From NCBI GenBank assembly GCA_017412705.1, contig JAFPWS010000069.1, positions 1 through 58,917 on the forward strand: a stretch of 58,917 nucleotides of DNA. Reading direction: 5' to 3'. Position numbers and translations under genes: made by a program. The number at the start of each line of letters is the position of its first letter. Position 1 is the stretch's first letter. This document shows positions 1-58,917 of this stretch, piece after piece. The DNA comes from Prevotella sp. GTDB lineage: Bacteria > Bacteroidota > Bacteroidia > Bacteroidales > Bacteroidaceae. A model generated the notes under the pieces. That model was not told the origin of the DNA and did no database searches. It saw only the letters and a program-made list of their open reading frames with translations.

Positions 1-39
1 CTCGGTAGCACCAGTAGCACCATTTTTTGTTTGTTGCAT
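1..39 (-). CDS. 5' end of a gene leaving the window (13 codons)
   Basis: Reading the minus strand from position 39 gives an ATG and 13 open codons (MQQTKNGATGATE) up to the window edge. Upstream on the same strand there is a TTTG and a TAAC element with roughly promoter-like spacing, and the gene would be divergent from mfd. Only the first residues are visible, so no product can be proposed, and a chance ATG cannot be excluded. Confidence 0.3.
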   Translation of the reverse strand, partial: MQQTKNGATGATE

Positions 40-102
40 ATTGTAGTTACGAAAAATGAATTGACCAAACACGACAATAAAAACAAAATATTTCTAATTT
101 AT

Positions 103-133
103 TTTGCATATTGCTCGTTTATTCGTACCTTTA
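103..133 (+). promoter_or_regulatory. Promoter of mfd
   Basis: A TTTG (-33 element, 103-106) is followed after 19 bases by TACCTTTA (126-133), one base off the Bacteroidota -7 consensus TAnnTTTG. The mfd ATG at 147 lies 13 bases downstream, which argues against the longer reading frame starting at 111. Confidence 0.7.
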
Positions 134-146
134 CAGCCGAATTAGC

Positions 147-3100
147 ATGAAGATTCAAGATTTGTTGAGGCTTTATACAGCGTCACCTCAGGTGGGGGCG
201 TTGGCGGAGACGTTGGGGAAAAAGTCGGTGAAGACCGTTTTCCTCGAGGGTCTTATGTGCTCGTCGGCACCGATGGTGTTTGCAAGCCTCTCCCTAACCC
301 TCAGGGGTCGGCTTTTCCTTTTTATTCTTCAGGATGCTGACGAGGCGGGATATTTCTATCATGACCTGGTGCAGCTGATGGGTGAGGGTGGGGTGCTGTT
401 CCTGCCTTCGAGCTACCGTCGTGCCATCAAGTACGGTCAGCGCGATGCTGCCAACGAGATTCTGCGTACGGAGGTGCTTTCCAAGCTGTCAGCTGTCAAT
501 GGAAGTAAACTAACGGCTAATAGCCTTTTTATTGTCACCTACCCTGAAGCGGTGGCTGAGCTGGTTATCTCGAAACGTCAGCTGGACGAGCGGATGCTGT
601 TGCTGAGGCAGGGTGATACGATAGATGTGGACGCGACGACAGACATGTTGCGCCAGTTAGGGTTCCACGAGGTGGACTATGTCTACGAGCCTGGCCAGTT
701 TGCCTTGCGTGGCAGTATTCTGGATGTCTACTCCTACAGTAGCGAGTTGCCGTTCCGCATTGACTTCTTTGGCGACGACATTGACAGCATCCGTACTTTC
801 GAGGTAGACACGCAGCTGTCGAAGGACAAGCGTGAGCAGGTGGAGATTGTGCCTGAACTGGCTGTGGCAGAGGAGAAGGTGCCGTTTCTCTCGTTCCTGC
901 CAGACGACAGCCTGATAGTGGCCAAGGACTTTGTCTATATTCACGATGCTGTAGACCGTATCTACGAGGAAGGTTTCTCGCAGCAGGCCTTGAAGGAGCG
1001 TCTGGAGGGCGCTACGGAGCAGGAACAGCGCGACATTATGATGGAGATGAACAAGGAAACGCTGCTCATCAGCGGACAGCAGTTGTCAGCTGAGTTACAG
1101 CGCTTCAGGCATATCCGACTGACTCATGGTGCCTCGCAGGGTAGGGAGGTGGCCGATGTGTCAGACGCCAAGCTGTCGTTTCATACGGCACCACAGCCCC
1201 AGTTCCACAAGAACTTTGACCTGCTGCAGCAGTCGTTGAGCCAGAGCATGGCTGACGGTTACCGTTTGTGTATCCTGGCAGACAGTCCTAAACAGCTGGA
1301 GCGCCTGAAGGATATCTTCAGTGGCGAGGGACAGGAGGCGAGGGGAGCAAAAATAGACTTCTCTCGAAGAGAGTGTGGCATTGCATTCAACCCCATAGAG
1401 CGCACGCTGCATGAGGGCTACGTGGACCACGACCTGAAGCTGTGCGTGTTTACGGACCACCAGATATTCGACCGTTTCCACAAGTACAACCTGCGTTCGG
1501 ACAAGGCGCGTAGCGGTAAGGTGGCGTTGACGCTGAAAGAGATTCAGCAGTTCGAGATTGGCGACTATGTGGTACACATTGACCACGGCATTGGCAAGTT
1601 TGGTGGATTGGTGCGCATGCCTCAAGGTACGGGCTATCAGGAGATGATTAAGATACAGTACGACGGTGGAGGTACCATCTATGTGTCGATACACTCGTTG
1701 TACAAGGTGTCAAAATACAAGGCGCAGGACGGTGGCGAGCCGCCCCGCCTGTCGCATCTGGGCACAGGCCAGTGGGAGCGCATGAAGGAGCGCACCAAGC
1801 AGAAGCTGAAGGACATTGCACGCGACTTGATACGACTATATGCTGCCCGCAGGCAGCAGAAAGGCTATGCCTTCTCGCCCGACTCGTTCATGCAGCACGA
1901 GCTGGAGGCCTCGTTCCTCTATGAGGACACCCCCGACCAGCTAAAGGCCACTAACGATGTAAAGGCTGATATGGAGAAGTCGCAGCCCATGGACCGTTTG
2001 GTGTGCGGCGACGTGGGCTTTGGTAAGACGGAGGTTGCTGTACGTGCAGCGTTCAAGGCAGCCTGCGACTCGAAGCAGGTGGCTGTGCTGGTGCCTACGA
2101 CGGTGCTGGCCTATCAGCATTACCAGACCTTCTCCAGTCGTCTGAAAAACCTGCCTGTCAGGGTGGAGTATCTTTCACGTGCCCGCAGTACGAAGCAGAC
2201 AACGGCCATCCTGAAGGACCTGGCCGATGGTAAGATAGATATATTAATAGGTACGCATAAGCTGATTGGCAAGTCGGTGAAGTTCAAAGACCTGGGTCTG
2301 CTGATTATCGACGAGGAGCAGAAGTTCGGTGTCTCTACCAAGGAGAAGCTGCGCCAGATGAAGACCAGTGTCGACACGCTGACAATGTCGGCTACGCCAA
2401 TACCCAGAACCTTGCAGTTCTCGTTGGTAGGAGCCCGTGACCTAAGCATCATCCAGACGCCCCCTCCCAACCGATATCCGGTACAGACGGAGATACACAC
2501 CTTTGGCGCTGACATCATTGCCGATGCCATTAACTTCGAGATGTCGCGCAACGGACAGGTGTTCTTCGTCAACCCGCGTATCAACGACTTGCAGCGTATT
2601 CGCGACCTGATACAGAAGTATGTTCCTGATGCCCGCATTGCCGTGGGGCATGGGCAGATGAAGCCTGAGGAGCTGGAGCAGATTATCTTCGACTTCCAGA
2701 ACTATGACTACGATGTGCTGCTGTCGACGACCATCATTGAGAACGGTATCGATATCCCCAACGCCAACACCATCATCATCAACGGTGCCCATCACTTCGG
2801 ACTCTCAGACCTGCACCAGATGCGAGGTCGTGTGGGACGCGGCAACCGCAAGGCGTTCTGCTACCTGCTGGCACCTCCTTTAGCCGCCCTGCCTGTGGAG
2901 GGCCGCAGAAGGCTGGAAGCGCTGGAGAACTTCAGCGACCTGGGTTCAGGCATCCATATTGCCATGCAGGACCTCGACATTCGTGGTGCCGGCAATCTTT
3001 TGGGGGCGGAGCAGAGTGGCTTCATTGCCGACTTAGGTTATGAGACCTATGTCAAGATTCTGAACCAAGCTGTGGTGGAGCTGAAGAATGAAAGCTCATC

Positions 3101-3632
3101 TCCGTCTCCCTCCAAAGAGAGGGGAAGCCTTGATGGCTCCAAAACATCCTCTTCATGGAAGGGGCTTGGGGATACTTCTGACTTTGTTTCCGATTGTTCA
3201 CTGGAGAGCGACTTGGAGATGTACTTCCCCGACCAGTATGTGCCCAGTGACTCGGAACGCATGCTGCTCTATCGTGAGTTGGATGGTCTTCAAACCGACG
3301 AGCAGCTGGCTGCCTACCGCACGCGGCTGACAGACCGCTTCGGTCCTGTGCCACATGCCGGTGAGGAGCTGATGCGTGTCGTTCCTTTGCGTAGGCTGGG
3401 CAAAAGACTGGGTTGCGAGCGAATCATGCTGAAGCAAGGACGGATGGCTCTTTACTTTGTCTCGCAGAAAGACAGCCCTTACTATCAGAGTGAGGCCTTC
3501 GACCGCATCCTGACGTTTGTGGCACAGCATGCACGTCAGTGTAACTTCCGCGAGCAGAATGGCAAACGGTCGATGACCATTGCCAATGTGCCTACCGTAG
3601 AAGCTGCTGTCCAGCTGCTGTCGCAGATATAA
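147..3632 (+). CDS. mfd: Transcription-repair coupling factor Mfd
   Basis: Mfd is a DNA translocase that removes RNA polymerase stalled at lesions and recruits the UvrABC excision machinery. The protein has about 1,161 residues, near the family norm of 1,100-1,150. It shows a UvrB-like N-terminal part, the RNA-polymerase interaction region (around FEIGDYVVHIDHGIG), a helicase core with Walker A GDVGFGKTE near residue 620, DEEQ near 722, the SATPIPRTL motif, QMRGRVGR, and the translocation motif RGAGNLLGAEQSG, and a C-terminal TRCF domain. The start at 147 is chosen because the frame open from 111 overlaps the promoter. Unusual: residues about 986-1010, between the translocase and the C-terminal domain, are Ser/Pro/Gly-rich and encoded by a palindromic repeat that also occurs in tsaD. 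The stop codon abuts the stop of the convergent helicase with no spacer. Confidence 0.97.
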   Translation: MKIQDLLRLYTASPQVGALAETLGKKSVKTVFLEGLMCSSAPMVFASLSLTLRGRLFLFILQDADEAGYFYHDLVQLMGEGGVLFLPSSYRRAIKYGQRDAANEILRTEVLSKLSAVNGSKLTANSLFIVTYPEAVAELVISKRQLDERMLLLRQGDTIDVDATTDMLRQLGFHEVDYVYEPGQFALRGSILDVYSYSSELPFRIDFFGDDIDSIRTFEVDTQLSKDKREQVEIVPELAVAEEKVPFLSFLPDDSLIVAKDFVYIHDAVDRIYEEGFSQQALKERLEGATEQEQRDIMMEMNKETLLISGQQLSAELQRFRHIRLTHGASQGREVADVSDAKLSFHTAPQPQFHKNFDLLQQSLSQSMADGYRLCILADSPKQLERLKDIFSGEGQEARGAKIDFSRRECGIAFNPIERTLHEGYVDHDLKLCVFTDHQIFDRFHKYNLRSDKARSGKVALTLKEIQQFEIGDYVVHIDHGIGKFGGLVRMPQGTGYQEMIKIQYDGGGTIYVSIHSLYKVSKYKAQDGGEPPRLSHLGTGQWERMKERTKQKLKDIARDLIRLYAARRQQKGYAFSPDSFMQHELEASFLYEDTPDQLKATNDVKADMEKSQPMDRLVCGDVGFGKTEVAVRAAFKAACDSKQVAVLVPTTVLAYQHYQTFSSRLKNLPVRVEYLSRARSTKQTTAILKDLADGKIDILIGTHKLIGKSVKFKDLGLLIIDEEQKFGVSTKEKLRQMKTSVDTLTMSATPIPRTLQFSLVGARDLSIIQTPPPNRYPVQTEIHTFGADIIADAINFEMSRNGQVFFVNPRINDLQRIRDLIQKYVPDARIAVGHGQMKPEELEQIIFDFQNYDYDVLLSTTIIENGIDIPNANTIIINGAHHFGLSDLHQMRGRVGRGNRKAFCYLLAPPLAALPVEGRRRLEALENFSDLGSGIHIAMQDLDIRGAGNLLGAEQSGFIADLGYETYVKILNQAVVELKNESSSPSPSKERGSLDGSKTSSSWKGLGDTSDFVSDCSLESDLEMYFPDQYVPSDSERMLLYRELDGLQTDEQLAAYRTRLTDRFGPVPHAGEELMRVVPLRRLGKRLGCERIMLKQGRMALYFVSQKDSPYYQSEAFDRILTFVAQHARQCNFREQNGKRSMTIANVPTVEAAVQLLSQI
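3104..3174 (-). repeat. Palindromic repeat inserted in frame in mfd
   Basis: On the minus strand this stretch begins CCCCAAGCCCCTTCCA and ends TCCCCTCTCTTTGGAGGG, about 64 bases apart end to end. The same two ends at the same spacing occur at 39634-39698 inside tsaD. The two arms are G-rich and C-rich and can partly pair. It adds about 25 low-complexity residues to Mfd without breaking the frame. Orientation relative to the host gene is opposite to that in tsaD. Confidence 0.8.
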
Positions 3633-4946
3633 TCAAGAGTTTGTGTTGCCGGAGTTGGTCTTGGGCTTGTGACCGCCACGATGCTTGCGACGTCCTCCTT
3701 TCGATTGCTTGTCGCCACCATGCTGACGAGGTTTCCCGTTACCACCACGTTTGCGCCCTCCATGTCCACGTGACGACTTACGAGGTGCGGATGGTTGGTA
3801 GGCAGGGCCTTCGCCAAGACCTTCGGGCAGGGGATTCTTCGGGATGTTGCGTTCCAGGAAGCGTTCAATGTCGGAGAAGTAGCGCATGTCGGCCTCATTG
3901 ACCAGCGTGATGGCCACACCGTCGCGTTGTGCCCGGGCCGTTCGGCCAATGCGGTGGACATAGTCCTCGGCATCTCGTGGCACATCGTAGTTGATGACGC
4001 AAAGAATGTCGTCAATATCGATGCCTCGTGCTACGATATCGGTAGCAACCAGTACGCTAATCTGTCCTGCCTTGAACTGATACATGACCTCGTCGCGCTC
4101 AGCCTGCGTCAGGTCGGAGTGCATGGCAGCACAGTTGATGTTCATGCGCTTCAGCTCGCGGGTGATGTCCTTCACCTTGTCTTTCTTTCCCGAGAAGATG
4201 ATGACACGCTCCAGCTCTCCAGCCTTGAAAAGATGACGTATAATGCCCAGCTTCTGGGGTTCGTAGCAGATGTAGGCTGACTGCTGAATCTTTTCGGCAG
4301 GTTTCGACACGGCAATCTTCACCTCGACAGGGTCGGTGAGCAACGTGTGGGCCAGCTGCTGAATCTTCTGGGGCATCGTAGCGGAGAACATGATAGTCTG
4401 ATGTTCCTTAGGCAGTAGTTTTGCGATGGAAAGGATATCGTCAGAGAAACCCATGTCGAGCATGCGGTCAGCCTCGTCGAGTACGAAGAAGCTCAGCTGT
4501 GAGAGGTCGAGATGTCCCATACGGATATGAGAGAGCAGTCGCCCAGGGGTGGCGATGATGACGTCGGCACCCATCTTCAGGCCTTTAGTCTCAACATCGA
4601 AGCGAGAACCATCGTTGCCTCCATAGACAGCAACGCTGCTGATGCCGTCGAGGTAGTAGCCGAAGCCTTGCATCGCCTGGTCAATCTGCTGTGCCAGCTC
4701 GCGGGTGGGGGCCATGACGATGCAGTTGACCGCATCCTTGGGATAGCCGCCATCGTCGAGCATGCTGAGGATGGGTAACAGATAGGCTGCTGTTTTGCCT
4801 GTTCCTGTCTGGGCGATACCGATGAGGTCTCGCTCGTCGAGAATCTCCGGTATACATTTCTCCTGTATAGGCGTCATCTCCTCGAAGTGCATGTCGTAGA
4901 GTGCATCGAGGATGTTGTCGTTCAGATATGTTTCTTCAAAAGTCAC
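3633..4946 (-). CDS. DEAD-box ATP-dependent RNA helicase
   Basis: This is an RNA helicase of the RhlE/CsdA-like group that remodels RNA structure, for example in ribosome assembly or cold adaptation. The 437-residue protein has the Q motif (F3, Q28), motif I AQTGTGKT at 45-52, TPGR near 133, DEAD at 157-160, SAT at 188-190, ARGIDID and HRIGRTAR. From about residue 380 the tail is Gly/Arg/Lys-rich with almost no hydrophobic residues, typical of RNA-binding extensions. It is the last gene of the minus-strand lon-tgt-lptG set, 34 bases after lptG, with no obvious promoter of its own, so co-transcription is likely. Its stop codon directly adjoins that of mfd. The exact subfamily cannot be decided by eye. 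Confidence 0.93.
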   Translation of the reverse strand: MTFEETYLNDNILDALYDMHFEEMTPIQEKCIPEILDERDLIGIAQTGTGKTAAYLLPILSMLDDGGYPKDAVNCIVMAPTRELAQQIDQAMQGFGYYLDGISSVAVYGGNDGSRFDVETKGLKMGADVIIATPGRLLSHIRMGHLDLSQLSFFVLDEADRMLDMGFSDDILSIAKLLPKEHQTIMFSATMPQKIQQLAHTLLTDPVEVKIAVSKPAEKIQQSAYICYEPQKLGIIRHLFKAGELERVIIFSGKKDKVKDITRELKRMNINCAAMHSDLTQAERDEVMYQFKAGQISVLVATDIVARGIDIDDILCVINYDVPRDAEDYVHRIGRTARAQRDGVAITLVNEADMRYFSDIERFLERNIPKNPLPEGLGEGPAYQPSAPRKSSRGHGGRKRGGNGKPRQHGGDKQSKGGRRKHRGGHKPKTNSGNTNS

Positions 4947-4980
4947 TTTATTACCTTATTATTTTTTAACTTTCTCAACC

Positions 4981-6174
4981 TTAGTTCGGTGCTTGGCGAT
5001 AGCAGAAATAGGCGATGACTGCATATAGGATGTTCGGAATCCATGCAGCCAGCATAGGTGGCGTACCTGCATTGATGGCAAATGTGGCCGAGATGGTCTG
5101 CAGCAGGATATAGGTGAACGAGAGCGCCAGTCCTATACCCAGATAGAGTCCCATGCCGCCTTTGCGCTTCCGCGACGAGAGGCTGACACCGATGAGTGTC
5201 AGGATGAACGAGGCAAAGGAGCTGGCTATGCGCTTGTGATACTCCACTTCGTACTGCACAACATTTGAGGAACCGCGTTCCTGCTGTTTGGAGATGTAGC
5301 GCAGCAGCTCGGGCGAGGTAAACGTCTCTTGCTGGCCCTTCGAGAAGACAAGGTCCATAGGCTCCATCTGGATGAGCGTGTCAATCTCGTTGCCGCTGGT
5401 AATCTGTTCGCGCATGCCCTTCAGCGTGCGAATCTTATAGTTGCGAGCCTTCCAGTGGTAACGCTCGTCGGCAATGGTGTCGTACTGGATAATGCTGGCA
5501 TTCATCTGCGATACCATCTTCTTATTCTCAAACTTATAGAGTGCAAAGCCGTAGCCTGTCTTGCGGATGTCGTCGTACTGCGAGATGTAAGCCACCACCC
5601 CTCGGTCTACCATCAGCTGAATGTTAGAGGCCGAGGTGTTCTTCTTGTTGTTCTTGTAGAGCGACTCGAAATCGTGACGCACCACCGTTCCTTTCGGAAT
5701 GACATAGGCACCGAGGAAGAAGTTGAGCGTGGCGATGAGTGCTGCAGATATAAGGTAGGGGCGCAGCAGTCGCTTGAAACTCATGCCGCAGGCCAGCATG
5801 GCGATAATCTCAGAGTTGCCTGCCAGCTTGGAGGTGAAGAAGATGACGGCGATGAAGACGAACAGTGGCGAGAACAGGTTGGCGAAGTAAGGCACGAAGT
5901 TGGCGTAGTAGTCGAAGACGATGGCACGCAGCGGTGCATGGAAATTAGTGAACTTTGCCAGGTTCTCGTTGACGTCGAAGACGATGGAGATGGAGATGAT
6001 GAGCAGGATGGAGTAGATGTAGGTGCCGATGAACTTCTTGATGATGTACCAGTCCATGCGTTTGACGAAGCGGAAGATATTCAGCTTCTTCATCCACGCC
6101 AGACGGTACCAAGGAATCTTGCGCCACAGCTTACGGAGTTTCCATCTATGATGTTGCAAACGTTTTGTATTCAT
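4981..6174 (-). CDS. lptG: LPS export permease, LptF/LptG (YjgP/YjgQ) family
   Basis: Inner-membrane permease subunit of the Lpt machine, which extracts lipopolysaccharide from the inner membrane and sends it toward the outer membrane. The 397-residue protein has one membrane segment pair near the N terminus (after WYIIKKFIGTY), a third helix near residue 130, a large periplasmic beta-rich region, and three hydrophobic helices at the C terminus, as expected for the family. The ATG overlaps the tgt stop in an ATGA, which supports this start. It gives a basic leader of about 39 residues before the usual family start, with M28 (6093) as an alternative. LptG is preferred over LptF by overall resemblance only. 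Confidence 0.85.
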   Translation of the reverse strand: MNTKRLQHHRWKLRKLWRKIPWYRLAWMKKLNIFRFVKRMDWYIIKKFIGTYIYSILLIISISIVFDVNENLAKFTNFHAPLRAIVFDYYANFVPYFANLFSPLFVFIAVIFFTSKLAGNSEIIAMLACGMSFKRLLRPYLISAALIATLNFFLGAYVIPKGTVVRHDFESLYKNNKKNTSASNIQLMVDRGVVAYISQYDDIRKTGYGFALYKFENKKMVSQMNASIIQYDTIADERYHWKARNYKIRTLKGMREQITSGNEIDTLIQMEPMDLVFSKGQQETFTSPELLRYISKQQERGSSNVVQYEVEYHKRIASSFASFILTLIGVSLSSRKRKGGMGLYLGIGLALSFTYILLQTISATFAINAGTPPMLAAWIPNILYAVIAYFCYRQAPN

Positions 6175-7298
6175 CTTCTACGTCCTAAATTGTCCATTAC
6201 TGAGCGTTTCCACGCTACGAAGTCGCCTTGCTCGATATGGATACGGGCATCTGTGACCAGACGCAGATAGAAAGCCAGGTTGTGTATAGAGGCAATCTGC
6301 ATGGCCAAAAGCTCCTGGGCCTTGAACAGGTGGTGCAGGTAGGCTTTGGAGTGGATGCGGTCGATGTCACAGCCGTCAGGGTCGATGGGCGAGAAGTCGT
6401 CCTGCCACTTCTGGTTGCGCATGTTCATCGTTCCCTCGTAGGTAAAGAGCATGGCGTTGCGACCATTGCGGGTAGGCATGACGCAGTCGAACATGTCTAC
6501 GCCACGCTCAATGGCCTCGAGGATGTTTTGAGGCGTACCGACGCCCATCAGGTAGCGGGGACGGTCTTTCGGCAGTATCTCGTTGACGACCTCAATCATC
6601 TCGTACATTACCTCCGTAGGTTCGCCGACAGCCAGTCCACCGATAGCATTGCCGTCAGCCCCCTTGTCAGCGACGTGCTTGGCTGCCTCCTGACGAAGGT
6701 CTTTATAGGTGCAGCCTTGCACGATGGGGAAGAGGCTCTGCTTATAGCCATAGAGCGGTTCTGTCTCGTTGAAGCGCTTGATGCAGCGGTCGAGCCAGCG
6801 TTGGGTCAGTCCGAGTGACTTCTTGGCATACTGGTAGTCGCTTTGTCCTGGAGGACACTCGTCAAGTGCCATCATGATGTCGGCACCGATGACACGCTCC
6901 GTATCCATCACGTTTTCGGGGGTAAAGATATGTTTCGAGCCATCAATGTGCGAGCGGAACTCACAGCCTTCTTCGCGGAGCTTGCGGATGCCCGTCAGCG
7001 AGAACACCTGAAAGCCTCCCGAGTCGGTAAGGATGGGACGGTCCCACGTGTTGAATTGATGCAGACCACCAGCCTTATGCAGAATGTCGAGTCCTGGGCG
7101 CAGGTACAGATGATAGGTGTTTCCCAGGATAATCTGGGCCTTTACCTGCTCGCGCAACTCGGAAAAATGCACACCCTTGACGCTTCCCACCGTGCCTACC
7201 GGCATGAAGATGGGTGTCTTAATTTGCCCGTGGTCTGTTGTAATCAGACCCGTGCGGGCATCGGAGGCATTGTCGCTATGCTGTACTTCAAACGTCAT
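6171..7298 (-). CDS. tgt: tRNA-guanine(34) transglycosylase (Tgt)
   Basis: Exchanges guanine at the wobble position of Asp, Asn, His and Tyr tRNAs for a queuosine precursor. The 375-residue protein has the family landmarks DSGGFQVFSL, LDECPP, GGLAVGE and the catalytic-region DCVMPTRNGRNA. The usual zinc site, C-x-C-x2-C just before SKAYLHHL, is missing: only one Cys (DGCDIDRIHSKAYLHHL) is left, although the later His in SIHNL remains. The gene is coupled by ATGA overlaps on both sides, to lon upstream and lptG downstream. Confidence 0.96.
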   Translation of the reverse strand: MTFEVQHSDNASDARTGLITTDHGQIKTPIFMPVGTVGSVKGVHFSELREQVKAQIILGNTYHLYLRPGLDILHKAGGLHQFNTWDRPILTDSGGFQVFSLTGIRKLREEGCEFRSHIDGSKHIFTPENVMDTERVIGADIMMALDECPPGQSDYQYAKKSLGLTQRWLDRCIKRFNETEPLYGYKQSLFPIVQGCTYKDLRQEAAKHVADKGADGNAIGGLAVGEPTEVMYEMIEVVNEILPKDRPRYLMGVGTPQNILEAIERGVDMFDCVMPTRNGRNAMLFTYEGTMNMRNQKWQDDFSPIDPDGCDIDRIHSKAYLHHLFKAQELLAMQIASIHNLAFYLRLVTDARIHIEQGDFVAWKRSVMDNLGRRR

Positions 7299-9775
7299 TT
7301 TTTCTCTTCTTTCTCGTCAGGTATATCGAACTTTAGCGGCTTGTCCACAATCTGGTCGGTAAGGGCGAAGTTCCATACATCCTGCACGTTCTCGACATAG
7401 TGGAAGGTGACTCCCTTCAGATACATCTCGGGAATTTCGTTGATATCCTTCTCGTTTTCCTGGCACATCACGATGTCCGTAATGCCGGCACGTTTGGCGG
7501 CAAGAATTTTCTCCTTGATGCCACCTACGGGCAGCACCTTGCCTCGTAGCGTAATCTCACCCGTCATCGCCGTATTCTTACGTACCTTGCGCTGGGTGAG
7601 GGCAGAGGCAATAGAAGTAGCGATGGTGATACCTGCTGAGGGGCCGTCCTTGGGTGTAGCACCCTCAGGCACGTGAATATGGATGTTCCAATGGTCGAAG
7701 ATGCGGTAGTCGATGCATAGCGTGTCGACATGGGCCTTGACATACTCCAAGGCGATGACAGCCGACTCCTTCATGACATCGCCCAGATTGCCCGTCAGCG
7801 TCAGCTTCGCACCCTTGCCCTTCGACAAGGAGGTCTCGATAAACAGAATCTCGCCCCCAACGCTGGTCCACGCCAGTCCGGTGACGACGCCTGCATAGGA
7901 ATTGCCCTGATAGATGTCGCGATAGAAGGGGGGCTTGCCGAGCAAGTCCTCAATCTCTGTGGGGGTAATCTTCGTATAGGGAAGCTCGCCACCTTCAGAA
8001 GCTTTCTTGAAGGCCATCTTACGCAGAGACTTGTTTATCTGCTTCTCCAGTTGGCGCACGCCGCTCTCACGGGTATACTGCTCAATAATCTTCTCGATGG
8101 CAGGCTTGGTAAATGTCAGATGCTTGTCGTTCAAGCCCGTATTCTCCTTCTCCTTGGGAATGAGGTGGCGCTTGGCAATCTCGTATTTCTCCTCGGTGAT
8201 GTAGCCTGACACCTCAATAATCTCCATACGGTCGAGCAGGGGACGGGGAATTGTTCCGAGGTTGTTGGCTGTAGCAATGAACATGACCTTCGACAGGTCG
8301 TAGTCTACGTCGAGGTAGTTATCGTGGAAGGCTCCGTTCTGCTCGGGGTCCAGTACCTCCAGCAGGGCTGAGGCGGGGTCGCCGTTATGGGTGTTCTGCG
8401 TCACCTTGTCAATCTCGTCGAGAATGAAGACGGGGTTCGAGGAGCCTGCTTTCTGAATGTTCTTGATGATACGTCCGGGCATAGCGCCGATATAGGTACG
8501 ACGGTGACCGCGAATCTCTGCCTCGTCGTGCAGACCACCTAAGGACACACGAACGTACTTGCGTTTCAGGGCGTCGGCAATGGACTTGCCCAATGAGGTC
8601 TTACCCACGCCCGGAGGACCATAGAGGCAGAGAATGGGCGATTTCAAGTCGCCACGCAGCGAGAGTACGGCAATGTATTCCAGAATGCGCTCCTTGACCT
8701 TCTCCATACCGTAGTGGTCGCGATCCAGAATCTTTTGGGCACGCTTTAGGTCGAGGTCGTCTTCGGTGTATTCGCCCCACGGCAGTCCCACCAGCGTCTG
8801 CAGATAGTTTAGCTGCACATTGAAGTCGGGTGAGTTCTGGTTGAGCTGGTCTAACTTGTCGGCCTCCTTGTAGAAGAACTTCTCTATATCCTCAGGCCAT
8901 TTCTTTTTCTTGGCTTTCTCCAGCAGGTCTTTCTTCTCGGGAGAACTCTCGCCCGACATCTCAGCCTGCAGATTCTTGATTTGCTGCTGCAAGAAATAGT
9001 TACGCTGTTGTTCGTCGATATCGTCACGCGTCTTGTTGCGGATGTCTAACTTCAGGGTCTGTAGATTGATTTCGCGGTTGATGACGCGTAGCGTATTGAA
9101 CAGACGCTCCTTGATGCTGTCCATCTGCAGCAAGGACATCTTCTCCTTGATGGTGAAGGGCATGTTGGAGCAGATGAAGTTCAGCGCCATGATGTTGTTG
9201 CCCACATTCTTGATGGCAAAAGCTGCCTCGTCGGGAATCTCCTCGCTCATGTTGATATACTCGGCCGACTGGCTGCGCAGGTCCTCGATGGCCGTACGGA
9301 ACTCCATATCGCGTTTCTCGGGTTCCTCCTCCGGGGCTGTAGCTACGTGACCGATGAGATAAGGCTTGTATTTCAGCAGTTCCAACAAGCGCATACGTCC
9401 CAATCCCTGCACGATGGCCGTAATGTTGCCGTTGGGGAGGGTCAGCGTTTTGATGACCTTGGCGAAGACGCCCATATCGTAGAGGTCGGCGCGGATGGGA
9501 TTCTCCACTTCGGGGTCGCGTTGTGTCACGACACCTATCAGCTGGCTGTTCTTCTCTGCTTTGCGGATGAGCGCCATGCTGGACTCGCGTCCGATGAGGA
9601 TGGGAGATACCACTCCAGGGAAAAGCACCAGATTACGTACTGCCAGAATAGGCAGGGAATCGGGCATCTCCATATTCGTCAGGTCACTGTAATCGCCTTC
9701 AACATCGGCAATCATCGAAAACGACCTGTTCTTGTTATCCATATACATTGTCACTGTTTCTTCCATTTCTTCCAT
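7295..9775 (-). CDS. lon: ATP-dependent protease Lon
   Basis: Cytoplasmic AAA+ serine protease that degrades damaged and regulatory proteins. The 826-residue protein has the N-terminal substrate-binding LON domain (about 38-245), a coiled-coil linker, the ATPase with Walker [13 protein letters not shown] and Walker [10 protein letters not shown], and a protease domain with the Ser-Lys dyad S713 (in DGPSAG) and K756 (in GGIKEKIL). Length and domain order are standard. It is first in the minus-strand unit lon-tgt-lptG-helicase and has a consensus promoter upstream. Confidence 0.98.
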
Positions 9776-9817
9776 CTATAATCTTGCTTTCAAGCTGTTT
9801 TTTGTTTAAATGAATTG

Positions 9818-9825
9818 CAAAGGTA
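9818..9825 (-). promoter_or_regulatory. Promoter of lon operon (-7 element)
   Basis: Reads TACCTTTG on the minus strand, an exact match to TAnnTTTG, 42 bases upstream of the lon ATG. No clear TTTG is seen at the -33 position. Confidence 0.65.
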
Positions 9826-9868
9826 CAACTTTTTAGTGAAATAATGCATGAATGATAAGATATTTTAA

Positions 9869-9876
9869 TATCTTTG
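9869..9876 (+). promoter_or_regulatory. Promoter of trmN (-7 element)
   Basis: TATCTTTG matches TAnnTTTG and lies 12 bases before the ATG at 9889. The frame could be extended to a TTG at 9874, but that codon lies inside this promoter element, so it is rejected as the start. Confidence 0.65.
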
Positions 9877-9888
9877 CAGCCGAAAACA

Positions 9889-10566
9889 ATGTTTAAGTTC
9901 AAATATTTCACTATTCGGCAGGACCGTTGCGCCATGAAGGTAGGCACCGACGGCGTACTTTTGGGGGCTTGGGCTCATCGGGGCTCACGCATTCTTGACG
10001 TAGGTACGGGTACAGGCCTGATAGCCTTGATGATGGCCCAGCGCTGTCCTAAAGCCCAGGTGGTAGCTGTCGACATTGACGAGGGCGCTGTAAGTCAGGC
10101 ACAGGAGAATGTGGCTGACGCACGCTGCGAAGATCGCATTACCGTTGTTCACAATAGCGTTCAGGAGTTAGGAAAATGTGAGGGCTACCAAGGAATCTTT
10201 GATTCTATAGTGAGCAATCCGCCTTTCTTCATCGACTCACTGAATGCCCCTGACCAACAGCGGAATATGGCCCGACATGCTGATACGCTGACCTATAGTG
10301 AGCTGATGGAAGCTGCCTGGCGGCTGCTCAGCGACGAGGGTGAGCTGAGTGTGGTTGTGCCTTTTGACTATCGTAAGCGTATGGAGGACGAGGCTACGTT
10401 CAGAGGCTTCTTCCCGAGTCGGATATGTGCCGTGAGGACTGTTGAGGGCAAGCCTGCCAGGCGCTATCTGTTAGCCTTCCGCAAGCATCCCTGTGAGCGT
10501 GTGCATCAAGTGATGACTATAGGCGATGCGGAATACAAGCGTCTGACGCAGGACTTCTATTTCTAA
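9889..10566 (+). CDS. trmN: tRNA1(Val) (adenine(37)-N6)-methyltransferase
   Basis: S-adenosylmethionine-dependent methyltransferase of the TrmN6/YfiC family, expected to methylate N6 of A37 in tRNA-Val. The 225-residue protein has the family opening FKYFTIRQDRCAMKVGTDG, a SAM-binding glycine loop LDVGTGTGLIALMMAQ, an acidic strand VVAVDIDEGA, and the catalytic N-P-P-F/Y motif as SNPPFF, characteristic of N6-adenine enzymes. It stands alone between the divergent lon operon and the convergent lysozyme gene. The substrate is assigned from family resemblance. Confidence 0.9.
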   Translation: MFKFKYFTIRQDRCAMKVGTDGVLLGAWAHRGSRILDVGTGTGLIALMMAQRCPKAQVVAVDIDEGAVSQAQENVADARCEDRITVVHNSVQELGKCEGYQGIFDSIVSNPPFFIDSLNAPDQQRNMARHADTLTYSELMEAAWRLLSDEGELSVVVPFDYRKRMEDEATFRGFFPSRICAVRTVEGKPARRYLLAFRKHPCERVHQVMTIGDAEYKRLTQDFYF

Positions 10567-10590
10567 CCTGTTGTTTCCTAATCTTTTGGG

Positions 10591-12015
10591 CTATCTGTGA
10601 AATCCCGTGCGGACGAATTCGTCCCACTGGCCTTGATAGCCGTTGAACACGTTTATGTCGACGGGGCCGGTGATGCCGTTGACGCGTCCTTCGGCAGAGA
10701 GCTGCCAATAGACCAGCTTCACGTCAGGCTTAAACTCCCCGTATCGGGCTATCCATACGTTGTATTTCTGCTTGATGTCGGCAGCGTACTTCATGTGTCG
10801 GTTGATGAAACTTTGGCTGATGTAGAGGATAGGGCGCTTGTGAGTGCGACGTTCCACGTACTCCAGGAAGGCACGGATGCGTCGCAATAGCTCCTCGTCG
10901 CCTCCAATCTTGCGTATCTGGGCATCGGTAGACTCTACGTCGAGTACAGGCGGGAAATCGTCGTCGTGTATCAGCGTGTGATTGACGAAGTAGGCAGCCT
11001 GCTCCAAGGCTGGCGACTTGAGTGAGAAGAAGTGGTAGGCACCTACGTGGATGCCCTGTGTGCGAGCGGCCACGTAATCTTTTAGGTAATATCGGTTGCG
11101 TATGGAGGTACCCTCGGTAGACTTGATGTAGACGAAGGAAACGGGGAACGAGCGTCCTTCGGTGTCGTGACGATGGCCCAGCGAGGTGATGCGCACGTTG
11201 CTCCAGTTGATGCCATAGCGGCGACGTCCCTTCTCATGCTGGTGGCGCGAGATATCGATGCCGTAGATGCGTTCGTTGGTATATCTTAGGCGCTCGCCCA
11301 GGAAACGACCTTGCTTCCACTCGCCGACGCGTACCTGATGGGTGGGTGAAGACTCGAAGCCAAACCCATGACGGAGGTCGTCCAGCCAGAAACCTTCGTA
11401 GTGCGAGCCGTCTAAGGCATCGTAGGTGCCTTGTCCTGACGCTTGCAGCAGGCTGTCCATCTGTCCGCGATAGGTTCCTGACGAGTCTGTGCGCATGGCT
11501 GTGACGATGGTGTCGGCATGCATTACGGCTCTCACGATGCGCCCTTGGCAGTCGCGCATGATGACAGGTCCTTTGTGGTAGCGGTCCAAGTGGAAGTGGC
11601 CTGACTTCCAGTAGCCTCCAGAGGTCTTGACAGCAGGTAGCAGGCGGTCTTTGGCCTTGATATGGCGGATAGTCGGTTTCCTGGCTGTTGAACCTCTTTC
11701 TTTGGCTATCCGGGCCCGTTGCGTTAGGAGGGCGTTGTATTGCGCAATGAGGTTGTAGCCCTCGTCGGTGACATTATGGGTGCGCAAATAGTACTCCATC
11801 TCTTTGAGCTGTACGGAGTCTGTCTTGACGGGTTGGTGCACCTCTATCTCCACCTTGTCGGGAATGTGAGGCGGGGGAGTCTTGTAGGAGATGGTTGGAT
11901 TGAGCAGAGTGAGAAGTGCTAAGATGAAGAGGTCGGCCATGAGTTGACGGTTCTTGCGCCGGTATCCTCTTGCTATGGCCTTCATGCGGCTCTTACTCAA
12001 ACGTCTCTTCTTCAT
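10591..12015 (-). CDS. GH25 lysozyme with MORN-like repeats and membrane anchor
   Basis: Likely a muramidase that cuts peptidoglycan between N-acetylmuramic acid and N-acetylglucosamine. The 474-residue protein has a very basic N terminus, one hydrophobic segment (about 26-44), a linker, two or three MORN-like units (YRGQMDSLLQASGQGTY, YEGFWLDDLRHGFGF), then a GH25 domain from about 250 to 470. GH25 landmarks are YGIDISRHQ, FVYIKSTEG, the catalytic PVLDVES and the late WQLS. The basic N terminus followed by one helix fits an inner-membrane anchor with the enzyme in the periplasm. It overlaps nudC by an ATGA and is last in the nucleotidase-nudC-lysozyme unit. MORN plus GH25 in one chain is unusual. 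Confidence 0.88.
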   Translation of the reverse strand: MKKRRLSKSRMKAIARGYRRKNRQLMADLFILALLTLLNPTISYKTPPPHIPDKVEIEVHQPVKTDSVQLKEMEYYLRTHNVTDEGYNLIAQYNALLTQRARIAKERGSTARKPTIRHIKAKDRLLPAVKTSGGYWKSGHFHLDRYHKGPVIMRDCQGRIVRAVMHADTIVTAMRTDSSGTYRGQMDSLLQASGQGTYDALDGSHYEGFWLDDLRHGFGFESSPTHQVRVGEWKQGRFLGERLRYTNERIYGIDISRHQHEKGRRRYGINWSNVRITSLGHRHDTEGRSFPVSFVYIKSTEGTSIRNRYYLKDYVAARTQGIHVGAYHFFSLKSPALEQAAYFVNHTLIHDDDFPPVLDVESTDAQIRKIGGDEELLRRIRAFLEYVERRTHKRPILYISQSFINRHMKYAADIKQKYNVWIARYGEFKPDVKLVYWQLSAEGRVNGITGPVDINVFNGYQGQWDEFVRTGFHR

Positions 12016-12773
12016 TCGCTGTCCTCCTCCAGCCAGTGGTCAATGAGTTGGCGGGCAATGCTGAGTTTCTCGGGTATGTGGGGCAGATGATGGCGGTCGA
12101 ACCACGAGCCTTTGCTTAGCTCAGAGTGCTGCAGGTGAATCTTTCCGAAGTCGTAGTCAGCGGTGAAGCCTACCATCAGTCCGCACGGATAGGGCCACGG
12201 TTGGCTGCCGAAATAGCGCAGGTTGGTGATGTGGAGTCCTGTCTCCTCCATGACTTCGCGATAGACGGCCTCTTCAAGGGTCTCGCCCGTCTCCACGAAG
12301 CCTGCCACGAGGCCATAATGGTTGTCGCGGAAGCTCTTTGCATTCACGAGCAGGACCTCGTTTCCTTTCTTGATGAGTACAATGATAGCGATGGCCAGCG
12401 AGGGCCATATCTCCTTGCCGCAGTGCTCACACTTCTTCGAGATGGTTGTGTCGAAGCGCATCTGCCCGCCGCAGACACCACAGAATTTGGTGTTCTGATC
12501 CCAGTAGAGCAGTTCCTGACACTTGCCAGCCTTCAGGTAGTCAGGCTCGCTCAGCTTGTAGTATGACTGGCGCAGGGGGCACATCTCGTAGCGATCGCTG
12601 TCGGTGAGTGGCGTGTCTATGCGGTAGGCCTTGGCTCCGTCGACGTCCATCACGGTGGTCCAAGGCTTGGTTTCCACAGGAGGCTTGGTGGGGATGGCGT
12701 AGCCCTCTTGTGTTCGCTCCAATACGAGGTCTGACTGGCAGAAGACGAAGTATTGCTTTGTTGTTGCTGGCAT
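12012..12773 (-). CDS. nudC: NAD(+)/NADH pyrophosphatase, Nudix family (NudC)
   Basis: Hydrolyses NADH to NMNH and AMP and, in characterised homologues, removes NAD caps from RNA. The 253-residue protein has a zinc ribbon with C98, C101, C115 and C118, a complete Nudix box at 158-180 (GFVETGETLEEAVYREVMEE then TG), and the NudC signature SQPWPYPCGLMVGF about 10 residues later. Length matches the family. It is placed between a 5'-nucleotidase (19-base gap) and the lysozyme (ATGA overlap), so the first two genes of the unit both act on nucleotides. Confidence 0.95.
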   Translation of the reverse strand: MPATTKQYFVFCQSDLVLERTQEGYAIPTKPPVETKPWTTVMDVDGAKAYRIDTPLTDSDRYEMCPLRQSYYKLSEPDYLKAGKCQELLYWDQNTKFCGVCGGQMRFDTTISKKCEHCGKEIWPSLAIAIIVLIKKGNEVLLVNAKSFRDNHYGLVAGFVETGETLEEAVYREVMEETGLHITNLRYFGSQPWPYPCGLMVGFTADYDFGKIHLQHSELSKGSWFDRHHLPHIPEKLSIARQLIDHWLEEDSE

Positions 12774-12792
12774 GGTTGGTGCTGTGAGGGGG

Positions 12793-14502
12793 CTATTTCT
12801 TAAAGATGAGTTTGCGGTCGCGCTCTATGGCTGGCAGTGCCCATTCCTCGGGCACGAAGCGCCAGTTGCCGTGAGCCTTGGGAGTGACTTGTCCCTCGCG
12901 CGTTATTTTCTCCGTCAGGTAGTAACGTTGGTCGCGCTCGCTCATGTACTCGATGCGTGACGGGATGCTGTCCTTGGGGATGCCAGCTCCGCGTATCAAC
13001 AGCTCGCCTCCGCCATTGCCGCGATAGCTGTTCATGGCTACCCGATAGACGGAATCTTCAGAGAACGGTCTTCCGTCGCTGAACTGCAGGATTCGCACCT
13101 TCTGGCCGTCGGGCTTGGTGACGTCGACCTCGTAGTCAATGCCCGATGCGGAGTCGAAGTTGAAGGTCAGGTTCTTGAAGCCGTAACGATGTTGATCGCC
13201 TTGCATTCTTGTGTCGAGCAGCATGATGTGGTCGTCGGGCGTCTGCATGGTGTTGACCCATTGGTCGTACGAGAGTTCCAGGTGCTGGCGTATCTCGCGC
13301 CCCGTCATTCGCACTACGTAAATCTGGTTCTCAAAGCGGTAGAGCTTGAACATGTCGCTTATATAGATAGGACCTTCATTGATGACGGTGTTGAACACCA
13401 GTGGGGCGTTGAACGACAGGTCCGCCCCCGTATGCTCCAGCTGCAAGGCGTGGATATAGTCAGTAAACGGTGCCGAGCCGAAGAAGGACTCATAAGAGTA
13501 CATCGGAGCCAAGAAGGTGCCAATCTGGCGGTCCACGAACGTGCGGATGCTGTCTATCTGGGGCTGAAAGTGGTTCATGAATTCTTGGTCGATTTCCTCA
13601 CCGGTCATGTCGACTATTTCGCCTTTCTTGCTTATAACCTTGCCGTTGCGCACCTGAATAGTTGCCTGCACCACATTGAGGGCGTTGCATGAGGGGTTGA
13701 GGCAGAGCGTGCCGTTAGCTGTTGTGATGCGTCGCTCGTGGTGGTCGTGACCGAAGAAGATGACGTCGAACCCTTCTACCTGTTCTGCCACTTTCTGCGC
13801 GGCGTTCTCGTCGTAGTCAGGGGTGCTGATACCTCCTTCCCAGCCGCTGTGGAAAAGTCCTATTACCACGTCGGCCTGTTCCTTCTCGCGAAGGATCTTG
13901 ACCCACTGGCGTGCACAGCTCACCATTTCTTCAAACTTCATGCCCGACCAGAGGCTCTGGTGCAGCCAGTTTGGGATGGCTGGCGTCAACAAGCCGAGGA
14001 TGGCGATGCGAACTCCCTCGCGTTCCAGCATGAGGTAGGGTTCCACGTATGGCTTGCCGCTCTTCTGGTCGATGATGTTGGCTCCGAGGGTGGGGCAATG
14101 GAGTTCGCGAATCCATTTTTCGTACACTTTATGCCCTGTCTCAACATCATGATTCCCAAATGTTTGTGCATCGTACTTCAAGTAATTAATAACCTCTGCG
14201 GCAATATTGGGCTCATCGGTCTTGATGAAGTTGGTGTAATAGCACGTGGGCTGCCCTTGCAGGATGTCGCCGTTGTCCAGCAGGATGAGATTCTGGCCGT
14301 ATTGCTGGCGCTGTCTTTTAATATAGGTACTCACGCGAGCCATCGTGCCGCGCATGGGCTTACGTTCGGTGAAATCGTAGGGGAAGAAGGCTCCATGAAC
14401 GTCCGAGGTTTCTATCAGACGTATCGTAACGGTCTTTGCCGGCTTGGCCATGAGGGCGATAGTGCTCATGAGAAATGTTAGTATAGCTGTTGTCTTTTTC
14501 AT
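12793..14502 (-). CDS. Secreted 5'-nucleotidase / 2',3'-cyclic phosphodiesterase family protein
   Basis: Metallophosphoesterase of the UshA/CpdB family that dephosphorylates nucleotides in the periplasm. The 569-residue protein starts with a signal peptide (MKKTTAILTFLMSTIALMA), followed by the calcineurin-like domain with metal-binding motifs ETSDVHG, LLDNGDILQG, FGNHDVE and FFGHDHHE, and then a C-terminal 5'-nucleotidase domain with substrate-binding motifs (NGGGELLIRG). Its promoter -7 element lies only 4 bases from the ATG, implying a leaderless or nearly leaderless transcript. Followed by nudC and the lysozyme in the same direction. The precise substrate cannot be told from sequence. Confidence 0.93.
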   Translation of the reverse strand: MKKTTAILTFLMSTIALMAKPAKTVTIRLIETSDVHGAFFPYDFTERKPMRGTMARVSTYIKRQRQQYGQNLILLDNGDILQGQPTCYYTNFIKTDEPNIAAEVINYLKYDAQTFGNHDVETGHKVYEKWIRELHCPTLGANIIDQKSGKPYVEPYLMLEREGVRIAILGLLTPAIPNWLHQSLWSGMKFEEMVSCARQWVKILREKEQADVVIGLFHSGWEGGISTPDYDENAAQKVAEQVEGFDVIFFGHDHHERRITTANGTLCLNPSCNALNVVQATIQVRNGKVISKKGEIVDMTGEEIDQEFMNHFQPQIDSIRTFVDRQIGTFLAPMYSYESFFGSAPFTDYIHALQLEHTGADLSFNAPLVFNTVINEGPIYISDMFKLYRFENQIYVVRMTGREIRQHLELSYDQWVNTMQTPDDHIMLLDTRMQGDQHRYGFKNLTFNFDSASGIDYEVDVTKPDGQKVRILQFSDGRPFSEDSVYRVAMNSYRGNGGGELLIRGAGIPKDSIPSRIEYMSERDQRYYLTEKITREGQVTPKAHGNWRFVPEEWALPAIERDRKLIFKK

Positions 14503-14506
14503 ACTG

Positions 14507-14514
14507 CAAAGGTA
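14507..14514 (-). promoter_or_regulatory. Promoter of the nucleotidase operon (-7 element)
   Basis: TACCTTTG on the minus strand, exact consensus, with only CAGT between it and the ATG at 14502. With the usual distance to the transcription start, the mRNA would begin at or within a base or two of the start codon. Confidence 0.65.
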
Positions 14515-14531
14515 AGGAGTTTTTTTGTGAT

Positions 14532-14547
14532 TACCAAATTTTTGGTA
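14532..14547. promoter_or_regulatory. Palindrome between divergent nucleotidase and dnaJ-like genes
   Basis: TACCAAA, two bases, TTTGGTA: a perfect 7-base inverted repeat lying between the two divergent -7 elements (14507-14514 minus, 14573-14580 plus). The place suits an operator, but no regulator is known to fit, so a role is inference only. Confidence 0.35.
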
Positions 14548-14572
14548 TGCTTTTTGCTGTGTTTTCGTTAGT

Positions 14573-14597
14573 TACGTTTGATGTATAAAATAGGAGG
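14573..14597 (+). promoter_or_regulatory. Promoter and strong Shine-Dalgarno of the dnaJ-like gene
   Basis: TACGTTTG (14573-14580) fits TAnnTTTG. An AGGAGG at 14592-14597 sits 8 bases before the ATG at 14606. A full Shine-Dalgarno is exceptional in this window, where other starts have none. Confidence 0.55.
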
Positions 14598-14605
14598 ACA
14601 AAGAT

Positions 14606-15277
14606 ATGGCATTTATTGACTATTACAAGATTTTAGGCGTCGACAAGACGATAGCTCAGAAGGACGTAAAACGAGCTTACCTGAAGCGGGCCAAGCAGTT
14701 TCATCCCGATCTGCATCCTGACGACCCGAAGGCGAAGGCCAAGTTCCAGGCGTTGCAGGAGGCATATGATGTGATTGGAGACCCTGAGAAGCGTGCCAAG
14801 TATGACAAGTATGGCGAGCGTTGGCAGAATGCCGAGCAGTTCGAAAACATGGGTTTTGGTGGCTTTGGCGGTGGTCAGAAGGGTGGCGGAGGCTTCGATG
14901 GCTTCGATTTCTCGCAGTTTACGGGCGGAGGAGGCTTCTCTTCGTTCTTTGAGAACCTGTTTGGAGGCATGGGTCAGTCGGCAGGTGAAGGCCCTTCAGT
15001 CGGCAGGGGAAGGTCCTTCAATCGTAATGCGAATACCGAGGCCCAGGTTACGATTGATTTGTATACGGCCCTGCTGGGTGGGGACATCATGGTCACGACA
15101 GGTACTGGAGAGCGTCTGCGCCTGAAGGTGAAGCCCGAAACGCAGCCCGGCACAAAGGTGCGTCTGCGTGGCAAGGGCAGGGGAGGAAATGATCTGATAC
15201 TGACCTATCAGGTCAAGTTGCCTACAGGTCTGAATGGCCGTCAGCGAGAACTGTTGCAGCAGATGCGTAACGGCTGA
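14606..15277 (+). CDS. Short DnaJ/CbpA-like J-domain protein
   Basis: Co-chaperone that would stimulate DnaK through its J domain. The 223-residue protein has a J domain at about 4-69 with the essential HPD in QFHPDLHPDD, a Gly/Phe-rich stretch (about 83-140), and a single C-terminal beta domain (about 147-220, TIDLYTALLGG to RELLQQMRNG). Typical CbpA-type proteins have about 300 residues and two such domains; the one present most resembles the second (LRLKVKPETQPGTKVRLRGKG), so the first appears to be missing. Exactly at the junction lies a 22-base tandem duplication. The 3' end overlaps the convergent kdsB by 37 bases. Confidence 0.85.
   Translation: MAFIDYYKILGVDKTIAQKDVKRAYLKRAKQFHPDLHPDDPKAKAKFQALQEAYDVIGDPEKRAKYDKYGERWQNAEQFENMGFGGFGGGQKGGGGFDGFDFSQFTGGGGFSSFFENLFGGMGQSAGEGPSVGRGRSFNRNANTEAQVTIDLYTALLGGDIMVTTGTGERLRLKVKPETQPGTKVRLRGKGRGGNDLILTYQVKLPTGLNGRQRELLQQMRNG
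14977..15020 (+). repeat. 22-base tandem duplication inside the dnaJ-like gene
   Basis: Two 22-base units (14977-14998 and 14999-15020) beginning GTCGGCAGG and ending CCTTCA differ at two positions. Each contains the near-palindrome GAAGGnCCTTC. The 19-base core GAAGGCCCTTCAGTCGGCA (14987-15005) recurs with one change at 25658-25676 in an intergenic region. Confidence 0.7.
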
Positions 15278-16011
15278 TGCTTGAGGAAATCCTCTGCACG
15301 TTGCAGGTCTTCGGGCGTGTCTATGCCCACGGTTTCCACGTCGGTCAAGCCTACGCGGATGCGGTAGCCGTTTTCCAACCAACGCAGCTGTTCCAGGCTC
15401 TCGGCCAGTTCCAAAGGCGACTGCGGTAGCTGGGTGACCTCACGTAGCACTTCGCGTTGATAGGCGTACAGGCCCAGGTGTTTGAGGTATGGGAAATGCG
15501 CTATCCATTCGTTTTGCTCGACACCCCGGACGAAGGGGATGACGGAACGGCTGAAGTAGAGTGCGAAGCCCTGTAGGTCGGTGACGATTTTTGGCGAATT
15601 AGGACTCTTTGCGACCTCCATACTTTCGAATTTCTTCCCGAGTGTACCTATTTGAGTATCAGCGTTGTCAAACAGTTGCATTAGAGTTCTTATTTGAGAA
15701 GGTTGAATGAACGGCTCGTCACCCTGGATGTTGATGATGACATCGGCGTCGGTGCCGATTTTCTCGGCAGCCTCCTCTATGCGGTCGGTACCGCTTTTGT
15801 GTTCGGAGCGGGTCATGACGACACGGCCTCCGAAAGCCTCAACGGCCTGGTAGATGCGCTCGTCGTCAGTAGCCACCCATGCCTCGTCGAGCACAGAGGT
15901 GGCTTGCTCGTATACTCGCTGGATGACGGTCTTGCCGCCCAATACGGCCAGAGGTTTGCCTGGGAAGCGCGTAGAAGCGTAGCGCGCTGGAATAATGCCA
16001 ATGAATTTCAT
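15241..16011 (-). CDS. kdsB: 3-deoxy-manno-octulosonate cytidylyltransferase (CMP-Kdo synthetase)
   Basis: Activates Kdo with CTP to form CMP-Kdo for the lipopolysaccharide inner core. The 256-residue protein has the nucleotide-binding start IIPARYASTRFPGKPLA, the VIQRVYEQ helix, VVMTRSEHKSGTDRIEEA, the metal-binding INIQGDEPFI and the HLGLYAYQ motif. The C terminus beyond EDLQRAEDF is longer than usual by some 15 residues (ending CCNSSR) and reads antisense through the end of the dnaJ-like gene, suggesting that the original stop was lost. A TAACTTTG promoter lies upstream, divergent from the MORN gene. Confidence 0.95.
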   Translation of the reverse strand: MKFIGIIPARYASTRFPGKPLAVLGGKTVIQRVYEQATSVLDEAWVATDDERIYQAVEAFGGRVVMTRSEHKSGTDRIEEAAEKIGTDADVIINIQGDEPFIQPSQIRTLMQLFDNADTQIGTLGKKFESMEVAKSPNSPKIVTDLQGFALYFSRSVIPFVRGVEQNEWIAHFPYLKHLGLYAYQREVLREVTQLPQSPLELAESLEQLRWLENGYRIRVGLTDVETVGIDTPEDLQRAEDFLKHQPLRICCNSSR

Positions 16012-16041
16012 ATAATGTCTTAAAATCCTTCAATCTGCCTG

Positions 16042-16049
16042 CAAAGTTA
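16042..16049 (-). promoter_or_regulatory. Promoter of kdsB (-7 element)
   Basis: TAACTTTG on the minus strand, exact TAnnTTTG match, 30 bases upstream of the kdsB ATG. Confidence 0.6.
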
Positions 16050-16092
16050 CTAAATAAATTCTAAAAACCTTGGCGGTCTTAATTTTTTTTTG

Positions 16093-16100
16093 TACCTTTG
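16093..16100 (+). promoter_or_regulatory. Promoter of the MORN gene (-7 element)
   Basis: TACCTTTG, exact consensus, 28 bases before the ATG at 16129. The reading frame is open from 16090, but that would start inside the promoter. Confidence 0.65.
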
Positions 16101-16128
16101 TGGGAGTTTTCAAAAGAAGAATCAAGTA

Positions 16129-17250
16129 ATGAAGTTAAGATATATACTATTCTCTATATTAGCAACAACGATGCTGAGCGCATCGGCACAGAAAATCACA
16201 TTGGGTTCCACGACGTTGAAAGACGGTGGCGAGTACAATGGCGAGATGCAGGCAGGAAAGCCTCATGGAAAGGGTAAAACCATTTGGAAGGATGGTGACG
16301 TCTTCGAGGGCGAGTATGTGAAGGGGAAGCGGCAGGGTTTCGGTACCTATACCTTTGCCGATGGTGAGAAGTATGAAGGGCAGTGGATGCAGGACCACCA
16401 GCACGGACAGGGCACATATTACTACTCGAACAATAACATCTATTCGGGCCTGTGGTATCGTGACGACCGTGAGGGACACGGTGTGATGGACTACTACAAC
16501 GGCGACCGCTACGACGGTCAGTGGAAGGCAGACCTCAGACACGGCAAAGGACGCTATACGTTCAAGAACGGTGCGTTCTATGACGGCGAGTGGAAGGAGG
16601 ATAAGAAGAGCGGCCGCGGGCGCTTCGACTGGGGTGACGGTTCGTCGTACGACGGTCAGTGGCTGAACGACCACCAGAATGGTAAGGGCTCCTACCATTA
16701 CGCCAACGGTGATACCTACGTTGGACAGTTCCAAAACGACCTGCAGCATGGCAGGGGCATCTATAAGTTCCAGAACGGCGACACCTACGAGGGCGACTAC
16801 GTGAAAGGCCAGCGCACGGGTCAAGGCATGTTCCGCTATGCCAACGGTGATAAGTATACAGGATCGTTTCTCGACGGCGACAAGTCGGGTCAGGGAATGC
16901 TTGTTTGGAAGGGTGGTGATACCTATCTGGGCGAGTGGAAGCTGGACAAGCCGAACGGTCGCGGCAAGTTGACAAGCAAGAACGGCGACGTCTTCGAAGG
17001 GCAGTTCAAGGACGGCAAGATACACGGCGAGGGCATTGCCCACTATGCTGACGGCTCCAAGTTCAAGGGGCACTTCAGACAGGGCAAGCGCAACGGACCG
17101 GCCATTGAGGAGGACAAGCAAGGCAACCGCTTCGAGGGTACGTATGTGGACGACCGTCGCGACGGAGCCTTCCTCGAGAAAGACCGCAACGGTAACATCA
17201 CCGCCCAGGGCAACTATGTCCGCGGGCAGCGAAGAGTGGACAGAAATTAA
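16129..17250 (+). CDS. Secreted MORN-repeat protein
   Basis: The 373-residue protein begins with a signal peptide (MKLRYILFSILATTMLSASAQ) and then consists almost only of MORN repeats: 14 complete 23-residue units of the type NGDxYxGxWxxDxxHGxGxYxF and a partial fifteenth. MORN repeats form elongated beta-sheets; in eukaryotes some bind membranes or proteins. The role of secreted bacterial forms is not established. Start chosen at 16129 because the signal peptide begins there and the frame upstream runs through the promoter. It precedes the YhcH-family gene by 27 bases and glgB follows, so the three may be co-transcribed. Substrate and partner are unknown. Confidence 0.85.
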   Translation: MKLRYILFSILATTMLSASAQKITLGSTTLKDGGEYNGEMQAGKPHGKGKTIWKDGDVFEGEYVKGKRQGFGTYTFADGEKYEGQWMQDHQHGQGTYYYSNNNIYSGLWYRDDREGHGVMDYYNGDRYDGQWKADLRHGKGRYTFKNGAFYDGEWKEDKKSGRGRFDWGDGSSYDGQWLNDHQNGKGSYHYANGDTYVGQFQNDLQHGRGIYKFQNGDTYEGDYVKGQRTGQGMFRYANGDKYTGSFLDGDKSGQGMLVWKGGDTYLGEWKLDKPNGRGKLTSKNGDVFEGQFKDGKIHGEGIAHYADGSKFKGHFRQGKRNGPAIEEDKQGNRFEGTYVDDRRDGAFLEKDRNGNITAQGNYVRGQRRVDRN

Positions 17251-17277
17251 TGTTTAACTACTAAAACATATAGAATT

Positions 17278-17724
17278 ATGATTATCGACAAACTCGAGAA
17301 CTTGAAAAACTACGCATCGGTGAACCCGCTGTTCCCGAAGGTAGTGGAATTCCTTCAGCAGAACGACCTCAATGCGCTGGAGGCAGGTAAGCATGAGATT
17401 GTAGGCAAAGACCTCTTTGTGAACATCCAGATGGCAAAGGGACGCACCCCTGCCGAGGCTACCATTGAGACCCACAACAACATGATTGACATCCAGATTC
17501 CGCTGTCAGCCCCTGAGACCTTCGGCTACACCCAGCGCGACCAGCTGCCTGCAGCAGAGTACAACGCAGAGAAGGACATCACGAAGATACCCGGCCTGGC
17601 TTGCGACAGCTATATCACCTGCCAGCCAGGCATGATGGCCATCTTCTTCCCGCAGGACGGACATGCTCCCTGCATTGCCGGCGTTCCTGAAATCAAAAAG
17701 GCAATATTCAAAGTAAAGGCATAA
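17278..17724 (+). CDS. YhcH/YjgK/YiaL family protein (DUF386)
   Basis: A 148-residue cupin-like protein of the family once called beta-galactosidase subunit beta. Members include YhcH of the sialic acid cluster and TabA, and an anomerase or epimerase role on sugars has been suggested. Visible landmarks are HNNMIDIQIPL near residue 63-73, a conserved PGLACDSYITC stretch, and the metal-site-like FFPQDGHAPC near 123-132. It lies 27 bases after the MORN gene and 5 bases before glgB. The neighbour glgB points to sugar metabolism, but the substrate is unknown. Confidence 0.87.
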   Translation: MIIDKLENLKNYASVNPLFPKVVEFLQQNDLNALEAGKHEIVGKDLFVNIQMAKGRTPAEATIETHNNMIDIQIPLSAPETFGYTQRDQLPAAEYNAEKDITKIPGLACDSYITCQPGMMAIFFPQDGHAPCIAGVPEIKKAIFKVKA

Positions 17725-17729
17725 ACAAT

Positions 17730-19850
17730 ATGGCAACGACAAAGAAGACTACGGAAAAGGCACCTGCCAAGAAAGCATCTGCCAAAAAGACAACAACGGC
17801 TAAGAAGGCCGCTCCCAAGAAAACGGTGAAGAAGGTGGAAGCACCCCATATAGGACTGGTGATGAACGACTCGTGGCTGGAGCCCTTCGAGCAAGCCATT
17901 CGCGGACGTCACGACCACGCGCTTTGGAAGATTGGTCAACTGACCAAGAACGGCAAGCAGACCCTGTCGCAGTTCGCATCAGGACACCTCTACTTCGGAC
18001 TTCACAAGCTTGCCAAAGGGTGGGTGTTCCGCGAGTGGGCCCCCAATGCTACGGAGATTTACCTTATCGGCGACTTCAATAATTGGCAGGAGAACGAGAA
18101 GTATAAGTGCAAGCGCATAGAAGGTACGGGCAACTGGGAGCTGAAGCTCTCTGAGAAAGCCATCAAGCACGGTGACCTGTATAAGATGAAGGTGAAGTGG
18201 AACGGTGGCGAAGGTGAGCGTATTCCTGCCTGGTGCCGCCGTGTGGTACAGGACGACCAAACAAAGATATTCTCTGCCCAGGTGTGGAATCCCGAGAAAC
18301 CCTACGTATTCAAGAAGAAGACCTTCAAGCCCGACAAGAGTCCGTTGCTCATCTATGAGTGCCATGTGGGTATGGGACAGGATGCTGAGAAGGTAGGCTC
18401 GTACAAGGAGTTCACCGAGAAAGTGCTGCCACGTGTCAAGAAAGACGGCTACAACGCCATTCAGGTGATGGCCATCCAGGAACACCCCTACTACGGCTCG
18501 TTCGGCTATCACGTCAGCTCGTTCTTTGCTCCCTCCAGCCGTTTCGGCACGCCTGAGGAACTGAAGGAGATGATTGATACGGCGCATAAGATGGGCATTG
18601 CTGTCATCATGGATATCGTCCACTCTCATGCCGTGAAGAACGAGGTGGAAGGCTTGGGCAACCTCTGTGGCGACCCCAACCAGTTCTTCTATCCTGGTGA
18701 TCGTCACGAGCATCCGGCATGGGACTCGCTCTGTTTCGACTACGGCAAGGACGACGTGTTGCACTTCCTGCTTTCCAACTGCAAATACTGGCTCGAGGAG
18801 TATAAGTTCGACGGTTTCCGTTTCGACGGTGTCACCTCTATGCTCTACTACTCTCATGGCTTGGGTGAGGCGTTCGGTGGCTACGGTGACTATTTCAACG
18901 GTCACGAGGACGACAATGCCATCTGCTACCTGACGCTGGCCAACTGCCTGATTCATGAAGTGAACCCGCAGGCCATCACCATTGCCGAGGAGGTAAGCGG
19001 TATGCCCGGATTGGCAGCGAAGTTTGAGGATGGAGGCTATGGCTTCGACTATCGTATGGCCATGAACATCCCCGACTACTGGATCAAGACCATCAAGGAG
19101 GTGCGCGACGAGGATATCAACGTATGCTCCATCTTCTGGGAGGTTAAGAACCGCCGTCCTGATGAAAAGACCATCTCGTACTGCGAGAGTCACGACCAGG
19201 CACTGGTGGGCGACAAGACCATCATCTTCCGCCTCATCGACGCTGACATGTACTGGCACTTCAAGAAAGGAGACGAAAATGATATGGTACATCGAGGCAT
19301 TGCCTTGCACAAGATGATTCGTCTGGTGACGGCAGGTGCCATCAATGGCGGCTACCTGAACTTCATGGGTAATGAGTTCGGACACCCAGAGTGGATTGAC
19401 TTCCCACGTGAGGGTAACGGATGGTCGTACAAATATGCCCGTCGCCAGTGGAACCTTGTGGATAACAAGGAATTATGTTATCACTGGCTTGGCGATTTCG
19501 ACCAGAAGATGCTTGAGGTCATCAAGAGCCAGAAGAATTTCCAGGCAACGCCCGTGACAGAAATCTGGCACGACGATGGCGACCAGGTGCTCTGCTACAT
19601 GCGTGGCGACCTTGTCTTCGTCTTCAACTTCTCGCCCACACGCAGCTATACCGACTATGGATTCCTTGTTCCTACAGGTTCCTATGAGGTGGTACTCAAC
19701 ACCGATGCGAAAGAGTTTGGAGGCAATGGCTTTGCTGACGACAGCGTGACACACATCACCAACTATGACCCGCTCTATGTGCAAGACCATAAGGAGTGGC
19801 TCAAACTCTACATTCCTGCTCGTTCGGCTGTGGTGCTGAAAAAGCAGTAA
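17730..19850 (+). CDS. glgB: 1,4-alpha-glucan branching enzyme with histone-like N-terminal tail
   Basis: Forms the alpha-1,6 branches of glycogen. The protein has 706 residues: a CBM48 domain (about 80-180), a GH13 catalytic barrel with the nucleophile D366 in FRFDGVTSML, the acid/base E420 in IAEEVSGMPG and the transition-state pair in ESHDQAL, and a C-terminal beta domain. It resembles the eukaryote-type (GH13_8) enzymes more than E. coli GlgB. The first roughly 38 residues are nearly all Lys, Ala and Thr (KKTT, AKKASAKK, AKKAAPKK), like histone H1 or AlgP tails; this is not part of any GH13 fold. It follows the YhcH gene by 5 bases. A clear terminator follows. Confidence 0.95.
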   Translation: MATTKKTTEKAPAKKASAKKTTTAKKAAPKKTVKKVEAPHIGLVMNDSWLEPFEQAIRGRHDHALWKIGQLTKNGKQTLSQFASGHLYFGLHKLAKGWVFREWAPNATEIYLIGDFNNWQENEKYKCKRIEGTGNWELKLSEKAIKHGDLYKMKVKWNGGEGERIPAWCRRVVQDDQTKIFSAQVWNPEKPYVFKKKTFKPDKSPLLIYECHVGMGQDAEKVGSYKEFTEKVLPRVKKDGYNAIQVMAIQEHPYYGSFGYHVSSFFAPSSRFGTPEELKEMIDTAHKMGIAVIMDIVHSHAVKNEVEGLGNLCGDPNQFFYPGDRHEHPAWDSLCFDYGKDDVLHFLLSNCKYWLEEYKFDGFRFDGVTSMLYYSHGLGEAFGGYGDYFNGHEDDNAICYLTLANCLIHEVNPQAITIAEEVSGMPGLAAKFEDGGYGFDYRMAMNIPDYWIKTIKEVRDEDINVCSIFWEVKNRRPDEKTISYCESHDQALVGDKTIIFRLIDADMYWHFKKGDENDMVHRGIALHKMIRLVTAGAINGGYLNFMGNEFGHPEWIDFPREGNGWSYKYARRQWNLVDNKELCYHWLGDFDQKMLEVIKSQKNFQATPVTEIWHDDGDQVLCYMRGDLVFVFNFSPTRSYTDYGFLVPTGSYEVVLNTDAKEFGGNGFADDSVTHITNYDPLYVQDHKEWLKLYIPARSAVVLKKQ

Positions 19851-19870
19851 AAAGAGGGATAAAAACAAGG

Positions 19871-19905
19871 AAGACGGGATGCATCAGCGTCCCGTCTTTC
19901 TTTTA
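19871..19905 (+). terminator. Rho-independent terminator after glgB
   Basis: AAGACGGGA (19871-19879) and TCCCGTCTT (19890-19898) form a 9-base stem with a 10-base loop, followed by TCTTTTA, 21 bases after the glgB stop. Confidence 0.8.
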
Positions 19906-19975
19906 TATTCGTCAATTTGTATGTGCAAAAGCACATTTTTTTGCCAAAATGCTATCAGTTTCCAATAAAATTTAG

Positions 19976-19983
19976 TAATTTTG
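19976..19983 (+). promoter_or_regulatory. Promoter of dapA (-7 element)
   Basis: TAATTTTG, exact TAnnTTTG match, 33 bases before the dapA ATG. It may also drive the downstream araC-type and partner-switching genes, which show no clear promoter. Confidence 0.6.
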
Positions 19984-20016
19984 CACACAAGTAAGTAAGA
20001 ATTCTTAATTTATTTT

Positions 20017-20904
20017 ATGGTACGTAATATCTTCAAAGGGCTGGGCATCGCACTTGTAACACCCTTCAAAGAGGACGGATCGGTGGACTATAAGGCGCTG
20101 ATTCGTCTGGTGGACTATCAGCTTGACAACGGCGCCGACTTCCTGTGCATCCTGGCTACAACAGGTGAAACTCCTACATTAACTGCCGAGGAAAAGCAGA
20201 AGATTAAGGAAACGATTGTAAGTCTCGTCAATGGCCGTGTGCCCATCCTGATGGGTTGTGGTGGCAACAATACGGCAGCCATCATAGAAGAACTGCAGAC
20301 ACGCGACTTTCAGGGTATCGACGGCATCCTGAGCGTATGCCCTTATTACAACAAGCCTTCTCAGGAGGGACTCTATCAGCACTTCAAGGCCATTGCCAAT
20401 GCCACCAGTTTGCCGGTAGTGCTCTACAATGTTCCTGGTCGTACGGGCGTCAACATGACGGCAGCTACTACCGTCCGTCTGGCTCACGACTGCGAGAACA
20501 TCATCGCTATCAAGGAAGCTTCGGGCAATCTGGAGCAGGTGGACGAGATTATCAAGAACAAGCCTCGCAAGTTTGACGTCATCTCGGGTGACGACGCGCT
20601 GACCTTCCCCATGATTTCCTGTGGTGCTGTTGGTGTCATCAGTGTCATCGGCAATGCGCTGCCCAAGGAGTTCTCAAAGATGATCAGGCTGCAGATGAAG
20701 GGCGAGTACGATCCTGCCCGCAAGATTCATCACCGCTTCATAGACCTGTTTTCGTTGCTCTTTGTCGACGGTAATCCGGCAGGCGTGAAGGCCATGTTGC
20801 ACGAGATGGGATATATTGAGAATGTGCTCCGTCTGCCTCTGGTGCCTACCCGCATCTCGACGCTTCAGCGCATGAGCGAGATCATGAAGGAACTGAAAAT
20901 CTAG
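20017..20904 (+). CDS. dapA: 4-hydroxy-tetrahydrodipicolinate synthase
   Basis: Condenses pyruvate with aspartate semialdehyde, the first committed step to lysine and the diaminopimelate of peptidoglycan. The 295-residue protein has the Schiff-base lysine K166 in IIAIKEASG, Y137 in LYNVPGRTG and the T48-T49 pair in ATTGETPTL, all in the expected order. Length matches the family. The AraC-type regulator follows 28 bases downstream on the same strand, so it may share the transcript. Confidence 0.97.
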   Translation: MVRNIFKGLGIALVTPFKEDGSVDYKALIRLVDYQLDNGADFLCILATTGETPTLTAEEKQKIKETIVSLVNGRVPILMGCGGNNTAAIIEELQTRDFQGIDGILSVCPYYNKPSQEGLYQHFKAIANATSLPVVLYNVPGRTGVNMTAATTVRLAHDCENIIAIKEASGNLEQVDEIIKNKPRKFDVISGDDALTFPMISCGAVGVISVIGNALPKEFSKMIRLQMKGEYDPARKIHHRFIDLFSLLFVDGNPAGVKAMLHEMGYIENVLRLPLVPTRISTLQRMSEIMKELKI

Positions 20905-20932
20905 TGCGGAGTTGAATTTTTTGAGTAGAGAG

Positions 20933-21817
20933 ATGGAAGAGTCAAGAGTCATACACGAGATAACCCCCTTGATGGGTAAGGACGCCCTCTATATTGCCGA
21001 CCGCAGGAAGAAGGAGTTTACCTATCCCATTCACAACCACGAGGTGTTTGAACTCAATTTCGTGGAACATGCTGCTGGAGTGCGTCGTATCGTGGGTGAC
21101 TCCAACGAGGTGATAGGCGACTATGACCTGGTGCTCATCACGTCGCCCGATCTGGAGCATGTCTGGGAGCAGAACACCTGTACCAACGAGGATATCCGCG
21201 AGGTGACCATTCAGTTCTATCTGGATATGAGCGACGACGGTTTTCTGTCGCGCAACCCCTTCTACTCCATGCGCAAGATGCTGCTGGAGGCCCGTAAGGG
21301 TCTTGCCTTCCCCGTAGAGGACATCATGAGGGTCTATCACTACATCGACACGCTGAGCTCTGTCAAGGACAGCTTCTATGCCGTCATCCAGTTCCTGACT
21401 CTGCTGCACGAACTCTCCAAGAGTGCTAAAGCGCGTCCGCTGGCTACATCCAGCTATGCAAAGGTCGAGGTGGAGAGCGACTCGCGAAGGGTGCTGAAGG
21501 TGAAGAACTTCATAGCCAAGAACTATATGGATGAGATACGCCTGGCAACGCTGGCTGAAATAGCGGGCATGAGCCCGTCGGCCTTTAGCCGTTTCTTCAA
21601 GCTCCATACAGGGCGCAATCTCTCGGAATACATCATAGAACAACGTTTGGGCTACGCCAGTCGCATGCTGGTGGATACGACGAAGAGCGTTGCGGAAATA
21701 AGCTACCAGAGCGGATTCAACAATCTGAGCAACTTCAACCGCATCTTCAAGAAGCGAAAAGGGTGCTCGCCCTCAGAGTTCCGTGAGAACTACCACAAGA
21801 CGCGCATCATAGTCTAA
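20933..21817 (+). CDS. AraC-family transcriptional regulator
   Basis: The 294-residue protein has an N-terminal cupin-like sensor region (PIHNHEVFELNFVEH) and a C-terminal double helix-turn-helix domain from about residue 195 (LATLAEIAGMSPSAFSRFFK and ISYQSGFNNLSNFNRIFKK), with the closing GCSPSEFREN typical of AraC proteins. The frame can be opened to a TTG at 20912, but the ATG at 20933 is the natural start. It sits between dapA and the SpoIIE phosphatase gene (34 bases), which makes it a candidate regulator of that module. The ligand cannot be read from sequence. Confidence 0.92.
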   Translation: MEESRVIHEITPLMGKDALYIADRRKKEFTYPIHNHEVFELNFVEHAAGVRRIVGDSNEVIGDYDLVLITSPDLEHVWEQNTCTNEDIREVTIQFYLDMSDDGFLSRNPFYSMRKMLLEARKGLAFPVEDIMRVYHYIDTLSSVKDSFYAVIQFLTLLHELSKSAKARPLATSSYAKVEVESDSRRVLKVKNFIAKNYMDEIRLATLAEIAGMSPSAFSRFFKLHTGRNLSEYIIEQRLGYASRMLVDTTKSVAEISYQSGFNNLSNFNRIFKKRKGCSPSEFRENYHKTRIIV

Positions 21818-21851
21818 GACCACAGAACAGCAATAACTAAAATAATAAACG

Positions 21852-23861
21852 ATGTCATTACGAGCCATATTCCTTGTCCTTAGCCTGCAGGTTTCCCTCA
21901 TTGCAACGATGCGGGCCGACGATTTGGACCATGCGAGGAACGTCGTCCGTCAATATGAGGGGACGAGCAACATCGATACGTTGGCTATGGCTCTCGCTGC
22001 TCGCGACGCAGCGTTCTACAATTACGGCATGAGCGACTCCGTGCTCCACTATACCCACTTGGATATGGAGCGTCTGAAGGGGTTCAAGAAGTGGAAACAA
22101 TACTTCGAGGTATGGATGTACCGCATTAATACCTATATTTATTATAATAACCAGAAGTCTTTGGCGCTGCGCGAAGTGCAGGCCATGAGGGAGGAAACCA
22201 AGGAACTCGATAATATATATGGAATGGGTATTGCCTACTATACGATGGGTAATGTCTACTATTGTATGGGCAGCCTCGACGAGAGTGCCGATGCCTACCA
22301 GAAAGGTTTGGACATCCTCTCGGAGATTAGCCCCCTGCCGCCTGTCATTCCGGAGCTTTACTCCAACTATGGCGATGTGCTCAATGAGCAGAAGAAATAC
22401 CAGCAGCTGCGCGAACTGACCGTCAGATGGAAGAGCTTCTTGGAAATCTTTATCCCCGCCAACGAGCTGACGGATTCAGAGAAAGACATCTCGTGGTTCT
22501 ATTACGACATTGCCTGCACACAGGCAGCCTTGGGACTGAACGATACGCAACAGGCTGAGAAAACTCTACAGGAGGCACATAAGCATATTCCTCTGAATAT
22601 GGACTTTCTGGAGAAGTCGTGGTTGTCGCATATGGCTCAGCTGCGGATGAAACAGGGCAATTACCTGGAGGCCTTCCAGCTGAACAACCGCCGTTTGGAT
22701 ATGGTGGAGGCCGGGGAGGACAAGTATAGCTATATTGGCGACCTGGTGCAGCGTGCAGAAATATTGTCACACTTAGGACAACACCGGGAGTCGGCCTTGC
22801 TCTATCGCAACCTCTATCTCACCTTCGACTCCATCAACCGTGCCGGCACCAAGAGTCAGCTGGCGGAGATGAACACCATCTTCCAGGTGGACGACCTGAA
22901 GATGCAGCAGGAGCGCGAGCAGTTCCGCCTGATGATGGTCATCGTCGGCATCATTGTTCTGGCACTGGTCATCTTCACCGTTTTCCGCTTGATAGCTGCC
23001 CGTCGTCTGAAGAAGGCCCACGACCAGCTGCAGGAGACGCACGAGCAGCTGCTGACGGCCTACGACCAGTTGGAGGAGACCACAGCGGCTAAGGAACGTA
23101 TTGAGAGCGACCTGCGTATTGCCCGAAATATCCAGATGGGTATGGTGCCCCGCAACTTCCCAGAGCGCAACGACCTCGACATCTATGGTTCGATGACGCC
23201 GGCTAAGGAGGTTGGTGGTGACCTGTACGGCTATCATCTCGTACCTGAGAACCCAGACGAGAAAAAGCCTGCCCGCCTGTACTTCTGCTTGGGTGACGTC
23301 AGTGGCAAGGGTGTTCCGGCCTCGCTCTTTATGGCTCAGGCCACCCGTCTGTTCCGTACGTTGGCAGCACAGGAGATGATGCCTGCGGAGATAGCGACAC
23401 GCATCAACAACGCCCTCTCTGGCGAGGACAACGAGACGTGTATGTTCGTCACGATGTTCCTCGGACTTATAGACCTCTCAACAGGGCATCTCGACTTCTG
23501 CAATGCTGGTCACAATCCACCTGTATTGCTTCGCAACGGTAAGCCCGAGTTCATCGAGATGATTCCCAACGCCCCCATCGGCCTGATTCCAGGCTTGGAG
23601 TATGAGGGCGAGGAGATTGCCGACATCAGCAACAGTCCGTTGTTTGTTTATACAGACGGTCTCAACGAGGCCGAAAACCGCCAGCAGGAGCAGTTCACCG
23701 ACGAGCGCCTGCTCGAAATCATGGAGCTGACTCCCTTCGAGAGTTGTCAGCAGACGGTGGAGTTGTTGCGCGACGAGGTAGAGCGTCATCGCGACGGTGC
23801 TGAGCCTAACGACGACCTCACCATGCTTTGTGTGAAAGTAACCAGACAAAATACTAAATAA
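21852..23861 (+). CDS. Membrane-bound SpoIIE/RsbU-type protein phosphatase with TPR sensor region
   Basis: A PPM-type serine phosphatase that would dephosphorylate a STAS-domain protein. The 669-residue protein has a signal sequence, helical TPR-like repeats (about 95-330), one membrane helix (about 358-380), a coiled coil (383-420) and a C-terminal phosphatase domain (about 420-666). Metal-binding motifs are present: EVGGDLYGY, GDVSGKGVPA near 480, TDGLNEAEN and PNDDLTML. The layout suggests an extracytoplasmic TPR sensor controlling a cytoplasmic phosphatase. The next genes encode an RsbW-like kinase and a STAS protein, its probable partners. Confidence 0.92.
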   Translation: MSLRAIFLVLSLQVSLIATMRADDLDHARNVVRQYEGTSNIDTLAMALAARDAAFYNYGMSDSVLHYTHLDMERLKGFKKWKQYFEVWMYRINTYIYYNNQKSLALREVQAMREETKELDNIYGMGIAYYTMGNVYYCMGSLDESADAYQKGLDILSEISPLPPVIPELYSNYGDVLNEQKKYQQLRELTVRWKSFLEIFIPANELTDSEKDISWFYYDIACTQAALGLNDTQQAEKTLQEAHKHIPLNMDFLEKSWLSHMAQLRMKQGNYLEAFQLNNRRLDMVEAGEDKYSYIGDLVQRAEILSHLGQHRESALLYRNLYLTFDSINRAGTKSQLAEMNTIFQVDDLKMQQEREQFRLMMVIVGIIVLALVIFTVFRLIAARRLKKAHDQLQETHEQLLTAYDQLEETTAAKERIESDLRIARNIQMGMVPRNFPERNDLDIYGSMTPAKEVGGDLYGYHLVPENPDEKKPARLYFCLGDVSGKGVPASLFMAQATRLFRTLAAQEMMPAEIATRINNALSGEDNETCMFVTMFLGLIDLSTGHLDFCNAGHNPPVLLRNGKPEFIEMIPNAPIGLIPGLEYEGEEIADISNSPLFVYTDGLNEAENRQQEQFTDERLLEIMELTPFESCQQTVELLRDEVERHRDGAEPNDDLTMLCVKVTRQNTK

Positions 23862-23881
23862 CTAAATCTATAAAAAGAGGT

Positions 23882-24289
23882 ATGAAGAAAAAGCTAACAT
23901 TAAAAAACCAGGTAGGTGAATTGGAGCGCGTCAACCAGTTCGTCGAGGAAATCGGTGAGGAACTGGGCCTGGACATGGAGCTTCAGATGAACCTTAACTT
24001 GGTGATGGAGGAGATGGTGTCTAACGTCATCTTCTATGCGTATCCCGAGGGTAAGACGGCCGATATTGAGTTGCAGGCCGAGTCCAACGGGAAGGAACTG
24101 ACCTTCGTGCTCAGCGACCAAGGAAAGGAGTTCGACCCCACAGCCAAAGAGGATGCTGACCCTGATGTCAACCCCATAGACCGCGAGATAGGAGGCATGG
24201 GCATCTACATTGTCAAGAACATCATGAACCAGGTGACTTATCAGCGTCTGGAGGGTAAGAACCTGCTGACAATGACTAAAAAGATATAG
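23882..24289 (+). CDS. RsbW/SpoIIAB-like anti-sigma serine kinase
   Basis: A 135-residue GHKL-type ATPase of the kind that phosphorylates STAS proteins and holds a partner protein inactive. It has the N box in LNLVMEEMVSNVIFYAYP, the G1 motif VLSDQGKEFDPTA and the G2-like GGMGIYIVKNIM. Size fits the family (about 130-160). It follows the SpoIIE gene by 20 bases and precedes the STAS gene by 36 bases. No sigma factor gene is near, so the partner it sequesters is unknown. Confidence 0.9.
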   Translation: MKKKLTLKNQVGELERVNQFVEEIGEELGLDMELQMNLNLVMEEMVSNVIFYAYPEGKTADIELQAESNGKELTFVLSDQGKEFDPTAKEDADPDVNPIDREIGGMGIYIVKNIMNQVTYQRLEGKNLLTMTKKI

Positions 24290-24325
24290 GAAAACAAAAC
24301 GTTAAACATAAAAATATTAAGCATT

Positions 24326-24637
24326 ATGACACAGATTATTAAAGAAGGTGGTAAGACCATCATTAAGACCGGCGAGCGTATTGACACAATGAATGCCGCT
24401 CAGTTCGAACAAGACATCCAGCCTGCATTGGCTGACGGTGGTGTAGACCTCGAGATGGACTGCACAGCTCTTAACTACATGGCTTCTTCAGGCCTGCGCA
24501 TCATCCAGAAGACTATGCGTACTGTCATGCAGCAGCGCGGTCAGTTCAAGATAACCAATGTGAGCCCGGAAATCTACAAGGTGTTGGCTATGACTGGTTT
24601 CACCAAGTTTATGAAGGTTGAGAAGAAGGCAGAATAA
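24326..24637 (+). CDS. STAS-domain anti-anti-sigma factor-like protein
   Basis: A 103-residue single STAS domain, like SpoIIAA or RsbV. The phosphorylation loop reads LNYMASSGLRII, with S54/S55 at the place of the regulatory serine. In the known systems the unphosphorylated form binds the kinase and frees its target. It lies between the kinase and the histidine-less HATPase, 15 bases from the latter. Confidence 0.92.
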   Translation: MTQIIKEGGKTIIKTGERIDTMNAAQFEQDIQPALADGGVDLEMDCTALNYMASSGLRIIQKTMRTVMQQRGQFKITNVSPEIYKVLAMTGFTKFMKVEKKAE

Positions 24638-24652
24638 AATCATCGTAGCATT

Positions 24653-25579
24653 ATGATATACGTGGTAATAGTATTGGTCATTCTGGTAGTAGCCTTGGGC
24701 TATGCCCTCTACACAAACAACCAGAAGGACAAGGTGGAGGCCGAGGAGCAGCAACGTCTGCTCGACGACTATCAGCGTCGTGTCAACGAACAGCAGAAGC
24801 TGCTCGAGGACTATCGTGCGCTGGAGAAGAATTTCGACAATGTCGGCGAGGGCTATGAGCAGGCACTGCTGGCCTTCGACAAGATGAACGAGGACCAGGA
24901 GAAGTCCAAGAAGGCCAACGAAACCCTGCAGAAGACTGTGGCTTCGCTGCAGGAGACCAATGCCCGTCTGCAGGAGAACGCTCAGAAGAAGGCTGAGGCA
25001 ATGACGCGGATTATCAGCGACCTGCTGCAGCTGGCCAGCACCCAGAGCGACGGTAAGCTGTCTGCCCTTGTCGGAAAGATAACCGATCTGGAAGACTTGC
25101 CTGCCGACCAGGCTCCCTTCGAGCGTGGCGACAACCCTGTAGTACCCCAGATAGCAGAACAGGCCGTGCAGCTCTCAGGCATCGACAAGGCTCAGTACAT
25201 CAAGTTCGAACAGGAGGTCGATCCTTCAGCAGCTGCCACCATGCTGCTCACCAATCAACCCAAGGCTGTACGTGCGCTGACTCATCTGCTCGACAACGCC
25301 CTCAAGTTCACCACCGATGGCAGCGTCAAACTCATCGTCAGTGTCGATATGGACAAGATGCTGGCCGTCTATGCTGTCGAGGATACAGGCTCAGGCATTG
25401 AGGCTGCTGATGCGGAGCGCATCTTCGAACCCTATGTCAAGCTGAACCAGTATTTCGACGGACAAGGCATCGGACTCACCGTAGCCCGCAACATTGCCCG
25501 CCGACTGGGTGGCGACATCGTGCTCGAAAATGCTAAGGAAGGCACAGGTTCACGCTTCGTGCTCACACTGCCAATTTGA
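24653..25579 (+). CDS. Membrane-anchored histidine-kinase-like ATPase without phospho-acceptor histidine
   Basis: The 308-residue protein has an N-terminal membrane helix (about 2-20), a long coiled coil (about 25-125) and a C-terminal HATPase domain with N box HLLDNALKFT, G1 VEDTGSGI, F box RIFEPYV and G2 GQGIGLTVARN. The place where a dimerisation helix with its H-E-x-x-x-P should be (near EAMTRIISDLLQLAS) has no histidine. It therefore cannot be a standard autophosphorylating sensor kinase, and may be a scaffold, an ATP switch or a kinase of another protein. Last gene of the partner-switching set. Confidence 0.85.
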   Translation: MIYVVIVLVILVVALGYALYTNNQKDKVEAEEQQRLLDDYQRRVNEQQKLLEDYRALEKNFDNVGEGYEQALLAFDKMNEDQEKSKKANETLQKTVASLQETNARLQENAQKKAEAMTRIISDLLQLASTQSDGKLSALVGKITDLEDLPADQAPFERGDNPVVPQIAEQAVQLSGIDKAQYIKFEQEVDPSAAATMLLTNQPKAVRALTHLLDNALKFTTDGSVKLIVSVDMDKMLAVYAVEDTGSGIEAADAERIFEPYVKLNQYFDGQGIGLTVARNIARRLGGDIVLENAKEGTGSRFVLTLPI

Positions 25580-25583
25580 TTAT

Positions 25584-25676
25584 GAACACGCCCTTTCGGG
25601 GGTGTACCCAAGCGAAGGCTGCTCACATACCGACTGAGCAGCCTTCGTATTACGATTGAAGTCCCTTCAGTCGGCA
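25584..25676 (+). repeat. Intergenic hairpins and shared repeat motifs
   Basis: Between the HATPase and surface-protein genes lie: an imperfect hairpin ACACGCCC/GGGGGTGT (25586-25605), a perfect 13-base inverted repeat CGAAGGCTGCTCA / TGAGCAGCCTTCG (25613-25625 and 25635-25647), the 12-mer TTCGTATTACGA (25644-25655) that recurs at 35707-35718, and GAAGTCCCTTCAGTCGGCA (25658-25676) that recurs in the dnaJ-like gene. No T-tract follows the long hairpin, so a plain terminator is unlikely. Confidence 0.65.
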
Positions 25677-25707
25677 TACGATTTTAAAACTAAAAATTGC
25701 AATCATC

Positions 25708-28700
25708 ATGAAAAGACGTTTACTTAACCAGTTAGCATCCAGCAGCCGAGCCCTCTCCCTGCTCATGTTTCTTATGCTGAACTCCATCACAGCATGGGCG
25801 GCAGGGTCGTCAATGCTGAATTTCGTTGTAGAGAGAGCAGACGCGGGAGTTTATGTGTTCATCAACTGTTCGACAGCCGCCGCTCCCACTATCAAGTATT
25901 CCATTTCTTACGCCGATGGAACTTCAGTGACCAATCAGACCTATGACGAAGGCTTTCTTATCACAAGTCCTTGTACCATAACTGCGTATACGGAAATTGA
26001 CGGTAAGAAAGGTAAAGAAGCTACAGCCAAGTATTTCGGCCTGGCTTCTGAAGAAGTTACTGGCGTAGTGGGAGAGAGCGTAGCGGCCCCTCAAATCGTG
26101 CCAGATACAGATGGCGCTTATGTTTACTATCAGCTGAATGATGCTCCTGAAGGTTTCGCCTCAGTGGATGAAAGTACAGGCGCTATCACACAAATGAACC
26201 AGATTGGCGTGGGGTATGTTGCTTGTCGAGTGTATGAAGGACAGGAACAACTTTCATTTACTATATTGAATTCTCCCGATGAATTTCTTTCTTTTTGCTT
26301 AACTGTCATACCTCCAGCTCCAACTATAGAGCCTGAGGGCGGTACTTTTGAGGAAAGCCAGACCATTACCTTGTCTTCGACCATGAGTGGCGATGACGTA
26401 AGCATCTATTATCAATGGGGCAATGATAACGCTCAGGAGTATTCTGATCCGATACCTGTTAAGACTGGAACGCTGACTGCATGGGTTGAGGCACATGATG
26501 AAGAGGGTGTGTCTTATAGTAGTGAGACTGTATCAGCCGACTTTGCGATACTGCAAGCCCCAAATCTTAAGTTTGTTGATCCTACCATCGTAACTAACAT
26601 GGTGGAGATTACGGAGGCAACGGCTACCTACAACGAGGGCTTCACCTCTCCCAGCCAGCAGCCAGAACTGTATAATCCTGAACAAGTGAGCGTAACTTAT
26701 AATAGTTCGGACGAGACTGTTGCCACCATAGACCAAGATGGTAGTGTGACGATCGACGGCGTAGGCAGTACCACCATTTCTGCTTACAGTGCTGCCAGCG
26801 ACAGCTATATGGAAGGTTCTGCCTCTTATGAGTTGACGGTAAGCCCGAGAGACATAGAAAATGCTACAGTCACGATAGACAACGGTCAGTCCTATGCCTA
26901 TACGGGCTCGGAAATAGAACCTACTGTCACAGTAACTGATGGCAATACAACTCTCACCAGTGGTACTGACTATACCGTTAGTTATTATAATAATGTGGAT
27001 GTACCAGAAGCAGGCAGTAATAATCCGCCGACAATTACAGTGACGGGAACAGGTAATTATACAGGCACGACAATAGAAAACTTCACCATCACCAAGGCTG
27101 AGGCTGGGTTGGAGTTTAGTGAGGAGACCGCTTCGGTGGCGCTGAATGGTTCGACGGCATCGCTGCCTACGCTCAGCAATCCCGCTCAGTTGCAGGTGAC
27201 TTTCAGCAGCTCGGATACTGGTGTGGCAACCGTCAATCAGCTGACGGGCGAGGTAAGGCAGGAGGGCACTGGCACAACGACGATAACAGCCACTACTGAA
27301 GGCAACGGCAACTACAAAGCCGGCACAGCCAGCTATACGCTGACGGTGACAGGTAATGAATATGGCATCATCGTCTACACCGGACAGCAGCCTAATGGTG
27401 TTTGCATCACGGAAGAGAACAAAGACGCTGTCTTAGGTGCGGGGAATACTAGCGTACGTTTTGACGGACATAATCGCCTGGTGCTCCAAGATGCCCAGCT
27501 GAGTCTCATCGCTGTCACCTCACCTAACACGCTGCCAGCCGAAGGCCTGAATATCTATCTCGAGGGCGAAAGTACCATTACAAACAACTCTGATTATGCC
27601 CTCCAGTCAGATGGTGTTACGACAGCGATGAAGCTGACCTTCAGCACGGGTAGCGACAAGCCAGGCTCGCTGACCTACACAGCAGGCTCTGCCATTGGCG
27701 ACAATAATGTGTTCCAAGGCTACGACGTGACCTATAATAATAATCTGACGAGAAGTGTTGAGGGTTCCACCTTGACGGTGAAGATACCTCTGCATCTTAT
27801 TGTCGGCGATGCGGCATCGACGGAACAAGAAGTGGCGAAAGACATTGATTATGCTGATCTGGCGGCTGCCGATGCTCCTGTCGCTACGCAACAACTTGTC
27901 AATGCCACCATCGGCAATGTGCTCTATACGCTGAACGATACACAGCAGCCAAATGTCGTTGACGATGGTTTCTACAATGGCCAGCTGGTCGTCAACAGCA
28001 CCATGACTGATCTGAAGATTGACGAAATCCATCATGGAGTCCTAAGTGGCAATTTGGTTCCGGGTACATCTGAGTATGCCAATGAATTCAAGGGTCTGAC
28101 GTTCATGGTTCCTAATGGACATGGAACAATTTCGCTGGATGTTCAGGCAACTCCCGGCTTTGAGTTCCATCTGAAGATAGGTTCTCAAGATCCTGTCAAG
28201 GTAGTCAGTAAGGCCGATAATGGTAATCAAGAATATGCGATTCCTTATGCCGTCGTCGAGGCAACGTATGTCTATCTGTATCTGGTGGTCAACCCGTCAG
28301 CTCAGAGCCCGCACCGTGCCGGTCCTAAGGCCACTATTTCTGGTGGTATTGGAGGCATCAAGATCCGTTCCAGCATCTCTGGAGCTCCCGATGCGGCACA
28401 GAACTATTGTCTGATGGGCGAGGGTGATTACTCTCGCACAGGCTCAGGCATTACTGTCAACAATGGCAACGTTACCGATCTGCCTGGCTCTCACATCTTT
28501 GGAGGTGCCCCTGCTCGTGCTGCCACTGCTGATAATATCTCGTTCATCGATTTGTCGAAGACCAAGATTACCGGTAAGAGCTATTCCCGCGACGAGGGCG
28601 CCTTCGCCGGTCTGCCCGAAACCACGTACATCTACCTGCCTGCTGGCAATACGGCAAAAGGTAAGAACTTTGTCATTGGCGGCATCTGCGACGCTATGCA

Positions 28701-29391
28701 GCTCGACGATGCCTCCGACAATACCTTCGAGGTTGCCCAAGACTTCTTTGTTGCCAAGGCTACCTTCAACCGCTCCTTCGAGGCTGGCGACGACAGGTGC
28801 TATACTGTCTATCTGCCCTTTGCCGTCAGAACCGCAGATGTGCAGGGCGACTTTTTCACCTACGACAGCTACGACAACGAGAAAGGTATCGTCAAGATGA
28901 GTAAGTATGCAGGTGCTATGCTTAGTGCAAACACGCCTTACATCTTCAGGCCTACCGCTACGACAACCTTCCAGTCACCGTCGTGTGCCCCGGTGAAGAG
29001 ATTCGAAGGCATCGTTTCTGATCCAGAGGCTATCACGGAGTCAGCAGGTCTGCACGGACTCTACCAGTATTACAAGTGGACGTCCACATCTGCCAACATC
29101 TTTGGCTTCGCATCCGATATGACAGGTGGCGCTGGTGCAGGTAATGCCGTTCAAGCGGCAGCAGGTTCCGAAATGAAACCCTTCCGGGCCTATCTGCGCA
29201 TCAAATCCACACAGGCACCTACGACCCTCCTCATCGACTGGGGCGACGGCACCAGCATCATTCCTCTGGACAAAGACCAGGCACGACAGGATGCTGACGG
29301 CTGGTATACCATTACAGGTTTCCGCCTGCCCGCCAAGCCTACTCAGAATGGTGTATATATATATAAAGGTAAGAAGGTCGCGATTAAGTGA
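25708..29391 (+). CDS. Large secreted protein with bacterial Ig-like domains
   Basis: The 1,227-residue protein has a signal peptide (cleavage near ITAWAAG), a non-repetitive N-terminal region, a FN3/CHB-HEX-like segment (about 205-285), two Big_2-type Ig domains (about 290-380 and 468-547, each ending SYELTVSP or SYTLTVTG), an MBG-like domain between them, a long region of unknown fold (about 550-930) and a C-terminal region ending NGVYIYKGKKVAIK. That end resembles the C-terminal tails common on Prevotella secreted proteins. No catalytic motif is recognised; adhesion or surface display is inference. It stands alone, followed by a strong terminator. Confidence 0.8.
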   Translation: MKRRLLNQLASSSRALSLLMFLMLNSITAWAAGSSMLNFVVERADAGVYVFINCSTAAAPTIKYSISYADGTSVTNQTYDEGFLITSPCTITAYTEIDGKKGKEATAKYFGLASEEVTGVVGESVAAPQIVPDTDGAYVYYQLNDAPEGFASVDESTGAITQMNQIGVGYVACRVYEGQEQLSFTILNSPDEFLSFCLTVIPPAPTIEPEGGTFEESQTITLSSTMSGDDVSIYYQWGNDNAQEYSDPIPVKTGTLTAWVEAHDEEGVSYSSETVSADFAILQAPNLKFVDPTIVTNMVEITEATATYNEGFTSPSQQPELYNPEQVSVTYNSSDETVATIDQDGSVTIDGVGSTTISAYSAASDSYMEGSASYELTVSPRDIENATVTIDNGQSYAYTGSEIEPTVTVTDGNTTLTSGTDYTVSYYNNVDVPEAGSNNPPTITVTGTGNYTGTTIENFTITKAEAGLEFSEETASVALNGSTASLPTLSNPAQLQVTFSSSDTGVATVNQLTGEVRQEGTGTTTITATTEGNGNYKAGTASYTLTVTGNEYGIIVYTGQQPNGVCITEENKDAVLGAGNTSVRFDGHNRLVLQDAQLSLIAVTSPNTLPAEGLNIYLEGESTITNNSDYALQSDGVTTAMKLTFSTGSDKPGSLTYTAGSAIGDNNVFQGYDVTYNNNLTRSVEGSTLTVKIPLHLIVGDAASTEQEVAKDIDYADLAAADAPVATQQLVNATIGNVLYTLNDTQQPNVVDDGFYNGQLVVNSTMTDLKIDEIHHGVLSGNLVPGTSEYANEFKGLTFMVPNGHGTISLDVQATPGFEFHLKIGSQDPVKVVSKADNGNQEYAIPYAVVEATYVYLYLVVNPSAQSPHRAGPKATISGGIGGIKIRSSISGAPDAAQNYCLMGEGDYSRTGSGITVNNGNVTDLPGSHIFGGAPARAATADNISFIDLSKTKITGKSYSRDEGAFAGLPETTYIYLPAGNTAKGKNFVIGGICDAMQLDDASDNTFEVAQDFFVAKATFNRSFEAGDDRCYTVYLPFAVRTADVQGDFFTYDSYDNEKGIVKMSKYAGAMLSANTPYIFRPTATTTFQSPSCAPVKRFEGIVSDPEAITESAGLHGLYQYYKWTSTSANIFGFASDMTGGAGAGNAVQAAAGSEMKPFRAYLRIKSTQAPTTLLIDWGDGTSIIPLDKDQARQDADGWYTITGFRLPAKPTQNGVYIYKGKKVAIK

Positions 29392-29438
29392 GAAAAACTC
29401 AAAATCGCTGTGAAGCCGAATAAGCGCTAAAACAACCT

Positions 29439-29477
29439 AAAAGGGGCAGATTCAGTCGAGTTTGCCCCCTTTTTTAT
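29439..29477 (+). terminator. Rho-independent terminator after the Ig-like protein
   Basis: GGGGCA and TGCCCC pair across a 15-base loop, flanked by A and T runs that extend the stem; the downstream arm runs into CTTTTTTATT. It lies about 50 bases after the stop codon. Confidence 0.8.
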
Positions 29478-29505
29478 TAAAAGTTGGGAAAAAGTTGGGA
29501 AAAAG

Positions 29506-29537
29506 TTTGGTCGTTTCAAAAAAAGTCCTTACCTTTG
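29506..29537 (+). promoter_or_regulatory. Promoter of tRNA-Arg
   Basis: TTTG (29506-29509), 20 bases, TACCTTTG (29530-29537): both elements match the Bacteroidota consensus. The mature tRNA begins 22 bases later. Confidence 0.8.
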
Positions 29538-29559
29538 CACCCGCAAATCAGAAAACGGA

Positions 29560-29633
29560 GGTTCCGTAGCTCAACTGAATAGAGCATCTGACTACGGATC
29601 AGAAGGTTGTGGGTTTGAATCCCGCCGGAATCA
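29560..29633 (+). tRNA. tRNA-Arg (anticodon ACG)
   Basis: A 74-base cloverleaf can be folded by hand: acceptor GGTTCCG/CGGAATC (one G-T pair), anticodon stem TCTGA/TCAGA with loop CTACGGA giving anticodon ACG, and T arm GTGGG-TTTGAAT-CCCGC. Discriminator A; CCA is not encoded. ACG is normally read as ICG after A34 deamination and decodes CGU/CGC/CGA. Confidence 0.95.
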
Positions 29634-29639
29634 CAAGAA

Positions 29640-29682
29640 AATAATCCGCAATAGACTGTAATTCAGTTGATTGCGGATTATT
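29640..29682. terminator. Hairpin downstream of tRNA-Arg
   Basis: AATAATCCGCAAT (29640-29652) and ATTGCGGATTATT (29670-29682) form a perfect 13-base stem with a 17-base loop, 6 bases after the tRNA. It is followed by TATTTCT rather than a clean T-run, so it may act as terminator or processing signal. Confidence 0.6.
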
Positions 29683-29737
29683 TATTTCTCAGTTACGCCA
29701 CCATTCAGGCGGCCAAACGTCCTGGGCCTTCTTTAAA

Positions 29738-31084
29738 TTACTCACGATGAATGACAATCAGGCTGTCAGTCTTTACTCTCGCCTCCAGCCAGTCATGCAG
29801 TTTCCGGGTGTCTTCTTCAGTAAGTCCCTTTTCGTCGGATTTTATGATGGCAGCCACATACGAATGCAGGTCGGTGGAGTCTCTGTTCACTTCTACCACT
29901 CTTTGGAGTGCAAGTTTCCTAATCTGTGGAAAGAGTGAGACTACCTCAGGACGAATCTCGGCTGCAAGTGTCTCGTAACGCTTATATTCGTTTAGTTGCT
30001 GGTTAAGATCTGCGTTTTTTGAAGTAAGTTGCAACAAATGCTTTTCCTCGGTCTTGTGGTTGCTCGTCAACAAAGTCACTTGATGACTCAGCGCAAGTAC
30101 ACTGTCGCTCTGCGTTCCTTGAATGACGCGAAGGGTATAGTTGCCCAGTCCGAATTCCTTCATCTTGCGCTGGGCCTCTTCCTGTGTAGCGCTGCTTATT
30201 TCACGCCCAACAGCAACCACACGCAGTTTCAGGCTGTCGTTGTCAACAGAGTTTGAGATAATCTGGGTGCCGCGCTGCGTCAGTTCTGTCTTGATGAATT
30301 TCCTTACGTTGTTCTCGAAGATGCTCTCTTGCACGATGTGAACGGTCATATAGGCCGCTGGCAATATGGTTACGATGACAATGGTCACCAGTATGCGACG
30401 CCCTTTGATGGCTTTCTCGGTAAGCTGATATTCATGCTTCTGAAAATGCATCAGGCGGACACCGCAATAGGTGGCAAGGGCGATAAACACGGTGTTGATG
30501 AAGAAGAGGTAGAAGGCTCCGAGGAAATAGAGCAGATGACCTGTGGCCAGTCCGAAACCTGCCGTACAGAGCGGGGGCATCAGGGCTGTGGCAATGGCAA
30601 CACCGGGAATGACGTTGCCTTTGCCGCGTGTACAGAGGGCTATAATGCCAGCCGCACCACCACAGAAGGCGATGAGCACGTCATAGAGCGTGGGCGACGT
30701 GCGGGCCAGCAATTCCGACTGTGCCTCGCTGAGGGGCGAGGTCAGGAAATAAGCCGTGGCCGTCAGCACGCTGATGAGTGTTGCTATACCGAAGTTCTTC
30801 GCTGCCCGCTTTAGCAGTTCGAGGTCGTTGATACCCACAGCCAGGCCCATGCCGACTATTGGCCCCATGAGTGGGGAAATAAGCATCGCACCGATAATGA
30901 CTGCCGTGGAATTAACGTTCAGTCCCAGCGAGGCTATAAAGATAGCAAAGATAAGCACCCAGAGGTTGGCTCCCTTGAAACTCACGCCCTCGGTTATTTG
31001 GGCTACAATCTTCTGCTCGTCTTCCTTGTCGGGCATCAGGTTGAAGTAGATTTGCGCTTGTTCGATAAAGTCTTTTATAATCAT
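29738..31084 (-). CDS. DUF389 family membrane protein
   Basis: The 448-residue protein has a short cytoplasmic N terminus, six or seven membrane helices (about 40-240) and a hydrophilic C-terminal half. Diagnostic stretches are STAVIIGAMLISPLMGPI, GVAIATALMPPLCTAGFG and the preceding GGAAGIIALC. The family (TIGR00341/TIGR00271 type) has no established function. The C-terminal half includes a possible coiled coil (about 330-375). The flavin reductase gene lies 11 bases upstream on the same strand, so the two are likely co-transcribed. Confidence 0.9.
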   Translation of the reverse strand: MIIKDFIEQAQIYFNLMPDKEDEQKIVAQITEGVSFKGANLWVLIFAIFIASLGLNVNSTAVIIGAMLISPLMGPIVGMGLAVGINDLELLKRAAKNFGIATLISVLTATAYFLTSPLSEAQSELLARTSPTLYDVLIAFCGGAAGIIALCTRGKGNVIPGVAIATALMPPLCTAGFGLATGHLLYFLGAFYLFFINTVFIALATYCGVRLMHFQKHEYQLTEKAIKGRRILVTIVIVTILPAAYMTVHIVQESIFENNVRKFIKTELTQRGTQIISNSVDNDSLKLRVVAVGREISSATQEEAQRKMKEFGLGNYTLRVIQGTQSDSVLALSHQVTLLTSNHKTEEKHLLQLTSKNADLNQQLNEYKRYETLAAEIRPEVVSLFPQIRKLALQRVVEVNRDSTDLHSYVAAIIKSDEKGLTEEDTRKLHDWLEARVKTDSLIVIHRE

Positions 31085-31095
31085 AATTTCATTTC

Positions 31096-31620
31096 CTATT
31101 TCAGATACTCTTCATCCCTCACCAATACTTTTTCTATCTTGCCGACATACATGGTATGGAAGTCGCGCTGGGGATAGCTTTCGTCAATGGTGTCCTGGTA
31201 AAGGAAACCACTCGCCTGAAGTTCCGACTGATAGAGTTTTTTACAGATGAGCACCAGCTTGGCTTCCTCGAAATACACGGTATTGTCAGCATAGACGGGG
31301 GTAAGTCCAGTCTTGCCAATCTTGTCCTCGTCACGTCCGGAGACACTGCCAAGATATGCCATCTGCTTCTTGAACGACTTGTCCATGACGCAGAGCGTGA
31401 AATACGGCTCTTCATCCACGAACTTCTTGGTGTATCTCGAAGGGCGCAGGTAGATAACTGCCGTAGGGTCGTTATGTCCCCACAGGCATCCGAGGTGTCC
31501 CCAGGAGGCCGTCATCGTATTACACCCTGACTGCTCGTTACCGGCTGTCACCAGCATCCATTCACCGCCAATCAGATTGAACGGATTGAACTTCATGTCC
31601 TTGTAGTTTATCTCTTGCAT
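31096..31620 (-). CDS. Flavin reductase / flavoredoxin family protein
   Basis: A 174-residue FMN-binding split-barrel protein of the flavin reductase-like group. Seen: FNLIGGEWMLVTAGNEQSGCNTMTASW in two parts (the FMN-phosphate-binding segment around N-x-M-T-A-S), a middle FVDEEPYFTLCVMD and SGRDEDK. It probably uses NAD(P)H or an electron-transfer partner to reduce a flavin, but the partner is unknown. It is first in the unit with the DUF389 gene and has its own promoter upstream. Confidence 0.9.
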   Translation of the reverse strand: MQEINYKDMKFNPFNLIGGEWMLVTAGNEQSGCNTMTASWGHLGCLWGHNDPTAVIYLRPSRYTKKFVDEEPYFTLCVMDKSFKKQMAYLGSVSGRDEDKIGKTGLTPVYADNTVYFEEAKLVLICKKLYQSELQASGFLYQDTIDESYPQRDFHTMYVGKIEKVLVRDEEYLK

Positions 31621-31646
31621 ATCCTAATGATGTGTATAATTGGCTG

Positions 31647-31654
31647 CAAAAGTA
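31647..31654 (-). promoter_or_regulatory. Promoter of flavin reductase-DUF389 unit (-7 element)
   Basis: TACTTTTG on the minus strand, exact TAnnTTTG match, 26 bases upstream of the ATG at 31620. Confidence 0.55.
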
Positions 31655-31692
31655 CAAAGATTCGGGCAAACTGCCAAAGGAATACAGAGAAA

Positions 31693-31765
31693 GTTTTGGT
31701 ACGCCGTTAGCGCACTCGCAGTACGTAAGGAGCGTACTGGCAGTACGTCCCCTGCGTACTAAAAC
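31693..31765. repeat. Palindromic element built from GTACG units
   Basis: Outer arms GTTTTGGTACGC (31693-31704) and GCGTACTAAAAC (31754-31765) pair with one G-T mismatch. Inside are two 20-base units CAGTACGTnnnnnGCGTACT (31719-31738 and 31741-31760), each itself a hairpin with arms AGTACG/CGTACT. It lies upstream of the flavin reductase promoter. Function unknown. Confidence 0.7.
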
Positions 31766-31860
31766 CGCCTCAGTAGGCAAGATTCCATTTCCTAAACCCT
31801 GAAATCCATAAAAGACGAATCTTTTTTCTCTTTTTCTTTCTTTATTCGAAGATTTGTTGG

Positions 31861-32226
31861 TCGGGCTTTTTTAAGAACTTAACAAGAGTAGAAGAACGCG
31901 ATGGCGAAGAAGAGACAAAAACATTAGAGAGAGAACAGATTAACGATTTCTTCATATCTAATAACAACAAACTACACATAGTTCAGGAATCTATGACCTT
32001 CCACTTCATCATTGAGGAACTTACGTCAACAACGCTGAAGGTCAAGACCTACGACGGACAGAGCTATTCGTTTACCAAGGACAACTCCAGTTCTGCTGTT
32101 AGGTCTGTAACCCAGACCCGCTCTGCCGACGAATCCACCTATAATCTCAGCGGCCAGAAGGTGGAGAACGTCACGGCTGACGGCATCTATATCCAGAATG
32201 GGCAAAAGAAAGTCATAAAGAAATAA
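31861..32226 (+). pseudogene. 3' remnant of a secreted lipocalin-like/Prevotella-type protein gene
   Basis: An open frame without a plausible upstream ATG runs from an in-frame TAG at 31774-31776 to the stop at 32226. The conserved-looking part begins near EREQINDFFISNNNKLH and continues through FHFIIEELTSTTLKVKTYD, a pattern seen in lipocalin-like secreted proteins of the Bacteroidales. It closes with DESTYNLSGQKVENVTADGI and YIQNGQKKVIKK, the C-terminal tail found on secreted Prevotella proteins. The only ATG (31993) would give 77 residues with no signal peptide. The 5' part of the gene is therefore probably lost. Confidence 0.6.
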
Positions 32227-32267
32227 GGTCAAGAATCAAGGGAATGACTTTGATTGAATGTTGCAAT

Positions 32268-32675
32268 TCACATCAAATCCATTCCATTGATTTTCTTTTT
32301 CTCCGCATCCATTGCGTAGATGTCGGCGTCTCTGTCGTCGAATTGTTCAATTTTTAATGTCATTCTAATGTGAGGGATGCCGTCGAGCATGAAAGTGTCG
32401 GAGGATTGTTTGAATCCTACACTTTCATAGAAGCCTTTGGCATACTCCTGTGCCTCAATATCTATTTGCTTTGTACCGAAGTGTTTCTTTGCAGCTTCGA
32501 TGGCATGAAGCATCATCTGCCTGCCATAGCCTTTGCCACGCTCGGAAGTGATACGATGGACTACATGATAGGATTGAGCGTCATCCAGCCACTCGCCATC
32601 GTATATCTTTGAGTAGGTAGGCTCTGGAGAGGGCAGGAAAGCGAAATAACCCACGATGCGACCAACATCTTTCAA
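32268..32675 (-). CDS. GNAT acetyltransferase, apparently 5'-truncated
   Basis: The frame encodes about 135 residues with the acetyl-CoA pyrophosphate-binding loop RGKGYGRQMM and the strand-helix IEAQEYAKGFYESVGF that closes the GNAT fold. The N-terminal helices, normally 40-50 residues before IVGYFAF, are missing, and no ATG is available: the only start is a TTG at 32675 that overlaps the hydrolase stop as TTGA; an in-frame TGA lies 21 bases further upstream. The C-terminal 24 residues (after MTLKIEQF) look non-conserved. Either a translationally coupled short protein or, more likely, a decaying fragment fused behind the hydrolase. Confidence 0.55.
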   Translation of the reverse strand: MKDVGRIVGYFAFLPSPEPTYSKIYDGEWLDDAQSYHVVHRITSERGKGYGRQMMLHAIEAAKKHFGTKQIDIEAQEYAKGFYESVGFKQSSDTFMLDGIPHIRMTLKIEQFDDRDADIYAMDAEKKKINGMDLM

Positions 32676-33262
32676 ATTGATTCCAGCATCTTCTCAGCCA
32701 GCGGCACATACCATGTACGGACTTCATCTGCCGTCGGAGTATGACCGCCAGGGAAGTGGAACGATCGGTTGTAATGCTTCAAAAAGAGCGGTTCAAAGTG
32801 TGCAAGCGTATCCTTCTCTCCGAACAATCCCCAGATGCGGTCTTTGAAGTCGGGATTGCAGTTGTTGAATTGAATAGCCTCCATTTCTGCAAACTCTTCA
32901 ATCAAGGTTTCATCAATGACAAAGTTCTGCTTGCCGTCATTTCGAGGTGACTTATACTGATGTTCACCGATACGCTGTTTCAGGAACTCCGTCATCTGGA
33001 GGTGAGGATTGCCAAGTAAAGCAGGAATTCCCATGACGGGAGCCACTATCTGAGCATAGAACGCCCCACAACTGTTGCCAATCAGAAGGTCTGGCTCTTC
33101 ACGCTCAATCAATCCACGAATAAAACTGACAGCATCTTTCGGGTGCATTGGCAAGTCGGGCGTGACAACTTCTGCACGACCCTTGAAAGACTCGTGCAAC
33201 GCCAAGGCTGGCACACACTGACCACTGGCATAGAAACCGTGTAGGAACAGAATCTTCTTCAT
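32672..33262 (-). CDS. YqiA/RBBP9-like small alpha/beta hydrolase
   Basis: A 196-residue esterase-like protein. The oxyanion-region opening LFLHGFYASGQ, the nucleophile elbow as IGNSCGAF (Ser replaces the usual G-x-S-x-G flank with NSCG), an acidic residue in FGEKDTLAHF and a late His in FPGGHTPT fit an alpha/beta hydrolase with a small lid, as in YqiA. Substrate unknown. It has its own minus-strand promoter (33289-33296) and its 3' end overlaps the GNAT frame by 4 bases. Confidence 0.8.
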   Translation of the reverse strand: MKKILFLHGFYASGQCVPALALHESFKGRAEVVTPDLPMHPKDAVSFIRGLIEREEPDLLIGNSCGAFYAQIVAPVMGIPALLGNPHLQMTEFLKQRIGEHQYKSPRNDGKQNFVIDETLIEEFAEMEAIQFNNCNPDFKDRIWGLFGEKDTLAHFEPLFLKHYNRSFHFPGGHTPTADEVRTWYVPLAEKMLESI

Positions 33263-33288
33263 CCTAATAGAAACCGCGAGGAATGGTG

Positions 33289-33296
33289 CAAAGATA
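33289..33296 (-). promoter_or_regulatory. Promoter of the hydrolase gene (-7 element)
   Basis: TATCTTTG on the minus strand, exact TAnnTTTG match, 26 bases upstream of the ATG at 33262. Confidence 0.6.
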
Positions 33297-33442
33297 CGAA
33301 AAATATGCCATATCCGGTCAGAAGCGCCAGATTATTTGGGATTATTTAGCGAATAAGATGTGAGACATGCTTGGCAAGTCTTGTGAAATGTTATAGCCAA
33401 CGGATATTTGGGGGAAAACTTGTTTTTCTCAGAAGAAATGTG

Positions 33443-33450
33443 TAACTTTG
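33443..33450 (+). promoter_or_regulatory. Promoter of the sensor kinase gene (-7 element)
   Basis: TAACTTTG, exact TAnnTTTG match, 24 bases before the ATG at 33475. The frame is open from a TTG at 33448, which lies within this element. Confidence 0.6.
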
Positions 33451-33474
33451 CCCCCGCAATCAATAACAGAGCCG

Positions 33475-35583
33475 ATGAAGAGACTGCGTCATTCGACATT
33501 CCTATTGGTACTTCTGCTGTCAGTAGTAGCCGTAGTGGTGGGCTGCACGAGGGATAAGCATGCCGAGCCGGCGGTCATCTATGACTACTTGGAGTCTGGA
33601 GGTTTCGACCATGCCGACTCTATTGTCGATGCTATCAGCGAAACGCGTGACTATGAATGGACGCTCCGGACAATAGACAGTCTGAACGGGCTTGGTCAAT
33701 TGTCGAAACCCAAGTACCTCTTCTACCGCACCGTCACGCTGAACATGCTGAACCGGCAGAGCACATCGCTCAGGCTGTACTACCAGTTGGACACACTGGA
33801 CCTGAGGGAGCTTAAGACAGAGACCGACATAGAGTCGTATGTGTACACCTATAACAACTATATACGCATGCTGTGTGACATGCGTCGCTACGACCGGGCA
33901 CTACGCGAGTCGCACAAGGCAGACCAGAGACTGAGGAGCATTGGCTATACCACCTTTACCGAGCATCACGACATCGCCCAGATAATGGGTGAGAGCCAGT
34001 TGTATCTGAACCAGGATGACTCGGCAGCCGTCAGTTTCCGGAAGTCGGTGAAAGGCATACACGCCCGTCTGGTCAATCATCGTGCGCCGTTGGACCTGCG
34101 TGAATGTCAGAAAACCATGAACGCCATAGCCAAAGCCTACATGCGAAAAGGGCTGTACGATATGGCAAAGCCGTGGATAGCGATACAAGACTCGCTATTC
34201 ACCATTGCCGACAGGGCCGAAGATCGCGACACGGTGTTTCTGGACGAGATGAGTGCGGAAATCAACTACAGCAAAGCAATGCTTGCCCACGCCGAAGGCA
34301 AGGAGGAGGAAGCGAGGCGTGCCTATCGCCAGTATCAGCAGACGAGCACCGCCCAGCAACTGGCCAGCATCGTCAACAACAACGAATACTTGATGCAGAC
34401 CGGACAGTATGCCCAGGCAGCGCGAAACTTTGAACGGCTGGATGAATTCATGCTGACGAACGCCTACAAGTGTGACCTGGAGAATATAGGACGTTACCTC
34501 CTGCCGAAATACAGGGCCAACCTGCAGGCCGGACACCTTGACTCGGCCATGCAAGTAGCCTCACTGGTTGCCGGCGCCTACAATCAGGCACTGGCAGACC
34601 AGAAAACCAGTGAAGCCGACCTGGTGGCTATGGTATACGACACCGAGGGCAAGGAGCGGCAGATAGCAGAACAAAAGGCTGAACTGTCGCGACAGCAACT
34701 GCTGACGGTCATTGTCGGTGGAACCGTCATGCTGTTGTTCTTACTTGTCTATTCCGTGATGCGCTACCGTGCCTATCGGAAGCTGGACGAGACCAACAGA
34801 CAACTGGTGGTGGCCAACGAACGTGCAGAGGAGGCGAGCCGTATGAAAACCAGATTCATACAGCAGATATCGCACGAGGTACGGACACCGCTGAACATCG
34901 TGTCAGGCTTTTCGCAGGTGCTGGCCACACCCGATATGAAAATTGACAGCGAAGAGCTGCAATCCATCAGCCGGAAAATAGTAGACAACAGCGAGCGCAT
35001 TACCAAGCTGATAGACAAAATGCTGGATTTGAGCCTTATCAACAGCAAGACCGACATTGTCTGTGACGACCATGTGGATGCCGTGGAGCTGGCAAGGCAG
35101 GCCATCCGGCAGTCGGGCATCGGCAAGGCCACTCATCTTGACTTCACGCTGCACATTGACGACTCGGCCAGGAATGCTGCCGTCACCGTCAATCAGAGAC
35201 AGGCAGTAAAGGCGTTGACGCTGCTGCTTGACAATGCAAAGAAGTTTACCCTTCCACAGGCCTATAGAAACGGAGAGGCACCCAAGGATAAACCACGGGC
35301 GGTACTCAGTGTGGAGGCCGGCACGGCAGATGTAGTCTATACGGTAGAAGATACAGGAATAGGCATTCCGCCAGACCAGACAGAGAATATCTTCATGGAG
35401 TTCGTCCAGCTCGACGACTATACCCATGGCACAGGTTTAGGACTGCCCATAGCGCGTGCGCTGGCACAGCACATGGGAGGCAACGTCGTTCTGGATACCA
35501 CATACACCGGTGGCGCCCGGTTCGTTATTTCTTTTCCTAGAAAAAATCATGAGAATAACGTCACCTCGTCACTAACTCTGTAG
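33475..35583 (+). CDS. TPR-sensor histidine kinase
   Basis: The 702-residue protein begins with a hydrophobic leader ending in a lipobox-like VVVGC (Cys near 24), then a helical TPR-like periplasmic region (about 35-395), a membrane helix (about 408-430), a HisKA domain with the phospho-acceptor His near 467 (ISHEVRTPLN) and a HATPase domain (about 578-688; LLLDNAKKF, VEDTGIGIPP, GTGLGLPIA). No receiver or DNA-binding domain is fused, and no response regulator gene is adjacent. A lipobox and a membrane helix in one chain is unusual; the leader may be an ordinary signal anchor. Signal unknown. Confidence 0.92.
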   Translation: MKRLRHSTFLLVLLLSVVAVVVGCTRDKHAEPAVIYDYLESGGFDHADSIVDAISETRDYEWTLRTIDSLNGLGQLSKPKYLFYRTVTLNMLNRQSTSLRLYYQLDTLDLRELKTETDIESYVYTYNNYIRMLCDMRRYDRALRESHKADQRLRSIGYTTFTEHHDIAQIMGESQLYLNQDDSAAVSFRKSVKGIHARLVNHRAPLDLRECQKTMNAIAKAYMRKGLYDMAKPWIAIQDSLFTIADRAEDRDTVFLDEMSAEINYSKAMLAHAEGKEEEARRAYRQYQQTSTAQQLASIVNNNEYLMQTGQYAQAARNFERLDEFMLTNAYKCDLENIGRYLLPKYRANLQAGHLDSAMQVASLVAGAYNQALADQKTSEADLVAMVYDTEGKERQIAEQKAELSRQQLLTVIVGGTVMLLFLLVYSVMRYRAYRKLDETNRQLVVANERAEEASRMKTRFIQQISHEVRTPLNIVSGFSQVLATPDMKIDSEELQSISRKIVDNSERITKLIDKMLDLSLINSKTDIVCDDHVDAVELARQAIRQSGIGKATHLDFTLHIDDSARNAAVTVNQRQAVKALTLLLDNAKKFTLPQAYRNGEAPKDKPRAVLSVEAGTADVVYTVEDTGIGIPPDQTENIFMEFVQLDDYTHGTGLGLPIARALAQHMGGNVVLDTTYTGGARFVISFPRKNHENNVTSSLTL

Positions 35584-35646
35584 CATATTGAAATACAGTG
35601 GATTACAAGTGACGTTATGGGGTGACGTTAAAATCATAACGTCACT
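35555..35646. repeat. Cluster of AACGTCAC / GTGACGTT motifs
   Basis: AACGTCAC or its complement occurs at 35557-35564, 35609-35616, 35622-35629 and 35638-35645, plus a partial CGTCAC at 35567-35572. The outer pair AGTGACGTTAT (35608-35618) / ATAACGTCACT (35636-35646) is a perfect 11-base inverted repeat. It overlaps the end of the kinase gene. May be a terminator without T-tract or a protein-binding cluster. Confidence 0.55.
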
Positions 35647-35727
35647 ACTCGTTTGAGAGCATCAAGATAGGCTTCAAAAGCCCATTCTCATTACGAATGA
35701 GCACGATTCGTATTACGACTGAGCACA

Positions 35728-35825
35728 AAATTCTCTTGAGAATTTACTGGTTACATGCCGACAAAGCATGAGTTACTCGGCATGTAACTACCAGTTTCTC
35801 GGTAGGAAACTCTTGCTTTGTCGGT
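35728..35825. repeat. Modular palindromic repeat, copy 1
   Basis: Contains AAATTCTC-TT-GAGAATTT (35728-35745), then arms GTTACATGCCGA (35750-35761) and TCGGCATGTAAC (35777-35788), a perfect 12-base stem whose loop carries CATGAGTT, then AGTTTCTCGGTAGGAAACT (35793-35811) and TGCTTTGTCGG. The same modules occur at 54455-54518 in a different order. Confidence 0.75.
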
Positions 35826-35883
35826 ACCAAACTTCGGTTCAGGTTTGTCAGTCTGACGAGGTTCCCCCGAACGGAGCGGTGAC

Positions 35884-35920
35884 AAAAAATCCCATGACGC
35901 TGGGAACCAGGGTCATGGGA
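35884..35920 (-). terminator. Rho-independent terminator of htpG
   Basis: On the minus strand TCCCATGAC and GTCATGGGA, extended by CTGG/CCAG past one mismatch, form a 14-base hairpin with a 3-base loop, directly followed by TTTTTT. It lies 37 bases after the htpG stop. The rest of the 35584-35956 gap holds only the repeats listed separately; no gene is seen. Confidence 0.85.
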
Positions 35921-35956
35921 ATGTTCAGAGGTTATGGTGAACCCGAAAAGACAATA

Positions 35957-38017
35957 TTATTGAATCAGGTCAACACTACGCTTGAGGAACTTGTCCAAAG
36001 CCTCTCCCTTCAGCATGCCGTTCTGCAGGAGGGCCAGGTCAATGAGCTGATGGACAATGTCGTTCTCAGCAGCAAAACTACTGAGCACGCTCTGCTTCTT
36101 GTCCTTCTGTTCCTGGACGGCCTTCTCGCACTCGGCCTTCATATCCTTGTCGTCTTGTGTCAGTTCGTCGTACTTCTTGCTGGATTGCTGTTGGTTGATG
36201 GCTGCCAGACGGGCCTCCTGGCCTTTGAGCTCGCTCTCAATGGGCTTCAGGACCTCTTCTGTATTGGCCTTGCAGTCGTCAAGTACGCGCTTTACCAACG
36301 GGTGGTCGCTATTGAGTACAAGGTTCAGCGAGTCGGGCATCTGGGCATAGAAGTTCATGCCTTGCTGGAAGCGGCTCATCTCCTTCATTCGGCGCATCCA
36401 CTCGTTCTGCGTGATGACGACAGGACGCTGGCTCTCACCCAAAGACTGCACCTCGACCATGAACTCAGTTTTCTCCATCTTTGGCATCTGCGAGCGGAAG
36501 ACCTGTGACAAATTGGCAGACTCGTCCTCCGTAAGGTTCGACTTTGGTGCGTCGTCCTTGACGATGAGGCGGTCGATGATGTCGGAGTCGACACGGGTGA
36601 AGCGGCTCTTCTCGAACTTCTGCTCCAGCATCTGGATGGCAGGCACGTCGAGCTGTCCGTCGAGCAGCAGTACGCTGTAGCCCTTGTCCTTGGCGGCCTG
36701 AATGTAGGAGTACTGCTCCTCCTTGTCGGTGGCATAGAGATAAATCAGATTGCCGTCCTTGTCCTTCTGGGCGCTCTCGATGAGTGTGCGGTACTCGTCG
36801 AAGGTAAAGTACTTTCCCTCGGTGTCTTTGAAGAGGGCGAACTCCTTGGCGCGGTCGTAGAACGACTCCTCGGAGAGCATGCCGTAGTTGATGAAGAGCT
36901 TCAGGTCGTCCCACTTCTCCTCGTACTGCTTACGGTCCTCTTTAAATATAGCCTGCAGGCGGTCGGCCACCTTCTTGGTGATGTAAGTGGAGATTTTCTT
37001 TACCTCGCGGTCGCTCTGCAGATAGCTGCGTGAGACGTTCAGCGGGATGTCGGGTGAGTCGATAACGCCGTGCAGCAGGGTGAGGAACTCCGGCACGATG
37101 CCTTCGACCTGGTCGGTGACGAAGACTTGGTTGCAGTAGAGCTGTATCTTGTTGCGCTGCAGGTCGATGTTCGACTTGATGCGGGGGAAGTAGAGGATAC
37201 CCGTCAGGTTGAAGGGGTAGTCGACGTTAAGGTGTATCCAGAACATGGGCTCGTCCGACATGGGATACAGCTCGCGATAGAACTTCTGGTAGTCCTCGTC
37301 CTTGAGTGATGAGGGGGCCTTGGTCCACAGGGGCTCGACGTTGTTGATGATGTTGTCCTCCTGGGTGTCAACCATCTTCTTCTCGTCGCTGGACCACTCC
37401 TGCTTCTTGCCGAAGGCCACGGGTACCGCCATGAACTTGCAGTACTTCGTCAGCAGCTGCTGGATGCGCTCTTTCTCGAGGAACTCCTTGCAGTCGTCGT
37501 CGATGTAGAGAATGATGTCGGAGCCTCGGTCCTCACGCTCGGCCTCGTCAATCTCGTAAGCAGGACTGCCGTCGCATGACCATTTGACAGCCTTGGCACC
37601 GTCTTTGTAGGAACGGGTGACAATCTCGACCTTCTTGGACACCATGAAGCTGGAGTAGAAGCCCAGTCCGAAGTGGCCGATGATGTTGTTGGCATTGTCC
37701 TTGTACTTCTCTAAGAAGTCGTTGACGCCCGAGAAGGCTATCTGGTTGATGTACTTGTCGATTTCCTCCTCGGTCATGCCGATACCGTGGTCGGAGATGG
37801 TGATGGTGCCCTTGTCCTTGTCTAAACTGACATGGACGGTCAGGTCGCCCAGGTCGCCCGTAAACTCGCCCTGCTGTGCCAGCGTCTTCAGCTTCTGGGT
37901 GGCATCGACGGCGTTCGACACCATCTCGCGCAGGAAAATCTCATGGTCGGAGTAGAGAAACTTTTTGATGACGGGGAAGATGTTCTCAGTAGTAACCCCA
38001 ATATTACCTTTTTGCAT
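35957..38017 (-). CDS. htpG: Chaperone HtpG (Hsp90)
   Basis: ATP-dependent cytosolic chaperone of the Hsp90 family. The 686-residue protein has the GHKL ATP-binding domain with EIFLREMVSNAVDAT, ISDHGIGMTEEE and GHFGLGFYSSF, the middle domain with FFPR-like ILYFPRIK and the catalytic-loop region NVSRSYLQSDR, and a C-terminal dimerisation domain. Length is slightly above E. coli HtpG (624) and similar to other Bacteroidota forms. Transcribed alone; no clear TAnnTTTG is seen upstream, only a degenerate TATTTG. Confidence 0.97.
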   Translation of the reverse strand: MQKGNIGVTTENIFPVIKKFLYSDHEIFLREMVSNAVDATQKLKTLAQQGEFTGDLGDLTVHVSLDKDKGTITISDHGIGMTEEEIDKYINQIAFSGVNDFLEKYKDNANNIIGHFGLGFYSSFMVSKKVEIVTRSYKDGAKAVKWSCDGSPAYEIDEAEREDRGSDIILYIDDDCKEFLEKERIQQLLTKYCKFMAVPVAFGKKQEWSSDEKKMVDTQEDNIINNVEPLWTKAPSSLKDEDYQKFYRELYPMSDEPMFWIHLNVDYPFNLTGILYFPRIKSNIDLQRNKIQLYCNQVFVTDQVEGIVPEFLTLLHGVIDSPDIPLNVSRSYLQSDREVKKISTYITKKVADRLQAIFKEDRKQYEEKWDDLKLFINYGMLSEESFYDRAKEFALFKDTEGKYFTFDEYRTLIESAQKDKDGNLIYLYATDKEEQYSYIQAAKDKGYSVLLLDGQLDVPAIQMLEQKFEKSRFTRVDSDIIDRLIVKDDAPKSNLTEDESANLSQVFRSQMPKMEKTEFMVEVQSLGESQRPVVITQNEWMRRMKEMSRFQQGMNFYAQMPDSLNLVLNSDHPLVKRVLDDCKANTEEVLKPIESELKGQEARLAAINQQQSSKKYDELTQDDKDMKAECEKAVQEQKDKKQSVLSSFAAENDIVHQLIDLALLQNGMLKGEALDKFLKRSVDLIQ

Positions 38018-38333
38018 ATACCTTTTTTATATATAGTGAAACTTTCTGCCCTTGTTTTGCAAATATCATGCCAAATGGATAATAATTCTTAATTCTTTTC
38101 GATGCAGAAAAGTATGGCTTTGCAAGCTTAATACTCAGTTTGTTCGTAACTTTCACCCTTGGTGAAGTCAGGCTGCACCTCAGAAAAGCTCAAATAAATT
38201 TGGCTTTTCGTTCGCTTTGCACTAACTTTTCGCTTTGCGAGAAGGTACTTTCGCTCGAAAAAGTAAAGAAAAACAAGTTTTCCTTCTCCTTTTTCCTCAC
38301 TTATTCGTACCTTTGCAGTCAAATTCGTAATAT
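38018..38333. other. 316-base gap between htpG and map
   Basis: No gene is seen. The region holds a small hairpin TTCACC-CTT-GGTGAA (38151-38165) right after a promoter-like TAACTTTC, and a stretch with GTTCGCTTTGCACTAAC followed by TTTTCGCTTTGCGAG (38206-38242), that is, a repeated TTCGCTTTGC. An A/T-rich segment then leads into the map promoter. The repeated stretch may be a dispersed element. Confidence 0.45.
38308..38315 (+). promoter_or_regulatory. Promoter of map (-7 element)
   Basis: TACCTTTG, exact consensus, 18 bases before the map ATG. Confidence 0.65.
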
Positions 38334-39206
38334 ATGGTAAAGAGAAGATGGCGCTGCAAGCCGGGCTGTCAGCCTACGGACTTTGACAAGCGCATCATGT
38401 ATTTGGAAAATAAAGGGGTCTTGGTGCCTACACCCGACTTGATTAAGACCCCGGAGCAGATAGAGGGCATCCGCCGGGCGGGTGTCGTCAATACAGGCGT
38501 GCTGGACGCTGTGGAGAAAGAAATCTGTGCGGGTATGTCGACGTTGGAGATAGACCAGATATGCCGCGACTACTGTGAGCTGCACGGAGCCATTCCTGCC
38601 TGTCTGAACTACGGTGGCGACGAGGAGACGCCGCCGTTCCCCATGTCGGTGTGTACGAGCATCAACGAGGTGGTGTGTCACGGCATTCCCAAGGCCGACG
38701 ACATTCTGGAGGAGGGCGACATCATCAACGTCGACTTCACCACCATCCTCGACGGCTACTACGCCGACGCCTCGCGTATGTATATAATAGGTAAGACATC
38801 GCCTGAGAAGGAACAGCTGGTGCGCGTCACGAAGGAATGCCTGGAAATAGGTATGGAAGCCGCCAAGCCTTGGGGCTATGTCAACGATATCGGCAAGGCC
38901 ATAGAGAAGCATGCCAAGAAGTATCACTACGGTGTGGTACGCGACCTGTGCGGTCATGGGGTAGGGAATGCCTTCCACGAAGACCCTGAGGTGGCCCACT
39001 TCCAACAGCGTGGTAACGGCATGCTGCTGGTGCCGGGCATGGTGTTCACCATCGAGCCGATGATTAATATGGGTACGTGGAAGGTCTTCATTGATGCCGA
39101 CGACCCCTACGGGTGGGAGGTCATCTCTGAGGATGAGCAGCCTTCGGCCCAATGGGAGCATACGTTGCTGATGACGGAGCACGGAGTGGAAGTGCTGTCG
39201 CATTAG
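38334..39206 (+). CDS. map: Methionine aminopeptidase, type I, with N-terminal extension
   Basis: Removes the initiator methionine from new proteins. The 290-residue protein has the pita-bread fold motifs and the metal ligands in order: YGGDEETPPFP, VDFTTILDGYYADASR (two Asp), LCGHGVGNAFHEDP (His), FTIEPMI (Glu) and EHTLLMTEHG (Glu). Compared with the 264-residue E. coli enzyme it has an extra N-terminal stretch of about 35 residues with RCKPGCQPTD, which looks like a small basic ribosome- or metal-binding extension. It is followed 54 bases later by tsaD. Confidence 0.96.
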   Translation: MVKRRWRCKPGCQPTDFDKRIMYLENKGVLVPTPDLIKTPEQIEGIRRAGVVNTGVLDAVEKEICAGMSTLEIDQICRDYCELHGAIPACLNYGGDEETPPFPMSVCTSINEVVCHGIPKADDILEEGDIINVDFTTILDGYYADASRMYIIGKTSPEKEQLVRVTKECLEIGMEAAKPWGYVNDIGKAIEKHAKKYHYGVVRDLCGHGVGNAFHEDPEVAHFQQRGNGMLLVPGMVFTIEPMINMGTWKVFIDADDPYGWEVISEDEQPSAQWEHTLLMTEHGVEVLSH

Positions 39207-39260
39207 TCCGTAATAACGTTATAACGACATAACGATATAACGAGCGGTCGGGAACACGAA

Positions 39261-40340
39261 ATGAAGAAGGATATATATATATTAGGTATAGAGAGCTCGT
39301 GCGACGATACGTCGGCAGCGGTACTGCGGAATGGCGTGCTGTTGTCGAACGTGACGGCTTCGCAAGCCGTGCATGAGGCCTATGGTGGCGTGGTGCCAGA
39401 GCTGGCGTCAAGAGCCCACCAGCAGAATGTGGTGCCTGTGGTGCACGAGGCCATCAAGCGTGCTGGCATCCAGAAGGAGCAACTGTCGGCGGTGGCTTTC
39501 ACACGTGGACCGGGTCTGATGGGCTCGCTGCTGGTTGGTGTCAACTTTGCCAAAGGCTTTGCCCGCTCTTTAGGTATTCCCCTGATTGACGTCAATCACC
39601 TGCAGGGACACGTGATGGCACACTTTATAGCCTCCCCAAACCCCCTCCAAGAGGAAGGGGCTTCAGGAAACTCAGGTGCTCCCCTCCCTTTGGAGGGGCA
39701 GGCTTTCCCTCCTTATCCCTTTCTCTGCCTGTTGGTTAGCGGAGGTAATTCCCAGATTGTGCTGGTACGAAGGTACAACGACATGGAGGTGCTGGGGCAG
39801 ACTATCGACGACGCGGCAGGCGAGGCCATCGACAAATGTTCGAAAGTGATGGGGCTGGGCTATCCCGGAGGTCCCATCATCGACAAGCTGGCCCGCCAGG
39901 GTAATCCGCAGGCTTATCAGTTTGCCGAGCCGCACATCCCAGGTCTGGACTATAGCTTCTCGGGGCTGAAGACATCGTTTCTCTACTCGTTGCAGAAGTG
40001 GGTCAAGGAAGACCCGGACTTCATAGAGCACCATAAGGAGGACATTGCAGCCTCGTTGGAGTGGACCATCGTGGACATCCTGATGAAGAAGCTGAAGCAG
40101 GCCGTCAAGCAGACGGGCATCAAGCATGTTGCTGTGGCAGGAGGTGTAAGTGCCAACAACGGACTTCGCAATGCCTTCCATGACTATGCCAAGCGCTATG
40201 GCTGGACAATCTACATTCCCAAGTTCAGCTATACCACGGACAATGCCGCAATGATAGGTATTGTAGGCTATTACAAGTATCTGGATGGAGTGTTCTGTTC
40301 CATAGATGCACCTGCTTTTTCGAAAGTTACGTTTCAGTAA
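39261..40340 (+). CDS. tsaD: tRNA N6-threonylcarbamoyladenosine transferase TsaD
   Basis: Transfers the threonylcarbamoyl group to A37 of tRNAs that read ANN codons, together with TsaB and TsaE. The 359-residue protein has the family opening LGIESSCDDTSAA, the metal-binding pair in VNHLQGHVMAHF, the nucleotide-binding LVSGGNSQIVL, VMGLGYPGGP, LDYSFSGLKTS and AGGVSANNGLR. Residues about 124-150, just after the metal-binding helix and before FPPYPFLCLLVSGG, are a Pro/Gly-rich insertion encoded by a palindromic repeat that also occurs in mfd. The insertion keeps the frame and lies at a loop where other TsaD proteins vary. Confidence 0.96.
   Translation: MKKDIYILGIESSCDDTSAAVLRNGVLLSNVTASQAVHEAYGGVVPELASRAHQQNVVPVVHEAIKRAGIQKEQLSAVAFTRGPGLMGSLLVGVNFAKGFARSLGIPLIDVNHLQGHVMAHFIASPNPLQEEGASGNSGAPLPLEGQAFPPYPFLCLLVSGGNSQIVLVRRYNDMEVLGQTIDDAAGEAIDKCSKVMGLGYPGGPIIDKLARQGNPQAYQFAEPHIPGLDYSFSGLKTSFLYSLQKWVKEDPDFIEHHKEDIAASLEWTIVDILMKKLKQAVKQTGIKHVAVAGGVSANNGLRNAFHDYAKRYGWTIYIPKFSYTTDNAAMIGIVGYYKYLDGVFCSIDAPAFSKVTFQ
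39631..39704 (+). repeat. Palindromic repeat inserted in frame in tsaD
   Basis: Begins CCTCCCCAAACCCCCTCCA and ends CTCCCCTCCCTTTGGAGGGG; the ends match those of the mfd element at the same spacing (about 64 bases) but in the opposite orientation to the host gene. The left half holds CCCCCTCCAAGAGGAAGGGG and the right half CCCCTCCCTTTGGAGGGG, each able to fold on itself. Confidence 0.85.
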
Positions 40341-40374
40341 GGGTATAAATGTAAAAGAGTAAAACAGTTAGTAT

Positions 40375-40887
40375 ATGGATTTTGAAAGTAAGATTTTCAG
40401 CAGGGAGATAAGTCAGCTGCTGTGGGAAATGGATAAAACCGTCTCGACGGCAGAGAGCTGTACTGGCGGACGTATTGCCGAGGCTATCATTGCTGTGCCT
40501 GGCGCATCGAAATACTATAAAGGCGGCATCATCTCGTATGTCGATGAGGTAAAACAGCAGATGCTTGGCGTCAGTGGCGAGCTGTTGGCCGAGAAGACTG
40601 CCGTATGCGAGGAAGTGGCCATGCAGATGGTTGTTGGAGCCTGTAAGGCTCTCCATACGGACTATGCTATCTCGGCTACTGGTATTGCAGGTCCTGGCGG
40701 GGGAACCAAAGAGAATCCTGTAGGTACCATTTGGCTGGCTTGCGGCACACAGGAGAGACAGGTGACGATGAAGGTGGAAGAAGACCATGGAAGAGACATC
40801 AATCTGGCCATTGCTACCAACCAAGCCATGCAGATGTTTCTCGGATTTTTGAAGTCAGAACCCCAACCAGCCGAGTTGGAAGGTTAA
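40375..40887 (+). CDS. CinA C-terminal domain protein (nicotinamide-nucleotide amidohydrolase family)
   Basis: The 170-residue protein matches the PncC/YgaD-type CinA C-terminal domain, which deamidates nicotinamide mononucleotide to nicotinic acid mononucleotide. Seen: TVSTAESCTGGRIAEAI with the catalytic Ser region, YKGGIISY, and the IAGPGGGTKENPVGTIW loop. No N-terminal MoCF domain is fused. It lies 34 bases after tsaD, probably on the same transcript. Confidence 0.9.
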   Translation: MDFESKIFSREISQLLWEMDKTVSTAESCTGGRIAEAIIAVPGASKYYKGGIISYVDEVKQQMLGVSGELLAEKTAVCEEVAMQMVVGACKALHTDYAISATGIAGPGGGTKENPVGTIWLACGTQERQVTMKVEEDHGRDINLAIATNQAMQMFLGFLKSEPQPAELEG

Positions 40888-40946
40888 AAAATGCTAATAG
40901 TGGTCTAAATCTCATTTCCTGATTTCCACATTTCAATTAAAAGTTG

Positions 40947-40954
40947 TACCTTTG
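40947..40954 (+). promoter_or_regulatory. Promoter of rpmB-rpmG-DUF4295 (-7 element)
   Basis: TACCTTTG, exact consensus, 52 bases before the rpmB ATG. Confidence 0.65.
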
Positions 40955-41006
40955 CACCCTGTTTGGAGTAAGTTATATTTAAGGAACAAGAAAAAAGTAG
41001 ATAGAA

Positions 41007-41270
41007 ATGTCGAAAATTTGTCAGATTACGGGAAAGAAGGCACAGATTGGTAATAATGTGTCTCACTCAAAGCACCGCACCAAGCGTAGCTTTGACGTAA
41101 ACCTGTTCAGCAAGAAGTTCTACTATGTAGAGGAGGCTTGCTGGATTCAGTTGAAGATCAGCGCTGCTGGTCTGCGTATGATTAATAAGGTAGGTCTGGA
41201 CGCTGCCCTGAAGCAGGCTGTTGCCAAGGGTTTTGTTGACTGGAAAGACATTAAAGTAATAGGAGACTAA
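41007..41270 (+). CDS. rpmB: 50S ribosomal protein L28
   Basis: The 87-residue protein begins [20 protein letters not shown], the L28 signature, and carries the SKKFYYVEE and [13 protein letters not shown] segments. It has no CxxC zinc pairs, so it is a zinc-independent form. First of three small ribosome-related genes, with rpmG starting 5 bases later. Confidence 0.97.
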
Positions 41271-41275
41271 CAACT

Positions 41276-41467
41276 ATGGCAGGTAAGAAAGCTAAGGGTA
41301 ACCGCGTTCAGGTAATCCTGGAGTGCACCGAGATGAAAGAGAGTGGACTTCCCGGAACAAGCCGTTATATCACGACGAAGAACCGTAAGAACACTCCAGA
41401 GAGAATGGAACTCAAGAAGTATAACCCCATCCTGAAGCGCATGACTGTGCACAAGGAGATTAAATAA
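41276..41467 (+). CDS. rpmG: 50S ribosomal protein L33
   Basis: The 63-residue protein has the L33 core VQVILECTE and [19 protein letters not shown]. The C-x-x-C pairs of zinc-binding L33 are absent (only one Cys), making it the C-minus form. Flanked closely by rpmB and the DUF4295 gene. Confidence 0.97.
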
Positions 41468-41479
41468 TCTATTTAAAGC

Positions 41480-41638
41480 ATGGCAAAGAAAACCGTCGCT
41501 ACCCTCCACGAAGGCTCAAAGGATGGTCGCGCTTACACAAAGGTTATCAAGATGGTAAAGAGCCCCAAGACTGGTGCTTACATCTTCGACGAGCAGATGG
41601 TTCCTAACGAGGCCGTTAAGGACTTCTTTAAGAATTAA
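41480..41638 (+). CDS. DUF4295 small basic protein, probable ribosomal protein
   Basis: A 52-residue reading frame starting MAKKTVATLHEGSKDGRAYT and ending VPNEAVKDFFKN. It is 12 bases after rpmG in the same unit. This small protein follows L28 and L33 in Bacteroidota genomes and matches the DUF4295 family; I recall that a protein of this kind was seen in the Flavobacterium johnsoniae ribosome structure and named bL38, but I cannot check the match here. Seen directly: high Lys content, no signal peptide, a good operon context and a terminator just after it. Confidence 0.88.
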   Translation: MAKKTVATLHEGSKDGRAYTKVIKMVKSPKTGAYIFDEQMVPNEAVKDFFKN

Positions 41639-41657
41639 GATTATTACAATCATAAAA

Positions 41658-41697
41658 AGAGAGGCTGCAAAAGAATTTGCGGCTTCTTTTTTTGTTT
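41658..41697 (+). terminator. Rho-independent terminator after the L28-L33 unit
   Basis: GAGGCTGCAAA (41661-41671) and TTTGCGGCTTC (41676-41686) pair with two G-T wobbles across a 4-base loop, followed by a long T-rich run. It lies 19 bases after the DUF4295 stop. Confidence 0.8.
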
Positions 41698-41714
41698 TTT
41701 TGCTTACTTATTCG

Positions 41715-41722
41715 TAACTTTG
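41715..41722 (+). promoter_or_regulatory. Promoter of ftsY-rimO-HU unit (-7 element)
   Basis: TAACTTTG, exact consensus, with only 8 bases to the ftsY ATG at 41731, so the leader is expected to be a few bases at most. Confidence 0.65.
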
Positions 41723-41730
41723 CACTCGTT

Positions 41731-42690
41731 ATGGGTATTTTTGGTTTCTTTAATAAGGATAAAAAGCAAACGCTGGACAAGGGTCTTGAAAAGACAAAGA
41801 CCAGCGTGTTCGACAAGCTGGCACGTGCCGTAGCCGGTAAGTCGAAGGTAGATGACGATGTTCTCGACAACCTGGAGGAGGTGCTGATAACTTCTGATGT
41901 AGGAGTGGAGACAACGCTGAAGATTATTGAGCGTATTGAAGAGCGTGTGGCTCGAGACAAGTATGTGTCAACCAGTGAGCTGGATGCCATTCTGCGCGAT
42001 GAGATTGCCTCGCTGTTGGCAGAAAACAATAGCGAGGATAATGAAAACTGGGATTTGCCCAGTGACCATAAGCCTTACGTCATACTCGTAGTGGGTGTGA
42101 ATGGGGTAGGTAAGACCACCACCATAGGCAAGCTGGCTTGGCAGTTCAAGCAGGCAGGCAAGAAGGTCTATCTGGGGGCTGCCGACACCTTCCGTGCTGC
42201 TGCTGTGGAGCAGCTGTGCATCTGGGGTGAGCGGGTAGGCGTTCCTGTTGTCAAGCAGCAGATGGGCTCAGACCCTGCCTCGGTGGCTTTCGACACTTTG
42301 CAGAGTGCCAAGGCCAATGGTGCCGACGTAGTGCTGATTGATACGGCAGGCCGTTTGCATAATAAGGTGGGTCTGATGAACGAGTTGAAGAAAATCAAGG
42401 AGGTCATGAAGAAAGTGCTGCCCGAGGCTCCCGACGAAGTGATGCTTGTACTGGACGGCTCTACGGGACAGAACGCTTTTGAACAGGCCAAGCAGTTCTC
42501 TGCTGTTACGCAGATTACCTCGTTGGCTATTACAAAGCTTGACGGAACCGCCAAGGGCGGTGTAGTCATCGGCATCTCTGATCAGCTGAAGGTGCCAGTC
42601 AAGTATATCGGGCTGGGTGAAGGCATGAAAGACTTGCAGCTCTTCAATAAGACACAGTTCGTGGACTCTTTGTTCAAGAAAGACGAATGA
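41731..42690 (+). CDS. ftsY: Signal recognition particle receptor FtsY
   Basis: SRP receptor GTPase that docks ribosome-SRP complexes at the membrane. The 319-residue protein has the N domain (about 10-105), and the NG GTPase with [15 protein letters not shown] near 123, [35 protein letters not shown] and the closing KYIGLGEG. It lacks the long acidic A domain of E. coli FtsY, which is common in this phylum. Starting at 41731 avoids the terminator and promoter read by the longer frame. It overlaps rimO by ATGA. Confidence 0.97.
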
Positions 42691-43985
42691 ATAAGCCCAC
42701 CATAGATATTATTACCTTAGGATGCTCGAAGAACCTTGTCGACAGCGAGATGTTGATGGGACTCTTTGAAACTCACGGCTATCGTGTTACCCACGATTCG
42801 GAGAATCCGCAGGGGGGGATAGCGGTGGTAAATACCTGTGGCTTTATTGAGGATGCCAAACAAGAGAGCATCAATACTATTCTGGAGTTTGCACAGGCCA
42901 AGGAGGAGGGACGACTAAAGAAACTCTTTGTAATGGGCTGTCTGTCGGAACGCTATTTGGCCGATTTGGAGAAAGAAATTCCGGAAGTTGACGGGTGGTA
43001 TGGAAAATTTAACTATAAAAGGCTCTTAGAGGATTTGGATGACCAGTTGTCTCCCCAAGAGGCCTGGCGTCATATCACCACTCCTCGCCATTATGCTTAT
43101 CTGAAGATTAGTGAGGGCTGTGACCGTCATTGCGCCTACTGTGCCATACCGCTTATTACGGGTCGTCACCAAAGCCGTCCTATGCAGGAGATTCTGGATG
43201 AGGTACGTTGGCTGGTCAGCCAGGGTACGAAAGAGTTCCAGGTCATTGCCCAGGAGTTGACCTACTATGGTGTGGATATTGATGGCAGGCAGCATATAGC
43301 AGAACTCATAGAGCAGATGGCAGATATAGAGGGTGTTGAGTGGATTCGTCTGCACTACGCCTATCCTGCCCACTTCCCTTGGGAACTGCTAAGGGTGATG
43401 CGTGAGAAGAAGAATGTGTGCAACTATCTGGACATTGCCCTGCAGCACATCTCCGACCATATGCTGGGTCGTATGCAACGCCATGTGACCAAGGATGAGA
43501 CCTATGAACTGATTCAGAAGATGCGTCGAGAGGTACCGGGCATCCACCTGCGTACTACGCTGATGGTGGGTTTCCCTGGTGAGACTGAAGAGGACTTTAA
43601 AGAGTTGATAGAGTTTACTAAGTGGGCACGCTTTGAGCGTATGGGAGCCTTTGCCTATAGTGAGGAAGACGGTACCTATAGTGCCCAGCACTATGAAGAC
43701 GATGTTCCTCAGGAGGTGAAGCAACAGCGCTTGGACAAGCTGATGCGGGTGCAACAGAATATTTCCGCTGAGATAGAGGCAGCCAAGATAGGGCAGACGC
43801 TTCGCGTCGTCATAGACCGTATGGAGGGCGACTGGTATGTAGGACGTACGGAGTTCTGCTCGCCAGAGGTAGACCCGGAGGTGTTGCTGCCTGCCAGTGA
43901 GGCGCTGAAAATCGGTGAGTTCTATGAGGCTCGCATAACGGATGCAGAAGAATTTGATTTATACGCCACAACGAAATATGAATAA
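42687..43985 (+). CDS. rimO: Ribosomal protein S12 methylthiotransferase RimO
   Basis: Radical-SAM enzyme that methylthiolates an aspartate of ribosomal protein S12. The 432-residue protein has the N-terminal UPF0004 domain with Cys in LGCSKNLVDSE, NTCGFIEDA and MGCLSER, the radical-SAM cluster C145-x3-C149-x2-C152 (CDRHCAYC) and the C-terminal TRAM domain. The motif CSKNLVDSE distinguishes RimO from MiaB. Overlaps ftsY by 4 bases and the HU gene by 8. Confidence 0.97.
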   Translation: MNKPTIDIITLGCSKNLVDSEMLMGLFETHGYRVTHDSENPQGGIAVVNTCGFIEDAKQESINTILEFAQAKEEGRLKKLFVMGCLSERYLADLEKEIPEVDGWYGKFNYKRLLEDLDDQLSPQEAWRHITTPRHYAYLKISEGCDRHCAYCAIPLITGRHQSRPMQEILDEVRWLVSQGTKEFQVIAQELTYYGVDIDGRQHIAELIEQMADIEGVEWIRLHYAYPAHFPWELLRVMREKKNVCNYLDIALQHISDHMLGRMQRHVTKDETYELIQKMRREVPGIHLRTTLMVGFPGETEEDFKELIEFTKWARFERMGAFAYSEEDGTYSAQHYEDDVPQEVKQQRLDKLMRVQQNISAEIEAAKIGQTLRVVIDRMEGDWYVGRTEFCSPEVDPEVLLPASEALKIGEFYEARITDAEEFDLYATTKYE

Positions 43986-44259
43986 CAAGGAATTTATTGC
44001 CGAACTGGCTGAGCGCACAGGGTATAGTATGAAGGATACCCAGAAGTTGGTGAACAATGTCATCAACGCTATGGGCGATGCTTTTCAGGAAGACAATAGT
44101 GTGCTTGTGCCTAACTTCGGAACCTTCGAGGCGAAGAAGAAAATGGAGCGTGTCATCATTAATCCTTCTACGGGCCAGCGTATGCTGGTGCCACCGAAAC
44201 TGGTGCTTAACTTCAAACCCAATCAGACCTGGAAGGATAAATTGAAAGGAGGCCAATAA
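43978..44259 (+). CDS. HU-family DNA-binding protein
   Basis: A 93-residue protein of the HU/IHF fold: helical N terminus (MNNKEFIAELAERTGYSMKD), then VPNFGTFEAKKK and the DNA-binding beta arm with the conserved INPSTGQRM. Start chosen at 43978 because the fold starts there and the overlap with rimO is then only 8 bases. The next gene, 2 bases later, also begins with an HU-like domain, so the two may form heterodimers. Confidence 0.92.
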   Translation: MNNKEFIAELAERTGYSMKDTQKLVNNVINAMGDAFQEDNSVLVPNFGTFEAKKKMERVIINPSTGQRMLVPPKLVLNFKPNQTWKDKLKGGQ

Positions 44260-44261
44260 CG

Positions 44262-45368
44262 ATGGGGAAGTTGACGATACAAGATATAGCTGCCATTCTC
44301 GTCGAAAAGAATGGCTTTGACAAGCGTGATGCCAATAAGTTTGCCTATGCCATGTTTGCTTTGATACAGGAACGGCTGGAGACAGACCAATTGGTGAAAG
44401 TTAAGGGGTTGGGTACCTTTAAGATTGTTGATGTGGAGGCTCGTGAGAGTGTCAGCGTCCGTACAGGTGAGCGTGTCACTATCAGTGGTCATGCCAAGGT
44501 GTCTTTCACTCCCGATGCTACGATGAAGGAATTGGTAAACAGGCCTTTCTCGCAGTTTGAGACTGTAGTGTTGAATGAGGGCGTCGAGTTTGAGGATATG
44601 AAGGATGAAGAGGAGCCAGAGTCAGAACTTGCCCCGAATGAAGAGCCAAAGCAACCTGAGGAACTTGTTGCGACAGAGGAGTATATAGGAGAGGAGAAGC
44701 CAGTAATAACGGAAGACCTAGTATTAGTTGAAGAGAAACCTGTATTAGTAGAAGAGCCTGTTGTGGCAGATGAGCCAGCCATTGAAATAGAAGATGACGA
44801 GGAAGAAACGCGTCCTTGGGGACGTTGGATTCTGACAGCCCTCGGGGTGCTGGTCTTGATGGCGCTTTCGGCTTGGGGAGGCTATTATTATGGTAGCCGG
44901 CAAGTTGCATCTTCCCTCGCTACTGTTCCCGATACGGTGGTAGTACATGATACGATAAAGGCAGTTCCTGCTGATACAATGCCTTCTCTGAAGGATGAGC
45001 CAGACGCCGAGCCTACAAGGCTGGAGCCTGCTACGGAGGCAGCAAAGGTTGAACCTATAGCAAGCCCGTCTAAGTCAGATGCCAAGCCTGCTAAGGCAGA
45101 GCCGAAGGAGGAGGCTAAGCTTGAGTCTGTTGACAAATATGCTCAGAAGGATGCCCGTGTCCGCTTGGGCGCCTATCGTATTGTGGGGCTTGACCATGAG
45201 GTGAAGGTACAGCCAGGCCAGACTTTCTATAGTATCTGTCGAGGTAATCTGGGACCGGATATGGAATGTTACGTCGAAGTATTCAATGATTTGCCGCAGA
45301 ATCCGAAAATTAAGGAGGGGCAGATTATTAAGATTCCTAAGCTTCAATTGAAGAAAAGGAAGAAGTAA
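44262..45368 (+). CDS. HU-like domain / transmembrane / LysM fusion protein
   Basis: The 368-residue protein starts with an HU/IHF-like domain (about 1-92; LTIQDIAAILVEKNGF, VKVKGLGTFKIV and an arm region around VRTGERVTISGHAKV), continues with a Glu/Pro-rich acidic linker (about 105-185), one membrane helix (about 190-212, ILTALGVLVLMALSAWGG), an Ala/Lys/Pro-rich linker (about 230-300) and a C-terminal LysM-like domain (about 311-363, VKVQPGQTFYSICRGNLG to IIKIPKL). Topology predicts the DNA-binding domain in the cytoplasm and LysM, a peptidoglycan-binding fold, in the periplasm. Two bases after the HU gene; a terminator follows. Function is not established; a nucleoid-to-wall tether is inference. 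Confidence 0.85.
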   Translation: MGKLTIQDIAAILVEKNGFDKRDANKFAYAMFALIQERLETDQLVKVKGLGTFKIVDVEARESVSVRTGERVTISGHAKVSFTPDATMKELVNRPFSQFETVVLNEGVEFEDMKDEEEPESELAPNEEPKQPEELVATEEYIGEEKPVITEDLVLVEEKPVLVEEPVVADEPAIEIEDDEEETRPWGRWILTALGVLVLMALSAWGGYYYGSRQVASSLATVPDTVVVHDTIKAVPADTMPSLKDEPDAEPTRLEPATEAAKVEPIASPSKSDAKPAKAEPKEEAKLESVDKYAQKDARVRLGAYRIVGLDHEVKVQPGQTFYSICRGNLGPDMECYVEVFNDLPQNPKIKEGQIIKIPKLQLKKRKK

Positions 45369-45385
45369 ATACCAACAATAAAATG

Positions 45386-45425
45386 AAAGTTTCCTAAAAT
45401 ATAAGTTTTGGGAAACTTTTTTAAT
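45386..45425 (+). terminator. Rho-independent terminator after the HU/LysM gene
   Basis: AAAGTTTCC (45386-45394) and GGAAACTTT (45411-45419) form a 9-base stem followed by a T-run, 18 bases after the stop. Confidence 0.8.
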
Positions 45426-45468
45426 ATTATTTAGGTAAGAAAACGTGCGTAATAAGCGAGGAAATGAC

Positions 45469-45476
45469 TACTTTTG
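45469..45476 (+). promoter_or_regulatory. Promoter of the bat operon (-7 element)
   Basis: TACTTTTG, exact TAnnTTTG match, 38 bases before the MoxR ATG; the genes to at least 53753 follow with minimal gaps. Confidence 0.6.
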
Positions 45477-45514
45477 CACCTTGAAAAAGAGTATTCATAA
45501 AATAAGAAAATATT

Positions 45515-46510
45515 ATGGCAGAAGCTATTGACATCCGTGAGTTGAATATCCGGATAGAACAACAAAGTGGATTCGTGACCAATCTTGTGACGGGTATGGA
45601 TCAGGTAATTGTAGGACAGAAACACTTAGTAGACTCGTTGCTGATAGGTCTTTTGAGTGACGGAAACATCCTGCTGGAAGGCGTTCCTGGATTGGCTAAG
45701 ACATTGGCAATCAAGACACTGTCTCAGTTGATAGATGCAACCTACAGTCGTATTCAGTTTACTCCAGATCTGTTGCCTGCTGACGTGACAGGTACGATGA
45801 TTTATTCGCAGAAAGAGGAGAAATTCCAAGTTAAGAAAGGTCCTGTTTTTGCCAACTTCGTGCTGGCTGATGAAATCAACCGTGCCCCAGCCAAGGTGCA
45901 GAGTGCCTTGCTTGAGGCCATGCAGGAGAAGCAGGTGACTATTGGTTCTGATACCTTCGACCTGCCTAATCCCTTCCTTGTGATGGCTACGCAGAACCCC
46001 ATCGAGCAGGAGGGTACTTATCCGCTGCCAGAGGCACAGATGGACCGTTTCATGTTGAAGGTGGTCATTGGTTATCCTACCATTGATGAGGAGAAGAAGA
46101 TTATTCGTGAGAATATTGGTGGCGGACTGCCCAAGGTAAGTCCTGTCACAACAGCAGCCGAGATTGTCAAGGCTCGTGAGGTGGTCCGTGAGGTGTATTT
46201 GGACGAGAAGATAGAGCAGTACATTGCCGATATCGTCTTCGCCACCCGCTATCCTGACAAGTATGGTCTGAAGGATATGAAGGAGATGATTTCGTTTGGT
46301 GGCTCGCCCCGTGCTTCCATCAATTTGGCTAAGGCAGCCCGTGCCTATGCATTTATCAAGCGTCGCGGCTATGTGGTGCCAGAGGATGTGCGTGCTGTGG
46401 CTCACGACGTGCTACGTCACCGTATTGGTCTGACCTATGAGGCTGAGGCTTCTAACGTCACCAGTGAGGAAATCGTCTCGAAGATTATCAACAAGGTGGA
46501 AGTGCCTTGA
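45515..46510 (+). CDS. MoxR-family AAA+ ATPase of the bat operon
   Basis: A 331-residue AAA+ ATPase that is thought to act as a chaperone with VWA-domain proteins. Seen: Walker A EGVPGLAKT, Walker B VLADEINRAP, the MATQNPIEQEGTYPLPEAQ sensor region and the C-terminal lid with GGSPRASINL. It heads the unit MoxR-DUF58-BatX/BatD-like-BatA-BatBC-BatDE, the same order as in Bacteroides fragilis, where the bat genes affect oxygen tolerance. Confidence 0.95.
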   Translation: MAEAIDIRELNIRIEQQSGFVTNLVTGMDQVIVGQKHLVDSLLIGLLSDGNILLEGVPGLAKTLAIKTLSQLIDATYSRIQFTPDLLPADVTGTMIYSQKEEKFQVKKGPVFANFVLADEINRAPAKVQSALLEAMQEKQVTIGSDTFDLPNPFLVMATQNPIEQEGTYPLPEAQMDRFMLKVVIGYPTIDEEKKIIRENIGGGLPKVSPVTTAAEIVKAREVVREVYLDEKIEQYIADIVFATRYPDKYGLKDMKEMISFGGSPRASINLAKAARAYAFIKRRGYVVPEDVRAVAHDVLRHRIGLTYEAEASNVTSEEIVSKIINKVEVP

Positions 46511-46527
46511 TACATTGAACTTTGAAG

Positions 46528-47397
46528 ATGGAAACATCTGAAATACTCAAGAAAGTACGGAAGATAGAGATTAAGGCTCGTGGCCTGAGCTCAAATGTCT
46601 TCGCGGGGCAATACCATTCAGCCTTTAAGGGCAGGGGTATGGCCTTCAGCGAGGTGCGTGAGTATCAGTATGGCGACGATGTGCGAGATATAGACTGGAA
46701 TGTTACAGCCCGCTTCCATCGTCCCTATGTCAAGGTCTTTGAGGAGGAGCGTGAGCTGACTGTCATGCTGCTGATAGATGTCAGCGGCTCGTTAGACTTC
46801 GGCACACAACGCCAGATGAAGCGCGACATGGTGACAGAGATTGCTGCTACGCTGGCTTTCTCGGCTATCCAGAACAATGATAAGATAGGTGTGGTGTTTT
46901 TCTCAGACCGTATAGAGAAGTATATCCCTCCCAAGAAAGGCCGCAAGCACATCCTCTATATCATCCGTGAGATGCTTGACTTCAAGCCAGAGTCGAAGCG
47001 TACTGATGTTAAGCAGGCGCTGGAGTTTCTGACCAGTGTGTCGAAACGTCGTTGTACGGCTTTTGTGCTCAGCGACTTCTACGACCGACAGAACTTTCTG
47101 CAACCTCTGCAGATAGCTAACCGCAAGCATGATGTGGTGGCATTGCAGGTCTATGACATCCGTGCCCGTGAGTTACCTGATGTCGGCTTGGTACGAGTGG
47201 TTGATGCTGAGACAGGCTATGAGCAGTACATCGATACCTCGAGTAAACGACTACGCCAGGCCCATGAGAAGTATTGGCGCCAGTGTCAGGAACAACTGCG
47301 CGAGACGATGAATAAGAGTAATGTCGATTTGGTAAGTATTGCTACAAATGAAGACTATGTGAAGGCGCTGCTGATACTGTTTAAACAGAGAAGTTGA
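46528..47397 (+). CDS. DUF58 protein of the bat operon
   Basis: A 289-residue protein of the DUF58 family, with the FKGRGMAFSEVREYQYGDDVR core preceding the DIDWNVTARF motif (here shown in two parts) and a degenerate VWA-like domain (DVSGSLDFG, the MIDAS-like D-x-S-x-S). Start at ATG 46528; the frame can be extended to a TTG at 46522. It sits 17 bases behind the MoxR gene; the stop overlaps the next ATG (TGATG). Confidence 0.93.
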   Translation: METSEILKKVRKIEIKARGLSSNVFAGQYHSAFKGRGMAFSEVREYQYGDDVRDIDWNVTARFHRPYVKVFEEERELTVMLLIDVSGSLDFGTQRQMKRDMVTEIAATLAFSAIQNNDKIGVVFFSDRIEKYIPPKKGRKHILYIIREMLDFKPESKRTDVKQALEFLTSVSKRRCTAFVLSDFYDRQNFLQPLQIANRKHDVVALQVYDIRARELPDVGLVRVVDAETGYEQYIDTSSKRLRQAHEKYWRQCQEQLRETMNKSNVDLVSIATNEDYVKALLILFKQRS

Positions 47398-48440
47398 TGA
47401 AAAGAACTGCAATATTTATAATTCTGATAGCCAGTGTCTTGTCGATATTTGCGCAAGCCAGTGTTCAGGCAAAGATTGACCCGATAGAGATGATGATTGG
47501 CGAGCATGCCACCGTCACGCTTACCGTGCAGGCACCAGACGATGCAAAGGTTGAATGGCCTGTACTGCAGGCACGCCAGATACTCATGCCCGGAGTGGAG
47601 GTGATTAACTCCCACCATCCTGACAGTCGTACGATGACCATCGTACTGACTTCCTTTGATGGCAATCTTTATCCGCTGCCAGCCTTCAAGGTGAAGGTTA
47701 ATGGCAAGGAACTGAAAACGACAGAGTTGGCGTTGAAGGTGATAGAGATGGAGGTGGACACGACGCAGACGAATAAGTTCTTCGGTCCCAAGGATGTGCA
47801 GGACAATCCGTTCCAGTGGAGTGACTGGGCGCTGTCGTTCTGGCTTAGCATCCTGATGTTGGTGCTGATAGCCCTGTGCTATTACCTTTATCTGCGGCTG
47901 CGTGACAACAAGCCCATCATCACTACCATTAAGATAGTGAAGCGCTTGCTGCCTCATCAGAAGGCCATGCAGGAGATAGAACAGATCAAGGCCGACAAGA
48001 TGGTGACTGCTGAGAATCCGAAGGAATACTACACCAAGCTGACTGATACATTGCGCAAGTATATTGAGGAGCGCTATGGTTTCTCGGCTATGGAGATGAC
48101 CAGTACCGAGATTATTGAGCGCCTGATGTCTACAGGAGACCAGCAGTCTTTGGATGAGCTGCGCCAACTGTTTACTACTGCCGACCTCGTGAAGTTCGCA
48201 AAGTATTCGACGATGATTAATGAGAACGATGCCAACTTGGTGAATGCCATCGACTTCATCAATCAGACGAAACAGGAGAACCAGCCTGTTGAGGAGGTGC
48301 AGAAACCTGTGCTTTCAGAGGCTGACCAGCGTTCGCAAAAAGAACGTCGTGTCCTAAAGCTGATTATCTGGGGCATTTCTGCAGTTACGGTAGTACTGTT
48401 CTGCTATATTGTCTATAGTGTTTATGTGCTAATAGTTTAG
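47397..48440 (+). CDS. Bat operon membrane protein (unnamed, between DUF58 and BatA)
   Basis: The 347-residue protein has a signal peptide (about 1-20), a beta-rich domain similar to the start of BatD-like proteins (IGEHATVTLTVQAPDD, ~30-120), a membrane helix (about 150-172), a cytoplasmic helical region (KEYYTKLTDTLRKYIEERY, which resembles the small domain at the BatD C terminus) and a last membrane helix (about 322-345). Its position between DUF58 and batA is standard for Bacteroidales. Start at 47397, overlapping the previous stop by one base. Role within Bat is unknown. Confidence 0.83.
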   Translation: MKRTAIFIILIASVLSIFAQASVQAKIDPIEMMIGEHATVTLTVQAPDDAKVEWPVLQARQILMPGVEVINSHHPDSRTMTIVLTSFDGNLYPLPAFKVKVNGKELKTTELALKVIEMEVDTTQTNKFFGPKDVQDNPFQWSDWALSFWLSILMLVLIALCYYLYLRLRDNKPIITTIKIVKRLLPHQKAMQEIEQIKADKMVTAENPKEYYTKLTDTLRKYIEERYGFSAMEMTSTEIIERLMSTGDQQSLDELRQLFTTADLVKFAKYSTMINENDANLVNAIDFINQTKQENQPVEEVQKPVLSEADQRSQKERRVLKLIIWGISAVTVVLFCYIVYSVYVLIV

Positions 48441-48447
48441 AAAGAGA

Positions 48448-49446
48448 ATGGAATTTGCCAATAAAGAATATCTGTTGCTGCTCCTGTTGCTGATACCTTA
48501 TATAATATGGTATCTGATGTACAGGAAGAAGAGCGAGCCCTCGATGCGAATGAGCGATACCAATGTCTATCGCTTTGCGCCTCGTTCGTGGAAGGTGGCA
48601 CTCATGCCCCTACAGCCCTTGCTGCGTATGGCAGTCTTTGTGCTGGTAGTGCTGGTGCTGGCTCGTCCTCAGACACAGAACTCATGGAAGAACCAGACTG
48701 TTGAGGGTATCGATATCATGCTGGCTATGGACGTGTCTACCTCTATGCTGGCAGAAGACCTGAAGCCTAATCGTATTGAGGCTGCGAAGCAGGTAGCTGC
48801 AGAGTTTATCACAGGACGCCCCAATGATAATATAGGCTTGAGTATCTTTGCCGGTGAGGCCTTTACCCAGTGTCCTATGACCACAGACCATGCTTCACTG
48901 CTGAACTTGCTGCAAGGAGTGCGTACCGATATTGCTGCCCGTGGCTTGATAGAAGATGGTACGGCTATCGGTATGGGACTGGCCAATGCGGTTAGTCGTC
49001 TGAAGGACTCGAAGGCCAAGAGTCGTGTGGTCATCCTGCTGACGGATGGTTCTAACAACCGTGGTGACTTGTCACCTATGACAGCTGCCGAGATAGCCAA
49101 GAGTCTGGGCATTCGCGTCTATACCATTGGCGTGGGCACCAACAAGGTGGCTCCATATCCCATGCAGGTGGGTGGGGGAGTGCAGTATGTCAATATCCCT
49201 GTCGAGATTGACACCAAGACACTTAATGAGATAGCTTTGGCTACCGATGGCGACTTCTATCGTGCCACCAACAACCGTGAGCTGCAGAATATCTATAAGG
49301 AGATTGACAAGCTGGAGAAGTCGAAGTTGAATGTCAAGAAGTTCAGCAAGAAGTACGAGGCCTATCAGCCTTTCGCCCTTGCTGCTGCCTTGCTGTTGCT
49401 GCTGGAAATCCTGCTCAGAATAACCATATTCAGAAAACTACCGTAA
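48448..49446 (+). CDS. batA: BatA, VWA-domain protein
   Basis: The 332-residue protein has two N-terminal membrane helices (about 5-20 and 55-75), a VWA domain (about 88-280) with the MIDAS motif DVSTSMLAED and the threonine/aspartate positions in LTDGSNNRGD, and a C-terminal helix (about 308-326). Such proteins form oligomers in the membrane facing the periplasm. Four bases separate it from the BatB-BatC fusion. Confidence 0.93.
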   Translation: MEFANKEYLLLLLLLIPYIIWYLMYRKKSEPSMRMSDTNVYRFAPRSWKVALMPLQPLLRMAVFVLVVLVLARPQTQNSWKNQTVEGIDIMLAMDVSTSMLAEDLKPNRIEAAKQVAAEFITGRPNDNIGLSIFAGEAFTQCPMTTDHASLLNLLQGVRTDIAARGLIEDGTAIGMGLANAVSRLKDSKAKSRVVILLTDGSNNRGDLSPMTAAEIAKSLGIRVYTIGVGTNKVAPYPMQVGGGVQYVNIPVEIDTKTLNEIALATDGDFYRATNNRELQNIYKEIDKLEKSKLNVKKFSKKYEAYQPFALAAALLLLLEILLRITIFRKLP

Positions 49447-49450
49447 CATC

Positions 49451-51145
49451 ATGTTTAGATTTGAAGACCCTATATACCTCTATCTGTTAGCAGCCATCCC
49501 GTTGCTATTCGTCATCCGTTGGTTGATGGTACGCCAGCAGAAGAAACGTCTGCGTCGGTTTGGCGACCCTGAGTTGGTGCGCCAACTGATGCCTGATGTG
49601 TCTCGCTTCCGTCCTGCTGTCAAGTTCTGGCTGCTGCTGGGGGCACTGGCTTTGCTCATCGTCATGTTGGCTCGTCCGCAGATGGGTACCAAGATTAGTC
49701 ATGAGAAGCGAACAGGTATTGAGACCATCATCTGTATGGACATCAGTAATTCGATGCTGGCTGAGGATGTGACACCCAGTCGTTTGGATCGTGCCAAGAT
49801 GATGGTTGAGAACTTGGTTGACCACTTCAACAACGATAAAATAGGTCTGATAGTCTTTGCAGGCGATGCCTTTGTGCAATTGCCCATTACCAGCGACTAT
49901 GTCAGTGCCAAGATGTTCCTGTCGAGTATCGACCCGTCGATGATTGCCACCCAGGGAACAGACATTGCCGCTGCCATCACGATGGCCTCGCATAGCTTTA
50001 CCCAGCAGGAAGGTGTAGGCAAGGCTATCATCGTCATTACCGATGGTGAGGATCATGAGGGTGGTGCCATGGAGGCTGCAAAGGAAGCTAATGAGAAAGG
50101 CATGCGAACCTATGTCTTAGGTGTTGGCTCACCTAACGGAGCTCCCATCCCGACAGGCAATGGCGACTATCTGAAGGATAATAGTGGTCAGACCGTTATG
50201 ACAGGCCTGAATGAGGAGATGTGTCGTCAGCTGGCTGATGCCGGTAGTGGTGCCTATATTCATGTCGAGAACAATAGCAATGCTCAGGACCAGCTGGACA
50301 ATGAACTTGACAAGCTGGCCAAGAAGGAGATATCGTCTACCATCTATAGCGACTACGACGAACAGTTTCAGGCAGTAGGCATCATCGTCGTGCTGTTGCT
50401 TATCCTTGAAGTATGCATCCTTGAAATCAAGAACCCGATGCTGAAAAACATCTCTCTGTTCCGTCGTACTCCTAAGGCTGCTGCTACCATGCTGTTGCTG
50501 CTGTTAGCCATAGGTGCCCAGGCCCAGACCGACCGTCTGCTGGTGCGTCAGGGCAACAAACAGTTCCGAAAGGGCAATGCTGCCGATGCAGAGGTGTCGT
50601 ATCGCAAGGCTGTGGAGAAGAACCAGCGTAATCCGCAGGCTAACTACAACTTGGGCAATGCCCTGATGCAGCAGCGCAAGGACTCGCTGGCTACCGTCCA
50701 GTTCCAGAATGCTGCCAAGATGGAAACCAATCCGTTGCGTCGTGCTCAGGCTTATCACAACATTGGTGTCATCTGTCAGCAGCATCAGATGTTTAGTGAG
50801 GCTATTGAGGCTTATAAGGAGGCTCTGCGCAACAATCCTACTGACGACGAGACACGCTATAACCTGGAGCTTTGTAAGCGCCAGCAACAACAGCAGAACC
50901 AGGATCAACAGAATCAGGATCAGAAGAATAAGGACAAGGACAAGCAAGATCAGCAGAAGCAAGACCAGGATAAGAAGGACAAGCAGAAGCAGAATCAGGA
51001 AAAGCAGCCAGACAAGCAGCAGATGAGCAAGGAGAATGCCGAGCAGTTGCTGAATGCTGCCATGCAGGAAGAAAAAAACACTCAGGAGCGTATGAAGAAG
51101 GCCCAGCAACAGCCTCAGCGTCGTCGTCTGGAGAAGAATTGGTAA
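49451..51145 (+). CDS. BatB-BatC fusion: VWA domain followed by TPR domain
   Basis: The 564-residue protein joins a BatB-like part (about 1-330: two helices, VWA domain with MIDAS DISNSMLAED, C-terminal helix about 305-325) to a BatC-like part. At about 345-358 a hydrophobic stretch ending IGAQAQ looks like a former signal peptide. TPR units follow (about 360-470) and the tail (about 478-540) is made of Gln, Asp, Lys and Asn. In Bacteroides, BatB and BatC are separate proteins. No internal stop or frameshift is seen, so the fusion is genuine in this sequence. Confidence 0.9.
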   Translation: MFRFEDPIYLYLLAAIPLLFVIRWLMVRQQKKRLRRFGDPELVRQLMPDVSRFRPAVKFWLLLGALALLIVMLARPQMGTKISHEKRTGIETIICMDISNSMLAEDVTPSRLDRAKMMVENLVDHFNNDKIGLIVFAGDAFVQLPITSDYVSAKMFLSSIDPSMIATQGTDIAAAITMASHSFTQQEGVGKAIIVITDGEDHEGGAMEAAKEANEKGMRTYVLGVGSPNGAPIPTGNGDYLKDNSGQTVMTGLNEEMCRQLADAGSGAYIHVENNSNAQDQLDNELDKLAKKEISSTIYSDYDEQFQAVGIIVVLLLILEVCILEIKNPMLKNISLFRRTPKAAATMLLLLLAIGAQAQTDRLLVRQGNKQFRKGNAADAEVSYRKAVEKNQRNPQANYNLGNALMQQRKDSLATVQFQNAAKMETNPLRRAQAYHNIGVICQQHQMFSEAIEAYKEALRNNPTDDETRYNLELCKRQQQQQNQDQQNQDQKNKDKDKQDQQKQDQDKKDKQKQNQEKQPDKQQMSKENAEQLLNAAMQEEKNTQERMKKAQQQPQRRRLEKNW

Positions 51146-51185
51146 AATGGCAGGCTTAAGCCTAATTATAAATAAGAAATACAGA

Positions 51186-53753
51186 ATGATGATGAGATTG
51201 CGATATATATTATTTATTGTTTTTTCTTTATTCATTAGCCATGTTATGGCACAGACGCTTACTGGTCGTGCCCCAGGGCAGGTTGCCGTGGGGGAGCAGT
51301 TCCGTCTGAGCTATACCGTCAATACTGACGATGCTAAGGGTTTTCGTACAGGCAACATCCCTGATGCCTTCGACGTGTTGATGGGGCCTTCGACGTCTAC
51401 GCAGTCGAGTTTCCAGATGGTAAATGGCCATATGTCGAGCTCGGCCAGCATTACCTATACCTACATTCTCTCAGCAACCAAGCAGGGCTCATTTACTATT
51501 CCCGCAGCCCATGTGACGGTTGACGGCAAGAATGTGTCGTCTAACGAGGTACATATCAAGGTGGCTGGTGAAGTGAAGAATGGCCAGCAGGGCCATCAGC
51601 AGCAGAGCAGTACGGGTGAGGTTCGTGCTGCAGGCTCTGCCATTTCAGGCAGCGACCTCTTCATCAAGGTGACGGCCTCTAAGCAACATGTTCGTGAACA
51701 GGAGCCTATCCTCTTGACTTACAAGGTATATACCTTAGTGGGACTGACCCAACTCAATGGTAAGATGGCCGACCTGAAGAGTTTCTATACTCGAGAAGTG
51801 CCCTTGCCTCAGGAGAAGCAGTTTAAAGTGGAGATGTTGAACGGGAAGCCTTATCGTACTGTCACATGGCAACAGTACGTCATGTTCCCCCAGGCTACTG
51901 GTAAGCTCGAGGTGCCCAGCCTGACCTATGAGGGCATCGTTGTGCAGCAGAACCGCAATGTAGACCCCTTCGAGGCTTTCTTTAACGGAGGGTCAGGCTA
52001 TGTGGAGGTCAAGAAGCAGATCAAGGCTCCTGGCATTACCATCCAGGTAGACCCGTTGCCTCAGCGTCCTGCCAATTTCTCTGGTGGAGTGGGTAAATAC
52101 AGTATTTCTGCTACCATCGACCAAAAGGAAGTTAAGGCCAACGACCCCATCAAGTTGCGTGTCGTGGTGAGTGGCTCAGGTAACATGAAGCTGTTGAAGC
52201 AGCCAGAGGTGAAATTCCCCAAGGATTTCGACCACTATGACGCCAAGGTTACTGACAAGACCCAGCTGACTACCAATGGCTTGGAGGGCAGCATCATCTA
52301 CGACTTTCTGGCTGTGCCTCGCCATCAGGGAACCTATGAGATTCCTGCCATTGAGTATACTTATTTCGATACGCAGTCCAATCAGTATAAGACTGTCAAG
52401 TCAGAATCCTTCACACTCCAAGTAGCCAAGGGTAGTGGCTCGTCGAGTGCCGCCTATACTGGTCAGGAAGACATCAAACAACTGAACAGCGACATTCACT
52501 ATATTAAGACAGGCAGCACCCGTCAACATGCTGTCGGCGACTTTTTCTTCGGCTCTACGGAGTATTGGGTGACTCTGGCTGTGCTGTTTCTGGGTTTTGT
52601 CTCCCTGTTTGTAATCTTCCGTCAGCGTGCCATAGAACGTGCCGATGTGGTGAAACAGCGTGCCGGCAAGGCCAACAAGGTGGCTGCCAAACGTCTCAAG
52701 AAGGCAGCAAAGCTGATGAAAGCTGGCCGGCAGGGCGAGTTCTACGACGAGGTGCTTCGTGCCTTGTGGGGCTATTTGGGTGATAAGCTTAACCTGCCTG
52801 TAGAGCAGCTTTCCCGTGAGAATATCAGTCAGCAGCTGGCCGGGCGTAACGTCTCTGAGGAGACCATTCAACAGTTCCTGTGTGCATTGGACGAGTGCGA
52901 ATATGCCCGCTATGCTCCTGGTGATGCTAAAGGAAACATGAATAAAGTTTATGATATGGCAATGACTGCCATCACACAGATTGCCACGACGATGAAGAAA
53001 AACCGTCCTGCCAAGCAGCGTGCAGTCTTGCTGTTACTACTGTTCTTGCCTTTGAGTGCCGGTGCAGTCACCAAGGCTGAGGCTGACAGTTCTTATGTAC
53101 ATGAGAACTATCAGCAGGCTGCCAAGCAGTACGAGACTTTGCTGAAGCAGGGGGTCTCGGCAGACATCTACTACAACCTGGGAAACTGCTATTATCGCAT
53201 GGACAACATGACGCTGGCAGTGCTGAACTACGAGCGTGCCCTGCTATTGTCGCCCGGCGACAAGGACATCCGCTTCAACCTGCAGATGGCTCGTTCGAAA
53301 ACCATTGACAAGATTACCCCTGAGTCGGAGATGTTCTTTGTCACGTGGTATCGTTCACTGGTCAATCTGCAGAGTGTCGATGCCTGGGCTCGTCTGGCTC
53401 TTGTCGCCTTGGCAGTAGCCATCGTGCTGGCTTTGGCCTACCTCTTTGCAGACCGTATTTGGTTGCGTAAAGTAGGCTTCTTCGGAGCTGCTGGCCTGTT
53501 GCTTGTATTTCTAGTAAGCAATCTCTTTGCCTGGCAGCAGAAGCGTGGATTGGACCATCGTACGGGAGCGGTCGTCATCCGTTCAGCCGTCAATGTCAAG
53601 AGCACGCCGTCGAAGAACGGCACGGACCTCTTTATCCTGCATGAAGGCACTCGTGTCACCATTACTGACAACACGATGAAGGGTTGGAAGGAGATTCGCG
53701 TGGCCGATGGCAAGCAGGGCTGGCTGGAAACCAAGGAGATAGAAGTGATTTAG
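51186..53753 (+). CDS. BatD-BatE fusion: oxygen-tolerance protein with TPR and SH3-like C terminus
   Basis: The protein starts with a signal peptide (LRYILFIVFSLFISHVMA) and a BatD-like region of Ig-like domains up to about residue 455, a membrane helix (about 456-478), a helical region, then at about 612-627 a second signal-peptide-like stretch (AVLLLLLFLPLSAGA). TPR units (about 638-701), two membrane helices (about 733-755 and 761-781) and an SH3-like domain (about 791-855) follow, as in BatE. The frame is open from an ATG at 51147, directly after the BatB-C stop; 51186 is preferred because a signal peptide then starts at once. Positions are counted from 51186. Confidence 0.88.
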   Translation: MMMRLRYILFIVFSLFISHVMAQTLTGRAPGQVAVGEQFRLSYTVNTDDAKGFRTGNIPDAFDVLMGPSTSTQSSFQMVNGHMSSSASITYTYILSATKQGSFTIPAAHVTVDGKNVSSNEVHIKVAGEVKNGQQGHQQQSSTGEVRAAGSAISGSDLFIKVTASKQHVREQEPILLTYKVYTLVGLTQLNGKMADLKSFYTREVPLPQEKQFKVEMLNGKPYRTVTWQQYVMFPQATGKLEVPSLTYEGIVVQQNRNVDPFEAFFNGGSGYVEVKKQIKAPGITIQVDPLPQRPANFSGGVGKYSISATIDQKEVKANDPIKLRVVVSGSGNMKLLKQPEVKFPKDFDHYDAKVTDKTQLTTNGLEGSIIYDFLAVPRHQGTYEIPAIEYTYFDTQSNQYKTVKSESFTLQVAKGSGSSSAAYTGQEDIKQLNSDIHYIKTGSTRQHAVGDFFFGSTEYWVTLAVLFLGFVSLFVIFRQRAIERADVVKQRAGKANKVAAKRLKKAAKLMKAGRQGEFYDEVLRALWGYLGDKLNLPVEQLSRENISQQLAGRNVSEETIQQFLCALDECEYARYAPGDAKGNMNKVYDMAMTAITQIATTMKKNRPAKQRAVLLLLLFLPLSAGAVTKAEADSSYVHENYQQAAKQYETLLKQGVSADIYYNLGNCYYRMDNMTLAVLNYERALLLSPGDKDIRFNLQMARSKTIDKITPESEMFFVTWYRSLVNLQSVDAWARLALVALAVAIVLALAYLFADRIWLRKVGFFGAAGLLLVFLVSNLFAWQQKRGLDHRTGAVVIRSAVNVKSTPSKNGTDLFILHEGTRVTITDNTMKGWKEIRVADGKQGWLETKEIEVI

Positions 53754-53779
53754 TAAAAATAGTGTGGAGAGAATAAAGT

Positions 53780-54445
53780 ATGGAAGAAATCATTCATTTG
53801 GACAAACAATTGTTACTGATGCTCAATGGCAGTGACTCGCTGTTCCTTGACAATCTCATTATGATATTGACCAATGCCAAGACGTGGATACCCCTCTACG
53901 TAGGCTTATTCTATGTGGTTTGGCAGGCTAATAAGCCCAATGTTCGTCAGATACTGCTCATCGTTGCCGCTGCCGCCATGTGTGTCGTGGCCGCCGGAGC
54001 CTTTGACGACGGGATTGTAAAACCCCTCGTAGCACGCTGGCGTCCTACACACGATCCCGAGATAGGCTCTTTGGTCGATACTGTCAACGGCTATCGTGGA
54101 GGTAACTATGGCTTCTTCTCGGCCCATGCTGCCAACACCTTCTCCATCGCCATCTTCTTCTCGCTGCTTTTGCGGCAGCGACTGGCCACCATCTTCCTTG
54201 TCAGCTGGTCGCTAACAAACTGCTATACACGTCTTTATTTGGGCGTACACTATCCTGGCGACATCACCGTTGGACTCCTTTGGGGTGGCTTCGTAGGCTG
54301 GGCCGTCTATCGCATCTATACGCGATTAACTGTACCCGCCAACTATCCGATGAAGCTCTGCTATGTCCCCATCGTCATCCTTCTGTTGACGCTGTTTGTA
54401 GCCATCATCATGGCTTATTTCTTCTCCGATTATTTTTGGAGTTGA
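53780..54445 (+). CDS. PAP2-family membrane phosphatase
   Basis: The 221-residue protein has five or six membrane helices and the three phosphatase motifs: KPLVARWRPTHDP (K-x6-R-P), FSAHAANTFS (the usual P-S-G-H reads F-S-A-H) and YTRLYLGVHYPGD (S/T-R-x5-H-x3-D). Likely acts on isoprenoid or lipid phosphates, for example undecaprenyl pyrophosphate or lipid A. It follows the BatD-E gene by 26 bases and may be carried on the same transcript. Substrate not decidable. Confidence 0.93.
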   Translation: MEEIIHLDKQLLLMLNGSDSLFLDNLIMILTNAKTWIPLYVGLFYVVWQANKPNVRQILLIVAAAAMCVVAAGAFDDGIVKPLVARWRPTHDPEIGSLVDTVNGYRGGNYGFFSAHAANTFSIAIFFSLLLRQRLATIFLVSWSLTNCYTRLYLGVHYPGDITVGLLWGGFVGWAVYRIYTRLTVPANYPMKLCYVPIVILLLTLFVAIIMAYFFSDYFWS

Positions 54446-54454
54446 CAAACCCAT

Positions 54455-54518
54455 AGTTTCCTACCGACAAACCATGAGTTTCTCGGTAGGAAACTGGTGC
54501 TTTCTCGGCATGTAACTA
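54455..54518. repeat. Modular palindromic repeat, copy 2
   Basis: Arms AGTTTCCTACCGA (54455-54467) and TCGGTAGGAAACT (54483-54495) form a perfect 13-base stem, with CATGAGTT in the loop. Then come TGCTTTCTCGG and GGCATGTAACTA. The modules are those of 35750-35825, but here the closing pair is the TAGGAAACT type and the trailing single arm is the CATGTAAC type. Confidence 0.75.
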
Positions 54519-54563
54519 TTGTACCCTCTACACCCATGATGATATAGGGCTTGTACAGTTTGG

Positions 54564-54962
54564 TTAATTGTAGAGGTCATCGTCAAGGGTGTCGTCATTG
54601 TCGGGCTTTTCTGCTTCTTCAAGACGCTCACGGAGCATTTCCTTGTCGAAGGTGAAGACATGGCCTAACAGGCCAACTGACATGAGCTGGTCTTTGCCGT
54701 CAATGTGCATGGAGGTCGTGTTGAACAGATAGTAGTTGTGCAGCTTGAGCTTGACACCAAGCACGGCCTTGATGGAGTTGTTGGCAAAAACCTTGCTGAG
54801 GTCGGCCAGAATGTTGTCGCCAAGACGGTTCTTGGCTTCCTCGTCGACGTAGTCTTTGACGGCTTCCATCATAGCTGCCTTGTGGGCTTTCTTGTCGGGC
54901 AGGGTCTGGGTCATCAGCACAGCTGCCAACAGAACGATAATGATGATTAACAGCTTCTTCAT
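54564..54962 (-). CDS. DUF4359-like exported protein
   Basis: A 132-residue protein with a single N-terminal hydrophobic helix ([19 protein letters not shown]), then a mostly charged region with [17 protein letters not shown] and [10 protein letters not shown], and an acidic tail (DNDDTLDDD). It resembles the DUF4359 family of Bacteroidota; function unknown. Start at 54962 gives an ATGA overlap with the pyrI stop and places it third in the pyrB-pyrI unit; a longer frame to 55085 would run inside pyrI. Confidence 0.78.
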
Positions 54963-55405
54963 ACGAGCTCTACTTTGTTGATGTCCTGTTCCTTCTCGCA
55001 ATAGTGGCAGGTCAGGATGCCGTCTAACACATGGAAATGGGTCTGCATGGGCTCGTTGTTGGTGATGCAGACAGGATTGTTGCACTTCACGATGCCTCGT
55101 ATCTCCTCGGGGGTGGTGACAGTCTTTTTCTCGACTACCTCATAGTCGCGGATGATGTTTAGAACGATGTTGGGTGCCACTACGCTGAGGCGCGATATCT
55201 CCTCGTCGGTGAAGAACTTGTCCTCGATTTTAATGATGCCCTTTCGGCCTAACTTCTTAGAGCGGAAGTTGTAGCCAATGGTGACAGGTGTCTCCAATTC
55301 GGCAAGCTTCAGCAGCTGGGCTACCTGATAGGCTTTCTCGGAGGGTATGTGGTCTATTACGGTGCCGTTTTTGATGGCGGCAACAAGCATTTCGTTTTTG
55401 TTCAT
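54959..55405 (-). CDS. pyrI: Aspartate carbamoyltransferase regulatory chain
   Basis: Allosteric subunit of aspartate transcarbamoylase, binding CTP and ATP. The 148-residue protein has the effector-binding domain ([16 protein letters not shown]) and the zinc domain with C108, C113, C133 and C136. It overlaps pyrB by 4 bases, as expected for a holoenzyme pair. Confidence 0.97.
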
Positions 55406-56349
55406 GGGATAATGGTTTTGTCGTTACGTACTTCTTCTAAGCTGATGCCTAATACGTCGCAGAAAATGGCCTCACGGGCAAAGAGTCCGTTGCCTGCCTG
55501 CTGGATGTAGTAGGCGTGGGGGTTTTCGTCAACGTCGTAGGCTATCTCGTTGACCCGGGGTAGGGGGTGGAGGATGCGCATGTTGGGTTTAGCCAAACGG
55601 AGCATCTCATTATTTAATATATAGACGTTCTTGACGCGCTCATACTCCATGAGGTCGCTGAAACGTTCTTTCTGAACACGAGTCATGTAGAGAATGTCCG
55701 CATCGGCAATGATTTTCTCGTTGAAGGCTGTGTGTTCCTGGAACTCAATGCCGTGCTCCTTACAGTAAAGCTTGTACTCGTTGGGCATGGCGAGCTCTTT
55801 GGGGGCAACGAAATGGAAGGTAGGCTTGAAATGGCGCATGGCCATGATGAGCGAGTGGACAGTGCGTCCGTATTTGAGGTCGCCTACCAGGTAGATGTTC
55901 AGATTCTCAAGCGTGCCCTGCGTCTTGTAGATGGAATACAGGTCGAGCATGCATTGAGAGGGATGCTGGTGGGCTCCGTCGCCTGCATTGACGATGGGTA
56001 CGTTAGTTACCTCTGACGCATACTGGGCTGCTCCTTCAATATAGTGGCGCATTACAATGACGTCGGCATAGTTGGCTACCATCGAGATAGTGTCCTTCAG
56101 CGTCTCGCCCTTGGTGCCACTGGTTACCTTGGGGTCTGCAAATCCGATGACACGCGCTCCCAAACGGTTGGCTGCTGTCTCAAACGATAGACGGGTACGG
56201 GTGGAGGGCTCGAAGAAAAGTGTGGCCACAACCTTCCCTTTCAGCAGTTCGCGGTTAGGGTGGTGCTCGAACTCCTGTGCCATCTCAATCATGTAGAGTA
56301 TTTTCTCACGAGTGAGGTCGGCAATTGTTACAAAATCATGCTTTTCCAT
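55402..56349 (-). CDS. pyrB: Aspartate carbamoyltransferase catalytic chain
   Basis: Forms carbamoyl aspartate, the first committed pyrimidine step. The 315-residue protein has the carbamoyl-phosphate loop S49-T-R-T-R53 ([13 protein letters not shown]), [10 protein letters not shown], and the HPLPRVNEI motif. Start at the ATG 56349; the frame is open to a GTG at 56373 that overlaps the promoter. Confidence 0.97.
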
Positions 56350-56372
56350 TCGCTTTTGTTTTATTGATGGCA

Positions 56373-56380
56373 CAAAATTA
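56373..56380 (-). promoter_or_regulatory. Promoter of pyrB-pyrI unit (-7 element)
   Basis: TAATTTTG on the minus strand, exact TAnnTTTG match, 23 bases upstream of the pyrB ATG. Confidence 0.6.
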
Positions 56381-56424
56381 CATATTATTTCTGAAAATCC
56401 GCACGTTTATTAGAAAGAATTTTG

Positions 56425-56432
56425 TAATTTTG
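56425..56432 (+). promoter_or_regulatory. Promoter of the class A PBP gene (-7 element)
   Basis: TAATTTTG, the same octamer as on the divergent pyrB side, 28 bases before the ATG at 56461. Confidence 0.6.
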
Positions 56433-56460
56433 CACTCAAAACTAAGAAGAACGGTCAGTC

Positions 56461-58782
56461 ATGAGAAAATTCATAGTACGCTGTTTATGGTCACTCCTGA
56501 TAGCTGCAGTACTTACTGCAGGGTTAGCTTTCTATGCCATCAACGAGGGCTGGATAGGCTATATGCCGCCTATTGAGGACCTTCAGAATCCTATTAACCG
56601 TTTTGCCACTCAGGTTGTTTCGGCCGATGGTAAGATTATGGGAACGTGGAACTACAATCGTGAGAATCGCATCCTGGTAGACTATACACAATTGTCACCT
56701 TCGCTGGTGCAGGCGTTGGTCGCTACTGAGGATGTCCGTTTTTATGACCACTCAGGCATAGACTTCTTCGCTTTGGGTCGAGCTGTCGTCAAGAGAGGTT
56801 TGCTGGGGCAGAAATCAGCGGGTGGTGGTTCGACCATTACACAGCAGCTGGCCAAGCAGCTTTATTCGGAAACGGCACATAGCGTGATGGAACGTGTTCT
56901 TCAGAAGCCTATAGAATGGGTAATTGCTGTCCGACTGGAGCGTAACTATACTAAGGATGAGATCATCTCGATGTACTTGAACTACTTCGATTTTCTGCAT
57001 AATGCCGTAGGTATTAAGACAGCGTCAAATACCTATTTCAGTAAGGAGCCTAAAGACCTCTCGGTGACCGAGTCAGCTGTGCTGATAGGCTTGTGCAAGA
57101 ATCCGTCTTATTATAATCCCGTGCGCTATCCTGATCGTTCTTTGGAGCGTCGTAACGTGGTGCTCCATCAGATGGTTAAGGCTGGCTATTTGTCGGAGGA
57201 TGACTACCGGAAATATTCAGCAGAGCCTTTGAATCTGAAATTCCACGTGGCTGACCATAAGGATGGCATTGCTGTCTATTTCCGCGATTTCCTGCGTCGT
57301 TATATTATGGCTAAGCAGCCTGACCGCAAGGATTATCCATCATGGAATATGGTGAAGTTCCATATAGACTCCATTAATTGGGAAACAGACCCCCTCTATG
57401 GATGGTGTAATAAGAATTTCAAGAAGAATGGCGACCCCTATAGTGTCTATACGGATGGTCTGAAGGTATACACCACGATAGACTCTCGTATGCAAGAATA
57501 TGCCGAGCAGGCCGTGCGGGAGCATGTGGTGAAATATCTGCAGCCCGCATTTACAAAAGAGAAGCAGGGACGACAGACAGCTCCGTTCTCAGGTAGTTTG
57601 ACAGTAGATCAAGTTAATAAAATACTGATGCGCTCCATTCGTCAGTGTGAGCGTTATCGGGTGATGAAGAATGCAGGCATCTCGGAAGACGAGATAATGA
57701 AGGCTTTCCGTACCAAGACGGAAATGAGCATCTTTACCTATCATGGTGAGAAAGATACCATTATGACACCTCTTGACTCCATTCGCTATTACAAGACGTT
57801 CTTACGTTGCGGCTTTATGAGCATCTGTCCGCAGAATGGACAGGTGAAAGCCTATGTCGGAGGAACTGACTTTATGCACTTTGCCTACGACATGGCGATG
57901 GATGGACGGCGTCAGGTGGGCTCAACTATCAAGCCCTTCCTATATTCATTGGCTATGGAGAACGGTTTCTCTCCCTGCGATGTCGCTCCCAATGTTCAGC
58001 AGACTTATATGGTGGCTGGTCGTCCTTGGACACCACGTAACTCCAGTCGTGCCCGTTATGGTGACATGGTAACCCTAAAATGGGGACTACAGCAGTCTAA
58101 CAACTGGATTTCAGCATATCTGATGAGTAAGCTGAATCCACAGGCTTTTGTTACTTTGCTGCATGAGTATGGCATTCGGAATCCAGAGATACATCCTTCT
58201 ATGGCTCTATGTCTTGGTCCTTGTGAGATCACGGTAGGTGAGATGGTAAGTGCTTATACAGCATTCGTCAATCATGGTATTCGTGCAGCACATATGTTTG
58301 TAACAAAGATAGAAGACAACGAGGGCAATGTGCTGGCCCAGTTCCAACCTCGTATGAATGAAGTAATCAGCGACGAAAGCGCCAATAAAATGCTATACAT
58401 GCTTAAAGCTGTTGTTGATGGTGGTACTGCCGGACGTCTGCGCTTCAAATATGGTTTTACAGGTGAATTGGCTGGTAAGACAGGTACCACTAATAATAAT
58501 AGCGATGCATGGTTCATGGGATTGACTCCTACATTGGTTAGCGGCGTGTGGGTTGGTGGCGATGATCGTGATATCCATTTTGACTCGATGGCTATGGGAC
58601 AAGGTGCTACGATGGCTCTTCCTGTCTTCGCCCTTTATATGCAACGTGTCTATAAGGACAAGCGACTTGGATATAACGAAAAAGCCGTGTTCGATATGCC
58701 CCCGGGTTACAATCCGTGTCAGATGGATGAATCGGGTATTAGCGATATAGAAGGAGAAGATATCGAAGACGTATTCGAGTAA
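56461..58782 (+). CDS. mrcA: Class A penicillin-binding protein (PBP1A-type)
   Basis: Bifunctional peptidoglycan synthase with glycosyltransferase and transpeptidase domains. The 773-residue protein has an N-terminal membrane helix (about 9-27), a GT51 domain with the catalytic Glu region TEDVRFYDHSG (about 86-96), GGSTITQQLAKQL and the later NYFDFLHNAVG, and a transpeptidase domain with S488-T-I-K491, the SNNW triad and K673-T-G. All catalytic motifs are present. It is divergent from pyrB and followed by a terminator. Gene symbol by resemblance to PBP1A only. Confidence 0.96.
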   Translation: MRKFIVRCLWSLLIAAVLTAGLAFYAINEGWIGYMPPIEDLQNPINRFATQVVSADGKIMGTWNYNRENRILVDYTQLSPSLVQALVATEDVRFYDHSGIDFFALGRAVVKRGLLGQKSAGGGSTITQQLAKQLYSETAHSVMERVLQKPIEWVIAVRLERNYTKDEIISMYLNYFDFLHNAVGIKTASNTYFSKEPKDLSVTESAVLIGLCKNPSYYNPVRYPDRSLERRNVVLHQMVKAGYLSEDDYRKYSAEPLNLKFHVADHKDGIAVYFRDFLRRYIMAKQPDRKDYPSWNMVKFHIDSINWETDPLYGWCNKNFKKNGDPYSVYTDGLKVYTTIDSRMQEYAEQAVREHVVKYLQPAFTKEKQGRQTAPFSGSLTVDQVNKILMRSIRQCERYRVMKNAGISEDEIMKAFRTKTEMSIFTYHGEKDTIMTPLDSIRYYKTFLRCGFMSICPQNGQVKAYVGGTDFMHFAYDMAMDGRRQVGSTIKPFLYSLAMENGFSPCDVAPNVQQTYMVAGRPWTPRNSSRARYGDMVTLKWGLQQSNNWISAYLMSKLNPQAFVTLLHEYGIRNPEIHPSMALCLGPCEITVGEMVSAYTAFVNHGIRAAHMFVTKIEDNEGNVLAQFQPRMNEVISDESANKMLYMLKAVVDGGTAGRLRFKYGFTGELAGKTGTTNNNSDAWFMGLTPTLVSGVWVGGDDRDIHFDSMAMGQGATMALPVFALYMQRVYKDKRLGYNEKAVFDMPPGYNPCQMDESGISDIEGEDIEDVFE

Positions 58783-58810
58783 TTCTCTTATATATATAAT
58801 AAGGTGTATG

Positions 58811-58850
58811 GTTTTCGCATTGTCAATTAATGCGAAAACTTTTTGTTTTT
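58811..58850 (+). terminator. Rho-independent terminator after the PBP gene
   Basis: GTTTTCGCATT (58811-58821) and AATGCGAAAAC (58829-58839) form an 11-base perfect stem with a 7-base loop, followed by TTTTTGTTTTT. Confidence 0.88.
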
Positions 58851-58872
58851 ATGCAAAAAAGTGCTTTAAAAA

Positions 58873-58904
58873 TTTGGAGGGTCGGAAAAAAGTGCTTACC
58901 TTTG
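58873..58904 (+). promoter_or_regulatory. Promoter for a gene beyond the window
   Basis: TTTG (58873-58876), 20 bases, TACCTTTG (58897-58904), the same spacing as the tRNA-Arg promoter. The flanking sequence (GTGCTTACCTTTGCA) resembles GTCCTTACCTTTGCA at the tRNA, so a tRNA or other stable RNA may lie just downstream. Confidence 0.65.
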
Positions 58905-58917
58905 CATCCGCTTTCGC

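Follow-up and report, generated by a model that had tools for sequence, protein, structure and literature searches.

A predicted membrane-tethered HU/IHF-like protein with a LysM fold and its free HU partner suggest a two-part chromosome–envelope link in Prevotella and its relatives

HU and IHF carry an intercalating proline at the arm tip. IHF is built from two unlike subunits of the HU fold, is soluble and bears that proline on both arms; the HU pair described here would share the fold and, if the heterodimer proposed below is right, the two unlike subunits, but it is tethered and, in the window, has the proline on one arm. HU domains of the CCDC81 type have reportedly been proposed as protein–protein modules, and HU-CCDC81_bac/TM/SPOR proteins of Bacteroidetes (PF18174, PF18175) are said to have been set out by Burroughs and colleagues in 2017. 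Like the HU pair with its membrane helix and LysM fold, these proteins combine two HU-type halves, one membrane helix and a C-terminal wall-type domain, but their end is SPOR-like and both HU domains lie in one armless chain. The LysM domain of the T. thermophilus NlpC/P60 endopeptidase (4uz2, 4uz3) is also among the closest known systems.

One published clade probably corresponds to the family itself. The HU_bacL clade of PMC5683647 (presumably Kamashev et al., 2017) comprises HU proteins of Bacteroidetes whose C-terminal part is long (238 residues on average), charged and rich in Glu; the same paper mentions intercalating prolines at arm tips, and the words LysM, membrane and peptidoglycan have 0 occurrences in its main text. 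The tails of the HU-LysM family, averaging 315 residues with 48 E, 23 K, 20 D and 9 R (69 proteins), are similar in length and composition, and HU_bacL is probably this family, named without its membrane or LysM parts. In the CC-licensed PMC literature we found no further use of the name HU_bacL besides PMC5683647, no study of an HU-TM-LysM protein except for that clade (others may exist elsewhere), and no binding, localisation or phenotype data for an HU-LysM protein. The portions consulted of PMC13114119 and PMC10434189 held nothing clearly on the HU-LysM protein; in PMC10434189 one table line names a LysM protein of B. thetaiotaomicron and another names an HU family protein.

Within the window, the whole 58,917-nucleotide stretch of Prevotella sp. 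DNA that was analysed, an open reading frame on the + strand (44262..45368) encodes the HU-TM-LysM protein of 368 aa; a chance reading frame was ruled out by its conservation in relatives. A sample of relatives gave a match in 25 of 40 genomes, part of them to plain HU only, and a collection of named genomes contributed 51 loci under the titles Prevotella, Prevotellaceae, Segatella or Hoylesella. Frames resembling the window protein occurred in 76 loci and, after removal of 7 duplicates, represented 69 distinct proteins.

Profile searches, fold searches and the predicted structure bore out the order of parts given in the first-pass annotation, namely an HU domain, an acidic linker, one membrane helix, a second linker and a LysM fold, all encoded on the + strand. 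The tethered HU/IHF-like domain (residues 3–98, 44268..44555) matched PF00216 above the curated cut-off and had IHF as its best profile and fold match; against the NCBIfam IHF equivalog models the protein scored under the cut-off. At the end of this domain lies the conserved motif VN(K/R)PFSQFETVVLN(D/E)GVEF (residues 92–110, 44535..44591), in which N93, P95 and F96 were invariant in 38/38 family members; in a wider set (n = 37) N93 was invariant, and P95 and F96 were conserved in at least 90%. The acidic linker (residues 111–185, 44592..44816), presumed cytoplasmic, carries an average charge of -0.27 per residue across the 69 proteins and has low confidence in the predicted structure, with pLDDT < 50 along most of its length. 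A single membrane helix is predicted at residues about 186–218 (44817..44915), with a Kyte–Doolittle peak of 1.83 at 189 and pLDDT of 70–94 in blocks of ten; a hydrophobic peak of about 1.5 or higher was present in 69/69 family proteins. Beyond it are a flexible linker, presumed periplasmic (residues 219–290, 44916..45131; pLDDT about 45–53 past residue 220, again in blocks of ten), and the LysM fold (residues 305–363, 45174..45350). The folds and the membrane helix are predictions, and the predicted architecture of HU domain, single helix and LysM fold is almost certainly sound and conserved.

In 44 of the 69 proteins the stretch preceding the helix is richer in lysine and arginine than the one following it, with 17 ties and 8 proteins showing the opposite; for the 64 proteins collected order-wide the corresponding counts are 51, 8 and 5. 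Because of this bias, the N-in arrangement put forward earlier, with HU inside and LysM periplasmic, is likely. The C-terminal LysM fold of the window protein is supported by fold search, phmmer and relatives. PF01476 scored 12 bits in the window protein, below the curated cut-off of 20.9, and matched half of the family members examined (19/38) at E of 0.1 or lower; Pfam was insufficient as sole LysM evidence for the window protein, and fold, phmmer and relatives were used instead. Tryptophan occupies position 335 in 60/63 other rows versus 0/12 Prevotella rows, with L208 and L209, also of the window's genus, placed among the others; it is one example of residues conserved in other rows and lost from the LysM of the Prevotella rows. 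Across LysM residues 330–340 (window 45249–45281) the Prevotella rows read LGPDMECYVEV versus YYGxxxFWVYIYExNK in other families, and this Prevotella-specific stretch hints at a changed ligand. A Cys326–Cys336 disulfide was considered and dropped, because 48% of the 69 proteins have Cys326, against 90% for Cys336. Peptidoglycan binding by the LysM domain is plausible.

The gene had also been described as coupled to a plain HU gene and to ftsY–rimO, and this gene order recurs in relatives. The window carries, all on the + strand, ftsY (41677..42690; start codon uncertain), a gene that we take to be rimO from the first-pass annotation and recall (42687..43985; 4-base overlap with ftsY), and, downstream of rimO and overlapped by it, the plain HU of 93 aa (43978..44259; PF00216, E 1.4e-24; start codon picked by us). 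This plain HU, which has Pro63 at its arm tip, is the proposed heterodimer partner. Directly 3' of the HU-TM-LysM gene is a putative terminator-like stem of 16 pairs (45385..45420, +), a consensus match only. Among the 69 distinct homologs, a separate HU gene lies immediately 5' of the HU-LysM gene in 68, and a rimO-like gene upstream in 68; ftsY is present in all 48 genome_contigs loci of this set, the flank of the other 21 being too short. The one locus lacking a separate HU, L020, comes from the same genome as L209 and has two HU domains in one ORF. Genes that we take, by eye and from recall, to be moxR, DUF58 and Bat-type genes lie directly 3' of the HU-LysM gene in the window (45515–53753). 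Similar genes were seen 3' of the HU pair in about half of 20 loci read, and moxR was downstream in 33/69 loci within the flank covered.

Wider searches followed the pair beyond this neighbourhood. At least 62 of 296 genomes of the order, the window's own included, had a LysM-reaching match in a long frame (search with alignment A3), and 94 loci yielded 64 distinct long proteins, again including the window's own. A separate HU gene was adjacent and upstream for 55/64, and the two HU domains were fused in one frame in 8/64 (L198, L205, L206, L207, L209, L215, L219 and L220). The single member with no partner, 1/64, is L216:952–2064 (- strand), where the HU-LysM gene directly follows a rimO-like gene; its arm is present and its N-x-P-F motif is lost. 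In a class sample (n = 119), full-length matches came from the window's genome and from three further genomes of the same order, with none for the other 115 genomes among the matches listed; for several of these (e.g. G478, G209 and G198) the match covered just the linker and LysM part. In a phylum sample (n = 61), both parts were matched in the window's genome and in the 5 genomes of family code f182, outside the class. The two-gene pair was present in 3/3 f182 loci read (L232, L233 and L234, from another class), facing a gene that looks HemW-like by eye. No match to ftsY, rimO or moxR was found in the 8–9 kb around the pair at these three loci; the pair therefore stays together independently of that neighbourhood.

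On a quick tree with 75 rows, no fewer than 4 changes are needed to explain the fusion of the two HU domains, and recurrent fusion of adjacent genes is classically taken to mean that their products are physical partners. None of the eight fused proteins has an intact tethered arm (lost or degenerate in 8/8), and the first HU retains its arm-tip proline only in L220. Since the pair is fused in some members and is kept in another class without ftsY–rimO near, the conserved unit, as read from gene order, is a pair of HU domains, not one protein. The survey thus shows a pair conserved across the order and also in f182, and the single-protein tether proposed at first keeps its architecture while giving way to a pair as its unit. 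The regular pairing or fusion of plain and tethered HU makes it quite probable that they heterodimerise.

Whether the tethered HU itself binds DNA is uncertain from its sequence. Aligned to IHF, the position of the intercalating proline is occupied by V in 65 of the 69 proteins and by I in 3, and one protein has a gap there; in the window protein it is Val66 (44457–44459, +), and the arm-tip proline of DNA-bending-type proteins is absent from its tethered HU. Plain partners have P63 in 67/67 extracted, and P63, R58 and K54 are each conserved at 1.00 among these; two partners left out of the extraction, L020 (fused; the same as L209) and L021 (the same as L208), are both without the arm-tip proline. 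The tethered HU has a net charge of +1.6 on average (+2 in the window) versus +4.1 for the 67 partners. By motif search, with manual reading of rows missed or misread and with L216 unscored for want of a partner, the tethered arm was lost or degenerate in 17/63 pairs or fusions; DNA bending is therefore dispensable in those pairs. The partner proline was kept in 46/46 arm-bearing pairs, compared with 2/17 of those with a lost or degenerate arm (missing in 15/17), an agreement that is suggestive and is as expected were both arms to act together. On the tree, arm loss and partner proline loss each required at least 5 changes, several armless rows being long branches, and co-loss comprised 2 independent pairs on supported branches and 5 on all branches, which was not significant. 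With no more than these 2 pairs on supported branches, we make no statistical claim that the two losses are correlated. A single clade within the order (L102, L203, L221 and L222) and f182 (L232–L234) retain N-P at the tethered arm tip, and for this reason DNA binding by both arms was probably ancestral. The earlier idea that the protein could hold the chromosome draws on a predicted HU/IHF fold and is weakened by loss of the intercalating proline, near-neutral charge and repeated arm loss.

The system, first put forward as a candidate for an undescribed one, has a precedent in the CCDC81-type proteins. PF18175 (HU-CCDC81_bac_2) scored above its cut-off in 63/80 class genomes and 58/60 genomes of the window's genus; among 14 control genomes it matched in 6 and exceeded the cut-off in 1, at least some of the matches under the cut-off being weak ones in unrelated bacteria, E. 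coli for instance, of the sort expected from HU proteins. Of 30 loci fetched, 29 proteins were examined (L125 was missed by a length filter). They have frames of 329–484 aa, a hydrophobic segment that passes the chosen threshold in 28/29, and an end that looks SPOR-like by eye, without use of a SPOR model; the examples read are tandem-HU/TM/SPOR-like. An alignment of 20 gave two HU-like halves, both armless. With hhalign, the second half scored 52.8 against the tethered HU, 43.8 against generic HU and 34.8 against plain HU. The first half scored best, though weakly, against the plain partner (27.9, probability 55%), with 25.8 against the tethered and 21.5 against the generic profile. With the plain profile as query the halves were alike (33.4 and 33.1); therefore only the match of the second half to the tethered HU discriminates.

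PF18175 had no match in the window protein and matched weakly in 28/38 HU-LysM family members (best E 1.8e-6). No SPOR family was among the Pfam matches of the window protein, whose C-terminus is the LysM fold. The lack of a PF18175 match in the window's genome was not read as a true absence, the assembly being 86% complete and nearly all genomes of the genus positive. In two genomes of the genus, G009 and G019, the HU-LysM and CCDC81-HU/SPOR-like genes are convergent neighbours (L208: 4733–5791 and 6572–7765; L209: 4781–6010 and 6608–7633). We read the HU-LysM and CCDC81-HU/SPOR proteins as two versions of one architecture.

We propose that the adjacent genes encode two subunits of an HU/IHF-like heterodimer. 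The free subunit would be the plain HU, with its arm-tip proline retained, and the other would be held in the inner membrane by one helix, its LysM domain in the periplasm. DNA would be contacted chiefly through the arm of the free subunit, and the LysM domain would contact peptidoglycan; the likely role would be to keep the nucleoid at the envelope or to sense it there, for instance when the chromosome is positioned or segregated as the cell grows and divides. The parallel tandem-HU/TM/SPOR-like protein, with its parts in the same order, supports an anchored HU pair. Proline loss, near-neutral charge and arm loss, on the other hand, count against simple DNA tethering, and we put the complete mechanism, a membrane-anchored heterodimer serving as a chromosome–wall link, at a little under an even chance. 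These same features favour its main rival, in which the HU pair is a protein–protein module that recruits a cytoplasmic partner, perhaps division or elongation machinery, to the LysM-anchored protein, and the ligand is something other than DNA in most of today's members: proline is replaced by V or I in 68/69, arms are lost while the N-x-P-F motif is well kept across the wider set, and the second CCDC81-type HU resembles the tethered HU. Such an adaptor sits poorly, however, with a full-length tethered arm and a partner arm-tip proline both kept in 46/63 pairs, with the strict conservation of the partner arm, and with the N-P retained in one clade and f182; we consider it possible and on the whole rather unlikely.

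The searches of LysM structures bear on two further readings. Both the fold search and the profile search of solved structures also matched LysM domains that do not bind the wall, those of injection-system or phage tail proteins and of Kbp; wall-related LysM proteins were matched alongside Kbp and tail-type proteins in the profile search, and injection-system LysM chains ranked slightly above wall-enzyme LysM in the fold search. Because of that ranking we raised our estimate that the LysM is no wall binder, or that the topology is reversed, and lowered that for an envelope sensor. Under the former, the protein would be an HU with a membrane tail whose LysM, like those of Kbp or tail proteins, functions in assembly or in ion binding; we regard it as quite improbable. 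Under the latter, a one-component sensor, the LysM would respond to muropeptides or to the state of the wall, and the HU pair, held at the membrane, would alter DNA architecture and nearby transcription. HU/IHF proteins do shape promoters, and the same anatomy fits a sensor, but no tie to particular target genes was seen and the long low-confidence linkers flanking the helix would make signal transfer hard; we find it quite improbable.

Returning to the chromosome–wall link, a broader proposal would make the pair a dedicated system of two genes with an ancient origin in the phylum. Its product, an IHF-like heterodimer split into two subunits and anchored in the membrane, would physically couple nucleoid to peptidoglycan beside the fused CCDC81-HU/SPOR version of the same machinery. 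Repeated HU–HU fusion with arm loss would then be the route to CCDC81-type tandem HU proteins, which include eukaryotic centrosomal ones. We hold this proposal to be unlikely as a whole. Repeated fusion and arm loss bear, all the same, on the shift of HU domains from DNA binders to protein adaptors.

To our knowledge, how the chromosome is positioned and segregated relative to the growing wall is poorly understood in Bacteroidota. A DNA-protein fold and a wall-type fold placed, as predicted, on opposite sides of the inner membrane would give a direct handle on this question in abundant gut bacteria, and the partner HU leads to the clear prediction, open to test, of a heterodimer anchored in the membrane. 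The parallel SPOR protein points to two coexisting chromosome–envelope links. Taken at the level of sequence, the HU-TM-LysM protein and its free HU suggest a two-part chromosome–envelope link in Prevotella-like gut bacteria and their relatives.
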